Shown here: piece by piece, positions 1-64,000 of the stretch
Layout of the letters: each line of letters begins with the position of its first letter
How positions within the stretch are numbered: position 1 is the stretch's first letter
Origin: Clostridiaceae bacterium
GTDB taxonomy: Bacteria; Bacillota; Clostridia; DSM-8532
DNA length: 64,000 bases
NCBI GenBank assembly: GCA_012519655.1
Contig: JAAYPS010000196.1
Coordinates: 16,276-80,275, forward strand
Direction: 5' to 3'
The notes under the pieces: generated by a model
What the model saw: only the letters and a program-made list of their open reading frames with translations
The model's database searches: none
Told to the model about the DNA's origin: nothing
Made by a program: the position numbers and the translations under genes

Positions 1-273
1 AACGCCTGAACCTTTTTCAATCTTGCACGCTTTCTTAATAAGCACAGCTGCAGGCGGCGTCTTTGTTATAAATGTAAATGATCTGTCTGCGTATACCGTT
101 ATAACAACCGGAATGATCAGCCCGGCATCTTTCGCCGTTCTCTCGTTGAATTCCTTACAGAAACCCATAATGTTAACACCATGTTGTCCTAAAGCTGGTC
201 CAACCGGTGGAGCAGGCGTAGCCTTTCCTGCAGGTATTTGAAGTTTTATATAGCCTGTGACTTTCTTTGCCAT
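1..273 (-). CDS. rplK: 50S ribosomal protein L11 (3' part beyond left edge)
   Basis: Reverse complement reads [46 protein letters not shown]...; ATG at 271-273, RBS ggaggtgg upstream; truncated by window start. Confidence 0.95.
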
Positions 274-377
274 AATAATCCACCTCCCAGAAAAAATGAC
301 TGCTATATAGCAGTTATATTCTAAATTCCATTTTATTGTATGGAAAAATAGACTCAAAATAATAATTTTTTACTTAC

Positions 378-899
378 TTATAACCTTTGAATTTGTGTAA
401 CCTCTAGCTCTACTGGAGTTTCACGTCCAAACATGGACACTAAAACACGAACCTTTTTCTTATCTGCACTGATTTCCTCAACACTACCGATGAAGCTTTC
501 CAAAGGTCCATCAATAACCCTAACACTGTCACCAATTTCATAATCAACAACAGTTTCGAACTGCTCCACACCCATTGCTCTGATTTCATCTTCTGACAGT
601 GGAACAGGTTTAGAACCAGGACCGACGAAACCAGTAACTCCTCTGGTGTTTCTTACAACATACCAAGACTCATCATTGATTATCATTTTAATGAGTACAT
701 ACCCTGGAAAAACTTTTTTTAAGGTTGCCTTCTTTTTTCCGTCCTTGATTTCGATTTGCTCTTCCATTGGAACAACAATATCAATAATATAATCCTGAAG
801 ATGAGGATTATTCTCTACCATTTTCTCCAGATTTACCTTAACTTTATTCTCATAACCAGAATAGGTATGTATAACATACCACAACGCTTCTTCAGCCAT
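378..899 (-). CDS. nusG: Transcription termination/antitermination protein NusG
   Basis: [51 protein letters not shown]; between secE and rplK. Confidence 0.97.
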
Positions 900-956
900 T
901 ATTTTGCGGAGACAAGCTCCTGCCCTCCTTTATTAACCCTGTATCTGCTAAAAGTA

Positions 957-1172
957 TCATGCAAATATCAGTGTATATAAGAAACCAAAAAGAGCGTCAA
1001 ATATCCACACTACTGCACCTATTAATAGACATACAAAGACAACAGTAAGTGTATAGTTTATTAATTGGCTCTTGGTAGGCCAAATAACCTTCTTTAATTC
1101 ATTTCTGATTTCCTTGACGAATTTTGTAAACCTGTTAAAAACATTAGGCTTTTTCTTTACTTGTTCAGCCAT
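957..1172 (-). CDS. secE: Preprotein translocase subunit SecE
   Basis: 71 aa, single TM, FVKEIRNELKKVIWPTKSQLINYT motif; upstream of nusG. Confidence 0.95.
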   Translation of the reverse strand: MAEQVKKKPNVFNRFTKFVKEIRNELKKVIWPTKSQLINYTLTVVFVCLLIGAVVWIFDALFGFLYTLIFA

Positions 1173-1236
1173 TGAAACATCTCCCGCCTATGTGCATCTG
1201 CGCACAAATATTTTTGGAGTTTTACTGTAAATAAAA

Positions 1237-1386
1237 CTATTTCGTTTCTTTATGCAATGTATGCTTCCGACAGAACTTGCAAAATTTATTCATTTCAAGT
1301 TTGTCCGGACTGTTTTTCCTGTTCTTAATTTTATCATAATTTCTTTGCTTGCATTCACTACAAGCTATGGTAATCTTTGTTCTCAT
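1237..1386 (-). CDS. rpmG: 50S ribosomal protein L33
   Basis: 49-aa ORF not in supplied track: [49 protein letters not shown]; upstream of secE as expected. Confidence 0.93.
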
Positions 1387-1602
1387 GTCCTACACCCCTT
1401 AATTCTGGTCAAAATACAATCTCATTATTACAAAAACGAGTTTATAAATATATAAGTTTTAATGCATAAAAAAAAGCCCTATTTATAAAGCAGGTTACAG
1501 TGTAACATATTTTAAAAAACCTGTCAAGATTCGTGTTGGCAATAAAATTCAATGTGTGTTAATTTCTTAAAATGCTGCACTGGGCTGTCTATATAAGTTT
1601 GT

Positions 1603-1639
1603 AAGGGTGCCGACTTAAAATATTAATTTCAGCACCCTT
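1603..1639. terminator. Inverted repeat downstream of ppdK (possible terminator)
   Basis: AAGGGTGC ... GCACCCTT stem; no strong T-run. Confidence 0.35.
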
Positions 1640-1691
1640 GTAATTTTAATTGAACAGCGAATATTTGTTATGATTACATCTCAAAATCCCT

Positions 1692-4319
1692 TTATCTAGG
1701 ATTTCTTATCTGAGCTTGAGCCGCTGCAAGTCTTGCAATAGGTACTCTGAAAGGTGAGCATGATACATACTCCAAACCCACATTGTGGCAGAAGGCAATT
1801 GAGGAAGGTTCTCCTCCATGTTCACCACAAATACCTAATTTAATGCCGGGGTTGGTTTGACGCCCTTTTTCAACTGCAATTTTTACAAACTCGCCAACGC
1901 CGGTTTGATCTAGCTTTTCAAAAGGATCAAACTCGTAAATTTTATTGCTATAATAATCCTCAAGGAATTTACTTGCATCGTCTCGGCTAAAACCAAATGC
2001 CATCTGTGTTAAGTCGTTGGTTCCAAATGAGAAGAAATCTGCTTCCTCAGCAATTTTATCAGCGGTTATTGCTGCACGTGGTATCTCAATCATAGTACCA
2101 ACGAGATATTTTAAGTCAACTCCCGATTCTTTAATAATTTCATCAGCTGTCCTGACAACAACATCCTTAACATATTTCAACTCTTTAACTTCGCCAACTA
2201 AAGGTATCATAATTTCAGGTACTATGTTCATACCCTCTTTATTTACATTAATGGCTGCTTCAATAACAGCTCTTGTCTGCATTTCAGCTATTTCAGGGTA
2301 GCTGACGGCTAAACGACATCCTCTATGCCCCATCATTGGGTTGAATTCATGAAGCTCGGAAACAATTGCTTTGAGCTCTTCATTCTTCATACCTAATTCG
2401 GCAGCAAGAGCTTCAATGTCAGATTGTTCCTGGGGTAAAAACTCGTGTAGTGGAGGATCTAAGAAACGAATGGTAACCGGATAGCCTTTCATAGCTCTGA
2501 ATAAGCCTTCAAAATCAGCTCTCTGCATTGGAAGTAGCTTGTCAAGAGCTTTTCTCCTTTGCTCCACTGTACGAGATACAATCATTTCTCTCATTGGACC
2601 TATTCTGTCACTTTCGAAGAACATATGCTCAGTGCGGCATAGACCAATTCCTTCAGCACCAAATTTTATAGCCTGTTCTGCATCATGTGGACTATCTGCA
2701 TTTGTTCTAATTTTCAGTGATCTGAATTCATCAGTCCATTCCATAAATGTTCCGAAATAGCCTGTCATTTCAGGTGGAGCTGTTGGCAGCTTTTCACCGT
2801 ATATGTTTCCTGTAGAACCATCTAGGGAAACCCAATCGCCTTCGTTGTATTTATTGCCGAAATTATCTATAAAGCATTTTTCTTCTTCGTTTATTTTTAT
2901 TTCACTACATCCAGCAACACAGCATCTACCCATGCCTCTTGCAACAACAGCAGCATGAGAAGTCATTCCACCCCTTGCTGTCAAAATTCCCTGAGCAGCA
3001 TGCATCCCTTCAATGTCTTCAGGGGATGTTTCAACACGAACAAGAATTACCTGTTTCTCACCCTCATTATAAGCTTTAGCGGCTTCGTCTGCTGTAAAAT
3101 ATACCTTACCTGTAGCTGCACCCGGGGATGCTGGCAAACCTTTTGCAACAGGCTTTGCTGCTTCTAATGATTCTTTTTCGAACTGTGGGAATAGCAGAGA
3201 ATCCAATTGCTTTGGATCAACTTTCAGTAATGCTTCTTCTTTTGTAATCATATTCTCTTTAACTAAATCAACAGCAATTTTCAATGCTGCTTGTGCAGTT
3301 CGCTTACCATTTCTTGTTTGCAACATAAACAGCTTTCCGCGTTCTATCGTAAACTCCATATCCTGCATGTCTTTGTAATGCTTCTCGAGTCTTTCTGCAA
3401 TTTCAGCAAACTGATTATATACTTCAACATTGATTTCTTTTAGTTTCTCAATCGGGTCAGGAGTTCTAATTCCTGCAACAACGTCTTCGCCTTGAGCGTT
3501 CATTAGAAATTCACCATAGAGCTTGTTTTCACCAGTAGAAGGATCTCGTGTAAATGCAACTCCAGTACCCGAATCATCACCCATGTTACCATAAACCATT
3601 TCCTGGATATTTACTGCTGTTCCCCACTCGGATGGTATATCGTTGAGCCTTCTATATACATGAGCTCTTGGATTATCCCAAGAACGGAAAACAGCCTTAA
3701 CAGATTCCATTAATTGAGTTTTGGGGTCTTGTGGGAAAGACTCTCCCATTTCTTCCAAGTATAAATCTTTAAATAGCTGTACCAGTTTTTTCAGATCAGA
3801 TGCGTCCAAATCACTGTCTTCTGTTATACCCTTCTCTTCTTTCATATCATCCATTATTTTGTCAAATTTTGTTTTATCTATTTCCATAACAACATCGGAA
3901 AACATTGTAATAAAACGCCTGTAGCTGTCATATGCAAAACGAGGATTTTGAGTAAGATTGGCAAGTCCTTCAACCACAACATCATTCAATCCAAGATTAA
4001 GAATGGTATCCATCATACCTGGCATTGATGCTCTCGCTCCTGAACGTACAGAAACAAGGAAAGGGTTTTCTGGATCTCCAAATTTTTTACCAACTATTTC
4101 TTCTGTTTTTGAAAGGTTTGCATATATTTCATCTTCTATTTCCTTTGCAATAACCTTTCCATCTTCATAAAAACGTGTGCATGCTTCAGTTGTAATTGTA
4201 AAGCCTCTTGGTACTGGAAGACCAAGACTTGTCATTTCAGCAAGGTTTGCACCCTTACCGCCAAGTAAATTTCTCATTGAAGCATCGCCTTCACTAAATA
4301 GATATACATATTTCGCCAT
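1692..4319 (-). CDS. ppdK: Pyruvate, phosphate dikinase
   Basis: 875 aa; GGKGANLAEMTSLGLPVPRGFTI, GGMTSHAAVVARGMGRCCVAGC (phospho-His domain), C-terminal GICGEHGGEPSSIAFCHNVGLEYVSCSPFRVPIARLAAAQA. Confidence 0.97.
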   Translation of the reverse strand: MAKYVYLFSEGDASMRNLLGGKGANLAEMTSLGLPVPRGFTITTEACTRFYEDGKVIAKEIEDEIYANLSKTEEIVGKKFGDPENPFLVSVRSGARASMPGMMDTILNLGLNDVVVEGLANLTQNPRFAYDSYRRFITMFSDVVMEIDKTKFDKIMDDMKEEKGITEDSDLDASDLKKLVQLFKDLYLEEMGESFPQDPKTQLMESVKAVFRSWDNPRAHVYRRLNDIPSEWGTAVNIQEMVYGNMGDDSGTGVAFTRDPSTGENKLYGEFLMNAQGEDVVAGIRTPDPIEKLKEINVEVYNQFAEIAERLEKHYKDMQDMEFTIERGKLFMLQTRNGKRTAQAALKIAVDLVKENMITKEEALLKVDPKQLDSLLFPQFEKESLEAAKPVAKGLPASPGAATGKVYFTADEAAKAYNEGEKQVILVRVETSPEDIEGMHAAQGILTARGGMTSHAAVVARGMGRCCVAGCSEIKINEEEKCFIDNFGNKYNEGDWVSLDGSTGNIYGEKLPTAPPEMTGYFGTFMEWTDEFRSLKIRTNADSPHDAEQAIKFGAEGIGLCRTEHMFFESDRIGPMREMIVSRTVEQRRKALDKLLPMQRADFEGLFRAMKGYPVTIRFLDPPLHEFLPQEQSDIEALAAELGMKNEELKAIVSELHEFNPMMGHRGCRLAVSYPEIAEMQTRAVIEAAINVNKEGMNIVPEIMIPLVGEVKELKYVKDVVVRTADEIIKESGVDLKYLVGTMIEIPRAAITADKIAEEADFFSFGTNDLTQMAFGFSRDDASKFLEDYYSNKIYEFDPFEKLDQTGVGEFVKIAVEKGRQTNPGIKLGICGEHGGEPSSIAFCHNVGLEYVSCSPFRVPIARLAAAQAQIRNPR

Positions 4320-4574
4320 GCAGTATTCCCTCCTAATACTCCTTCTTATATTTAATGAGTAAATAATTATGTTTCATTAATGGTTTGTTCACGCATTACT
4401 TGATTGAATTTCAAGACTAAAAGTAACATAATTTAGTATTGATATCCAATAAAAATTTCACCGTAAACAATCATAGCATAACAAAATTTACGTGTAAACT
4501 TAATAATTGTAAAAATTTATTAGATTTATGTTGTCCCATTAGTAATAATTGTAGAACTGTCTAAAATCTATTTA

Positions 4575-4600
4575 GCCAGGTGGATACAAATCCACCTGGC
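4575..4600 (-). terminator. Hairpin terminator downstream of glyQS
   Basis: GCCAGGTGGAT-ACAA-ATCCACCTGGC perfect 11-bp stem just after the glyQS stop. Confidence 0.6.
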
Positions 4601-4607
4601 AATCAAT

Positions 4608-5996
4608 TTAAAGTAAAAACTTTTCAGAAAAATAATCCTTTAGTTCTTCAATCGGAATTCTAATCTGCTGCATTGAGTCTCTTTCGCGAATAGTTACCTT
4701 TTTATCATCAATTGAATCAAAGTCAAAAGTAATACAGTAGGGCGTACCAATTTCGTCTTGACGACGATAACGTTTTCCTATACTTCCTGTTTCATCATAT
4801 TCGCAATTAAAATATTTTGCCAAGTCCGCATAAACAGCACGTGCTTGTTCTCCAAGTTTCTTTGATAAAGGTAGAACAGCAATTTTTATTGGGGCTACCG
4901 CAGGATGAAAACGTAATACTGTACGGGTATCGCCTTCGGCTACTTCTTCTTCATCATATGCTTCACTTAATAGCGCCAATACTAATCTGTCCACACCAAC
5001 TGAAGGCTCAATACAATATGGGATATATTTTTCATTAGTTACTGGATCAAAGTAATTCATATCTTCCTTTGAATGCTCCATATGTTGTTTCAAATCATAA
5101 TCAGTTCTATTAGCGATTCCCCATAATTCGCCCCAACCAAATGGGAACTTATATTCTATATCAGTTGTTCCTTTGCTATAGTGGCTTAGCTCTTCTGGTG
5201 AGTGATCTCTCATTCTAATGTTGTCCTCACTGATGTTTAAAGACAAAAGCCAGTTACGGCAGAAATCTTTCCAGTACGCGAACCATTCCATATCTGTACC
5301 AGGCTCACAGAAAAATTCCAATTCTGCCTGTTCAAATTCCCTTGTACGGAAAATAAAATTACCTGGGGTTATTTCGTTTCTAAAGGATTTTCCTATTTGA
5401 CCTATTCCAAATGGAACCTTTTTTCGGGTAGATCTTTGTATATTCTTAAAATTAACAAAGATTCCTTGAGCAGTTTCTGGTCTTAAGTAAACTTCATTTT
5501 TAGATTCGTCGGTAACACCTAAAAATGTCTTAAACATTAAATTGAATTGACGTATGGGCGTAAAATCTATTTTCCCACATTTAGGACATACTATATTGTT
5601 TTCTTGTATATACTGAGTTAACGCCTCATTACTCATTCCATCCGCAACTTTATCAATACCATTATCGTTGTTCCAATCTTCGACAAGTTTATCTGCACGA
5701 TGTCTGGTCTTACATTCACGGCAATCAACTAATGGGTCTGAAAACCCTCCAACATGACCTGATGCAACCCAAACCATTGGATTCATGAGTATTGCACTAT
5801 CCTGTCCCACATTGTATGGGCTTTCTTGAATAAATTTTTTCCACCATAATTTCTTTATATTATTCTTAAATTCAATGCCTAAAGGGCCATAATCCCATGT
5901 ATTTGCTAATCCATCATAAATCTCCGACCCCTGAAATATGAACCCCCGATTTTTTGATAATGCAACTATTTTATCCATGGTTTTTTCAAATGCCAT
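4608..5996 (-). CDS. glyQS: Glycyl-tRNA synthetase (class II, single-chain type)
   Basis: 462 aa; [51 protein letters not shown]. Confidence 0.97.
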
Positions 5997-6040
5997 ATTA
6001 ATTCCTCCTGGTATAACCTATTGTAGATTATGCTACTAAT

Positions 6041-6235
6041 TTATAAGCGTTTCCTTGTATATCTGACTTTTCCCTCATTTATCTCATTAAGCGCCGTTGT
6101 AACATGCTTATCTGATTCAGTGGTCAGAGGTTGTGAACCCTCATTAAGCATGCGGGCTCTCCTGGCTGTTAGATTTACCAAAACATATCTGTTTTCAACT
6201 TTAGTAAGAAGCTCATCGATTGGCGGTTTTATCAC
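6041..6235 (-). CDS. rpoZ: DNA-directed RNA polymerase subunit omega
   Basis: 64 aa; KPPIDELLTKVENRYVLVNLTARRARML; directly downstream of gmk. Confidence 0.9.
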   Translation of the reverse strand: MIKPPIDELLTKVENRYVLVNLTARRARMLNEGSQPLTTESDKHVTTALNEINEGKVRYTRKRL

Positions 6236-6352
6236 TATTAATCACTCCTTAATATTATTTGTTAGTATATTTCTATTCAATTTCCAGTTAATAACTGGAA
6301 GTGTCATAGCTATTCTTTTCTCGCTTAAGTGACATACAACATAGAAGTCTTT

Positions 6353-6928
6353 CTACATATTTCTATTAGCCTTACGCTCTTTTTCAATAATCTCAAGAAA
6401 CTGCTTAACAGACTCCTCAACAGATTCATTTTTTATTATATAATCATAATTGTCCATGTGTTCAAGTTCTTTTATTGCTCTTTGCATACGCTTTTCAATA
6501 ATTTCAGGTGACTCAGTACCTCGCTTCGTTATGCGTTTTCTTAATTCGGTAACGGTGGGCGGTGTAATAAATACCGAAACACATTCAGGATATTGCTGTT
6601 TGATATTACGGGCTCCTTCAACTTCTATTTCAAGAAGTACAATATTTCCTTGTTCGAGTTGCTCTTCTATGTAGAGCCTGGGTGTTCCGTAGAAATTGCC
6701 ACAGTACTCAACCCACTCAAGAAGCATATTCTCATTTACCATCTCTAAAAATTTTTCACGGGAAACAAAAAAGTAATTCTCACCATCTTTTTCTCCAGGT
6801 CTTGGCTCGCGTGAAGTCATCGAAACCGAAAAAACAATATCACTATTTCGTTCTCGTGCAAGAGATACAACAGTCCCCTTCCCTACTCCCGCAGGACCTG
6901 AGACAACAAGCAACAAACCCGATTTCAT
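6353..6928 (-). CDS. gmk: Guanylate kinase
   Basis: [40 protein letters not shown]. Confidence 0.97.
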
Positions 6929-7203
6929 TCCTCACCCTCCTGGATATCATCAACTATTTGTTCAGTACCTTTTCCACCTAGTCTATGAGCAACAGTTTCA
7001 GGCTGAACAGCCGACAGTATTATATGGTCGCTATCTGTAACAACGACTGCGCGAGTTCTTCTTCCATATGTTGCATCAATTAGCATGCCACGTTCTCTTG
7101 CTTCCTGGATAATCCTTTTAATAGGCGCTGATTCAGGACTTACAATTGCGACTATTCTATTTGCGGCAACAATATTTCCAAACCCAATATTAACCAACTT
7201 CAT
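6925..7203 (-). CDS. remA: Extracellular matrix regulatory protein RemA (DUF370)
   Basis: [58 protein letters not shown]; start at 7203 preferred over ORF-track start 7245; overlaps gmk start by 4 nt. Confidence 0.93.
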
Positions 7204-7237
7204 AACCTTCCTCCATCTGCTCCATGCTTTACAAAAA

Positions 7238-8116
7238 TCATTCAATATTTTGTATCTGTTCTCTTATTTTTTCTATTTCACTTTTTAACTCAACAACATT
7301 TTTAGTAATTTCAATATCATTTGCCTTAGAGCCTATAGTATTTACTTCTCTGTTCATTTCTTGAAGTAAAAAATCAAGTTTCTTGCCTATAGGACCTTCC
7401 ATCGCTAATATGTCCTTAAGTTGAGCAATATGACTACCAAGGCGCACCAACTCTTCATTTATACTACATTTATCTGCAAAAATTGCAACTTCCATTGCAA
7501 GACGAATTTCATCGATGGAACTATCCTCTACTAGTTCTTTGATTCTATTTGATAGCCTTTCTTTGTATTCAATAACCATCGAAGGTTCACGCTCTTTTAT
7601 CTTGAGCCTGTAATTTTCAATCTTTTTGCATATCTCAAATAAGCTCTCTTTTAATTTCTTACCTTCTGTCTCACGCATTTGGATTAATGCATCCAATGCT
7701 CCATTTAGAGCTTGTTCTAATATGGGCCAAACATTATCAGATATTTCATCTTTGTTTTCAATTTTAAGAATCTCAGGAAACCTTGCAAATGACAAAGCTG
7801 ATATGTCGTCTCTAAGTTTATGGTCCTGTGCTAACCTATTCACTGCATTATAATACTCACGAGCAAGATTGTCATCTAGTATGACTTTCTTAACACCTTC
7901 ACCAAGATTTTCCCAATTCAAAAAAACATCCACTTTACCCCGAAAAATACGGCTTGTAATCAATGAACGAATTTTCTCTTCAAAACAATTCAACTGTCTT
8001 GGCATACGTATATATACATCACAATATCGATGGTTCACAGTCTTTATCTCGACATCCATGTTAACCAATTCGTCCTGATACTTATAGTATCCATATCCGG
8101 TCATGCTTCTAATCAT
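7238..8116 (-). CDS. YicC/YloC family endoribonuclease
   Basis: [40 protein letters not shown] and C-terminal [42 protein letters not shown]; adjacent to remA-gmk. Confidence 0.93.
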
Positions 8117-8226
8117 TATTATTTTGTCCTCCATGTTTTTACCAGTTTGGCAGCTTGTATGTAGTAAAAGGCAGCGTCTTCTGAAGACATTGATAAAAAA
8201 AACATTAGAAGAGGAAATATTAGTAA

Positions 8227-8991
8227 TTATGCCAATTCTCCCATTTCGTGCATAATTATAGATAAAGCTGCAACTGCAGCAGTTTCTGTTCTAAGTATTC
8301 TTTTCCCCAGACCCACAGGGGTAATATCTTCTTGTTTAGCAAGTTGGATCTCTTCTTCTGAGAAACCACCCTCTGCGCCAATAAAAATACCTACGGTCTT
8401 AATATCATTTATATTATAACATTTAAATAAATCTTTCAAACATTTTTTCCCTTCATTCTCATAGCAAAAAACAGCCAAACCTTTAGGACCATCTAAAATA
8501 ATATCACGCCACATACCAAGAGCTTTACTAAATTCTACAGGACTTGTAACCTCGGGTATAAGAACACGACCTGACTGCTTGCAAGCTTCTTTGGAAATCC
8601 TATTCCATCTTTGCAATTTCCCGCTTATATTTCTGTCTGTTTTTTGTCTTACCGAAAATTGAGTGATAATTGGAACAATCTTACTGATTCCCAATTCTAC
8701 TGTTTTTTGGATAACCCATTCCATTTTATCGGATTTTGGCAATCCCTGAAAAAGTATTACCTCTGTTTTGGGTTCAGTACCTGGGTTATAGGCTTTTATA
8801 AGTTTACCCTTAGCACAACCCTTTTCAATGGAAATTAGCTCAATTTCATATTCCATACCTGTGCCGTCAAAAGCCAGAAAGTGATTACCGGTTTTAAGTC
8901 TTAAAACCTGAAGCATGTGTTTTAAGTCTTCCCCGGAAATATATACAATATCTTCTTTTATAGACTCAGGTGCAATCAAAAACCTGTGCAT
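8227..8991 (-). CDS. rsmE: 16S rRNA (uracil1498-N3)-methyltransferase
   Basis: MHRFLIAPESI..., GPEGGFS-like IGAEGGFSEEEI, LGKRILRTETAAVAALSII. Confidence 0.94.
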   Translation of the reverse strand: MHRFLIAPESIKEDIVYISGEDLKHMLQVLRLKTGNHFLAFDGTGMEYEIELISIEKGCAKGKLIKAYNPGTEPKTEVILFQGLPKSDKMEWVIQKTVELGISKIVPIITQFSVRQKTDRNISGKLQRWNRISKEACKQSGRVLIPEVTSPVEFSKALGMWRDIILDGPKGLAVFCYENEGKKCLKDLFKCYNINDIKTVGIFIGAEGGFSEEEIQLAKQEDITPVGLGKRILRTETAAVAALSIIMHEMGELA

Positions 8992-9902
8992 ATCTGCATA
9001 GCCACCCATTCACCCATACTTTGAACTGAAACTAGATCGTAGCCTTGTTCTTTTGCTACTTGATAAACTTCCTCGCGCCTGTCCGAAATAATACCTGACA
9101 ATAAGATATTTGTCTTATTGCTGCAGTATGCTTTTAGATCAGGCAGTAATGAGATAATTACATCTGCAATAATATTTACGACAATTATATCGTATTCTTT
9201 CTTCTCTATGTCTTTGAGCTCACCATGCTTTATATCTACCACATCTGAAACATTGTTCTTCTGTGCGTTTTCAGTGGCAACCTTACATGCTGCATCATCT
9301 ACATCAACACAAAGAACATTCTTAGCGCCAAGTTTTGCAGCTATTATTCCTAAAATCCCTGTTCCACAGCCTAAATCTAATACCCTTTCATTACCTTTAA
9401 TAACATGGTCAAGCAGTTTTGCACACATTTCAGTGGTTTGGTGAGTGCCTGTTCCAAAAGCCATTCCGGGTTCAAGCTCGATAACAACTTCATCATTTAC
9501 AGGGGAATAATCTTCCCACGAAGGTTTAATTACAACCCTATCAGATATCTTAAAAGTCTTGTAGTATTTTCTCCAATTATCTTTCCACTCGGTATCTGAG
9601 CGTCGCAAGATATTATATTCAGGAATCCAGTCCATAAACTCTTGAAACTGTGTATCAAGCTTATGTTTTAGAGATTCAATACTGTAACTAGAACTGAAAT
9701 AAGCTCTAATTATAACCTTTTTGCCGAAACTTTCAATAAAACCATCGTCAGTATAATCCAGATGTTTATTATCATTATATACTTGCCTGAAAGCTTCCGG
9801 GTCTACAATCTCCAGCCCTTGTACTTCTTGATCCAATAGAATCTGAGATACTGCCTCTTGATACTTTGACTCAATTGTGACCGATACTTCTAACCACTCC
9901 AC
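8976..9902 (-). CDS. prmA: Ribosomal protein L11 methyltransferase
   Basis: MEWLEVSVTIESKYQEAVSQIL, EPGMAFGTGTHQTTEMC, VLDLGCGTGILGIIAAKLGA. Confidence 0.96.
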   Translation of the reverse strand: MEWLEVSVTIESKYQEAVSQILLDQEVQGLEIVDPEAFRQVYNDNKHLDYTDDGFIESFGKKVIIRAYFSSSYSIESLKHKLDTQFQEFMDWIPEYNILRRSDTEWKDNWRKYYKTFKISDRVVIKPSWEDYSPVNDEVVIELEPGMAFGTGTHQTTEMCAKLLDHVIKGNERVLDLGCGTGILGIIAAKLGAKNVLCVDVDDAACKVATENAQKNNVSDVVDIKHGELKDIEKKEYDIIVVNIIADVIISLLPDLKAYCSNKTNILLSGIISDRREEVYQVAKEQGYDLVSVQSMGEWVAMQICTGF

Positions 9903-9920
9903 AGAAAAACTCCTTTTTTA

Positions 9921-11051
9921 TTACTGAAATAGGTTCTTCATTTTATCAAAGAAACCCTTTCTTTGCTCAAAAACCTCGTCACCACTTATTTCTGCAAATT
10001 CTCTTAGCAATTCTTTTTGCTTTTCGGATAGTTTCGTCGGCACATCCACATTAATCTTAATAAATTGATCGCCTTTTGCATTAGAATTTAAGTGCTTAAT
10101 ACCCTTGTTTTTTAACCTGAAAACAGTTCCGGTTTGCGTTCCCTCGGGTATGGTATACTTTATAGTGCCTTCAATGGTTGGCACATCCAACTCAGATCCC
10201 AAAGCTGCCTGAGTAAAAGTAATAGGTATTTCACATATTACATTATACCCTTCTCTTTTGAAAATAGGATGAGGCTGTACCCTTATATTAACATATAAGT
10301 CACCTGCAGGACCACCCTTGATACCCGCTTCTCCCTCTCCACGCAAGGATATGGTTTGACCATTGTCTATACCAGCTGGAATATTTAGACTAATCTTAGA
10401 TGTCTTTTTTGTTCTTCCATTACCATGACAGGTTTCACAAGGCTGTGTTATTACAGTTCCTTCACCACGACAGATTTCACATGTGCTCATATTAACCATT
10501 TGACCAAACATTGTGGATTGCACACGTCTAATCTGTCCTGTCCCATTACAATGTTTACAGGTTTCTGGTGATGTTCCGGGCTTTGAGCCGGAACCCTCAC
10601 AATCTTTACATGACTGCAATCTGCTAACATTTATATCTTTTTTCACTCCAAAAGCTGCTTCTATAAAGCTTATTTCAATTGAATACTGTAAATCAGCACC
10701 TTTTCTTGGCCCTGACCGTCTTCGCGTACTTCTGCCGCCAAATGGTGAACCACCAAAAAAACTATCAAATATATCTTCAAACCCAAAATCAAAGCCGCTG
10801 AAACCACTACCAAAACCAGATCCATCAAAGGCAGCATGGCCGAAGCTATCATACTGTTGTCTTTTTTGTGGATCACTTAATACCGCATATGCTTCATTAA
10901 TCTCTTTGAACTTGGCTTCTGCTTCCTTGTTATTAGGATTTATGTCCGGATGATATTGCTTCGCAAGTTTCCGATATGCTCTTTTTAAATCTGCTTCATC
11001 AGCACTGCGATTTACTCCGAGCACCTCATAATAATCTCTTTTTTCCGGCAA
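9921..11051 (-). CDS. dnaJ: Chaperone protein DnaJ
   Basis: J domain [33 protein letters not shown] region; four CxxCxGxG zinc-finger repeats. Confidence 0.98.
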
Positions 11052-11292
11052 TCTTACCTACCCCCACCAATTATTACTTAAGTAACCTGTCGATTATAGC
11101 ACACTTCGAAAACTCCTTCAACTAACTTATCTATTCCCGAATAGTGCAAATTTCTTACGTAAAATGGATACTTTTCATCACTAAATGCTTTACAATGAAC
11201 TTAAATATATGCTCATTAACATAAGATATGTTTGGCTTTATGCCTTTAACTCTTTTAATGTTCATAGATTGCATTGTGAACATAATTATGAC

Positions 11293-11322
11293 AACGAGTC
11301 AAAGGAATATCTTTGACTCGTT
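11293..11322 (-). terminator. Hairpin downstream of dnaK
   Basis: AACGAGTCAAAG-GAATAT-CTTTGACTCGTT, 12-bp perfect stem between dnaK and dnaJ. Confidence 0.5.
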
Positions 11323-11364
11323 TCATATTTTTGCTATTCTTTTTCCGATTTAATATTTTAAGCG

Positions 11365-13230
<1,866 letters not shown>

Positions 13231-13268
13231 TTAAATTTAATATATATATAAAGGTCTAAGAAAGCTTG

Positions 13269-13844
13269 TTAATTAGCTACTTTTACAACAGAGTGACGAA
13301 TAACAATGTCATCCTTGTAAATATAGCCTTTCAAAAATTCTTCTGCTATTTCATTTTCACCATAATTGTCATCTTCTACATGCATAACAGCTTCGTGAAA
13401 ATCAGGATCAAATTTTTGTCCCTCTGTAAAAATAGGTTTCACACCTAAATTAGATAATACTTCTTGTATTTGCCGCTCTATCATTAGAACCCCATCTCTG
13501 ATACCTTCATTGCTACCCTCTGAAGCCTTCAGTGCTCTTTCCACATTGTCCATAACGGGCAAAAATGAAGATACTACATCAACCACTGATGAAACATAGA
13601 GTCTGTCTTTTTCCTTTTGGGTTCTTTTCTTGTAATTATCAAACTCTGCAGCAATTCTTTGAATCTGATTTTTTAGTTCGGCAATCATTTCCTCATTCTT
13701 ATCTTGAGTATTATCATCATCTTCATTTGTGTTTTCATTTTTTTCAGTATCATTGTTTACATCAACTTCTATATCTTCTTTATCTATAGAAATATTCTCT
13801 TCATTCTTTTTCTCTTCCATGTCTTTATGGTTCATTCGGTTCAT
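13269..13844 (-). CDS. grpE: Nucleotide exchange factor GrpE
   Basis: Acidic N-terminus, RIAAEFDNYKKRTQKEKDRLY, VLSNLGVKPIFTEGQKFDPDFHEAVMHVE; between hrcA and dnaK. Confidence 0.96.
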   Translation of the reverse strand: MNRMNHKDMEEKKNEENISIDKEDIEVDVNNDTEKNENTNEDDDNTQDKNEEMIAELKNQIQRIAAEFDNYKKRTQKEKDRLYVSSVVDVVSSFLPVMDNVERALKASEGSNEGIRDGVLMIERQIQEVLSNLGVKPIFTEGQKFDPDFHEAVMHVEDDNYGENEIAEEFLKGYIYKDDIVIRHSVVKVAN

Positions 13845-13864
13845 CCTTCCATTTGTTTATTAAT

Positions 13865-14917
13865 TTATTCATCTCTTAATATTCTGAGTATTTCATTATC
13901 TATAAGTTTACTAATATAACTTATGGTTGAAAAAACTCTTGAATAAGACATTCTTGTGGGACCTAAAATACCAAATGTGCCTAACTCTGTGTCACCAACA
14001 CTATAAACCGTTGTAACAAGAGTGCAATCGCGCATAATCTCATTCTCATTTTCAGAGCCTATTTGGAAATTCAGACCCTGCTTACTCATTGCTGAGTTTA
14101 ATAGTTGTTTTATAACATATTGATCATTTAACAAATCAAATAATTCTTTCACTTTTGGCAACTCGCTGAATTCAGGATGATTCAACAAATTTGTAATTCC
14201 ATTCATAATAAGTGCCGAGTCATCAATATCCTGCAAACATTGTTTCAAACCTTCAATTACAGGAACTATCAATTTAATAGGAATTCCAGTTTCCTTTTGT
14301 ATTTCGTCAATATGAGGAAACTTTATCCTTTCAATTATAAGTCCATTTACTTTTTCATGCAAATAATTGGACATGATTACAAGAGTTTCCTGATCCGGTT
14401 CAAAACCAACACGTACTATTTGGTTATATACAACACCACCACTGGTTACAGCAACTATTAAAACTCTTTTTTCATCAATGGATAAAACCTGTACAGATTT
14501 CATAACTGCCTTATTTAAATTAGGTGAAAGAGCTATTGATGCATATCCAGTAAATGTGGAGACAATATCAGAAGCGCGTCGAACCAGTGTATTTATTTCA
14601 TTAATTTTAAGTTCTATAGCATCTTTAATTTTAAGTATCTCATCATGGTGCAGCTCATGGACCTGCATTAGATTGTCAACATAAAAACGATATCCTTTAT
14701 CAGAGGGAATTCTACCCGCAGAAGTATGCGGCTGCGAAATATATCCCATATCCTCCAAATCAGCCATTTCGTTACGAATAGTGGCAGAACTCACACAAAG
14801 ATCATGCTTTCGTGAAATAGTTCTTGAACCTACTGGCTGCGCTGTTTTTATATAATCATCAATAAGTGTCTTCAAAATCTGCATTTTACGTTCACTCAAT
14901 TCTTCATTCCATAACAT
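13865..14917 (-). CDS. hrcA: Heat-inducible transcription repressor HrcA
   Basis: MLWNEELSERKMQILKTLIDDYIKTAQPVGSRTISRKHDLCVSSATIRNEMADLEDMGYISQPHTSAGRIPSDKGYRFYVD. Confidence 0.97.
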   Translation of the reverse strand: MLWNEELSERKMQILKTLIDDYIKTAQPVGSRTISRKHDLCVSSATIRNEMADLEDMGYISQPHTSAGRIPSDKGYRFYVDNLMQVHELHHDEILKIKDAIELKINEINTLVRRASDIVSTFTGYASIALSPNLNKAVMKSVQVLSIDEKRVLIVAVTSGGVVYNQIVRVGFEPDQETLVIMSNYLHEKVNGLIIERIKFPHIDEIQKETGIPIKLIVPVIEGLKQCLQDIDDSALIMNGITNLLNHPEFSELPKVKELFDLLNDQYVIKQLLNSAMSKQGLNFQIGSENENEIMRDCTLVTTVYSVGDTELGTFGILGPTRMSYSRVFSTISYISKLIDNEILRILRDE

Positions 14918-14998
14918 AACCTCACCTCCGTTATCAAAAAACAAATAACTTCATTCATATATAAAAACAACTACAAGTAATATACCCACTAACACATG

Positions 14999-15086
14999 AT
15001 TACTTTCATATATAACAGTGTTAAACCATGCCTGCCACAACATTCGGGTTTATCGACATATTACTTTCATATATACTATTGTCAAA
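14999..15086 (-). repeat. Two 27-bp direct repeats in hrcA leader (14999-15025 and 15060-15086)
   Basis: ATTACTTTCATATATAaCAgTGTtAAA vs ATTACTTTCATATATAcTAtTGTcAAA; each reverse complement begins TTTAACA/TTTGACA (-35-like). Confidence 0.6.
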
Positions 15087-15105
15087 TTAAAGCCACTTTT
15101 TGTTG

Positions 15106-15132
15106 TTAGCACTCTCTTTAATCGAGTGCTAA
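15106..15132 (-). promoter_or_regulatory. CIRCE operator (HrcA binding site)
   Basis: TTAGCACTC-N9-GAGTGCTAA, exact match to CIRCE inverted repeat, upstream of hrcA-grpE-dnaK-dnaJ. Confidence 0.97.
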
Positions 15133-15143
15133 ACACTATATTA

Positions 15144-15172
15144 AAAATACCACCCTCCATGGCTTTTGTCAA
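15144..15172 (-). promoter_or_regulatory. Putative housekeeping promoter of the hrcA operon
   Basis: TTGACA (15167-15172) - N17 - TATTTT (15144-15149) on the minus strand, immediately upstream of CIRCE. Confidence 0.6.
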
Positions 15173-15194
15173 GAGAATGATTTAGAAAAATCTA

Positions 15195-16343
15195 CTAAAT
15201 AAATTCTACCCATACTAAATTCGCGAAGTCCAATCCCAGTTTTGTCAATTTCAAATTACCATTTTCAATACAAAGAAAATCTTTATTTACCAGCATTTCT
15301 ATTTTTTCATCGTACTTTTTCAAGCTTTTACGACCAAATACGTGTTCAAGCGCTTCTAAATTGACACCCTCAATTAGTCTTAACCCTAGAATAAAGATTT
15401 CCGAAAGTCTCTCCACATCATCAATTATATCTGTTCCTTGAATTGGACTTTTATTAGCATTGACTGCACTTATATATTCAACAGGATTTTCAACATTTGA
15501 ATACCTTGTATTATTGATATACGAATGAGCAGCTGAGCCAAAACCTAAATAGGGCTTATCCGTCCAATATTTTATATTATGAATGCACTTAAAACCAGGC
15601 TTTGCAAAATTGGATATTTCATAATGCTCGAAGGAGGAATTCTTAAGTCTTGATACTATCCAGTAATACATTTCTCTTTCTAAGCCATCGTCAACTTGAG
15701 GTAATTCACCTCTTTTTTGTAGCTCATACCAAGGTGTGTTCTCTTCAACTTTCAAACTATAACAAGATATGTGGGTAACTTCCTTATTAAGTACGAATTC
15801 TATAGTGTCTTGTAAATCAACCATTGTTTGATTTGGTACACCAAAAATAATATCTGCATTAATGTTTTTAAAGCCACATTCTTTAATTAACTCCAAAGAC
15901 TGTTCAATCATTTGCCTTGTATGTATTCTGCCCATGAAATTAAGTATTCTGTCGTTAGCCGACTGAACACCAATACTAATTCGATTAATATTTAGAGCTC
16001 TGTAAGTTTCTAGCTTTTCCTTTGTAATGGTTCCTGGGTTAACTTCTATCGATATCTCGGCATTATTAGAAATACGAAATTTTTTTTGAATTGTATTACA
16101 TATTTTTGATATGTCTTTGGCGGAGAGAACTGATGGCGTTCCCCCACCAAAGAAGATCGTATCTACAAGACCATTTTTATATTTTTCTGAAACAAATTCA
16201 ATTTCTTTGCACAACGCATTTGTATATTGACTGAAAATATTATCCATATTTGAGTATGAAGGAAAATCACAGTAATTGCATTTTCTTATGCAGAAAGGTA
16301 TATGGACATATATTCCCAAAGCCGTATCATTTTTAAGTAACAT
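15195..16343 (-). CDS. hemW: Radical SAM heme chaperone HemW (coproporphyrinogen III oxidase-like)
   Basis: LGIYVHIPFCIRKCNYCDFPSY (CxxxCxxC), FFGGGTPSVL, ISIGVQS; lepA-hemW-hrcA order. Confidence 0.95.
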   Translation of the reverse strand: MLLKNDTALGIYVHIPFCIRKCNYCDFPSYSNMDNIFSQYTNALCKEIEFVSEKYKNGLVDTIFFGGGTPSVLSAKDISKICNTIQKKFRISNNAEISIEVNPGTITKEKLETYRALNINRISIGVQSANDRILNFMGRIHTRQMIEQSLELIKECGFKNINADIIFGVPNQTMVDLQDTIEFVLNKEVTHISCYSLKVEENTPWYELQKRGELPQVDDGLEREMYYWIVSRLKNSSFEHYEISNFAKPGFKCIHNIKYWTDKPYLGFGSAAHSYINNTRYSNVENPVEYISAVNANKSPIQGTDIIDDVERLSEIFILGLRLIEGVNLEALEHVFGRKSLKKYDEKIEMLVNKDFLCIENGNLKLTKLGLDFANLVWVEFI

Positions 16344-16352
16344 TTCCAGCTC

Positions 16353-18164
16353 CTACGAATCAAGCTTCAAAACACTCATAAACGCCTCTTGTGGTATATC
16401 CACGCTGCCTACTTTACGCATACGCTTCTTACCTTCTTTCTGTTTTTCAAGAAGTTTCTTTTTCCTTGAAATATCGCCACCGTAACACTTAGCTAATACA
16501 TCTTTCCTGTACGCTTTTACAGTTTCACGAGCGATAATTTTCGAGCCTAAGCAAGCTTGTATCGGAATCTCAAACATTTGTCTGGGTATGGTATCTTTCA
16601 ACTTCTCGCCAATTCTCCTGCCCCTTGAATAGGCTTTGCTTTCGTGAACGATAAATGATAATGCGTCAACAATCTCTCCGTTTATTCGGATATCCAGCTT
16701 TACTAACTCAGACTCTTTATATTCTTTCAGTTCATAATCAAAAGAAGCATATCCTTTTGAGCGAGACTTTAAAGCATCGAAAAAATCATAAATTATTTCA
16801 TTTAAAGGCATTTCATAAGTCAATACCGCCCGGTTGCTCTCAATATATTCCATACCGAGATACTCTCCCCTACGCTCTTGACATAACTCCATGATACTGC
16901 CAACGAACTCAGGTGGTGTCATAATTGTTGCTGTAACTATAGGTTCTTCCATCTTGTCAATAGTTGTCGGCTCTGGCATGTTTGTAGGGTTGTCTATTAG
17001 CAAAACTTCACCATCTAACTTTGTTATACGGTATATAACACTTGGAGCGGTAGTTATCAAATCAAGATTGAACTCTCGTTCAATCCTTTCTTGAATTATC
17101 TCCATATGCAATAATCCTAAAAATCCACATCTGAAACCAAAGCCCAAAGCTGCTGAAGTCTCAGGTTCAAAAAGTAGGGACGCATCATTTAATTGAAGTT
17201 TCTCAAAAGCATCTCTTAAATCAGTATATTTAGAACCATCAGCAGGGTAAACACCGCAGAAAACCATTGGTACAGCCTTCTTATAGCCTTCCAGAGGTAC
17301 TTTTGCTGGATTATCAGTCAAAGTTATAGTATCACCTACACGGGTATCAGCAACATTTTTTATACTTGCACATATAAATCCTACATCACCTGAATGCAAC
17401 GCTTCGGCCGGTATCAAACCACCGGGGCGGAAATAACCCAATTCGGTTACTATGAATTTCTTGTTTGTATGCATAAGTAGAATTTCCTGTCCTGCTTTTA
17501 CCGAGCCTTCTTTTATTCTTACGTGGGCAATAACTCCTTTATAGTTATCATAAAGGGAATCGAAAATTAGCGCTCTTAAGGGAGCTTCCTTTTCTCCTGT
17601 TGGTGGCGGAACCATTTCAACTATTTTTTCAAGAACAGCTTCAATGTTTATACCGTTTTTTGCTGAGATAAGTGGAGCATCGCTGCAATCAATGCCGATA
17701 ACATCTTCTATTTCTTGCTTCACTTCATCGGGCCTTGCACTGGGTAAATCAATTTTATTGATTACTGGTACTATTTCAAGATTTTGCTCGAGCGCAAGAT
17801 AGACATTAGCTAAAGTCTGAGCTTCAATACCTTGCGATGCATCAACCACCAAAACTGCCCCTTCACAAGCTGCAATACTTCTTGACACTTCATAATTAAA
17901 GTCAACGTGACCTGGGGTATCTATTAAATTAAGAATGTATTCTTCCCCGTCTTTTGCCCTGTATAACATTCTCGAGGCCTGAGCTTTTATCGTAATACCT
18001 CGTTCTCGTTCCAAGTCCATTGTATCCAAAACTCGATCTTCCATTTCTCTCTCTGTAAGCGCACCGGTATTCATAAGAAGTCTATCAGCCAGTGTAGATT
18101 TTCCATGATCGATATGGGCAATTATGCAAAAATTTCTTATTTTCTTTTGTCTTTCTGATGCCAA
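16353..18164 (-). CDS. lepA: Elongation factor 4
   Basis: [41 protein letters not shown]-terminal [31 protein letters not shown]. Confidence 0.98.
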
Positions 18165-18395
18165 GTTTGTAACCTCACTTCTACTTAATGATGTATTTAA
18201 GTTTAATTATTCGCTTTCATTTATTGGGAATTAAAGCTATTGAAGCTTCAATTATGAATTCTATCATTTTCATTAGTATTTTGCCGAATATAAATAAAAT
18301 TATTGAACAATACCTAACTAGTAATTACATATATATTACCGACAACAATATGAATTATAACATAATATTTTAATATTTGTATAGATGTCAGTTTT

Positions 18396-19664
18396 CTAGT
18401 TCATACCAAGCATTGTTTCAATGAATATTCCATAACCTCTGGCGGGATCATTTATCAACACATGGGTCACCGCTCCTATAATTCTTCCATCTTGTATTAT
18501 AGGGCTACCAGACATTCCTTGTATTATGCCTCCTGTTTCATTTAAAAGACGTGGGTCGGTAATCTTTATTATCATACTCTTAGGTCCCAAGAGATTCTTC
18601 CTGGCAATTTTCTGTATTTCAACAGAGAATTCTTCAACTTCTTCCCCTTGAATGTTTGAAATAATTGTCGCAGGTCCCTCTTTAACCATGCTTCTTGTGC
18701 CAACTGGATACTTTTTGCCTTCTAAAATTATTGAATTTTTGTTTATTTTCCCGAAGACACCAAAAGCCGTATTCCAGTATATATCTCCAATTACTTCTGG
18801 ACTTTTCAGAAAGTCTCCTTGCAATTCACCCGGCGTTCCCTGCATTCCTTTTCTAATACCATATACAGAAGACTTTAGTAACTCGCCATTTTTAACAGGC
18901 ATCATAGTACCAGTATCAATGTCTGTAATACCATGGCCTAAAGCGCCAAACTTACCTGTTTCTTCTTCAATATATGTCAATGTGCCTATTCCAGCAGTAC
19001 TATCCCTTACCCATATCCCCAGTCTATATTTTCCGTCTTCGACACATTGAACGGGAGTAACTTTAGTTTCCAATATACGATCATCATGTATAAATTTAAG
19101 TACAACCGCCTTATCCTTAGAGTCATTTACAACTTTTGAAAAACTAGATATGTCATTAATTTCCTTATTGTTAATTTCAATTATGAAATCACCCGGCTCC
19201 AATCCGCTTCCTTCAACAGGTAGAACCTCATTCCCATCAGGTGTTAATACACCTGATATACCCACTACAAGAATGCCTTTGATATATAATCTGATACCTA
19301 CTGTTTTCCCACATACAATCAATTCCCTTGCAGGTATAGCATTAACTTCAATATCTTTAACAGGAACTACGCCAAACAGACTCAATTGCAGTTTATTAGA
19401 ACCATATTGAGTGCACTTTAAACTATAGGGCATTGAGAATACAGAAGATTTACTTCCAGTATTCACCTTCTCAATCTGAATACCACTCGTTTGTGCAGAT
19501 AATTGCAATTGAAAGGGTGAAAAGAACTCAACTCGATATTCTTCGCCTGCCAGAACAGTCATCTGATTTGGTGTGAAAGCAACCAAAGAAATGTATAAAG
19601 CCATTATAACAACAAGCAAAAGGAAGGAGAGCCTAAAAAAAGAATTACCTCTTTTGAATATCAT
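18396..19664 (-). CDS. spoIVB: SpoIVB-type sporulation serine peptidase (PDZ + S55 peptidase)
   Basis: N-terminal TM, PDZ-like segment GSGLEPGDFIIEINNKEINDISSF, LGIWVRDSTAGIGTLTY, GALGHGITDIDTG, GIIQGMSGSPIIQDGRIIGAVTHV catalytic Ser motif. Confidence 0.93.
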   Translation of the reverse strand: MIFKRGNSFFRLSFLLLVVIMALYISLVAFTPNQMTVLAGEEYRVEFFSPFQLQLSAQTSGIQIEKVNTGSKSSVFSMPYSLKCTQYGSNKLQLSLFGVVPVKDIEVNAIPARELIVCGKTVGIRLYIKGILVVGISGVLTPDGNEVLPVEGSGLEPGDFIIEINNKEINDISSFSKVVNDSKDKAVVLKFIHDDRILETKVTPVQCVEDGKYRLGIWVRDSTAGIGTLTYIEEETGKFGALGHGITDIDTGTMMPVKNGELLKSSVYGIRKGMQGTPGELQGDFLKSPEVIGDIYWNTAFGVFGKINKNSIILEGKKYPVGTRSMVKEGPATIISNIQGEEVEEFSVEIQKIARKNLLGPKSMIIKITDPRLLNETGGIIQGMSGSPIIQDGRIIGAVTHVLINDPARGYGIFIETMLGMN

Positions 19665-19918
19665 ATCACACGCTCCAATTCAAGATAAATCTGTAGTCTT
19701 AATGTGCCATTTTGTGATGTTACATACTGTATGTGGGCATTATTCCCATCTTTGGGCACAAACAACTACCATGATGTAATGCTACTGTCATGGCATTCAA
19801 AATCGGTTATTTACATGTCGAATGCCGATGTATTTAAGTTAACCGAAGCGTTATGAAATTATGCGAAATGTAAATTGTTATACTAAGGTAATATTGAGCA
19901 AAAGCATAAATACTAGAA

Positions 19919-20641
19919 TTAATCAGTACCAAGCCATTTAATAATATGATTTGTCTTAATAAAACAATCGGATTTTAGAAAATCATCATCATATTTTGAT
20001 GAACAAAGCATTGGATGCCTGGACATGATGAAGTCTCCGTTTTTTATTATTGGTTTCATACTTTGGGCATGCTTTCCCCATAAGAACCAATAAAGCTCAG
20101 AGTTTTTTGATATGTATTCTATAAGTTGGTAGGAAAAATCCTTCCAAATATGTGCATGACTTTTAGGTTTGTTAGGACGACAACTCAGAGAGGTATTTAA
20201 GAGTAAAACGCCCTGCTGCTCCCAGGATGAAAGTAGTTTGTTAGGAGGTAGTATTGGAAACGAACCTTCTTTTATCTCTTGTTTAATATGCGTAAATAAA
20301 AATATATCATTATAATTGCTTATATTATTATAATTTTTGTGCAGTAACCGAACAATATTCTTAAGGGAAACTTGTCTAAATGGCTGTTCCCAAGACACTA
20401 ATCCACCTACTTCAAAAGCTCTTCCGGTAGCCATTCCCCTCTCAGGATAAGGATCCTGTCCAAGTATCACTACTTTTACAGAAGATAAATCTACATTCAG
20501 AAAACGTAAGATTTTGCTAACATCTGGATTAACATCTGTTCCTATTTCATGTGATATATCATTTAACATATGAATTCTATCATTGTTTAAAAAATCCTGC
20601 CATGAACTGTGGATATTATTTGGAATTAGAGTTTTTTGCAT
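19919..20641 (-). CDS. ung: Uracil-DNA glycosylase, divergent family-1-like
   Basis: VKVVILGQDPYPERGMATGRAFEV, SLKNIVRLL, GVLLLNTSLSC, HPMLCSSK; start ATG at 20641 with caggag RBS. Confidence 0.85.
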   Translation of the reverse strand: MQKTLIPNNIHSSWQDFLNNDRIHMLNDISHEIGTDVNPDVSKILRFLNVDLSSVKVVILGQDPYPERGMATGRAFEVGGLVSWEQPFRQVSLKNIVRLLHKNYNNISNYNDIFLFTHIKQEIKEGSFPILPPNKLLSSWEQQGVLLLNTSLSCRPNKPKSHAHIWKDFSYQLIEYISKNSELYWFLWGKHAQSMKPIIKNGDFIMSRHPMLCSSKYDDDFLKSDCFIKTNHIIKWLGTD

Positions 20642-20848
20642 GGGCTTCTCCTGTAAATTTCTTAGCTTTCTTGTCGTGGCTTATCCGTGTTTAGTGTCCA
20701 ATCTTCTTTATCATGAAATTTTTCTTGTTAGTTTTAACTTCTTTATCATGGCTTCCGTTGATAATCTTCAAGCTTATTCATCATGATATTTCCCTGTTTA
20801 ATGTTCACACTTCTTTATCATGAGTTTCTCTGTTAATCTTCAAGCTTC
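20630..20848 (-). repeat. Degenerate tandem array (about 6 units, 35-37 bp) spanning uvrB stop to ung start
   Basis: Minus-strand units AAGAAG(C/T)TTGAAGATTAACAGRGAAAnnnCATGATA...; CTTCTTTATCATG-type cores end at + coordinates 20642, 20678, 20715, 20750, 20785, 20822. Confidence 0.85.
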
Positions 20849-22800
20849 TTCTTTAATTCGCTTATTTGATCACGCAGAAATGCTGCTTTCTCAAATTCCA
20901 ACTCTCTTGCAGCAGCTCTCATCTCTAAAGTCAATTTTTCTATGGTTTTCTCAATAGGTATACTCTCATCCTCAATAATAAACTTCTCTTGACCCTCAGC
21001 AACTTTCAGCGTTTCAATAGTACCATGAACTGATTTTTGTATTGTTTTAGGCGTTATACCCATCTTTTTATTATATTCCATTTGAATAGTTCTTCTTCTG
21101 TTGGTTTCGCTAATGGCCTTCTCCATTGAATTTGTTATACGCTCAGCATACATAACTACTTTACCATTAACATTTCGTGCGGCCCTTCCTATTGTTTGTA
21201 TTAGCGAAGTTTCAGAGCGCAAAAAGCCCTCTTTATCAGCATCAAGTATTGCTACAAGAGATACTTCCGGTAAATCAAGACCTTCTCTTAGTAGATTTAT
21301 TCCTACTAGAACATCAAACTCACCCAACCTTAAGTCTCTAATAATCTCCATTCGTTCGATGGTTTCCACGTCAGAATGAAGATATCGTACTTTTATACCT
21401 ACTTCAGAAAGATACTGGGTTAAGTCCTCGGCCATTCTTTTAGTGAGGGTGGTTACAAGAACACGTTCTTTTTGTTCAATCCGTACCCTTATCTCTTCCA
21501 TAAGATCATCAACTTGATTCTTAACAGGCTTTACTACAATTTCAGGGTCTACCAACCCAGTAGGTCTTATGATTTGCTCTGTAATAACCTTTGATCTTTC
21601 CTTTTCATATTTTCCTGGGGTTGCACTTACATAAACAGCTTGCTTTACTCTCTCAGCAAACTCAGCAAACATCAAAGGTCTGTTATCAAAGGCAGAAGGT
21701 AGGCGAAAACCATACTCTACTAAAGTCTCTTTTCTTGAACGGTCCCCATTATACATTGCCCCAATCTGCGGAACGGTTACGTGGGATTCGTCAATAACCA
21801 CAAGAAAATCTTCGGGGAAATAATCAATTAGTGTATAGGGTGCACTTCCCGGCTCTCTTCTGCTAATATGCCTTGAATAATTCTCTATTCCAGAACAAAA
21901 ACCAATCTCTTGCATCATCTCAAGATCATATCTTGTTCTTTGCTCCAGCCTTTGAGCTTCGAGAAGCTTATCATTTTCCCTAAAATACTTAAGTCTCTCT
22001 TCCAGCTCTTCTTCAATAGAATTAATTGCAAGCTTCATTTTATCACTAGTAGTAGCATAGTGAGAAGCAGGGAATATGGCAATATGCGTTCTTTGGCCTA
22101 TTATTTCGCCGGTAAGTGGATCTACTTCAGTTATCCTGTCAATTTCATCTCCAAAAAACTCCACTCTGAAAATTGTGCCTCTGGAGGCAGAAGGATAAAT
22201 ATCCAACACATCCCCCTTAACCCTGAAAGTTCCTCTTCTAAAGTCGATCTCGTTACGTGTGTACTGTATATCTACAAGTTTTTCTATAACTTCGTCCCTG
22301 TCCCTCAACATTCCTGGTCTGAGCGACAACATCAAATCCGTATAATCTTCAGGATCTCCAAGACCATATATACATGATACACTTGCAACTATAATCACAT
22401 CTCTTCTCTCAAACAGCGCTGCTGTTGCAGAGTGCCTTAAATTATCAATTTCTTCGTTTATTGATGAATCTTTTTCAATATATGTGTCGGTGGATGGAAC
22501 ATATGCTTCTGGTTGATAGTAATCATAATAGCTTACAAAATACTCAACAGCGTTGTTAGGGAAGAATTCACGGAATTCTGAACACAACTGTGCTGCAAGA
22601 GTTTTATTATGGGCAATTACTAGCGTAGGTCTTTGCACTCGCTCTATAACATTAGCTATTGTAAATGTTTTTCCCGAACCAGTAACACCAAGAAGTATCT
22701 GGTGAGCGTTCCCTCTATTTATTGAATCTACCAACTGTTCAATGGCTTCGGGCTGATCTCCCGAAGGTTTGTATTCAGACTTTATTTCAAATTTTGGCAT
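20833..22800 (-). CDS. uvrB: Excinuclease ABC subunit B
   Basis: [86 protein letters not shown]-terminal UVR motif. Confidence 0.98.
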
Positions 22801-23067
22801 ATTAAACCTTCTTCTAATTAAAGTTTTTAACTATTCTAAAACAGAGCAATATATAAAATGCCTCAAAACTTCTCACATAAGCACATTTGGTAATTAGGCA
22901 AAACACGTATTCTGGCTCTTTGGCTAAAAAGATGTATGGTTCAGATTAATTATTGAATATGATAAAACAAAAAGACCATACACACGAGAAAGCATGTACA
23001 GTCCTGTATTGCGCACCTAAACATGTAAGTTAATACACGTACCTAGTTAGATTTTGCCAAAAACCAA

Positions 23068-23301
23068 TTATTTCAATAAAAATGTCAATATAAGAGCTGT
23101 GGCAAGAAATATACCAGCAACAAGGGTTGTGTATTTTTCTAATATGGCATCAATACTGCGACCTTTATTTTTGCCGAAGAAAGTCTCGGCACCGCCAGCA
23201 ATAGAACCACTAATACCAGCTGAACGCCCGGACTGTAATAAAACCATAGCAACTAATGCAATTGAGATAATTATATGCAAAATATTAACAACAATCTCCA
23301 T
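23068..23301 (-). CDS. secG: Preprotein translocase subunit SecG
   Basis: 77 aa, two TM, MVLLQSGRSAGISGSIAGGAETFFGKNKGR. Confidence 0.95.
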   Translation of the reverse strand: MEIVVNILHIIISIALVAMVLLQSGRSAGISGSIAGGAETFFGKNKGRSIDAILEKYTTLVAGIFLATALILTFLLK

Positions 23302-23594
23302 TATAAAACCTCCATGGAATCCTTATAAATTCAACGTTCTTAATTTTAACACAAACAGATTTGGAATACAAGTATTAGTTTATAAACGCTGCAAATTCAT
23401 TATATCAAAGCTCTTTCCTTTTTTAATAATCTTCTTATCACAAATTTTTATCCACATCTTAGTTTATTAACACACAAATTCATGTATCCATCTTACTCCA
23501 TTGTCTATGAAGAAATTTTATTATGCCTTAGTACATATAAAAATTGTTCAATTACTTGTGAACAGTTATCGAATCGTTAATGTTCATATGTAAT

Positions 23595-24332
23595 CTATAT
23601 TTCTTGTAGAAAACTCATTTTGCTATATTTTTTATCTAACCGCTCATCCACATATCTATCTACAACAGCAGAGAAGTTTTTTAAAACTTCGGGGGATAGT
23701 TCAAACCCGAAGGCCTCACGGGAACTTGCACATAGCACATAAATCAAAGCTTTAGCTGTTCCTGTTTTTATGGGAATAGCATCATTTTCTTTCTGACATT
23801 GTTCACAGACAAATCCACATTGCTCAAAGCTAAAGAATATATCATTAATTTCTCTGGTTCCACATAAATGGCACCCCAACACGTGGGGCTCGAAACCCAT
23901 TAACTGTACCATCTTTAGTGCATATACCCGAATAATAAGGTCTGGTGTTCTATCTTTATTTAAAAGCGAATTCAGTGCATACATTAAAACCTTCAAAGGC
24001 TCTTTTGCAGGTTGGTTCTCATATGTAATGTCATTAATAAGATGCAGCATATGAGCGGCATATGTAAGCAGAGCCATATCTTCTCTTATTTCATAAAAAG
24101 AGCTTATAATATCACATGTATTTAGAATATATGTATTCTTGCCCTTATACAAAACCCAGTCACAATAAGAAAAGACCTGAGTTCCAGCAGAGTATCGGTT
24201 TCTGTTACGCCTTACTCCTCTTGCCGAAACTGATATTTTCCCCAGGTCTTCTGTAACTATAGTAAGAATCTTATCGCAATCCCCAGCCTTCACTTCCCGT
24301 ACAACTATTCCTCTTGTTTTGACATATGACAT
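23595..24332 (-). CDS. recO: DNA repair protein RecO
   Basis: SYVKTRGIVVREVKAGDCDKILTIVTEDLGKISVSARGVRRNRNRYSAGTQVFSYCDWVLY; CxxC...CxxC zinc motif. Confidence 0.96.
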   Translation of the reverse strand: MSYVKTRGIVVREVKAGDCDKILTIVTEDLGKISVSARGVRRNRNRYSAGTQVFSYCDWVLYKGKNTYILNTCDIISSFYEIREDMALLTYAAHMLHLINDITYENQPAKEPLKVLMYALNSLLNKDRTPDLIIRVYALKMVQLMGFEPHVLGCHLCGTREINDIFFSFEQCGFVCEQCQKENDAIPIKTGTAKALIYVLCASSREAFGFELSPEVLKNFSAVVDRYVDERLDKKYSKMSFLQEI

Positions 24333-24469
24333 TTTTCACCATCCAATACAATCTCAGAAGCTACTTCTGTAAGAAAGTCGGTATTCTTTTCGTCTATCTC
24401 CTTATATCGCAAAAAATATTCTATATTCCCTGTTTCTTTAAACATTTTCCATGCTATGTCTTTTAACAT
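24305..24469 (-). CDS. yqzL: YqzL-like small protein
   Basis: 54-aa ORF not in supplied track: MLKDIAWKMFKETGNIEYFLRYKEIDEKNTDFLTEVASEIVLDGEKCHMSKQEE*; RBS aggggg; overlaps recO start by 28 nt; yqzL-recO synteny as in Bacillus. Confidence 0.85.
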   Translation of the reverse strand: MLKDIAWKMFKETGNIEYFLRYKEIDEKNTDFLTEVASEIVLDGEKCHMSKQEE

Positions 24470-24651
24470 GTTATCCCCCTCAACAAAAGATATATATGTA
24501 TTTTTTGCTCTATTGGGTTGTTTATGTATACCAATTCAAGCCAAAATTTCGTGCTGGTAAAATTTTAATGCAAAGACCTTTGCATCTATCCAGCTAGCAT
24601 TCATTTGAGGATAATATTAGGTTAAAAAACATAGAACCATTATTTCAAACT

Positions 24652-26136
24652 TTATTTGTGGTAAAGCTTATTAGTTTGGTATTGAGGCTCGCAAGTAATA
24701 TTTATACCGAGTTTTTGGAAAACAGTTTCGTCAACTCTTGATAGTATTACTGATGAATGAGCTTCACAACCTTTTAGTCTCGGTAGCTGTTTCATAGCAA
24801 GAGCAGCCGTCGGGTTTGTTGCTGCACATATGGACAGAGCTATTAACACCTCATCCGTATGTAGTCGTGGGTTCTGATTTCCCATATGTTTCGTTTTTAA
24901 AACCTGTATTGGTTCAATGACAATAGGTGATATCAGATGTATGTCGTGATGTATTCCACCCAATTCCTTTAAAGCATTTAATAAAAGAGCGGCTGATGAG
25001 CCAAGTAAATCAGATGTTTTACCGGTTATAATTCTGCCATCGTGTAATTGGAGAGCTGCTGCAGGTCCTCCTGTAGATTCAACACGTTTCAATGCAGCAC
25101 CCACAACTGGTCTATCTTTTGATGAAATTCCTAATTGTTTCATCAATAATTCTAATTTATACAATTCAGAGCGCTCGGAAAACCCCTGCCTCAATGAGCA
25201 ACTTGTGTTATAATACCGTCTAATAATCTCTTGCTCAGATGCCCTACATACAACTTCATCATCGGTTATACAATATCCTGCCATGTTTACACCCATATCA
25301 GTAGGGCTTTTATATGGTGATTCTCCTGCAATTTTCTCAAACATAGCGTTTAGTACAGGGAAAATCTCAATATCTCTATTATAGTTAACAGAAGTCTTGC
25401 CATATGCTTCAAGATGAAACGGATCAATCATATTCACATCATCAAGATCTGTTGTAGCTGCTTCATATGCAAGGTTTATGGGATGTTTTAATGGAAGATT
25501 CCATATCGGAAAAGTTTCAAACTTGGCATAACCTGCAAGTGTACCCCGCTTATAGTCATGATATAGCTGTGATAGACAAGTGGCCATCTTCCCACTTCCA
25601 GGGCCTGGAGCTGTTACGACAACAAGAGAACGTGATGTTTCAATATAATCATTCTTCCCATATCCGTCATCACTAACAATAAGCGGAATGTTAGTAGGAT
25701 AATCCGGAATTGAGTAATGCCTATATACCTTAATTCCAAGGTTTGAAAGGCGTTTTTGGAATGAGTCCACCGCATTTTGTGAGCGGTACTGTGTTATTAC
25801 AACACTGCCTACATAAAGTCCTATGTCCCTAAAAGCATCGATTAAACGTAACACATCAAGATCATATGTTATACCAAGATCCCCACGCCTTTTACTTTTT
25901 TCAATATCATCGGTGCTAATTATTATTACTATTTCCACCTGGTCCTTTAGCTGCATGAGCATTTTGACTTTACTGTCAGGCTTAAACCCAGGAAGTACTC
26001 TTGATGCATGAAAATCATCAAACAGCTTACCACCAAATTCAAGATATAGTTTGCCGCCGAACAATTCAATTCTCTCAAGAATCTTTTCTGATTGCAGCTT
26101 AAGATATTTATCGTTATCAAATCCTATTTTATTCAT
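24652..26136 (-). CDS. DUF1846 family protein
   Basis: 494 aa; IGFDNDKYLKLQSEKILERIELFGGKLYLEFGGKLFDDFHASRVLPGFKPDSKVKMLMQLKD typical of DUF1846. Confidence 0.88.
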   Translation of the reverse strand: MNKIGFDNDKYLKLQSEKILERIELFGGKLYLEFGGKLFDDFHASRVLPGFKPDSKVKMLMQLKDQVEIVIIISTDDIEKSKRRGDLGITYDLDVLRLIDAFRDIGLYVGSVVITQYRSQNAVDSFQKRLSNLGIKVYRHYSIPDYPTNIPLIVSDDGYGKNDYIETSRSLVVVTAPGPGSGKMATCLSQLYHDYKRGTLAGYAKFETFPIWNLPLKHPINLAYEAATTDLDDVNMIDPFHLEAYGKTSVNYNRDIEIFPVLNAMFEKIAGESPYKSPTDMGVNMAGYCITDDEVVCRASEQEIIRRYYNTSCSLRQGFSERSELYKLELLMKQLGISSKDRPVVGAALKRVESTGGPAAALQLHDGRIITGKTSDLLGSSAALLLNALKELGGIHHDIHLISPIVIEPIQVLKTKHMGNQNPRLHTDEVLIALSICAATNPTAALAMKQLPRLKGCEAHSSVILSRVDETVFQKLGINITCEPQYQTNKLYHK

Positions 26137-26231
26137 CCGTCTTCTCCCGTACAGTTACTATTTTTGAATAATCGCCGAAAAAAGCCCCGGTATGCCGGTC
26201 AAAATTATATAAGCTTTAATACAAGCAAACA

Positions 26232-26254
26232 AGCGCCTCACAAGCAGAGACGCT
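26232..26254 (-). terminator. Possible terminator hairpin between era and DUF1846 gene
   Basis: minus strand AGCGTCTC-tgcttgt-GAGGCGCT (one G-T pair) followed by TTGTTTG. Confidence 0.4.
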
Positions 26255-26463
26255 CGCATCCTAATGTTACACCTATTAAGCGTTTTGCGATGTTACAGAT
26301 TTTCAGTTAAGTAAATTAGTATATCATCATCGCAAAGACCTTTATTAAAGTATATCATTCCATTACTATTTAATACAAGAGGTGAAAGCATCATTCGTAA
26401 AATATGTCAGTTGTTAATGTCCATATTATCGGATAGTCGCATCTACAATTCTCATGCCCTGTC

Positions 26464-27354
26464 TTATTTATATCCAAGCTCTTTTAATAAAAAATCACTA
26501 TTTCTCCAGTCCTGCTTAGTTTTTACCCATAACTTCAAAAAGACTCTCGAATCAAGTAAGTTTTCTACATCCTGTCTTGCTAATGTACCAATTTTTTTAA
26601 GCATGTCACCATTTTTACCAATAATAATACCCTTATGGCTCTCTTTCTCACAATAAATATTTGCATGAATTTCTATAAGATCCGAGTCTTGTTTTTCTTT
26701 AAATAGAATTACTTCAACACCGATACCATGAGGAATTTCCTCGCTGATGAGATGAAGTATTTTTTCTCGAATTATCTCTTGAACCAACACTTTCTCGGGT
26801 TGATCGGTCAGCATATCCTCGGGATAATATGGTTGACCTTCGGGAAGCAATTTTGCTGTCTCTTTAAGTACTAAATCCTTTGTTTCGGAATTAAGAGCAC
26901 TTATGGGTATTATTTGCTCGAAATTCATTACTTTGCTATATTGGTCAATAAGAGGCAGAATGTTTTGTTTTTCTACCAAGTCCACTTTATTTATCAAAAG
27001 GATTATTGGAGTTTTGGAATCTTTCAGTAGTTCAATTATCTTTAAATCTCCAGGGCCTATAGTTTTATCAGTTGCCTCAACTATATACAAAATGACATCC
27101 ACATCATCTAAAGTGGTAATTGCTGATTTTTGCATATAATCACCCAACTTGTTTTTAGGGCGATGCATCCCAGGCGTATCCATAAAAACAATCTGGTAGT
27201 CATTGGTTGTGACTATTGTTTTAATTGTATTTCTTGTGGTCTGCGGCTTGTCTGACATTATTGCAATTTTTTCTCCTGTCAGCAAGTTTAATAATGTTGA
27301 TTTTCCTACATTAGGTCGTCCGATAATTGTTACGAAACCTGAACGAAAAGCCAT
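26464..27354 (-). CDS. era: GTPase Era
   Basis: GFVTIIGRPNVGKSTLLNLLTGEKIAIMSDKPQTTR, FMDTPGMHRPKNKLG, KH domain SHKGIIIGKNGDMLKKIG. Confidence 0.98.
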   Translation of the reverse strand: MAFRSGFVTIIGRPNVGKSTLLNLLTGEKIAIMSDKPQTTRNTIKTIVTTNDYQIVFMDTPGMHRPKNKLGDYMQKSAITTLDDVDVILYIVEATDKTIGPGDLKIIELLKDSKTPIILLINKVDLVEKQNILPLIDQYSKVMNFEQIIPISALNSETKDLVLKETAKLLPEGQPYYPEDMLTDQPEKVLVQEIIREKILHLISEEIPHGIGVEVILFKEKQDSDLIEIHANIYCEKESHKGIIIGKNGDMLKKIGTLARQDVENLLDSRVFLKLWVKTKQDWRNSDFLLKELGYK

Positions 27355-27388
27355 ATAGTACCCCTTTCATATCTGTAATACAACAGCG

Positions 27389-27799
27389 CTACCCCAAACT
27401 ATTATAACCTAAATCATCCTTGGAAAATGCATGAGGTAAAAGTTCATCCATATTATATATTTTATATTCCCCATTTTTATTGCTACAAATAAACTTTGTG
27501 TCTTCATTTGCAAATTCTGATATTACCTGTCGGCAAATCCCGCATGGAAAGGTTAAGGAGCTACTATCACTAGCTATAGCTATTGCAATGAGTTCACTTT
27601 CTCCTGCAGATACTGCTTTTACAATGGCAGTTCTTTCTGCACATATGGTCGCTCCATACGATGAATTTTCCACATTACATCCAGTAAATATCTTTTCATC
27701 TACAGTCAATACCGCAGCGCCGACTCTAAAGTTTGAATACGGAACATAGGCATTGTCTCTTGCTTCAAGGGCTTTATTAACTAAAAATTCCCAGTCCAT
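27389..27799 (-). CDS. cdd: Cytidine deaminase
   Basis: AYVPYSNFRVGAAVLT, GCNVENSSYGATICAERTAIVKAVSAGE, FPCGICRQVISEF; start at MDWEFLVNKAL preferred. Confidence 0.96.
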   Translation of the reverse strand: MDWEFLVNKALEARDNAYVPYSNFRVGAAVLTVDEKIFTGCNVENSSYGATICAERTAIVKAVSAGESELIAIAIASDSSSLTFPCGICRQVISEFANEDTKFICSNKNGEYKIYNMDELLPHAFSKDDLGYNSLG

Positions 27800-27993
27800 A
27801 AGTTTTTCACTCCTAAACAGCCATTTGCAATTTTTACAAAAGCTTTTAAGCGCCATTATCTTGTTTCATTGTATTATAAAAACATAATAATGACAAAGAT
27901 TTTTGCGGTGCACTCCACATACATCCATATTGCATTTGCAATTTCATATATATTATCTTGATTTTGCTAATATTATTCTTTTTTAGTTATAAA

Positions 27994-28575
27994 CTAATAT
28001 TTGAATGTAATCTCTGCTTCTAAAAAACGATTAATTTCACGGCGCCTGCGAAAGGGCTCAATAATATCAAGGAATAACATGTGTACAGCCTCCCAAGTGA
28101 AAACCCATCCACCGATCAACAAGCTTTCAAGGAAAACATTCGAAATAATAGCTTTTGATTGAATTCTATTTGCCAACAATGTGTACAAAGATAGCAGTGA
28201 AAGAGAAATAAAAAGTAAAACAGCTGAAAGCTTGAAAAACCTCTTTGTTTTTCGATTAGACAATCGTTTTAATGAATTATAATAGTTGTGATAACTTATG
28301 CGAATAAGTTCTTCTTTTTCTTTACTGATTCCAGCTGTGTTTAAGGAGAAATTGATTTCAAGCTTTTCTCTTAAAGAAATGTCCTCTGAGCATAGATCAA
28401 GAAATTCAGCCAGTTCGGGATGAATATCTCGCTTTTTAATCGTAGAATTATCCCACTCATGAAAAAACTCAATATAATCATCAAGAGCAATATCGATAAT
28501 TACACGCCCTGTGCTTTTGTTCCTTCTATATATAGTTTCATACTTTTTTGTTTTCTTTATTCTTTTCATAGACAA
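27994..28575 (-). CDS. Uncharacterised two-TM membrane protein
   Basis: 193 aa ORF with RBS region; basic N-terminus, two hydrophobic segments (FFKLSAVLLFISLSLLSLYTLL; VFLESLLIGGWVFTWEAVHMLFL), no family recognised. Confidence 0.75.
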   Translation of the reverse strand: MSMKRIKKTKKYETIYRRNKSTGRVIIDIALDDYIEFFHEWDNSTIKKRDIHPELAEFLDLCSEDISLREKLEINFSLNTAGISKEKEELIRISYHNYYNSLKRLSNRKTKRFFKLSAVLLFISLSLLSLYTLLANRIQSKAIISNVFLESLLIGGWVFTWEAVHMLFLDIIEPFRRRREINRFLEAEITFKY

Positions 28576-28648
28576 CCTTCAGCAAATTACTTTGCGATGC
28601 CACATATTTCACTGAAAAAATTATACATTAAACTATAGGATAAAAACA

Positions 28649-28680
28649 AGAAAAAAAGCAAAAAGACTTTTGCTCTTTTT
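28649..28680 (-). terminator. Rho-independent terminator downstream of clpB
   Basis: minus strand AGCAAAA-gtct-TTTTGCT-TTTTTTT. Confidence 0.7.
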
Positions 28681-28766
28681 CTATGATAATACCCTAGGCT
28701 GATAGAATGTTACCTTCTACCACAGGTGCATTCATTATATTATAGTAACTTTATTAAAGCTGTTCA

Positions 28767-31358
28767 TTATGAAACCTTTATATATAATTCTTCATTGTTT
28801 GTATCAATCACTGCTGTAGAGCCTTCATGAATCTCACCCGATACAATTTTTTTGCCCAAATCTGTTTCAACAATTCTCTGAATATACCTTCGTAGTGGAC
28901 GAGCACCATATAATGGAGAATATGCTTCATCAAGAATTTGGTTTTTACCATCATCGGTTATTTCCAAGCTAATATTTCTATCCTTGAGCCTTTCACGCAG
29001 TTCGTTAAGGATTAAGTCAATAATAGAGTAAATATCCTTTCTACCTAATGGTTTAAATAACACTATATCATCAACTCGGTTAATAAACTCAGGTCTGAAA
29101 TGATTATTTAAGCTGCCCATAACCAGATTCTTAACTTGCTCTGATATTTCACCGCTTTCTGATAGACTCTCAAGCAATATTTCGCTTCCTATATTACTTG
29201 TCATTATTATTATGGTGTTTTTAAAGTTCACAGTCCTGCCTTGGCTATCTGTTAAACGCCCATCATCTAAAAGTTGAAGTAATACGTGGAACACATCAGG
29301 GTGTGCCTTTTCGATTTCGTCAAACAAAATTACAGAATAAGGTTTTCTTCTAACTGATTCTGTCAGCTGTCCCCCTTCTTCATATCCAACATAACCGGGA
29401 GGTGCTCCGATTAACCTCGCCACCGAGTGTTTTTCCATATACTCACTCATATCTATTCTGATCATGTTTTCTTCAGTATCGAATAAAGCTTCGGATAGTG
29501 CTTTTGCAAGCTCTGTTTTTCCAACCCCTGTAGGCCCTAAAAAAATAAATGAACCAATAGGCCTTGTAAGGTCCTTAAGTCCTGCTCTGGCACGGATAAC
29601 TGCATCGGATACAGCTTTGACTGCTTCATTCTGCCCAATCACTCTCTTATGAAGTATGTTTTCTAAATTTAATAATTTTTCTTTTTCCTCTTCAACAAGC
29701 TTTGTCACAGGTATCCCTGTCCACCTAGCAACTATTTCTGCTATTTCCTGCTCTGTAACCTCTTCTTTTAGAAGCTGATTATTAAGGGATGCTTGCCTCT
29801 TTTTATAATCCTCCATCTGTTTCTCAAGCTCTGGTAAACGTCCGTGCTTAAGTTTTGCAAGTGTTTCAAGGTCATAGACTCTTTCTGCATTTTCTATCTC
29901 AATTTTGACATTTTCTATTTCTTCCTTTAAGTCCTTTTCTTTTTGAATGAAGCTTTTTTCCATTTCCCATTGAGCCTTCATTTTCTCTGCTTCTTGCTTT
30001 AGGATCTGTATTTCATGCCCTATTTGGTCCTTTCTTTCAAGTGAGTTTCTATCGGTTTCCTTACCCAACACCTGTTGTTCTATTTCATATTGCATTATTT
30101 TTCTGTTTATTTCATCAAGTTCGTAGGGCATACTGTCAATTTCCATTCTTAACATAGAAGCTGCTTCATCCATTAAATCAATGGCTTTATCAGGAAGAAA
30201 TCTATCAGTAATATAACGATTAGATAGAACAGCACAAGCAATAATGGCATTATCTGTTATACGTACTCCATGGTGGATCTCATATTTCTCTTTAAGTCCT
30301 CTTAAAATAGAGACAGTATCTTCAACAGTGGGCTGATCAATTAATACAGTTTGAAATCTTCTTTCTAACGCTGCATCTGTTTCTATATATTTTCTGTACT
30401 CGTCCATAGTTGTGGCACCAATACAGTGTAGTTCACCTCTTGCAAGCATTGGCTTTAGGATGTTTCCGGCATCCATAGCTCCATCAGTTCTACCTGCTCC
30501 AACAATTGTATGAATTTCATCGATAAAAAGAATTATTCTACCTTCGGACTGTGTTATCTCCTTCAAGACTGCTTTTAGTCTTTCCTCAAATTCACCACGA
30601 AATTTTGCACCAGCAATCAATGCACCCATGTCAAGAGAGAATATTGTTTTACTCTTTAGACTCTCTGGTACATCCCCTCTTACTATTCTTTGTGCAAGAC
30701 CTTCAGCTACCGCAGTTTTACCCACTCCGGGCTCTCCTATTAGAACAGGATTATTTTTTGTTCTTCGAGATAAAATACGTATAACACTACGGATTTCCTG
30801 ATCTCTACCTATGACAGGATCTAATTTCCCCTGCTTTGCAAGCTCAACAAGGTCACTTCCATACTTTTCTAAAGCCTGATAACCTTCTTCTGGATTTTTG
30901 CTTGTCACTCTTTCATTGCCCCTTACCTTTGATAATGCTAAAAGCAGCTTTTCTCTATCCATACCATACTTGGATATAAGTTTACTTGAGGATGAATTTC
31001 TCTCGTTCATAATAACCAAATAAATGTGTTCTACACTAACAAACTCGTCTTGAAACTTCTTGGCTTCATCGGCTGCTTTTAGGAGAACCTGATTAAAACG
31101 CCTTGAAGGGTAAACTTGGCTTACATTGGTCCCATAGACCTGTGGTATCTTATCTAGTTCTTGCTCAAGTTCTTTCTTCAACAGCTCTGTGTCAATACCA
31201 CTTATTACAAGCAAATTCGGTATAAGTCCGTCCTCTTGCTCAAGCAATGCCATGTGCAAATGTTCTACATCCACCTGCTGATGATCTAGTTTAATTGCTA
31301 GTTGTTGAGCTCCCACAACAGCTTCTTGCGCTTTATCAGTAAATTTTTCAAAATTCAT
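28767..31358 (-). CDS. clpB: ATP-dependent chaperone ClpB
   Basis: 863 aa; two Walker A motifs ([38 protein letters not shown]), middle coiled-coil domain, N-terminal Clp repeats. Confidence 0.98.
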
Positions 31359-31383
31359 ACTATTTCACCTCTCTTATTGAGTA

Positions 31384-32304
31384 TTATCCCTGTGTTTTTT
31401 GCAATTGCTCATATAGCGTTTTTTGTTCATTTGTTAAGTAGCGAGGGTTTACTATTTTAACCATAATAAATAAATCACCACGTTCTCTTTGACTCTTACC
31501 ATATCCCTGTTTTGGGATCCTGATCTTCTGATCTGTTTGTATTCCAGCGGGGATTTTAACCTGTATGGTGCCACTTGGTGCCTGAATCTTCACTTCTCCA
31601 CCAAGGGCTGCAACCCATGGGAATACCTCGATTTTTTTTATGAGGTTCTTACCCTCCAATTTATACTGTCCCTCTTTAAACTTAATAGTAATATACAAAT
31701 CCCCGTTTGGTCCTCCACCAATGCCTGGATTACCTTGTCCAGAAAGCTTAATTTTACCGCCTTCGGGGATCCATCTCGGTATTTTCACAGAGATGGTCTT
31801 GCTACCATTCATATTTCTAATTGCAAAGGTCTTTTCTACTCCTTCAATACCGTCTTCAGGGGAAATAGTCATTTCGGCTTCTATGTCTTCACCACGCATT
31901 TGGGCGCGTGTGGAATATCCGGAACTAAAGCCTCGAGTTCTGCCACCACCCGCACCAAATAAATCATTTAAATCTATACCACCTTCACCAAAAAACATAT
32001 TAAAGAAATCACTGAAACCATTTTGGCTTCCTCTAAATTCATAATGTCCAAACTGCGATGGATCAAAATTCATTCCATTTTGAAAATCCATTGTTCCAAA
32101 CTGATCATATTTTTGTCTTTTATCCTTATCACCTAAAACCTCGTAAGCCTCATTAACTTCCTTAAATCTTTCCTCGGCTTTATTATTTCCAGGGTTAGCA
32201 TCTGGATGGTATTTCTTTGCAAGCTTTCTATAGGCTTTCTTTATTTCATCTTGGGATGCACTCTTGTCCACACCCAAAGTTTTATAGTAGTCTTTATATT
32301 CCAC
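31384..32304 (-). CDS. cbpA: DnaJ-like co-chaperone (CbpA type, no zinc fingers)
   Basis: J domain [37 protein letters not shown]-rich region, C-terminal substrate domains, no CxxCxGxG; immediately upstream of clpB. Confidence 0.9.
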
Positions 32305-32319
32305 AGCAACACCTCCGAC

Positions 32320-32336
32320 TTTGACTTTCTTTGACT
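32320..32336 (-). promoter_or_regulatory. CtsR operator
   Basis: minus strand AGTCAAA-GAA-AGTCAAA, full match to RGTCAAANANRGTCAAA, between putative promoter and cbpA RBS. Confidence 0.85.
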
Positions 32337-32345
32337 ATCAATACC

Positions 32346-32373
32346 ATTATACAACAATTTCAAGTAAAATCAA
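32346..32373 (-). promoter_or_regulatory. Putative promoter of cbpA-clpB
   Basis: TTGATT (32368-32373) - N16 - TATAAT (32346-32351) on minus strand. Confidence 0.6.
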
Positions 32374-32495
32374 TATTTATTTCTATTTTAACAGAAAAAG
32401 CACTTTTTATAATATCGTTTAGAATGTACGGGAAAAACACACAATTACTAATAATTCACAGCAAATATGCAAATTATAGTATGGGAGGAATATAG

Positions 32496-33776
32496 ATGAC
32501 TAAAGAGATCATTGCTCTCATCTTAGCTGGTGGTACCGGTACAAGATTAGGCATTCTAACAAAGTTATTAGCAAAACCTGCAGTACTTTATGGTGGTAAA
32601 TATCGCATCATTGATTTTACATTAAGTAACTGTATTAACTCTGGAATAGATACGGTTGGAGTTCTTACTCAATATAGACCACTTCAGCTAAACAACCATA
32701 TTGGCATAGGCAAGCCTTGGGATCTTGATAGAATGAATTGTGGTGTTACTATTCTGTCACCATTTACAAGGCAGCAAAAAGGCGAATGGTATTCAGGAAC
32801 TGCAGATGCAGTATATCAAAATTTACATTATATTGATGAGCAAAATCCAAAATATGTAATAGTACTTTCAGGTGATCATATTTACAAAATGAACTACTCA
32901 ATGATGTTGGACTTTCACAAAAAGAATAATGCCGACTTAACTATCTCAGCAATTCAAATTCCTCTTGAAGAAGCACATAGATATGGTATTATCCATGCAA
33001 CTGATGAAGGTAAAATATATGGATTTGAAGAAAAACCGCCAGAACCGAAGAGTAACCTTGCATCCATGGGCGTTTACATATTTAAAATGGACGTCCTAAA
33101 AAAATGTCTAATTGAAGATCGAAGTATTGAAGGTTCTAGCCATGATTTCGGAAAAAACATTATCCCTAAACTGCTCAATGATGGGAAAAATCTATGGGCC
33201 TATACTTTTTCAGGCTATTGGCGCGATGTCGGAACTATACAGGCTTACTACGAATCCAACATGGACTTAATTACTCGCGTGCCACAATTCAACCTATTTG
33301 ATCACAACTGGAAAATCTACACACCAAATCCCGTTAAACCTGCGCACTATATTGGAGAGTCGGGATATGTATCTAAATCTATTATTTCTGAAGGGTGCAT
33401 GATTTTTGGGCAAGTTAAAAATTCCATCATATTTCCGGGCGTAACGATTGAAGAAAATGCCTTTATTGAGGATTCAATTATTATGTCAAAAAGCACTGTT
33501 AAATCTGGTTCTAGACTAAATTGCACAATAGTAGGAGAAAAAACCACTCTCGGTCGCAATGTCAGAACTGGGATCGGTGATTATGCTGAGAATATTTTTA
33601 ACAGTGAAATATATAAAACAAAAATAACAGTGATAGGCTCCGATACCATTGTCCCTGATAATACAAATATTGGTTGCAATGTTGTTATTGATAATAAGAT
33701 ATCAGCTCAGGATATCCCGTCTTCGAATATTCCTTCGGGTTACGCATTACTGAAAGGTGGTGATGGTAATGTATAA
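32496..33776 (+). CDS. glgC: Glucose-1-phosphate adenylyltransferase, catalytic subunit
   Basis: IALILAGGTGTRLGILTKLLAKPAVLYGGKYRIIDFTLSNCINSGID, GTADAVYQNLHYID, SGDHIYKMNY. Confidence 0.97.
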   Translation: MTKEIIALILAGGTGTRLGILTKLLAKPAVLYGGKYRIIDFTLSNCINSGIDTVGVLTQYRPLQLNNHIGIGKPWDLDRMNCGVTILSPFTRQQKGEWYSGTADAVYQNLHYIDEQNPKYVIVLSGDHIYKMNYSMMLDFHKKNNADLTISAIQIPLEEAHRYGIIHATDEGKIYGFEEKPPEPKSNLASMGVYIFKMDVLKKCLIEDRSIEGSSHDFGKNIIPKLLNDGKNLWAYTFSGYWRDVGTIQAYYESNMDLITRVPQFNLFDHNWKIYTPNPVKPAHYIGESGYVSKSIISEGCMIFGQVKNSIIFPGVTIEENAFIEDSIIMSKSTVKSGSRLNCTIVGEKTTLGRNVRTGIGDYAENIFNSEIYKTKITVIGSDTIVPDNTNIGCNVVIDNKISAQDIPSSNIPSGYALLKGGDGNV

Positions 33777-34890
33777 CACGATGGGCATTATATTTACAGG
33801 TGGAAAAAACAATCGTCTTAAAGAGTTGTCTGCTGAACGTTCCATATCGGCTGTACCTTTTGGTGGAAAATATCGCGCAATTGATTTCGCACTATCAAAC
33901 ATGATAAATTCTGGCATACGCAATGTTGGAATACCTACACAGTATAATTTTCACTCATTAATGGATCACTTAGGCTCTGGAAAGGAATGGGATCTGGATA
34001 GAAAAAATGATGGTTTGTTCATACTAACCCCCTATTTGTCCGAGTATGGAACGGGATGGTATAAGGGTAATGCAGATGCAATGTACAAAAATTTAACTTT
34101 CCTAAACCGTAGCAATGAAGAGTTCGTGGTTATAAACCAAGGCTATGCAATCTATAATATGAATTATATTGATATGCTAAAACACCATGTGGACAAGGAC
34201 GCCGATGTTACAATCTCTTGCAGATATATGGCTGACTTTCCCCAAGAATATCTTTGCAAATTAGGAATTGTTGAAACAGATAGCGATAAACGAATCATTG
34301 ACATTCAGGAAAAGCCCCTGAACCCAAAAAGCAATTTTGTATCCATGGGGGTTTACATTATCAAACGGAAATTGCTAATAACCCTTCTTGAAGAAAGCGC
34401 TGCCCATGGATATTATGAATTCGTAAGAGATATACTTGTAAAAAAAGTTAAGGAATTACGTATTTACAGTTATGAATGGAAAGGTTATTGGAAACCTTTA
34501 TGCAATATACAGCTGTACTACCAAACAAACATGGAATTGTTAAATCCATCTGTTCGCTATGAGCTTTTTATGAAAAATGGTAGAATATTCACAAAGGTAA
34601 AAGATGAACCACCAGCAAAATATAACGAGGAAGCTTTGGTGCGAAATGCTGTGGTTGCAGATGGTTGCATCATCGAAGGTCGGGTGGAAAACAGCATACT
34701 CTTTAGGGGTGTAAATGTTCAAAGAGGCGCAGTTATTAATAATAGTATCATAATGCAGGATTCTGTAATTTGCGAAAATACATCCCTTGATTACTGTATA
34801 TTAGACAAAAACGTGGTTATTACACCAAACAAGCAACTAAAAGGTGATAAGAACTGGCCTTTAATAGTAGGTAAAAACGTGGTAGTATAA
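33769..34890 (+). CDS. glgD: GlgD subunit of glucose-1-phosphate adenylyltransferase
   Basis: TMGIIFTGGKNNRLKELSAERSISAVPFGGKYRAIDFALSNMINSGI; degenerate catalytic GGGxGTR; start codon overlaps glgC stop (ATGTATAA). Confidence 0.95.
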   Translation: MYNTMGIIFTGGKNNRLKELSAERSISAVPFGGKYRAIDFALSNMINSGIRNVGIPTQYNFHSLMDHLGSGKEWDLDRKNDGLFILTPYLSEYGTGWYKGNADAMYKNLTFLNRSNEEFVVINQGYAIYNMNYIDMLKHHVDKDADVTISCRYMADFPQEYLCKLGIVETDSDKRIIDIQEKPLNPKSNFVSMGVYIIKRKLLITLLEESAAHGYYEFVRDILVKKVKELRIYSYEWKGYWKPLCNIQLYYQTNMELLNPSVRYELFMKNGRIFTKVKDEPPAKYNEEALVRNAVVADGCIIEGRVENSILFRGVNVQRGAVINNSIIMQDSVICENTSLDYCILDKNVVITPNKQLKGDKNWPLIVGKNVVV

Positions 34891-34894
34891 TAAA

Positions 34895-35893
34895 ATGATT
34901 ACTATATTTACCGCTCTGTATTGTGAAGCTGAGCCGATAATTCAATATTTTGATTTGAAAAGACAGGATGATATTAACGGATTTCAACTTTTTTCAAGAG
35001 ATCCAATTCATTTATTGATTACAGGTGTTGGGAGCATCAATGCTGCAATAGGTGTTACTTCCCTGTGCTCAAGTTCTTTGTACGCTCCTGATTTTGGTGA
35101 TATCATTGTTAATATTGGTATCTGCGGTACCAAGAATTTAAGCTTGGGAAAAGGCTCTCTCCTGTTAGGTAAAAAAATAATTGATCTTAGTACATACAGA
35201 GCTTACTATCCTGATATGATTTTTGAACATGAATTTACTGAAAGCACTATTTTAACAAGTCCTGTTCCAGTAACAGGTAGTGTCAATAATAGTGCCATAG
35301 TTCACTCTTTGCATACAGAGCATAGTAGTATCTACGCGGGTAGCACCGAAATTTCTATGACAGAATGTGCAGGGCTTCGAACACAGAGCTTTATTCATAA
35401 GGATAATACCAACACTATTTCTAATGAGTGGCTTTCGGATGCAATCAACTTATTCGCCACTGATATGGAGGCATCTGGGATATTCCATGCTGCAAAACTT
35501 TTTTATCAACCACATCAAATGTTCTTTTTTAAAGTTGTTTCAGATTATCAGGATGGCGAAAAGTTAAGGAAACAAGATGTGTTAAGTTTAATATCTGACA
35601 ATATTGGACAAATTGCAAAATGGATATTACCAATTCACGATGAGCTACAAAGCCGTAAACCAATGGTGTTTTCAGAGCAGGAGAAGGCTTTGTTGAATAG
35701 AACTGCTGAAAGCTTAAGATTAACTGTCTCAATGCAGTTTCAACTTAAGGGTTTACTTCATTACTATAAAATAAAGAATGGCGATTTTACTAGGGATTTA
35801 GAACAATTTTTGAAAGAAAATATAAAACAAACATGCAAAAATAAAAACGAAGGGAAGAAATACTTTGAAAAGCTTAGAAAAAGCTTCCTATAA
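34895..35893 (+). CDS. MTA/SAH nucleosidase (nucleoside phosphorylase fold)-like protein with C-terminal helical extension
   Basis: TALYCEAEPIIQYF (E12-like), IIVNIGICGT, FATDMEASGIFHAA (MExE-like), KVVSDYQDGE (catalytic SD); about 90 aa extra C-terminal region. Confidence 0.75.
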   Translation: MITIFTALYCEAEPIIQYFDLKRQDDINGFQLFSRDPIHLLITGVGSINAAIGVTSLCSSSLYAPDFGDIIVNIGICGTKNLSLGKGSLLLGKKIIDLSTYRAYYPDMIFEHEFTESTILTSPVPVTGSVNNSAIVHSLHTEHSSIYAGSTEISMTECAGLRTQSFIHKDNTNTISNEWLSDAINLFATDMEASGIFHAAKLFYQPHQMFFFKVVSDYQDGEKLRKQDVLSLISDNIGQIAKWILPIHDELQSRKPMVFSEQEKALLNRTAESLRLTVSMQFQLKGLLHYYKIKNGDFTRDLEQFLKENIKQTCKNKNEGKKYFEKLRKSFL

Positions 35894-36881
35894 CGCTGCG
35901 TTTAGTCATATCTATGTGGAAAAAGAAATAATTGATCACCCCAACACGATAGAAATATTATCTCGTTTTCCGAAAGCTGTGAAAATAGAAATTAGCCGTT
36001 ATAATGAAATTTTCTCCAGAAGCAATCAAAGTTTTATCATTCAAAAAAAATCACCAGCTCTAATTCTAGCAAAAAAATATGGTAAATTTCTTTTCGAGGG
36101 CGCTCCAGTATGTCAAGATTTTGGCAATGAACATTTTTATTATACTACTTGCGTTATGAACTGTATTTATGATTGTGAGTACTGTTTTTTACAAGGTATG
36201 TATGACAGTGCCAACATAGTGGTTTTTGTAAACCTTGAAGATTATTTCGCAGAGATAGAAAAACTTCTCGCAATCCATCCAATGTATTTAAGTATATCGT
36301 ATGATACTGACTTACTATCACTTGAGCAAAAGCTAGGCTTTGCACAAAAATGGTGTCGCTTCACTAAAGCCCATTCAGATCTTACAATTGAAATCCGCAC
36401 AAAAAGTGCAAATAACAAAGCAATAGAAGTGTTAACGCCGTCAAAAAATATAATTCTTGCATGGACATTATCGTCAGAAACAGTCCAAGAGGCCTATGAG
36501 CACAAAACACCACCCTTAATGCAAAGGCTGTCATGCATTAAAAAGGCGCTGGAAAAAGGTTTCCAAGTTAGAATTTGCTTCGATCCCATTTTATATTCTA
36601 AAGACTGGTTATCTTCTTTTGAAGAGATGGTTGAAAAAACTTTCACAGAAATACCAGCTACCAAAATCCATGATGCGAGTATTGGGGTATTCAGAATCTC
36701 CAGGGATTATCTGAAAAGAATGAGGAAAAATCGCACTGATTCGGTCATTGTTCACTACCCTTATGAATACGACAATGGTGTTTACCACTATGGAAGTCAT
36801 TTATCTCATTTAATGACCTCTTCGGCTTGCGATATCTTAAAAAAATACATACCCGATGAGAAAATATTCGTCTGGAATTAA
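35865..36881 (+). CDS. splB: Spore photoproduct lyase (radical SAM)
   Basis: CVMNCIYDCEYCFLQGMYDSANIVVFVNLEDYF; SISYDTDLLSLE; TKSANN; LILAWTLSSETVQEAYEHKTPPLMQRL; TTG start at 35865 with AGGGAAG upstream. Confidence 0.93.
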   Translation: MKSLEKASYNAAFSHIYVEKEIIDHPNTIEILSRFPKAVKIEISRYNEIFSRSNQSFIIQKKSPALILAKKYGKFLFEGAPVCQDFGNEHFYYTTCVMNCIYDCEYCFLQGMYDSANIVVFVNLEDYFAEIEKLLAIHPMYLSISYDTDLLSLEQKLGFAQKWCRFTKAHSDLTIEIRTKSANNKAIEVLTPSKNIILAWTLSSETVQEAYEHKTPPLMQRLSCIKKALEKGFQVRICFDPILYSKDWLSSFEEMVEKTFTEIPATKIHDASIGVFRISRDYLKRMRKNRTDSVIVHYPYEYDNGVYHYGSHLSHLMTSSACDILKKYIPDEKIFVWN

Positions 36882-36888
36882 CACAGGG

Positions 36889-36946
36889 AACACAGGGGGA
36901 CGGTTCTTTTGTGTTAATTAACACAAAAGAACCGTCCCCCTGTGTT
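36889..36946. repeat. Perfect 58-bp palindrome between convergent splB and trpB2 (REP-like / bidirectional terminator)
   Basis: AACACAGGGGGACGGTTCTTTTGTGTTAA|TTAACACAAAAGAACCGTCCCCCTGTGTT, 29-nt arms, no mismatch, no spacer. Confidence 0.95.
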
Positions 36947-36956
36947 GTGTGTTGTT

Positions 36957-38324
36957 TTATGGTAGGGTTGCAAAGCCCTTTTCTAAATCTTCATCTGTTG
37001 GAATATAATCCGTCATGGTTCCAGCGTTATAACTACTATAAGCTGATAAATCAAAATATCCGGTACCCGATAGACCAAAAATAATGGTTTTCTCCTCGCC
37101 TGTTTCACAGCACTTTTTGGCTTCGTCCATTGCCACTCTTACTGCATGAGAAGACTCTGGAGCGGGCAGTATTCCCTCGTGGCGCATAAACTCTTTCGCA
37201 GCTTCAAACACTTTTGTTTGTTCAACAGATCTAGCTTCAAAATAGCCATCGTGATACAGTTTTGCCAGTATCGGATTCATTCCATGATATCTTAGCCCAC
37301 CTGCATGATCCGGAGAAGGCATAAACCCTGAACCGAGAGTATACATTTTCAACAATGGTGTGATCTTACCAGTATCTCCAAAATCATAAGCATATCGACC
37401 TCTTGTAAGTGTTGGGCAAGACGCTGGCTCAACCCCGATAAAATGAATGTTGTTTTTGCCTTCAATCTTATCACCCATGAAAGGAGCAATAAGTCCAGCA
37501 AAATTCGAGCCACCTCCGACGCAACCAATCATTATGTCAGGTTCAATGCCATACTTTTCACATGCTGTTTTTGTCTCCTCACCGATAATTGTTTGATGAA
37601 GTATCACATGATCCAATACACTTCCTAAAACATAACGGCAATTATCGGTACTCATTGCAATCTCTAAAGCCTCTGAAATTGCACACCCTAGAGAACCACC
37701 TGTTTCTGGATTCTCTTCTAAGATCTTTCTACCTATTTCAGTTGTATTCGAAGGTGAAGCTATAACTTTGCTCCCATAGGTTTCCATGACTGTTTTCCTG
37801 TATGGTTTTTGATTCATAGAAACCTTAACCATATAAACAATAAGATCAATATCATAATAAGCACATGCCATAGAAAGAGCAGTACCCCATTGTCCAGCAC
37901 CTGTTTCGGTCGTGAGTGTGGTAATTCCTTGTTCTTTAGCATAATACACCTGAGCTGCAGCCGAATTGAGTTTGTGAGAGCCCGATGTATTAGTGCCTTC
38001 AAACTTGTAGTAAATCTTGGCTGGTGTTTTTAAAGCCTTTTCCAGATTATACGCACGAATAAGGGGTGAAGGACGAATCATTCTGTAAAAATCCATAATG
38101 CCTTCAGGTATTTCGATATATTTATCTTTTTCATTTAACTCCTGCTCTATTACTGCTTCGCAAAAGATCGGGGCAAGGTCTTCTTTTTTACACGGCTTAA
38201 GCGTGCCCGGATGCAACATCGGTGATGGTTTTTCCTTCATAACAGCCTTTAAATTATACCAATTTCTTGGAACCTCATTTTCTGATAAAAATATTTTGTA
38301 AGGTATTTTTGTCATAGTTTTCAT
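36957..38324 (-). CDS. trpB: Tryptophan synthase beta chain-like protein TrpB2
   Basis: RPSPLIRAYNLEKALKTPAKIYYKFEGTNTSGSHKLNSAAAQVYYAKEQGITTLTTETGAGQWGTALSMAC, VGCVGGGSNFAGL; long N-terminal region characteristic of TrpB2. Confidence 0.94.
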   Translation of the reverse strand: MKTMTKIPYKIFLSENEVPRNWYNLKAVMKEKPSPMLHPGTLKPCKKEDLAPIFCEAVIEQELNEKDKYIEIPEGIMDFYRMIRPSPLIRAYNLEKALKTPAKIYYKFEGTNTSGSHKLNSAAAQVYYAKEQGITTLTTETGAGQWGTALSMACAYYDIDLIVYMVKVSMNQKPYRKTVMETYGSKVIASPSNTTEIGRKILEENPETGGSLGCAISEALEIAMSTDNCRYVLGSVLDHVILHQTIIGEETKTACEKYGIEPDIMIGCVGGGSNFAGLIAPFMGDKIEGKNNIHFIGVEPASCPTLTRGRYAYDFGDTGKITPLLKMYTLGSGFMPSPDHAGGLRYHGMNPILAKLYHDGYFEARSVEQTKVFEAAKEFMRHEGILPAPESSHAVRVAMDEAKKCCETGEEKTIIFGLSGTGYFDLSAYSSYNAGTMTDYIPTDEDLEKGFATLP

Positions 38325-38419
38325 CCCTTTCTTTCTATTATTAACGCAGAGCCTCTTGTTTTATTAAGTTACATCGCAAAAGCCACTTATTAACTAGATT
38401 CCCCGCATTTTTGTAAAAT

Positions 38420-38690
38420 TAAAATAAAAAAAGCCTTTATCCATATATAGGACAAAGACTATTATCTCTGCGGTACCACCTAAATTGCGTATAAAACGCC
38501 ACTTGTTTTCATGTACTAACATACATGCTTCCTTACTAACGGGTGAAGCTCCCGGCGTGCATACTCTAACATATTTCAGCATCGCCCTCATGAGTCCATT
38601 CACAATAAACTTTAACATCGCAATTCCACCATCTGCGACTCTCTATTGATAAAGTATTTATGCTACTTCTCTCAATCACAGGTTTAAATA
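38420..38690 (-). ncRNA. T-box leader, Trp (UGG) specifier
   Basis: minus strand AGAAGTAG..AGAGAGTCGCAGATGGTGGAATTGCGA..GAATGGACTC..AATTTAGGTGGTACCGCAGAGA (38465-38486)..terminator AGTCTTTGTCC-tatatat-GGATAAAGGCTTTTTTT; UGG at 38596-38598. Confidence 0.93.
38421..38460 (-). terminator. T-box regulated Rho-independent terminator
   Basis: AGTCTTTGTCC / GGATAAAGGCT stem followed by TTTTTTTATTTT. Confidence 0.85.
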
Positions 38691-38883
38691 TTGAATTTAT
38701 ACCATGATATTCAAAAACTACATTCTTGTCAAGCTTTATTCAAAAATTTTTTCCAATATTGCAAATGTTGTTAATTGTAAAACTAAATTAGACCCCTTTT
38801 TTAATCTTGAGTCTAATCTAGTCTTACAAACTCAGGAGTTTAATTCAACTCTATAAGGTCATTTTGTCTTACGAATTTGAGGA

Positions 38884-38918
38884 TCAATTTCAAAAGTCTA
38901 ATTTACTTTTGAAATTGA
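38884..38918. repeat. 14-bp inverted repeat (hairpin) downstream of the glycoside hydrolase gene
   Basis: TCAATTTCAAAAGT-ctaattt-ACTTTTGAAATTGA. Confidence 0.7.
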
Positions 38919-38974
38919 CCAAAGTTTCAAATATAATTAATTGTAATTTAGAACGAAACAAAACACTATAATCA

Positions 38975-41485
38975 TCAAATCATAGGACAAATTGTAACAG
39001 GTCCTAGTAAACCTGACTTAAGCCTCTTCCTATCGTATGCTGCCATATGGGCAAACCTCTTTGAATACATTCTTTTTTCGGCTTCTATCGTACCTGTAAC
39101 TTCATTTGCTCCAGTATTGTATACAGTAATCTCAATTAAGTGCTGACCTTTATCTATACCCTTTACAAGCAGTTGATAGGGTTTATAAGCTGTTCTTCCA
39201 ACCTCTTTGCCGTCAATTGAGACAATTGCATGATAATATAGCTTAGGTAGGCATATTAATGCGTTTTTTTCATCAGAGTTATAGTCGAAGTACGCAGAAT
39301 ATTTCATATATCCAGAATATTCCGGTAACCCAAGTCTTGACCAATCCGGCCAATCCATGCCGTCAAGTTTTATTTCTTTACCATCGGGTAACGTAACCCA
39401 CCAATTGACTGGCTGAATACAATTTTCAACATCGGGCTCAGCGTGCCTTGCTCTTGATATATTCCCATTCCTATTTACCATGAACACTTTTAAAGCACAA
39501 CCATCAAAATATGTTGAAAATTTTAGTGTTTCATCACATATAACAGGGTTCAGGCTTCCATCTTTCAAATCCACCTCATATAATTCGCCGTTATCCTTTA
39601 TTGATATTTCAACTTCGGTATCATTATACGATTCATTTAATAGCATATATAGGGTTTGATTCTTGCTCTTCCTTGTACAAAGAGATATCTTATTCCCCGG
39701 GTGAACCCAAACGACCTGGTTTACGTGTTCTTTTATAAGTGGAAGTTCACTACAAAGAACTGCTTCATTTTCTAATAGTGGATTGAATCTAAAAACGGAT
39801 ATTATCTTTCCTCCTACACTATTAAATTGTCTTAGTTTTTTAGCAACTTCATCTTTAATAGTGCAATTCGGAGGTAAAATAATAGTATTTATTATATTGC
39901 CTGATTTGGTTAAAATCCCACCATCGGTTAGGTTAAGCTTTAATATGGCTTCATCCCAAATATAATCAAATTCATATGGCATATAGGTTAATTCTTTTGC
40001 AATATCGTTAACCCATTCCCAAATAAACTTCTGAGCATTATTAATGGTGAGCTGACCAATATTAAGCTGAGTTCTATATAAATCGTATTCGGGTACATAA
40101 ATAGCTGTATTTACATTTGTCTCTCCATATGTAGAGATGGAAGAGGATGCAGCCATTCTTTCGTATATAAGTTTACCAAAAGGCTCCTGTAGCATGTGAT
40201 TAGGCATTTGAGGGCTTTCGGGCGGGCTGTCCGGACTATTATTCGAGTACATAAGATGAAAATCATCAATACCCCGTATGACCTGATGATCGGTTATGTA
40301 ACGCATTAAATCGCCATGAAGACCTTGTCCCATTCCCGCAAATGTTTCTGAAGTAGCATGCTCTTTCCCTAAAAGCCTTTTTACAGAGCCAGCATATCTG
40401 GGGAAATCTGAAAATGTATCGGGTTCAATTTGTGCCCAAATAACATCCACCGCAGGGCGTGTGTTATATTTCATATTTTTAAAGAAATGTCCACTTATCG
40501 TTGACAATGTATTTAAATGATGATCTAGATCCATATGACCCGACAGTTCGACATTGTGTTCATCACACCAACTTTTTAAAACCCCATAGAAATTATCTGC
40601 AACCATATCGGTATATACATCAAAGAAATCATCGAAATACTTCTTAATAACAGCGGGTTCATTGACATTAATATGCGATAAAAGATACGGGAGTATCTCC
40701 AGCATATCATAACCCTTCTTTTGTATAAACATCTCAGGTAATCTATGGCTATAAGGAAATTTAAACTGAAGATAGGGTTCATCATAGAAAAAACCTTTAA
40801 TTACATCTCCAAAATAGCTAGAAAACCTTTGATAATACATCTCGTACATAACATTAAGAAACTTTTTAGTAGCTTTAGAATTGAGCATATCAATACATGA
40901 CATTGCCGGGTCTCCAGCAAAAGATTTACATGAAGATTTTGAAGCCTGCTCGTCATAGTCCCATGAAACTACAACAAAATGCGCATATTCATCTTCACAT
41001 TTATATTCAAAAAGTTTATCTTGTTTTATACTAACTCTTTCAAATGTATTATTAATAAAAATACCTGCTGAAACCACATTCTCAGGCATTGAAAGTGTGA
41101 TTTTATCATGCTTTTTTAATATACAGTTGTGTGAAATATAAAGTTTTTTTGCCCTAAATGAATCATTGGTACAAACCAACCCACCAGCTGTTCCACTGGG
41201 GTATCCCCAATCATCAAAAATCCATACTTCAAGACCTTCTTCTTTAGCTGTTTTTAATGCAACCTCATATGAATCCAAAACCATGTTGATCCATGATTCA
41301 TTAGCTCTGCCAACACAATCAGTCGCTATTATCATATTGAATCCGCGAAAGCCTTGTTTCTTGCACCACTTTACCCAATCTCGTATACTTTCGTGGCTTT
41401 TATGAGCTTTAACTCCGAAAAAGGCCAATGGTCTATGCTTGTCTAAATTAATATCTAATAAATTGTATATATTCGGAAACTCCAT
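38975..41485 (-). CDS. Large glycoside-hydrolase-like protein (TIM barrel + C-terminal GH2-type sugar-binding domain; possibly GH106-related)
   Basis: FGVKAHKSHESIRDWVKWCKKQGFRGFNMII, LEVWIFDDWGYPSGTAGG, IKGFFYDEPYLQF, C-terminal beta-sandwich SAYFDYNSDEKNALICLPKLYYHAIVSIDGKEVG; no signal peptide; start at 41485 with agaggtgg RBS preferred. Confidence 0.75.
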   Translation of the reverse strand: MEFPNIYNLLDINLDKHRPLAFFGVKAHKSHESIRDWVKWCKKQGFRGFNMIIATDCVGRANESWINMVLDSYEVALKTAKEEGLEVWIFDDWGYPSGTAGGLVCTNDSFRAKKLYISHNCILKKHDKITLSMPENVVSAGIFINNTFERVSIKQDKLFEYKCEDEYAHFVVVSWDYDEQASKSSCKSFAGDPAMSCIDMLNSKATKKFLNVMYEMYYQRFSSYFGDVIKGFFYDEPYLQFKFPYSHRLPEMFIQKKGYDMLEILPYLLSHINVNEPAVIKKYFDDFFDVYTDMVADNFYGVLKSWCDEHNVELSGHMDLDHHLNTLSTISGHFFKNMKYNTRPAVDVIWAQIEPDTFSDFPRYAGSVKRLLGKEHATSETFAGMGQGLHGDLMRYITDHQVIRGIDDFHLMYSNNSPDSPPESPQMPNHMLQEPFGKLIYERMAASSSISTYGETNVNTAIYVPEYDLYRTQLNIGQLTINNAQKFIWEWVNDIAKELTYMPYEFDYIWDEAILKLNLTDGGILTKSGNIINTIILPPNCTIKDEVAKKLRQFNSVGGKIISVFRFNPLLENEAVLCSELPLIKEHVNQVVWVHPGNKISLCTRKSKNQTLYMLLNESYNDTEVEISIKDNGELYEVDLKDGSLNPVICDETLKFSTYFDGCALKVFMVNRNGNISRARHAEPDVENCIQPVNWWVTLPDGKEIKLDGMDWPDWSRLGLPEYSGYMKYSAYFDYNSDEKNALICLPKLYYHAIVSIDGKEVGRTAYKPYQLLVKGIDKGQHLIEITVYNTGANEVTGTIEAEKRMYSKRFAHMAAYDRKRLKSGLLGPVTICPMI

Positions 41486-41626
41486 ATATCCACCTCTTAA
41501 AGCTATCTGAGTACTTACACTAAGTATACCACCTTTTATCAATATCTCAAAAACAAAACTTCACTTTATCATTAACAAATCAACAAAATCATACGATCAA
41601 GTATAAAGTAAATAGAGGTTTTAACT

Positions 41627-42679
41627 ATGAGGAGATTTATTCTTTCTATAGATGGGGGCGGAATTAGAGGTATAATACCAGCGGTTTTTTTATCGGAACT
41701 GAAAAAGACACTTGAAAAAAATGGTGTAACTGAGCCATTTCATCAGATTTTCGACCTCATAGCAGGTACATCTACAGGAGGTTTGATATCTCTGGCATTG
41801 ACAGTTCCAATCTACCAAAAGGATGGAGGTGAGTTGTATGATAAAGCTGGAGGAATTGCAGCTGAGCAGTTACCTGTTCTCTATAAGATGTTGGCTAATA
41901 AAGTGTTCCCCGGCAATAAAAACAGAGTACGCAAAACCATAAGGCAGGTATTTACAAGCAAGTATAGTTCTATCCCATTTCACAACGTCTTACGGGGTTT
42001 ATTCAAGAACTGTACCGTTAAGGAAGCATTAACTAATTTGCTGTTAACAACCTTTAATATGGAGACCATGCAACCTGTTTTTATAAAAAAAAGGCCTCTA
42101 GCTGCAGGAGGCGACACTGATCCAAACTTTTACATGGCTGACGCAGCATTGTCAACAGCTGCTGTTCCTACATATTTCCCGCCAGGATATGTGAATAGTA
42201 TTGGTGATATCACGAACAGTTATTGCCTTATAGATGGCGGAATTTTTTGCATTAATCCAGCTATGAGTGCCCTTACCGAAGCCAGAAAGATTTTTCCTCG
42301 ATCTGAATACATAATATTGTCCCTTGGCACTGGGCAGCAGAAAGAAGAATACAAAACTGAGAAAATACGAAATTGGGGTTTTTTTAATTGGATTGCTCCC
42401 TGGCTTGGCTTACCCCTAATTACAGCAATTGGCGAAGGGCAAAGAATAAGCACAAACCATATGCTAAATAAGCTGCCCCAGGTTAAATTGATTCGCTCAG
42501 ACATATATCTTGATAAAAACGCGGGTATCGATGACGGCGGAGCGGAAAATCTTGAATATCTAACAGCAAAGGGAATAGAAATGTGGAATGCTAACAAAAG
42601 CGAGATTGACACTCTTATTAAGAACATCGTAAACAACCAACAACTTAGAGGAGATAATAAAGTTCGCAAAATAGTCTAG
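41627..42679 (+). CDS. Patatin-like phospholipase
   Basis: FILSIDGGGIRGIIPAVFLSEL (oxyanion hole), LIAGTSTGGLISLAL (nucleophile Ser), LIDGGIFCINPA (Asp of dyad). Confidence 0.92.
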   Translation: MRRFILSIDGGGIRGIIPAVFLSELKKTLEKNGVTEPFHQIFDLIAGTSTGGLISLALTVPIYQKDGGELYDKAGGIAAEQLPVLYKMLANKVFPGNKNRVRKTIRQVFTSKYSSIPFHNVLRGLFKNCTVKEALTNLLLTTFNMETMQPVFIKKRPLAAGGDTDPNFYMADAALSTAAVPTYFPPGYVNSIGDITNSYCLIDGGIFCINPAMSALTEARKIFPRSEYIILSLGTGQQKEEYKTEKIRNWGFFNWIAPWLGLPLITAIGEGQRISTNHMLNKLPQVKLIRSDIYLDKNAGIDDGGAENLEYLTAKGIEMWNANKSEIDTLIKNIVNNQQLRGDNKVRKIV

Positions 42680-42859
42680 ACAATTTGAAACAGTAATATC
42701 GTCATTTTTAACAAGTAATCCATATAACATACAAAAGCTCTCACAGCATCTAGAAGACGTTCTAGTTCTATAGGGTTCGATGAAAAATTTGGCGTTTGCA
42801 TTAAGAGGGGGCGCTAAGTCGTCGCTTTATAAAGTCTAATTAAAGTAGGCTTCGATTAA

Positions 42860-43495
42860 CTAGTCTTTTGATACAATAACATAAAGACGGCCTTTTTCTA
42901 TTGTCACTTCAGCATTTTCTTGGATAAATTCATTACTAATACCAAGACCTGTACCCATGACCATTCTTGCATCCTTCAACGGATAAGCAAGGCCCTTGGT
43001 TGTAACTCCTTCAACTACAGCAGTTGCGGGAATTAACGATACACAGAAACCTTGCTTTCTTTTCAGTTCAATACGATCTGTAACAATATGAATATAATTA
43101 TTTTGGTCGATTATTACACCTTTTACTCCAGCGTCTGCTAGTTTGTGGAGAAGATGAATATTTGAAAGTGTATGATCCATACGCGTCCCAATGGCGCCCA
43201 CAATATATATACAAGTTGCACCTTTTTCAATAGCAAAATCTAAAGCAAGCTCCATGTCAGTATAATCTTTGTGGATAGGAAACTTAATAATCTCAGTACC
43301 GTTATTTTGGTATAAGGCTCTTATTTCAGGATGGATTGAGTCAAAATCACCAAGTAAAATATCAGGTTGAATTCCTGCTTCATAAAAATACCTTGCCCCA
43401 CCATCAGCACATATTAAAAGATCGGATATATCGGATAATTCTTTAATAATTTCAGTGGATTCAACAGTTCCACTTCCCACAATTAATACATTCAT
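42860..43495 (-). CDS. thiN: Thiamine pyrophosphokinase
   Basis: LLICADGGARYFYEAGIQPDILLGDFDSI, KDYTDMELALDFAIEKGA, GAIGTRMDHTLSNIHLL. Confidence 0.95.
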   Translation of the reverse strand: MNVLIVGSGTVESTEIIKELSDISDLLICADGGARYFYEAGIQPDILLGDFDSIHPEIRALYQNNGTEIIKFPIHKDYTDMELALDFAIEKGATCIYIVGAIGTRMDHTLSNIHLLHKLADAGVKGVIIDQNNYIHIVTDRIELKRKQGFCVSLIPATAVVEGVTTKGLAYPLKDARMVMGTGLGISNEFIQENAEVTIEKGRLYVIVSKD

Positions 43496-43497
43496 GT

Positions 43498-44193
43498 CTA
43501 CTTCTTCTTTCGACAAAAAGCAGATTTTTGCCTTAATTCTGTCACAAAAGATGTTTTCTCTGAGGCATTGAAAAATGCTGATCCAGCAACAATAACATTT
43601 GCACCCGCAGCCGTTACTTCAGATATATTATTAACACTAATGCCACCATCTATTTGCAAATAGACATCTGGATTATTTTTATTTAACATATTACGTAATG
43701 TTATAATTTTTTCTGTCATTTGTGGTATATAAGCCTGTCCTCCAAATCCTGGGTTTACCGTCATTAAAAGCACCATATCCACATAATCATAAACATAATC
43801 CAACACATTAAGTGGTGTAGCTGGATTTAATGAAACCCCTGACTTTATACCTGATTCACGTATAACCTGAAGTGTTCGATTCAGATGAGTACATGACTCG
43901 GCATGAACAGTAATCATATCTGCTCCTGAGCTGATAAAATCATTCAATAGGCGTTCGGGCTGTTCAATCATTAAATGAACATCAAGAAAAAGCTTTGTTT
44001 CTTTTCTAATAGACTTAATTACTGGTGGTCCTATGGTAATATTGGGAACAAAGTGACCATCCATTACATCGATATGAACCCAATCCCCTCCAGCATTTTC
44101 AATTGTATCTAAAGCCTCTTTCAGACGTGTAAAGTCTGCTGATAGAATTGATGGCGCTATAATTATTCCATCTTTATTTGTATCTATTGTCAT
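43498..44193 (-). CDS. rpe: Ribulose-phosphate 3-epimerase
   Basis: IAPSILSADFTRLKEAL, DWVHIDVMDGHFVPNITIGPPVIKSIRK, LLMTVNPGFGGQAYIP, LQIDGGIS. Confidence 0.97.
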   Translation of the reverse strand: MTIDTNKDGIIIAPSILSADFTRLKEALDTIENAGGDWVHIDVMDGHFVPNITIGPPVIKSIRKETKLFLDVHLMIEQPERLLNDFISSGADMITVHAESCTHLNRTLQVIRESGIKSGVSLNPATPLNVLDYVYDYVDMVLLMTVNPGFGGQAYIPQMTEKIITLRNMLNKNNPDVYLQIDGGISVNNISEVTAAGANVIVAGSAFFNASEKTSFVTELRQKSAFCRKKK

Positions 44194-45061
44194 ATTGTAA
44201 TTTCAACTCCTCGTATAGTATTTGATAGCCTTCATATCTGCTTGAGGATATGCCTCCTGATTTCAGAGAATCCTTTACTGCGCATCCCGGCTCTCTTAAA
44301 TGGCTGCATCCATTAAATCTACAATTACCCTCTAATCCTTGAAACTCAGGATACATGAATCGCAACTGATCATATTCGATGTCTTCTAATGCCATGGTGC
44401 TAAACCCGGGGGTGTCCACTACATATCCGTCATTATCCAAAGGAAGCAGCTGAACATGTCTTGTTGTATGCCGACCTCTTTGGATTTTACTACTCACTGC
44501 TCCAGTTTCCATAACCCATGAATCAATTATATTATTAAGAATAGTCGATTTGCCAACACCGGATTGACCTGCAAAAACCGTTCGACATCCTTTAAGCTTC
44601 TCGTGGAGCTCCTCATATCCTCTTTTCCCCACTTTGCTCATAGGGATGATCTGATATCCCGTGTTTCTATAGATAGATTTAACCTCTGAAATATCTTTTT
44701 CATCAATTAGATCCATTTTGTTTATAATAATAATTGGTGTTATGTTTTTCTGTTCTGCTGCAATAAGTAACTTATCCACAAGCAGAAAATCAGGCTCTGG
44801 AGACACCCGAGTCATAACAATAGCCACCTGATTTACATTTGCAACTGCAGGCCGTATAAAGAAATTACGACGCGTTTCAATTTCTTCTATCCAACCTTCT
44901 TTTGCATCTTCGTCGGTAATTGTGAAATTTACAAAATCACCCGCAAGGGGAGTTATTTCTTTTTTTCTAAAAATCCCTCTAACCTTGCACTCATAAAATC
45001 CATTGCTGGATTCTACGGTATAAAAACCTCCTACGCCCTTTAGAATCAAACCCCTCGGCAA
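44174..45061 (-). CDS. rsgA: Ribosome small subunit-dependent GTPase RsgA
   Basis: circularly permuted GTPase: IIIINKMDL, VFAGQSGVGKSTILNNI, VVDTPGFSTMAL; C-terminal CRFNGCSHLREPGCAVK. Confidence 0.96.
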   Translation of the reverse strand: MPRGLILKGVGGFYTVESSNGFYECKVRGIFRKKEITPLAGDFVNFTITDEDAKEGWIEEIETRRNFFIRPAVANVNQVAIVMTRVSPEPDFLLVDKLLIAAEQKNITPIIIINKMDLIDEKDISEVKSIYRNTGYQIIPMSKVGKRGYEELHEKLKGCRTVFAGQSGVGKSTILNNIIDSWVMETGAVSSKIQRGRHTTRHVQLLPLDNDGYVVDTPGFSTMALEDIEYDQLRFMYPEFQGLEGNCRFNGCSHLREPGCAVKDSLKSGGISSSRYEGYQILYEELKLQYDNRYK

Positions 45062-45079
45062 AAATACTCCTCCATTTCA

Positions 45080-47092
45080 CTATCGCTCAGAAAAGACTTC
45101 CTCTGTATATTGAAATTGTCCATCCATGTAAACTATTAATGTTGTTTTTGCCCCAGGAGTGACAGGTACAAGAACGTCGTATGGAAATTTTGTTCTTTCA
45201 AGCTCAATCCTTGTTAAGAAGATCTCTTCTGTTGTATCCCCTGTAGTATAATAAGCCTCGACTTCCACCTTGTTTCCAAAGTTACCCTGCACAGGTAGAT
45301 AAATAGACCGGGTTACTCTAACGGACTGATTAATGCCCGGAACACCTCCGTCACCACCTGTTGGAGACTGTTCATCACCAAAGTAAAGGTTCACTGCTGT
45401 TAGCTCCTTAACAGTGGTTCCTGCCTTTGGTTCCTGATCGATAATTCTTCCTTTATAACCTTCTCGATCCTCTGGGAAAATCTTCCCTATACTTAGGTTT
45501 TCGGATAACAGTTTGTGTTTTGCTTCGTCCATTGTATCGTTTGATAAGTCGGGAACAACTACATCCATTAATTTAGGACCTAGACTTCTATATATAATAA
45601 CTTCACTTCCCACACTTACATCCGAACCCATTGCTGGCTGCGTTCTTATAACCCTTCCTTCTGCAACCTCATCGCTGTACTCAGCTACTTCCTTTGGTTT
45701 CAATCTCAAATCATCTCTTAGATAAAGTTCAACTTCGAGATAATCTGCAAATTTCATATCCTCAGGAATAGTCACCATTTGCGGACCATTACTGACGATG
45801 AGCTCAACTTTAGTAATTGCAACTGAACCCGGCATAATGGATATGCCTGCCGTGGGTTTTTGAGAAATAACTATATCCTTTTCAACAGTATCATGATACT
45901 CATACACTGGCTCTAAATATGGAAGATTTTTTTCCTTTAAATCCTCAATTGCTTCGTCAATATGCTTACCAATGTAGCTGATGACTTCCACAGGTTCTGT
46001 TTTCGGTGCAGAAATGGCTCCAATCAAATCCTTTACGATTTTGTCATAGGCAAACCAAATGCCGCCTACAATAACGCCTATCAGCAAAATATATACTGTT
46101 GCAATAAGAAATCCCTTTTTCTTTGATTTCGGCTTATCACTTTTTTTTGCTTTTCTTTTATCATTCTTTCTTTTGTTTTTATTTCGAGAACTTTTTCCTG
46201 CCAAGGTTTCATCCTCCAAATCACCAATAACCTTTGTAGCAAATGGATCATTGACACTGCCATTGCTCATTTCCTTACCCATTTTAGCCCGATCTAGGTC
46301 TGCTATCATCTGCAGCGCACTATCGTAGCGTTCAGTCTTTGCTTTTTTCATTGCACGAAGTACAATATCATCCATTGCTTTAGGTATATCAGCTACATAA
46401 TCAGATGGTATTGGTGCTTCTTCTTCAATATGCTTTAATGCCACAGATACCGGAGTATCTGCATCGAAAGGCACTCTACCCGTTAGCATTTCATACAAAG
46501 TTACACCAACAGAATAAATGTCGGATTGCGCGTCAGTATAACCACCTCTTGCCTGTTCGGGCGAAGAATAGTGTACTGAGCCAACTGTATCAACCTTCAT
46601 AGTAATTGTAGAAGTTGAAGTTGCTCTAGCTATACCAAAATCCGCAACTTTAGGAACATTGTCCGATGTCATTAATATATTTTGCGGTTTAATGTCACGG
46701 TGTACAATATTATGCCTGTGAGCCTTATGCAAAGCACTTAAAATAGAAATTGCTATTTCAGCTGCCTCTTCCCATGGAATGGCTCCGTTTCGTCTTATAT
46801 AATCCTTTAATGTTATTCCATCGACATATTCCATAACAATGTAATGAATGTTATCTTCTCTGCCAACATCGTATATTGATACAATGTTGGGGTGATTTAA
46901 ACTGCCTGCTGCATAAGCCTCTCTTTCAAATCGTTCAAGAAACTCTTCATCATTAACAAATTCATCTTTTAAAATTTTTACTGCTACCCAGCGTTTTAAT
47001 ACACGGCATCGAGCCTTATATACATCGGCCATGCCGCCGCTTCCAGCTAGTTCAACCAGCTCGTACCGGTTGTTTAGAACTTTTCCAGTCAT
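45080..47092 (-). CDS. prkC: Ser/Thr protein kinase with PASTA repeats
   Basis: Hanks kinase (VAVKILKDEFVNDEEFLERFEREA, NIVHRDIKPQNIL, ADFGIARA), TM segment, repeated PASTA-like modules. Confidence 0.96.
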   Translation of the reverse strand: MTGKVLNNRYELVELAGSGGMADVYKARCRVLKRWVAVKILKDEFVNDEEFLERFEREAYAAGSLNHPNIVSIYDVGREDNIHYIVMEYVDGITLKDYIRRNGAIPWEEAAEIAISILSALHKAHRHNIVHRDIKPQNILMTSDNVPKVADFGIARATSTSTITMKVDTVGSVHYSSPEQARGGYTDAQSDIYSVGVTLYEMLTGRVPFDADTPVSVALKHIEEEAPIPSDYVADIPKAMDDIVLRAMKKAKTERYDSALQMIADLDRAKMGKEMSNGSVNDPFATKVIGDLEDETLAGKSSRNKNKRKNDKRKAKKSDKPKSKKKGFLIATVYILLIGVIVGGIWFAYDKIVKDLIGAISAPKTEPVEVISYIGKHIDEAIEDLKEKNLPYLEPVYEYHDTVEKDIVISQKPTAGISIMPGSVAITKVELIVSNGPQMVTIPEDMKFADYLEVELYLRDDLRLKPKEVAEYSDEVAEGRVIRTQPAMGSDVSVGSEVIIYRSLGPKLMDVVVPDLSNDTMDEAKHKLLSENLSIGKIFPEDREGYKGRIIDQEPKAGTTVKELTAVNLYFGDEQSPTGGDGGVPGINQSVRVTRSIYLPVQGNFGNKVEVEAYYTTGDTTEEIFLTRIELERTKFPYDVLVPVTPGAKTTLIVYMDGQFQYTEEVFSER

Positions 47093-47184
47093 CCCCGCAC
47101 CTCAAATTCTTCTTTGTTCAGGATGGGCTTAATATAAATACAATTAATTTATGCTCTCCTGTATCTCGGGTCATACTCTATTCG

Positions 47185-47919
47185 TTATACTTTCACAGCA
47201 ATTGCTGTAATATTATCTTCTCCACCTCGCTCATTAGCCAATGCTACCATATCACGCAAAATAGAATCTAAATCCTTATCTTGTATAAGCATTGACAAAA
47301 GCTCATCCGATGTAAGTTTCATAGTAAGTCCATCAGTACAAAAAAGATAAATATCATCACTGTATACATCCACACTATAAAAATCAATCTGTACCTCTTT
47401 TTCGTATCCTAATGCCCGTGTTATTTGATTTCTCCGTGGGTGCACTTTCGCTTCTTCAACATCGAGTATCCCTTTGTCGACCAATTCACCAACAAATGAA
47501 TGATCCTTTGTAAGTTTCTCGATATTTGCATTACGTATCAGATAAAACCTACTATCCCCTATATGAGCTATTGTAAGTCTTCCTTTGTTAAGTAGTCCTG
47601 CCGTTAGGGTTGTACCAATATTATTCCCATCTAGGTTTTTTAATGCATATTGAAAGATTCCGTCATTTGCCTGGTTAATAGCATCCTTGAAAACCTGTTC
47701 AGTTGTATCTTTTGCATTTTCCTTTTTGAAATAGGAACAAATGCCGTTAGAAATTAATTCTACAGCCATCTTACTTGCTATGTCACCAGCCTGGTGGCCT
47801 CCCATGCCATCAGCTACAATGAAGGCCTGTGGTTGACCATTCTCATCAAGAATAATGTTCCAAAAATCCTCATTTTGCTCCCGAATGATCCCCTTATCAC
47901 TAATAGCCGCATATTCCAC
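47185..47919 (-). CDS. prpC: PP2C-family Ser/Thr phosphatase
   Basis: SDKGIIREQNEDFW, FIVADGMGGHQAGDIAS, AHIGDSRFYLI, LFCTDGLT; next to prkC. Confidence 0.95.
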   Translation of the reverse strand: MEYAAISDKGIIREQNEDFWNIILDENGQPQAFIVADGMGGHQAGDIASKMAVELISNGICSYFKKENAKDTTEQVFKDAINQANDGIFQYALKNLDGNNIGTTLTAGLLNKGRLTIAHIGDSRFYLIRNANIEKLTKDHSFVGELVDKGILDVEEAKVHPRRNQITRALGYEKEVQIDFYSVDVYSDDIYLFCTDGLTMKLTSDELLSMLIQDKDLDSILRDMVALANERGGEDNITAIAVKV

Positions 47920-47921
47920 TG

Positions 47922-48974
47922 CTAATCCACCATCCTGTCACTCTCAACGGACTTCTTTCTTAACTGACCACAAGCTGCAGATATATCGCTGCCTAATTCC
48001 CTGCGGACAGTAACGGGTAATCCATATCCTTCAATAATTTTCTTAAAGTCATCTACCCTTTTATTATCCGATTTTATATATCCTGATTCTTCTACAGTAT
48101 TTACAGGAATGAGGTTTATATGGCATAACAGACCAGACAACCTCTCTCCGAGTTCTTTTGCATGCTCATTCCCGTCATTTATTCCATTAATTAGTGTATA
48201 TTCGAATGTTATCCTTCTGCCAGTCTGCTGAGTATAAATATGACACGCTGTCAGTATTTTGTCAAACGGATATTTCCTTGCAATGGGCATAATACTTCTT
48301 CTGACTTCATCATTAGGAGCATGCAATGATACTGAAAGATTAACAGGAAATTCCTCTTTTGCAAACCTAATAATTTCTGGTACAAGCCCGCAAGTGGATA
48401 CAGTCATTCTTCTATAACTAATATTCAGTGTATCTTCTTGATTCATTCTTCTTAGGAACTTAATCACATTATCATAATTATCAAAAGGTTCACCTATCCC
48501 CATCAATACTATGTGGCTTACTCTTTGACCAGTGTCATTTTGTATTGCTATAACCTGAGCCACCATTTCACCTACTGATAAATTTCTATCCATCCCTAAC
48601 TTGGAAGAAGCACAAAAACTGCATCCCATTCGGCACCCGATTTGAGTTGACAAACAAACGCTATTGCCATAGCGATACCTCATTAAGACGCTCTCTACCA
48701 CCTTACCATCCCTTAGCGCAAAGAGATACTTTCTTGTTCCATCCTTCTTGGATATTAACCTTTCTACTATACTGGCTCCTCCAATATAAAAAGACTCTTT
48801 AAGCTTATCCCTTAACGCCTTTGAAAGGTTAGTCATATTATCAAAGCTGTCAGCTCCCTGATAAATCCATTGCCACACTTGCTTTGCGCGGAATACTGGC
48901 TCGCCGAGCTTATTTATTTCATTTTTTAATTCGTCAAACTCCAAATCAAATATATTCATTTTTCCCGAGTTCAT
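47922..48974 (-). CDS. rlmN: Dual-specificity RNA methyltransferase RlmN
   Basis: SVCLSTQIGCRMGCSFCASSKLGMDRNLSVGEMV, IVLMGIGEPFDNYDNV. Confidence 0.97.
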   Translation of the reverse strand: MNSGKMNIFDLEFDELKNEINKLGEPVFRAKQVWQWIYQGADSFDNMTNLSKALRDKLKESFYIGGASIVERLISKKDGTRKYLFALRDGKVVESVLMRYRYGNSVCLSTQIGCRMGCSFCASSKLGMDRNLSVGEMVAQVIAIQNDTGQRVSHIVLMGIGEPFDNYDNVIKFLRRMNQEDTLNISYRRMTVSTCGLVPEIIRFAKEEFPVNLSVSLHAPNDEVRRSIMPIARKYPFDKILTACHIYTQQTGRRITFEYTLINGINDGNEHAKELGERLSGLLCHINLIPVNTVEESGYIKSDNKRVDDFKKIIEGYGLPVTVRRELGSDISAACGQLRKKSVESDRMVD

Positions 48975-49016
48975 AATAACTTCCTTATACCAGGTTTAGT
49001 AACTCATCCCTTATCA

Positions 49017-50369
49017 TTAGTGAGCTTTCCTTCGCATTCTTGATATAAAAAAACCGTCAGTGCCATCTATATGTGGATAAAGTTTTAGCATCCCTTCATC
49101 AACATGGGTTTTATTACTCAATCCCTCTGGTAAATATGGTTTAAGGGACTGGGTTTCAAACTCTTGATTTTCAGAAAGAAAATCTGACATAACTTGCTCA
49201 TTTTCTCTTTTATTGAGTGAACAAGTACTATATACAAGCACACCACCGAGTTTTACATATCTACTGGAATTATACAATATTTTTTTCTGAATCTCAACCA
49301 GACTACTAAAATCTTCCTTTTTTCTTTTCCACTTAATATCTGGTTTCCTTCTAATAATTCCAGTACCTGAGCACGGTGCATCAACTAAGACTTTGTCATA
49401 TACGTCATGTTTTTTATCATAAAGCTCAAGAGCATCTCGTTGGGAGGCACTAATGATATCAATGCCAAGTCTTTTTGCATTCTCATTAATAAGGTCAATC
49501 TTATGCTCATGAATATCCCATGCATCAATATGCCCTTTGTTGTTCATAGATTGTGCAATGTGTGTTGTTTTCCCGCCAGGTGCTGCACATACATCCAATA
49601 TTCTTTCATTAGGCTGTGGATCAAGTATTTTAGTAACAAGCATTGAACTTTCATCCTGCACAAATACTTCTCCATTCATAAAAGGATCCGATTCTGAGAT
49701 GTCGGATACATTTTTTAGACGCAGGGCTTCGGGTAAGAACCTCCCAGGAAGCACCTCAATCTGATTGCTATTAAGCTCTTGTATAATCGCGTCTCTTGAT
49801 GTTTTCAGCGTGTTTATACGAATAAAAAAATCCGGGCGCTCCAAGAGTGAAGATAAAAGACTTTCGGTAAATTCTGCCCCAAAGTCTAAAATCCATTCTT
49901 CCGTTAAGTACTCAGGGAATGAATACTTAATGGATAGCTTCCTTGAAACACTGGATTCATTTATATGTTCAAATGTAATTCTATCTTTATTTCGAGTAAT
50001 ATTGCGCAGTATTGCATTTATATAACCCGTAGATTGTTTTGCGTACTTCTTAGCAAGATTAACTGAAGTATTGCAGGCAGCTGATGGAGGCACTTTGTCT
50101 AAAAACATGATCTGGTACGTACCCATCCTCAAAATCTCCAGCACCCAGTTGGATAGCTTTCTTAGCTTCACTTTTGAAAACTGGGATATCACCCAGTCCA
50201 ATGTCAGTCTCCAAGTAATAGTCCCATATACAAGCTCGGTTACAAAAGCCCTATCCCTTAAATCAAGTTCTTTGTTTGACAAGGCTTTTTTTAACGCAAG
50301 GTTTGAATATGCTTGGTTTATATTTATTTCATATAAAGCCTTTAAGGCTATTTCTCTAACTTTATCCAT
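49017..50369 (-). CDS. rsmB: 16S rRNA (cytosine967-C5)-methyltransferase
   Basis: N-terminal NusB-like domain, ILDVCAAPGGKTTHIAQSM, VLVDAPCSGTGIIRRKPDIKW, YSTCSLNKRENEQV. Confidence 0.96.
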   Translation of the reverse strand: MDKVREIALKALYEININQAYSNLALKKALSNKELDLRDRAFVTELVYGTITWRLTLDWVISQFSKVKLRKLSNWVLEILRMGTYQIMFLDKVPPSAACNTSVNLAKKYAKQSTGYINAILRNITRNKDRITFEHINESSVSRKLSIKYSFPEYLTEEWILDFGAEFTESLLSSLLERPDFFIRINTLKTSRDAIIQELNSNQIEVLPGRFLPEALRLKNVSDISESDPFMNGEVFVQDESSMLVTKILDPQPNERILDVCAAPGGKTTHIAQSMNNKGHIDAWDIHEHKIDLINENAKRLGIDIISASQRDALELYDKKHDVYDKVLVDAPCSGTGIIRRKPDIKWKRKKEDFSSLVEIQKKILYNSSRYVKLGGVLVYSTCSLNKRENEQVMSDFLSENQEFETQSLKPYLPEGLSNKTHVDEGMLKLYPHIDGTDGFFISRMRRKAH

Positions 50370-50622
50370 TAATACCTCTCATTTCAATGAGTATACTTTT
50401 GAATGCTGAAATCCATGTGAGATTTGATAAGTATACTATATTAGATCGAATATAAAGCAAAATAGTTCCCTCTCCAATGGATTTTGCAATGTGAACTTAA
50501 TATTAACTACTTTCAATATGTAGACATATAGTTCATGTAGCGCTTTTGCTATATCAAAACTCAAATATCATAATCGAAAAATGCCTTTTAAATATATTCG
50601 GTGATTTCTGTGTGAAAAACTC

Positions 50623-51552
50623 TCATTGTAAAACTTCACGAAAAACTCTTGTAAAATTTTCTCCAGCAATCTTTTTTATAGTTTCATCGGTATAATTTAA
50701 TTTGCCTAATTCGTTAAACACCAAATATAAATGCTCAACACCATTAATTGGGTCTGGTAATGAGTTCATACCGTCAAAGTCTGCACCTATACCAACTGTA
50801 TCTGGCCCTGCCACTTCGCATACATGTTCAATATGACGTACCAGGGATGAAACACAAGCCTTTTCACTATTATTGATAAACTCAGTATAAAAATTTACAC
50901 CCACTACACCACCAGTTGCCTTTATTGCTTCTATTTGCCAATCATAAAGATTGCGTGGGTGTTCACATATCGCCCTTGTATTGGAATGTGATGCAATAAT
51001 GGGCGCTTTGCAAATACTAATGCAATCCTCGAAGGTTTTTTCATCACTATGCGATATGTCTATAATCATTCCCTTTTGTTGCATAAGTTTAACAATTTCC
51101 ACACCAAAAGGAGTAAGACCTCCATTTTGCTGTGTCTGCGCACCATCTCCCAGTTCATTCGCATAGTTCCATGTAAGTGTGAGTAAGCGTACGCCTGCAT
51201 CAAAAAAAGCATTTAGGTTTTCAACCTTCCCTTCAAGTGCCTCCCCGCCCTCGATAGATAACAGACAACAGACTTTTTTTGCTTTTAAACCATCCTCAAT
51301 ATCCTTGAACTTATTGCACAGTTTAATGGTTAAGTTTTGAGCGTCTATTTTTTTTGCTTCATTAATATACATCATAGCATCTTTGAAAGTTGGTCTTTTT
51401 TTATCGGGATTCTGAAAAACTGCCAGAACCTGAACAAAACCATCATACCGTAATGCTCTGCTAACATCCCAATGGTAAGAGTTTCTTATAAGACTTTTAT
51501 TATTGTTTACCACTCTTGTTAATGAATCGCAATGCGCATCTACAACAATCAT
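50623..51552 (-). CDS. Membrane dipeptidase (peptidase M19)
   Basis: VDAHCDSLTRV, LLSIEGGEALEG, LTLTWNYANELGDGA, IDISHSDEKTFEDC, IASHSNTRAICEHPRNL, VGIGADFDGM. Confidence 0.94.
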   Translation of the reverse strand: MIVVDAHCDSLTRVVNNNKSLIRNSYHWDVSRALRYDGFVQVLAVFQNPDKKRPTFKDAMMYINEAKKIDAQNLTIKLCNKFKDIEDGLKAKKVCCLLSIEGGEALEGKVENLNAFFDAGVRLLTLTWNYANELGDGAQTQQNGGLTPFGVEIVKLMQQKGMIIDISHSDEKTFEDCISICKAPIIASHSNTRAICEHPRNLYDWQIEAIKATGGVVGVNFYTEFINNSEKACVSSLVRHIEHVCEVAGPDTVGIGADFDGMNSLPDPINGVEHLYLVFNELGKLNYTDETIKKIAGENFTRVFREVLQ

Positions 51553-51564
51553 ATAGCTCTCCCT

Positions 51565-51939
51565 TCAAAATGCATCCGCAATATGATTCACATTTATTAG
51601 TTCTCCATCTTTTGTCATGATTATTTCAATTACATCAAAATGAACTTCTACATCCAATATCCTATGTTCTTTTATATAACACGCGGCTACATTTCTAATG
51701 GTTCTTTGTTTTTTATATGATACTGCCTCTGCAGGTGTTCCAAAAGAATACCCTGTTCTAGACTTAACTTCTACAAAAAAAATTTGCTCACTCTTAGTAG
51801 CAATTAAGTCAATTTCACCCAAGCGCCCCACACGGTAGTTTTGCGCTAATATTTCGTAATTTCTGTCTTTCATATATTCTAATGCATAGGACTCTCCCAT
51901 TTTTCCTAATTCATAGTTATTCATAAGAATTCCTTTCAA
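51565..51939 (-). CDS. UPF0102 family (YraN-like) endonuclease-fold protein
   Basis: NYELGKMGESYALEYMKDRNYEILAQNYRVGRLGEIDLIATKSEQIFFVEVKSR. Confidence 0.92.
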   Translation of the reverse strand: MKGILMNNYELGKMGESYALEYMKDRNYEILAQNYRVGRLGEIDLIATKSEQIFFVEVKSRTGYSFGTPAEAVSYKKQRTIRNVAACYIKEHRILDVEVHFDVIEIIMTKDGELINVNHIADAF

Positions 51940-51959
51940 AGATTAGTCCTACTCATGTA

Positions 51960-52247
51960 CTACTCATCATGTTTAAACTTCTTTGCAGCTTTTTCATCAA
52001 CACGACTTACAAAAGATAACACTTCAGCAACCACTTCATATAATTCAACAGGGATCTCCGATCCAATACTGAGCTTTACAAGCTCTTCAACAAGGTTGGA
52101 ATCCTCTACAACAGGTATTTCCTCTTCCTTTGCTTTCTCTAAAATCTTCTCGGCAAGTACACCTTTCCCCGACGCTATTATTTTTGGTGCCTTATCTTCA
52201 TTAGGTGTGTAAGATAAAGCAGTTGCTTTCTTTACTTTTTTCTCCAT
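51960..52247 (-). CDS. FlhB C-terminal domain-like protein (YlqH-like)
   Basis: ATALSYTPNEDKAPKIIASGKGVLAEKILEKAKEEEIPVVEDSNLVEELVKLSIGSEIPVELYEVVAEVLSFV. Confidence 0.9.
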   Translation of the reverse strand: MEKKVKKATALSYTPNEDKAPKIIASGKGVLAEKILEKAKEEEIPVVEDSNLVEELVKLSIGSEIPVELYEVVAEVLSFVSRVDEKAAKKFKHDE

Positions 52248-52252
52248 AATAA

Positions 52253-53737
52253 TTAAACCTTAATGTCTATTCTTGCTTTTTGTCCTGTCATAAGCAAATC
52301 AGCCGTTTGTTCGGCGTTAAAGATGTCCAACTTTTCCTTTCTTGGCAAAATGGATAACTCAAACAGATTAAACCCCTTTTTCTGAAGGGCCTCATGAAGA
52401 ATCTTATATTCACTCATAAAAAGTGGCTTATACTTCTCGTCATCAGCAGTCAGTTTAGCTATTACATTTTTATCCTTCACGTTTATAAATATATCTAATA
52501 TACCAATATTTTCAGTAGTTAAGGATAAAAAAAATGAAAAATCCTTAGGACTTATCTTACCCGCCCTACCCTTTCTTTTCATGACATATAACTCACCACT
52601 GGTTTTCTCGCCTCTAATCGTTAATGGCAATTGAATAAACATCTCAAAACTTGAAATATCGTTAAAAAAATGAATTGCGTTTTGTAGTTCTTTAACAGTG
52701 GCTTGGATATTGTTAGTATTATGCTCTGCTAAATCCGTTGTGCTTGAAATATATTTATCAATTGAATCAAGTTGCTTTTGCAACTCATCAATCCATTGTT
52801 CCACTTTTGGTATGCCTGTTTCATCAGGTTCTATCAGGTTTTGCATTTCTGATTTAAGCTTCTCAATAGGTAAAGATATTGTCCCATCTTCTGTTGCAAA
52901 CTCTCTTTGTAATTCATCCATCCACAGCTCTAACTTGGGTAGGTCTGATTTGCCGGTTTTGCTAAACACATTTTTTAGTATTGATTTAAACTCATTAGCT
53001 GGTAAAGTAAGCATCCCATCTTTTGTTGCGAATTCACTATTTAACGCATTAACCCATTGTTCCACCATAGTTTCTTGTTCCTGATTTGGCTTAACAAGAG
53101 TATTTCTGGGTAATGCTTTGATCTGTTCGGCAGCGAAAAACAAATTTTCGTCTTCTGACTGTTGAAGGGTATTTACAAAATCAATCAATTTATCAGCAAA
53201 GTGAAATGTTCCATCGTCCAAATTTGATAACAGACTATGGTATTGTTCATTTTCCTCAAACCCATTAACAACAAGAAATACGGCATGCTTTGGTTGTTCT
53301 ATATGGGAATTTTCCATTAGTTTTAGAGCCTTCTCCACAAGCTCTTTTGATGGCTTTTCGCCCATTTCAATTATTGCTTTTACTATTTCCAATCCTTGTT
53401 CAGTTATTGGCAGCTCCAGTGATTTTAACAAGCTCTCGGGGCTGATCTGAGCTTGTGCATTTGCTTTGTCATATGAAATATGCTCTTCTACCTGAGTCAT
53501 AACTGAACCATTTTGCTGCCTGTCTATGACTTTTAACTTCAAAACATCCCCTGCGTTATATGTATCATCCAGCTTAACCTGTGCATATATTTCGCTTCCA
53601 TCCATAAGCTGCATTAATAAATAGCCACTTTTGGCAGCTAGGATTCTTCCTGTGAAAATATCTCCAAGTGAAAGTGTGTTTTGATTTTGCGATTGATATT
53701 GAAGTATCTTTTGCGATGCAACATCAGAAATTCTCAA
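52253..53737 (-). CDS. YlqG-like protein (hook-length-control-like C-terminal domain)
   Basis: 494 aa, upstream of ylqH-like gene and downstream of rnhB as in Bacillus ylqF-rnhB-ylqG-ylqH order; C-terminal FIQLPLTIRGEKTSGELYVMKRKGR. Confidence 0.75.
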   Translation of the reverse strand: MRISDVASQKILQYQSQNQNTLSLGDIFTGRILAAKSGYLLMQLMDGSEIYAQVKLDDTYNAGDVLKLKVIDRQQNGSVMTQVEEHISYDKANAQAQISPESLLKSLELPITEQGLEIVKAIIEMGEKPSKELVEKALKLMENSHIEQPKHAVFLVVNGFEENEQYHSLLSNLDDGTFHFADKLIDFVNTLQQSEDENLFFAAEQIKALPRNTLVKPNQEQETMVEQWVNALNSEFATKDGMLTLPANEFKSILKNVFSKTGKSDLPKLELWMDELQREFATEDGTISLPIEKLKSEMQNLIEPDETGIPKVEQWIDELQKQLDSIDKYISSTTDLAEHNTNNIQATVKELQNAIHFFNDISSFEMFIQLPLTIRGEKTSGELYVMKRKGRAGKISPKDFSFFLSLTTENIGILDIFINVKDKNVIAKLTADDEKYKPLFMSEYKILHEALQKKGFNLFELSILPRKEKLDIFNAEQTADLLMTGQKARIDIKV

Positions 53738-53783
53738 TTCTATTCAACCACCCACTAATAATTAATCCATCTGCAGTTTTCCG

Positions 53784-54569
53784 CTAATAGTTCCACCATT
53801 TTTGCGTAAAACTTTTTCTATGAATTGGACTTAAACCGTATTTCTTTATTGCCTCAATATGTTCCTTTGTTCCGTATCCTTTATGTGCGTCAAACCCATA
53901 TTCAGGATACAGGGTATGGGATTTTTCCATCCACCTATCTCTTGTAACTTTAGCAATTATGGATGCAGCAGCAACTGATACACTTAGGCTATCGGCTTTT
54001 TCAACGGTAAGTTGTTCCACGGCAATAGGAAGCTCAACAGCGTCAACAATTAAATAATCGGGCTTATGTTTGAGTTTATTCACAGCCTGAATCATTGCCT
54101 TCTTTGTCGCATTAAGAATATTAATTTCATCTATTTCATCGTGCATAACCATTCCAACACCGTAATCTATGGCTTCATTTTTTATTATATCAAATAGCTT
54201 GTCCCTAACTGAAGAACTTATTTTCTTGGAATCGTTTAGTTTTTCAATTATACAATTCTCTGGTAGAACTACACAACTTGCAACAACAGGACCTGCAAGA
54301 GGGCCCCTACCAGCCTCGTCAATACCACCAATATGTACAAACCCTTTATTTCTAGCCATAATCTCATACTGAGACATTTGCTGTAATCTTTTTCGTTCTT
54401 CATTCAACCTAACAAGCCTTTTTGAGAAAGTATCTGCAAGCTTTGCTACAGAAATACCATAATGGGGTAGAATATCACAAAGCCATAGAACTGCTTCTTC
54501 AAGGGGCATATCTTCTGCTTTTTGTTTGATCTCATTTAATGTCATCTTTCTATTCATTATTGTCACCAT
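53784..54569 (-). CDS. rnhB: Ribonuclease HII
   Basis: GGIDEAGRGPLAGPVVASCVVLPE, LNDSKKISSSVRD, AASIIAKVTRDRWM. Confidence 0.97.
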   Translation of the reverse strand: MVTIMNRKMTLNEIKQKAEDMPLEEAVLWLCDILPHYGISVAKLADTFSKRLVRLNEERKRLQQMSQYEIMARNKGFVHIGGIDEAGRGPLAGPVVASCVVLPENCIIEKLNDSKKISSSVRDKLFDIIKNEAIDYGVGMVMHDEIDEINILNATKKAMIQAVNKLKHKPDYLIVDAVELPIAVEQLTVEKADSLSVSVAAASIIAKVTRDRWMEKSHTLYPEYGFDAHKGYGTKEHIEAIKKYGLSPIHRKSFTQKWWNY

Positions 54570-55419
54570 TTTTTATTGGAGTTTCCAATGTAAATCTACC
54601 TATTTTTGCAGCCCTGAATTCATCAAGAATAATGTTGCTTATCCTATAATAATCTACTTCACCACCCGATACAAGACATCCTCTTTTTATCCCTGCTTCT
54701 TCAAGAAGTTTAGGTCCAGACTTACCTTGGAGTTCTTGGAGTTTGTATCTATTTTTTAATTGCTCTGGGTAAAGTTCTGATAGCATCTCTAAAAGTTTAG
54801 CTGCAAGGGTGGTGGTATCCATTATTTCATCCCGTATTGCACCAGTGAATGCTAAATTCATACCAATTTGCGGATCTTCAAACTTAGGCCACAAAATACC
54901 CGGTGTATCCATAAGCTGTATCTCGGGGTTTATTCTAACCCACTGTTTGATTCTTGTAACACCCGGTCTATCACCAGTAGTAGCCGTTGCCCTTCCTGAT
55001 ATCTTATTTATGAGTGCTGATTTACCTACATTTGGAATACCAACTATCATGGTCTTAATTGGACGCACTCTTCTCCCTTTACTCTTGGCAGCTTCTAATT
55101 TCGGCTGCATTATTTTTTTTAGTCTGGAAATAAGCTTTTGTATTCCTGCCCCTGTTATTGCATTTATACATATGGCATCAATGCCATCTTGCTTAAACCA
55201 TTCAATCCATATGTCGTTTTTTTTCGGATCGGAAAGATCGCTCTTATTCAATACAATTATTCTTGGTTTATTCTTGGTTAGTTCGCTAATCTCTGGGTTT
55301 TGACTGCTGCTTGGTATTCTGGCATCTAATAGTTCAATTACCACATCTACCATTTTCATATCTTCTGTTAATATTCGCCTTGTCTTTGCCATATGACCAG
55401 GAAACCATTGTATATTCAT
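54550..55419 (-). CDS. rbgA: Ribosome biogenesis GTPase RbgA/YlqF
   Basis: NIQWFPGHMAKTRRILTEDMKMVDVVIELLDARIPSSSQNPEI, IVLNKSDL, IVGIPNVGKSALINKI. Confidence 0.97.
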   Translation of the reverse strand: MNIQWFPGHMAKTRRILTEDMKMVDVVIELLDARIPSSSQNPEISELTKNKPRIIVLNKSDLSDPKKNDIWIEWFKQDGIDAICINAITGAGIQKLISRLKKIMQPKLEAAKSKGRRVRPIKTMIVGIPNVGKSALINKISGRATATTGDRPGVTRIKQWVRINPEIQLMDTPGILWPKFEDPQIGMNLAFTGAIRDEIMDTTTLAAKLLEMLSELYPEQLKNRYKLQELQGKSGPKLLEEAGIKRGCLVSGGEVDYYRISNIILDEFRAAKIGRFTLETPIKNGDNNE

Positions 55420-55456
55420 TATCTCTCACCTTATCAATTTATTGTCATATATGAAG

Positions 55457-55479
55457 AAAGAGGACAATTTGTCCTCTTT
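55457..55479 (-). terminator. Hairpin terminator/attenuator downstream of rplS
   Basis: AAAGAGGACA-att-TGTCCTCTTT in rplS-rbgA intergenic region. Confidence 0.65.
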
Positions 55480-55490
55480 TTCTAAATTCA

Positions 55491-55844
55491 TTATTTTTTT
55501 GCTTTAACGTCTTCTTTTACTCTTGCAGCTTTACCTACTCTGTCGCGTAGATAATAAAGCTTAGCTCTTCTGACTTTTCCTCGTCTTACAATTTCAATAT
55601 TATCAATCTTTGGAGAGTGGATTGGGAATACTCTTTCCACACCTATACCTGATGACAATCTTCTAACAATTATTGCACGACGTATTCCAGTACCATGAAT
55701 CCCGATAAGAAATCCTTCAAATATCTGAAGTCTTTCACGGGCACCTTCCTTAACCTTGATTGCTACTCTTACAAGGTCTCCAACTTTCAAATTCGGAAGA
55801 TCCTGTTTCATATTCTCCTTATCTAGAGCTCGAATAATATCCAT
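55491..55844 (-). CDS. rplS: 50S ribosomal protein L19
   Basis: [78 protein letters not shown]; start at 55844 with ggaggag RBS. Confidence 0.97.
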
Positions 55845-55928
55845 TTCCTTCTCCTCCATATCATAGACGTTCATATCGGTGTATATAATTACCATCCGAC
55901 AGAGGACCGCCCGTATTCACAATTTAGC

Positions 55929-55957
55929 ATTATAGCACAGATTTTTGTAAGTGTAAA
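55929..55957 (-). promoter_or_regulatory. Putative sigma-A promoter of rplS
   Basis: TTTACA (55952-55957) - N17 - TATAAT (55929-55934) on minus strand. Confidence 0.75.
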
Positions 55958-55993
55958 CAAAAAAATTATAAAAAACACCTCAAAATGCCCTAT

Positions 55994-57166
55994 CTATTTT
56001 ATCCGTATATCCGCATTTTTTGGCACAATTTGAATCCACGTTTGACCTGGGTTTAGTACCAGCTCCTTTTTATCAGCATCAAGATACCTGGTCTGGGAAG
56101 TTCTTAAGGGTTTTACCCAAGTAATATCTTGCTTTACTCCATTACTGATATAATATCCATTACCCCCACCAGTTGTCTGCAATTGTTGTCTTCCGTATTT
56201 ATCACCGTCTATTAGCCTATTATCAACAAAAAGTATTATAATATTCTTGGCACGGATAGTCTCACTGGTATTCCTATCAATATGAAACTCCCCTAATCGG
56301 GTTCTTTTATAGTTTCTTTCCTCTTCATCATAGTAATACCCACAAGTACTGTTTACGCTATACTTAATAAAGATCTCTTCTGCGCTATCACCATTCAAAT
56401 TAACCGCATCTTCACTGCTATAAGTTAAGGGTAACTTCTTTTCTGTTTCTAGCGAATATTCTTCCTTCTTAATGAATTTTTCTAATCTTTCACGGTTTGT
56501 ATAAGAATCATGATAATTGGATCTGTCTGTCGTTAAATCCCAGAATACGCCATAAGCATTCTCCATAACTCCGTCAATATTCTCTATCTTATATAACTCC
56601 AAATCACGGTAGGCATAATCGCTCCAGCCAATATGTGTGTATATAGAATCATATTCCATCGCATAATCAAGAAAATAATGTCTTGAACTTCTTACAGGAC
56701 CGATATGGTCTGGTAGGTTGTCCCAAAACAACGCCATATAACGTGTAGCTCCATATTCAGTAAGCGCTTCATAAACCACCTGTGCCTGCGCAAGACCACC
56801 CTGAGGTAAAACCTCACTTCCTTCATTATCAATCATCACTGCTATTGGCCTTCTGCCTTCTTCAGGAAAATCAAAATTTGATGCTTTTTGCACTGGTGTT
56901 GGTGAAGGAGTAATTTCGGTTTCGTCAATCTCAGTATCTCCATTGTCTTCATCATCTTCAGGCTCAGTATCATCTATTATTGGCGAAGGCTCTGGTGTAA
57001 TATCGGATAGTCCCACTGTAGTCTCATCCGGAGTTTTGTTGCGTTTTACAGCTTGCATAATAAGAAAGGTTGTGGCTGTACTGACGATAAATAATAACGC
57101 AACAAGTATAATCACACCTCTTTTATTTAATTTTATTTTTATTTTCTTTCTTTTTATTTTCATCAT
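55994..57166 (-). CDS. DUF3048 domain (YerB-like) membrane-anchored protein
   Basis: N-terminal TM, GRRPIAVMIDNEGSEVLPQGGLAQAQVVYEALTEYGATRYMALFWDNLPDHIGPVRSSRHYFLDYAMEYDSIYTHIGWS. Confidence 0.9.
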   Translation of the reverse strand: MMKIKRKKIKIKLNKRGVIILVALLFIVSTATTFLIMQAVKRNKTPDETTVGLSDITPEPSPIIDDTEPEDDEDNGDTEIDETEITPSPTPVQKASNFDFPEEGRRPIAVMIDNEGSEVLPQGGLAQAQVVYEALTEYGATRYMALFWDNLPDHIGPVRSSRHYFLDYAMEYDSIYTHIGWSDYAYRDLELYKIENIDGVMENAYGVFWDLTTDRSNYHDSYTNRERLEKFIKKEEYSLETEKKLPLTYSSEDAVNLNGDSAEEIFIKYSVNSTCGYYYDEEERNYKRTRLGEFHIDRNTSETIRAKNIIILFVDNRLIDGDKYGRQQLQTTGGGNGYYISNGVKQDITWVKPLRTSQTRYLDADKKELVLNPGQTWIQIVPKNADIRIK

Positions 57167-57286
57167 GAACCCCCATAATAAGATAACCCATACAGCTTTT
57201 CTCTATTATCCATTATAACTTATGAAATTTGAAGGTCAACATTTAATAAACTTTTGCTATGTAATCCATTGTTAATAAAAGGAAAA

Positions 57287-57323
57287 AGGCCCTTTAGATA
57301 TACTCTAAAAAACCTTTTTACAA
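57287..57323 (-). terminator. Imperfect hairpin terminator downstream of DUF1292 gene
   Basis: AAAAAGG..TTTAGA-tatac-TCTAAA..CCTTTTT. Confidence 0.5.
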
Positions 57324-57403
57324 TTCAATATTTACTCATTGCGATCAACTAATAGCTACTCTATTCGCTCTTATATATGTTTTGGAAAATGCTGGATTAT
57401 GTT

Positions 57404-57742
57404 CTACTCTTCTTCTTCATAGTCATCTTCTTCAAATAAATCAAAGGCAGAATCTTTAAAAGCTTCAAATGCTCTTTCCATTATTTCTTGGTCGTCTTCG
57501 GCGATAAGGTAATATTCATCCTCATCATCATCATATTCCATTCTCATTATGACAATGTTGCCTTCATCCTCATCGTCATCTTCCAAAGTTTGCATTATAG
57601 CATATTCTTGTTCATCAATCTGAACAGAGGCTAAAAATTCTACATTTAAAGTGTCTCCATTTTCACCTGTTAATTCAATGATAGAACCCATATCTTCGCA
57701 ATCATGCTCGTGACCGCATCCGTTGCATTTATTATCTGACAT
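57404..57742 (-). CDS. DUF1292 family protein
   Basis: MGSIIELTGENGDTLNVEFLASVQIDEQEYAIMQTLEDDDEDEGNIVIMRMEYDDDEDEYYLI; downstream of ruvX; start at 57742 preferred. Confidence 0.9.
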   Translation of the reverse strand: MSDNKCNGCGHEHDCEDMGSIIELTGENGDTLNVEFLASVQIDEQEYAIMQTLEDDDEDEGNIVIMRMEYDDDEDEYYLIAEDDQEIMERAFEAFKDSAFDLFEEDDYEEEE

Positions 57743-57783
57743 AAAAAAACCTCCTTTATTTACACAGTCTTTAGACTGGTACA

Positions 57784-58242
57784 TTAATGAAACTCATGCG
57801 CATCCATATAACTTTGCAGTATTATGGATGCAGCCATTTGATCAATTTTACCCTTGTGTTTTCTGCTGTCAATTCCCATTTCAATAAGGGCTTGTCGCGA
57901 TTGGATAGTAGAAAGCCTTTCATCCCAAGGAATAACACTTACACCGGGGATATAGTTTTTAAGTTTATCCATAAACTGCTGCGTCCTTACTCCCCGTTCA
58001 CCAACAGTGCCATTCATGTTTTCAGGGAATCCCACAACAATAATGTTACATAAATAATGCTCGGTAAGTTCTTTAATCCTTTTTAGGGGTTTTTTCCATT
58101 CCTTGTTCCAATAGATGGTTTCAAGAGGCTGAGCTGTAATCTTTAAAGGATCACTTACTGCAATACCTATTCTCGCCTCGCCAAAATCTATACCTAGTAT
58201 TCTCATGAAACCTCCTACATTATTTGCAAAGTACACATACAT
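57784..58242 (-). CDS. ruvX: Putative pre-16S rRNA nuclease (YqgF/RuvX)
   Basis: MRILGIDFGEARIGIAVSDPLKITAQPLETI, VGFPENMNGTVGERGVRTQQF, WDERLSTIQSRQAL; likely start at the internal MRILG Met. Confidence 0.95.
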   Translation of the reverse strand: MYVYFANNVGGFMRILGIDFGEARIGIAVSDPLKITAQPLETIYWNKEWKKPLKRIKELTEHYLCNIIVVGFPENMNGTVGERGVRTQQFMDKLKNYIPGVSVIPWDERLSTIQSRQALIEMGIDSRKHKGKIDQMAASIILQSYMDAHEFH

Positions 58243-58297
58243 TGCAAAATGCTACAACGAATGCTTTCTTGTCCACTAATAATATCCTAGTCGTTTA

Positions 58298-59938
58298 CTA
58301 TTTGTCAATTGAAATCATACTTTCTTCCCAAAAATCTGGAGCTTCATAACCTAGAAGATTTGCAACCGTTGAGGCAATATTGGCAAGACCAAAATCTCCC
58401 TGCTTCAATGTAAATTTTTCAGCATTATAATTGTCATAAATAATAAAAGGGACCTTATTTAGAGTATGACTAGTTTTGGCTTTTACCGTCCCATTGTCGT
58501 CTTTTTTAGCATTACCCTTTTTATCGGTTTCAAACATTTCATCAGCATTTCCATGGTCGGCTGTAATAATTGCCACCCCACCCAATTCATCCACTACCGA
58601 TAATATTCTCTTCAAACATAGGTCAACAGTTTCAACAGCAATCCTAGTGGCTTGGAATACTCCTGTATGCCCTACCATATCTCCATTTGGGAAATTGACC
58701 CTTACGAAATCATACTTTCCTGTCCTCATTTGCTCAATTAGTTTGTCTGTTATTTCAGCTGCTTTCATCCATGGACGCTCTTCAAACGGTACGATGTCAG
58801 AAGGAATTTCAATGTATGTTTCAAGTTTATCGTCGAATTTCCCACTCTTGTTCCCATTCCAAAAATAAGTTACATGACCATATTTCTGTGTCTCAGATAT
58901 TGCTAACTGACGGACACCGCTTTTGCATAGATGTTCACCTAAAGTATTCTTAATCTCAGGAGGTGCAACAAGATATCTGCTCGGAATATGAAGATCTCCA
59001 TCATATTCCAACATGCCCGCATAAACCACCTTCGGAAATCTTTTTCTGTCGAACTTAGTAAATTCAACTTCCTCAAAAGCCCGGCTTATCTCAATAGCTC
59101 TATCACCACGGAAATTAAAGAAAATTACACTATCATTATCTTCTATAGTGCCGATAGGATTAGCATTTTCAGCAATTACAAATGGCGGTAGATCCTGATC
59201 AATAACACGGGACTCACTACGGAAAGTATTGATTGCTTCAGTTGCTGATGCAAATTGTCTTCCTTCGCCAAGGACGTGAGTTTGCCAGCCTTTTTCAACC
59301 ATTGACCAGTTTGCTTCATACCTATCCATTGTGATTTTCATACGGCCGCCACCGCTTGCAATTTTTGCATCGAAGTTTTGAGAGCGGATCTCAGACAAAA
59401 ATTGCTCAAAAGGTGTTACGTATTCAAGCGCAGAGGTTTCACCCACATCTCTGCCATCGAGTAGTATGTGAACTCGAACTCTTTCTATGCCTTGTTCTTT
59501 TGCTTTCATTATCATAGCTTTTAGATGATCAATGTGTGAATGAACATTCCCATCACTAAATAGACCCAAAAAGTGCAGTGTAGAACCGTGCATTTGCACA
59601 TTTCCAGTAACTTGTTTCCAGGTACTACCTTCAAACATTTTCCCTGACTTAATTGCTTCATTAACAAGCTTTGCACCCTGGCTGTATATTTGACCAGACC
59701 CTATAGCATTATGTCCTACTTCTGAATTACCCATATCGTCATCTGAAGGTAAGCCTACGGCAGAACCGTGAGCATTTATTAAAGTATTAGGATATTGTTT
59801 TAACAAGTTATCAAGGTTAGGAGTATATGCATTATAAACTGCATTTCCTTCGGTGTTTTCAGATATTCCTATACCATCCATAACTATTACAACAACAGGG
59901 CCTTTGTATCCTTCGAAATTAGTAAGTTTTTTTAGCAT
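58298..59938 (-). CDS. gpmI: 2,3-bisphosphoglycerate-independent phosphoglycerate mutase
   Basis: VVIVMDGIGISENTEGNAV, DDDMGNSEVGHNAIGSGQI, ITADHGNADEMFE, TSHTLNKVPFII. Confidence 0.97.
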   Translation of the reverse strand: MLKKLTNFEGYKGPVVVIVMDGIGISENTEGNAVYNAYTPNLDNLLKQYPNTLINAHGSAVGLPSDDDMGNSEVGHNAIGSGQIYSQGAKLVNEAIKSGKMFEGSTWKQVTGNVQMHGSTLHFLGLFSDGNVHSHIDHLKAMIMKAKEQGIERVRVHILLDGRDVGETSALEYVTPFEQFLSEIRSQNFDAKIASGGGRMKITMDRYEANWSMVEKGWQTHVLGEGRQFASATEAINTFRSESRVIDQDLPPFVIAENANPIGTIEDNDSVIFFNFRGDRAIEISRAFEEVEFTKFDRKRFPKVVYAGMLEYDGDLHIPSRYLVAPPEIKNTLGEHLCKSGVRQLAISETQKYGHVTYFWNGNKSGKFDDKLETYIEIPSDIVPFEERPWMKAAEITDKLIEQMRTGKYDFVRVNFPNGDMVGHTGVFQATRIAVETVDLCLKRILSVVDELGGVAIITADHGNADEMFETDKKGNAKKDDNGTVKAKTSHTLNKVPFIIYDNYNAEKFTLKQGDFGLANIASTVANLLGYEAPDFWEESMISIDK

Positions 59939-59972
59939 GTTGTAAACCTCCAAGCTCTAAATTGTGAAAATA

Positions 59973-59992
59973 CCCTCCGGTTAACCGGAGGG
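59973..59992. repeat. Perfect 20-bp palindrome between pgk-tpiA and gpmI
   Basis: CCCTCCGGTTAACCGGAGGG. Confidence 0.8.
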
Positions 59993-60001
59993 CAGTATAT
60001 T

Positions 60002-61948
60002 CTATTGTTGATAATTTACTATCTTAGTGTATTCATCCAGTTTTAGACTGGCTCCTCCGATTAAACCACCGTCAATGTTAGGCATATTAAATAGCTCAGA
60101 AGCATTTGAAGCTTTTACACTACCACCGTAAAGTATGCGAACATTTTCAGAAGTTTCTTCGTCATATAGTTCTTTAACTAGTTCGCGAATTACTAAACAT
60201 GCCTCCTCCGCTTGAGCATTGGTAGCTGTTTTTCCGGTACCTATTGCCCAGATAGGTTCATAAGCAATAACGAGGTTACTAACCTGTTCCTTAGTAATTC
60301 CAAGTAAAGCAATTTTAATTTGATAACGAATATGCTCTTTTGTAACACCCTGCTCACGCTGAGTCAAAGTTTCACCACAGCATATAATAGGTGTCATTCC
60401 AGAGTTAAGTATTGCATGGGCTTTCTTATTGACGTTTTCATCGGTTTCAGCATAATATTCTCTTCTCTCTGAATGACCAATAATTACATACTGAACACCG
60501 ATTTCCTTAAGCATTTGACAGGAGACTTCACCAGTATATGCACCATTTTCTTCCCAATGTACATTTTGTGCAGCTACTTTAATATTGCTATCTTTGCTGG
60601 CTTCAACAGCTGCAGGTATAGCAACATAAGGTACACCCACCACCATCTCCACATTTGTTTCATCAATTTGTGCCTTTAACTCATTAATAAACTCGGTAGC
60701 TTCACTAGGAGTTTTATTCATTTTCCAGTTACCAGCAGCCATAACTACACGATGGCGTTTGTCCATCAAGCAGGCAATGCCTGGTAGAACTTTACCTTCA
60801 AGAAATTCAAGAGAGGCCCCACCACCTGTAGATATGTGAGTGATCTTATCTGCAAAGCCAAGTTGTTCAACTGCCGCAGCTGAGTCACCACCGCCTACTA
60901 TGGATATAGCTCCTGATTCTGCCACTGCTTCAGCAATTTTCTTGGTTCCATTTGCAAATTTCGGGAACTCGAAAACACCCATAGGTCCATTCCAAACAAT
61001 TGTTTTTGCTTTTTTAATCTCATGTGTAAAGGTTTCTATTGTAATTGTTCCAATATCCATACCCATCCATCCATCGGGTATATCATCTGAAGGTACATAT
61101 TTATCTTCAGTGTCTGGGCTAAACTCCTTACCTATGACATTTCCAATGGGAAGCAAAAGGTTAACGCCTTTCTGTTCTGCTTTTTCCATGAGCTCTTTTG
61201 CTAAATCAATCTTATCTTCTTCGCATATAGAGTTACCTATTTTGTAACCCTTTGCCTTAAGAAATGTATAAGCCATTCCACCACCAATAATTAAAGAATC
61301 AACTTTTTCAAGAAGGTTTTCAATTACTGTTATTTTGTCGGACACTTTTGCCCCGCCCAAAATGGCGATGAATGGTCTTTCTGGGTTTGTTAACGCTTTA
61401 CCCATTAATTCAATTTCTTTTTTAATCAAATATCCTGAAACGGCAGGTAGATAGTCAGCCAACCCTGCGGTAGAAGCATGGGCGCGGTGAGCAGTTCCAA
61501 AAGCATCGTTCACAAAAATATCTGCCATAGAAGCGAGTTCTTTAGCAAATTCCGGATCGTTCTTTGTTTCCTCCTTATGGAAGCGCACATTTTCCAATAG
61601 CAAAACTTGACCTTCTTTTAGTGCTTCTGCCTTTGCCTTTGCATCTTCGCCGATCACGTCATCAGCAAGAATAACTTCCTGACCTAAAAGTTCACTAAGT
61701 CTTATAGCAGCAGGTCTCATACTGAACTTTGCTTCAAACCCTGATTTAGGTCTTCCCAGATGTGATACAAGGATTGTTTTAGCTTTATTTTTTATTAAAT
61801 ATTTAATAGTTGGTAATGCTGCTACAATTCTCTTATCATCGGTTATATTTCCTTCGCTATCCAGAGGTACATTAAAATCCACTCTGGTTATAACTCTTTT
61901 ACCATTAACATCTATGTCCTCAACGCTTTTTTTATTGTACATGCTCAT
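60002..61948 (-). CDS. pgk-tpiA: Fused phosphoglycerate kinase-triosephosphate isomerase
   Basis: [61 protein letters not shown]; directly followed in frame by [59 protein letters not shown]; no stop between. Confidence 0.95.
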
Positions 61949-62033
61949 TATTCCATCTCCTTTATCTACTAATTGCTTCATTTAAAAAAAGTGATTCATG
62001 TAAATATTATCAACTATTTGTCTTCAATCTAAA

Positions 62034-62056
62034 CAGGCATCCTAGAAGGATGCCTG
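62034..62056 (-). terminator. Hairpin between gap and pgk-tpiA
   Basis: CAGGCATCCT-aga-AGGATGCCTG, 10-bp stem, followed by TTTAG on minus strand. Confidence 0.6.
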
Positions 62057-62076
62057 CGTTGAAATTAAAATTCGTA

Positions 62077-63120
<1,044 letters not shown>

Positions 63121-63232
63121 TCAACGTTAAACTATCGTTAACAAAATAACAATCTGAAATTATTCTATATTACTTTACCCAAATATTCAAGTATAATCAG
63201 GTAAAAATTTGATAGTTTATACATTTAATTAT

Positions 63233-64000
63233 TTAGCATTTTATACAATATATTTGTCTGTTGCTTTCGTACATCATAATGGACGCAGCCACAGCCGCAT
63301 TGAAAGATTCTGCACCACCGGGCATTGGAATGTTAATAAACTCAGTTGCCCTTTCCTGGAAACACTTAGAAATCCCATTACCTTCATTCCCAATTACAAG
63401 ACAAAAAGAATCAGTTAAGTCCACATTGAAACATGGTTTTGCATTTTCAATTTGCGAGGCAATCACCCTTATCGAGTTTATTTCACAAAATCTAAAAAAA
63501 TCTTCAATTCCAATATTCTCTAATACAGGAATGTAGAAAATCGAACCCATTGTGGCACGCAGCACTTTTCCGTTATAAATATCAACCGTTCCTTCTGTTG
63601 CCAAAACCGCATTAAATCCCAATGCATGCGCGGTCCTAATCATTGTTCCAGCATTACCAGGATCCTGTATTGAATCCAAAACCAAACCTCTGAACTTATT
63701 ATCATATATTGTATCCAAAGCCTGTTCTAAAACTTGGACAATGCATAGAACACCCTGAGGGGTATCGGTTTGTGCAATTTGTGAAAATAGTTCAGGTTCT
63801 ACTTCGTAAATATTTACTTTAGATCCTAGCTTTTCTATTACCCTTCTTTGACACTTAATGTCGGTGTCTGTAGAGAAAATAACTTTTTCTATTGGAGCAT
63901 TGGAGGAAATGGCTTCGTAAATGAACCTATATCCTTCAATCAAGAATTTTCGCGATTTCCTGCGGTTTTTTTTGTCCTTGAGAGAAATTACCTCTTTAAT
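63233..64000 (-). CDS. SpoU-family RNA 2'-O-methyltransferase (TrmH/RlmB-like), 5' end beyond right edge
   Basis: Reading frame continues to window end (..IKEVISLKDKKNRRKSRKFLIEGYRFIYEAI); motif 1 DSIQDPGNAGTMIRTAHALGFNAVL, motif 2/3 LVIGNEGNGIS, IPMPGGAESFNAAVAASIMMYE. Confidence 0.93.
   Translation of the reverse strand: MKEVISLKDKKNRRKSRKFLIEGYRFIYEAISSNAPIEKVIFSTDTDIKCQRRVIEKLGSKVNIYEVEPELFSQIAQTDTPQGVLCIVQVLEQALDTIYDNKFRGLVLDSIQDPGNAGTMIRTAHALGFNAVLATEGTVDIYNGKVLRATMGSIFYIPVLENIGIEDFFRFCEINSIRVIASQIENAKPCFNVDLTDSFCLVIGNEGNGISKCFQERATEFINIPMPGGAESFNAAVAASIMMYESNRQIYCIKC

Follow-up and report, generated by a model that had tools for sequence, protein, structure and literature searches.

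A conserved gene pair for an MTAN-fold protein and a relative of spore photoproduct lyase in clostridia and fusobacteria

Two overlapping genes in a 64,000-nucleotide stretch of clostridial-type DNA (the window) represent a widespread, uncharacterized enzyme pair. The first, here called nuc, codes for a predicted MTAN-fold nucleosidase, and the second for a radical-SAM protein that, judged by its sequence, belongs to the spore photoproduct lyase (SPL) family without being SplB. Dozens of genera keep this arrangement, so that it is more than chance. Tentatively, and with a likelihood that we would put a little short of even, the two may be read as a dedicated module in which nuc, docked to the SPL-like enzyme, would hydrolyze 5'-deoxyadenosine, with a short-chain dehydrogenase/reductase (SDR) as a further partner in about half of the lineages.

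Conservation of the pair and its fusions

The main survey covered 391 genomes of the class. A clear gap in score sets the SPL-like subfamily (271-656 bits) apart from other SPL homologues (none above 92 bits); it was found in 53 genomes, and these together with five nearby loci make up 58 loci, from related genomes whose counts are not independent events. In all 58, nuc lies immediately upstream of the SPL-like gene, which bears out very strongly the co-occurrence of nucleosidase and SPL-family gene proposed in a preliminary description of this DNA. Protein distances in the two families are also correlated (r=0.77 over 53 pairs; Mantel p<=0.0005). Among the unfused pairs (n=53), the nuc stop falls near the SPL-like N-terminus in nearly all, and at five main-survey loci, spread over three families, nuc and the SPL-like sequence form a single open frame of 617-675 aa, nuc first. 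At one locus (L126, G046:C41:128094-128749), nuc is in three short frames beside an intact SPL-like gene: a frameshift, either real or from sequencing.

Public collections added a sixth fusion, of 623 aa, in Fusobacterium vincentii SB055. The natural fusions are ready single-gene constructs for biochemistry. The 2.1-Mb Fusobacterium record (NZ_CP084075.1, L171) is labelled “plasmid pSB055A”; its size suggests a mislabelled chromosome. Outside the class, nuc is kept in 9 of 12 further loci, and the three exceptions (L166, L168, L169) all belong to one genus, in which the SPL-like gene has no adjacent nuc and is preceded instead by a repetitive coiled-coil ORF (VDKRLDNVENRLD repeats). The pair genes were also found in public collections on two human-gut contigs, L172 and L173 (MT835514.1 and MT835770.1). 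These are unverified “Bacteriophage sp.” scaffolds on which the pair and an SDR gene sit amid ordinary bacterial genes; both are probably bacterial DNA. Searches of the open-access literature on SPL together with a nucleosidase, gene neighborhood or SDR, and on photoproduct lyase in Fusobacterium, turned up no mention of the nuc/SPL-like pair.

The window comes from a 2.63-Mb draft genome of clostridial type (contig C91), and its gene order, as first described, was confirmed (Table 1): glgC and glgD, which overlap by 20 nt given a GTG start for glgD; nuc, with its ATG 4 nt past the end of glgD; and the SPL-like gene, starting at TTG 35865 inside nuc.

Table 1. Positions, in the window, of the gene pair, its surroundings and the codons discussed in the text
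Feature	Position	Strand	Remarks
glgC	32496-33776	+	
glgD	33757-34890	+	
glgC-glgD	32496-34890	+	operon context only in the window genus and a second genus from its family (5/58 loci)
nuc, predicted MTAN-fold nucleosidase with C-terminal helical domain, 332 aa	34895-35893	+	upstream of SPL-like gene at 58/58 main-survey loci
E11 codon of nuc, at MTAN E12 (water-activating Glu)	34925-34927	+	kept in 54/58
Lineage-specific insert of nuc, about 47 residues (about 129-175)	35279-35419	+	missing from nearest relatives and genus mates; low predicted confidence, predicted disordered
D190-M191-E192 of nuc, at MTAN ME174 (ribose binding)	35462-35470	+	E192 in 54/58
D217 of nuc, at MTAN D197 (adenine N7 acid)	35543-35545	+	52/58
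Helical C-terminal domain of nuc (about residues 255-332)	35657-35890	+	ends KNEGKKYFExLRKxF; linker in fusions; survives loss of catalytic half
nuc/SPL-like overlap, 29 nt	35865-35893	+	conserved EGKKYFE codons hold a GGGAAG Shine-Dalgarno-like run and the TTG start; same 29 nt in 8/8 nearest relatives
SPL-like radical-SAM protein, 338 aa	35865-36881	+	SPL superfamily, outside the SplB clade by sequence
C83 of SPL-like protein	36111-36113	+	73/73; aligned with the clostridial SPL Cys (C74 in the C. acetobutylicum enzyme)
CxxxCxxC radical-SAM cluster motif (C100, C104, C107)	36162-36185	+	73/73
Y146 of SPL-like protein, at B. subtilis C141 / G. thermodenitrificans C140 position	36300-36302	+	profile alignment to 4fhc; 73/73
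Perfect palindrome (AGGGGGACGGTTCTTTTGTGTT...), 20-bp stem counted, terminator-like	36894-36941	+	between convergent SPL-like and trpB-like genes

Relationships of the two proteins

The predicted fold places nuc distantly among PNP_UDP_1/MTAN-fold proteins. Its match to Pfam PF01048 (PNP_UDP_1) is weak (E=2.9e-4, under the Pfam cut-off), and all curated models of the MTAN/Pfs kind fall far short of their cut-offs: the MTAN model gives 18.6 bits against 169, and TIGR03664 (futalosine hydrolase, MqnB), the best of the curated models, gives 30.3 bits against 124.7 (E=3.2e-7, residues 4-96 only). A profile of nine nuc relatives compared with PDB found MTANs as the only credible relatives (E down to 3.7e-7), and in Foldseek the predicted structure matched MTANs and the H. 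pylori futalosine hydrolase/MTAN (E about 1e-11 to 1e-9). E11, E192 and D217, which we take to be the equivalents of the catalytic E12, E174 and D197 of E. coli MTAN (standard numbering), are conserved in most members, in agreement with the catalytic residues noticed earlier; the set of three is complete in 51 of 58.

Several features depart from MTAN/Pfs. The R193 position is Lys, the segment before DMEA is shorter, the gene is tied to a single radical-SAM gene, and there is an extra C-terminal domain: the roughly 90 additional residues of the preliminary description correspond to a conserved helical domain of about 80 residues, predicted with good confidence. A YPD motif exceeds every catalytic residue in conservation, with P in 57 of 58 members and D (D107) in all 58.

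The downstream gene had been described as splB, a reading that holds as far as the family and no farther. Its product is above the Pfam SPL cut-off (PF20903, 40.6 bits against 27) and shares with SplB full-length homology, CxxxCxxC, a Tyr corresponding to Y96 of the G. thermodenitrificans enzyme and a Lys in a TK motif. Spore photoproduct lyase structures are also the best Foldseek matches of its model (4fhg, E=5.5e-12, and 4fhc), with MqnE among the next neighbors; the model is only moderate (pLDDT 65.8, built on a nine-sequence alignment), so residue geometry was not taken from it. The two curated SPL models, in contrast, have cut-offs of 400 and 437 bits and score it at only about 53 (53.8 against 400 for TIGR04070, the SplB model). 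In the tree, the SPL-like proteins make up a separate clade (support 0.75), apart from that of other SPL homologues (0.98), a reference group made up of SPL-type proteins and a second SPL-family type. On this sequence evidence, the protein is a relative within the SPL family rather than SplB, which it also differs from in its linkage to nuc and in not being tied to sporulation. Genomes carrying the gene may thus be misjudged as carriers of spore photoproduct lyase: the enzyme differs, and it occurs in non-spore-formers too.

The CxxxCxxC motif, C83, Y106, Y146, E176, E212, R221, R236 and R277 are invariant in all 73 SPL-like proteins. Where SplB has C141 there is Tyr, and at the position of the relay Tyr (Y99 in B. 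subtilis) the window protein has F108, the subfamily being divided between Y (56/73) and F (17/73). Loss of the H-donor Cys, as the Tyr at the C141 position might imply, was considered and dropped, because the functional Cys of clostridial SPLs is at C74 (C. acetobutylicum SPL) and not at the C141 position (PMC5368176), and the invariant C83 aligns there. This alignment suggests that SPL-type H-atom chemistry may have been kept.

Possible functions of the pair

Clustering of neighboring genes brought out one recurrent extra gene beside the pair, coding for an SDR of about 232 aa. It lies directly downstream on the same strand at 29 of the 58 loci, often overlapping by 4-10 nt, and in Fusobacterium follows the fusion gene after 212 nt. 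The SDR is a distinct subfamily (225-398 bits on its own profile): in the 391-genome class survey, 31 of 31 occurrences were in pair-bearing genomes, with none in the 338 pair-less ones. Since it is unlinked to the pair in three of these genomes (G149, G347, G164), the association is not merely positional. It was searched for in the window genome and genus and found absent, so it counts as an accessory. A kinase-isomerase-aldolase trio did not stand out among the neighbor clusters; the 5-deoxyribose salvage cluster of that composition (kinase, isomerase, DrdA aldolase; PMC6079011) is like the present genes in being concerned with the fate of 5'-deoxyadenosine, and unlike them in that the recurrent neighbor here is an SDR.

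In the module that we tentatively favor, the SPL-like enzyme would act on something other than spore photoproduct, by chemistry of the SPL type with a 5'-deoxyadenosyl radical and a Cys/Tyr relay. Translationally coupled or fused to it, nuc would hydrolyze, in the manner of MTAN, the 5'-deoxyadenosine set free during turnover to adenine and 5-deoxyribose on site, and would dock by way of the YPD segment and the conserved helical domain at its C-terminus; the SDR would be a third member in about half of the lineages. The linkage, the fusions and the retained catalytic residues all point to a nucleosidase dedicated to a radical-SAM enzyme, an idea already present in the preliminary description. 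5'-Deoxyadenosine is toxic to radical-SAM enzymes, is an MTAN substrate and is cleared by nucleosidase (PMC6079011), and on-site hydrolysis may relieve product inhibition. In the Y99F variant of SPL, SAM recycling is abolished and 5'-deoxyadenosine is made stoichiometrically, one per turnover (PMC3742179); the window protein has F at the same position. The pair and its fusions would then show a radical-SAM enzyme carrying its own nucleosidase, and would offer a test of relief from 5'-deoxyadenosine inhibition and of the coupling of SAM use to turnover.

The distribution of standard MTAN bears on the substrate. Of the pair-bearing genomes with a standard MTAN, 5 of 13 have a nuc that has lost core residues, compared with 1 of 24 of those without (p=0.014), a pattern that is only suggestive because three independent lineages account for it; the single MTAN-less case is a split reading frame (a frameshifted gene). 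Loss of nuc catalysis almost only beside a general MTAN favors 5'-deoxyadenosine as the nuc substrate. A shared MTAN suffices for most radical-SAM enzymes, and one is present in 13 of the 37 tested genomes with the pair, so a dedicated 5'-deoxyadenosine hydrolase needs explaining. Also counting against the module are four nuc proteins without a catalytic half and the one genus whose SPL-like gene has no adjacent nuc.

Another possibility, unlikely but the best placed of the alternatives, is that nuc acts on the product: the SPL-like enzyme would add a 5'-deoxyadenosyl group, nuc would cut off the adenine and the SDR would reduce the exposed ribose or another carbonyl. In menaquinone synthesis, MqnE and MqnB follow just this product-processing logic. 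The hopanoid enzymes HpnH and HpnG are likewise a dedicated radical-SAM and MTAN/phosphorylase-fold pair in which the partner processes the radical-SAM product (PMC12583986). Both known pairs therefore run contrary to hydrolysis of free 5'-deoxyadenosine, and the best curated match of nuc, weak as it is, being futalosine hydrolase, the place of MqnE among the structural neighbors of the SPL-like model, and the confinement of the SDR to pair-bearing genomes, which suits a reductive third step, all agree with them. The present pair differs from the two in having an SPL-family radical-SAM enzyme, an SDR as the sole recurrent third gene, and fusions. Against product processing, nuc catalysis has hardly ever been lost except where a standard MTAN is present, suggesting that MTAN can replace nuc; C83 and Y106 look like the H-atom relay of an SPL, not like a site for adduct formation; and there is no known candidate for the acceptor. 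There is some chance, if not a large one, that clostridia and fusobacteria hold a radical-SAM pathway new to science, of adenosyl transfer, adenine removal and reduction, that makes or repairs a metabolite or nucleoside. If nuc does process an adenosylated product, this would be a new biosynthetic pathway in common anaerobes, joining the syntheses of menaquinone and of the hopanoid side chain as a third case, and would give the SPL family a function other than on spore photoproduct.

It is less probable again that nuc works mainly as a scaffold or binding subunit, with the YPD segment and C-terminal helices essential and the nucleosidase site secondary. The greater conservation of YPD fits this, as do the nuc proteins of L132, L148, L151 and the gut contig L172, which retain YPD and the C-terminal domain after losing the catalytic half, so that part of nuc would have another role; the complete catalytic set in most members, including every tested MTAN-less one except a frameshifted gene, argues the other way. 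Quite improbable is a nuc that serves as the general MTA/SAH nucleosidase of its genome and stands beside the SPL-like gene by chance. A standard MTAN was looked for and not found in the window genome (G000), whose PF01048 genes besides nuc are for a PNPH purine nucleoside phosphorylase (C168) and an AMP-nucleosidase/uridine-phosphorylase-like protein (C137), but standard MTAN is as common in tested genomes with the pair as in those without (7/23), and the near-complete linkage and the fusions speak against chance. Given this want of anti-correlation, the idea that nuc supplies the general MTAN activity in genomes lacking a standard MTAN was rejected.

Spores, glycogen and the surroundings of the pair

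A spore-photoproduct repair unit linked to carbon storage, as first proposed, is very unlikely: SPL family membership, SpoIVA in the window genome and the glgC-glgD genes upstream speak for it, but the pair also occurs in bacteria without spores. SpoIVA is present in 281 of the 391 genomes; 35 of the 53 pair-bearing genomes have it and 18 do not (p=0.33 against background), whereas other SPL homologues, a set that includes a second SPL-family type beside SplB-like genes, were in SpoIVA-positive genomes in 64 of 64 cases (p=1e-10; pair against other SPL homologues, p=1e-7). Fusobacterium, which has the pair, is non-sporulating, and 11 of the 53 pair-bearing genomes carry another SPL homologue as well. 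The spore link was rejected on this co-distribution, and glgC-glgD as part of the unit because no more than five of the 58 loci, from a single family, have them ahead of the pair, the conserved neighbor, in half of the loci, being the SDR. Of the preliminary description, then, the co-occurrence, the catalytic residues and the dedicated nucleosidase are supported, and the spore repair and glycogen parts are not.

Downstream of the SPL-like gene, the palindrome in Table 1, whose motif occurs once within the window, looks like a repeat-type bidirectional terminator. The convergent gene beyond it (36957-38324, minus strand) is tryptophan-synthase-beta-like (TrpB2-like) and has a T-box leader upstream (RF00230, 115.7 bits; 38445-38688, minus strand). 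Farther along, positions 60002-61981 (minus strand) hold one ORF of 659 aa that appears by eye to be a phosphoglycerate kinase-triosephosphate isomerase fusion.
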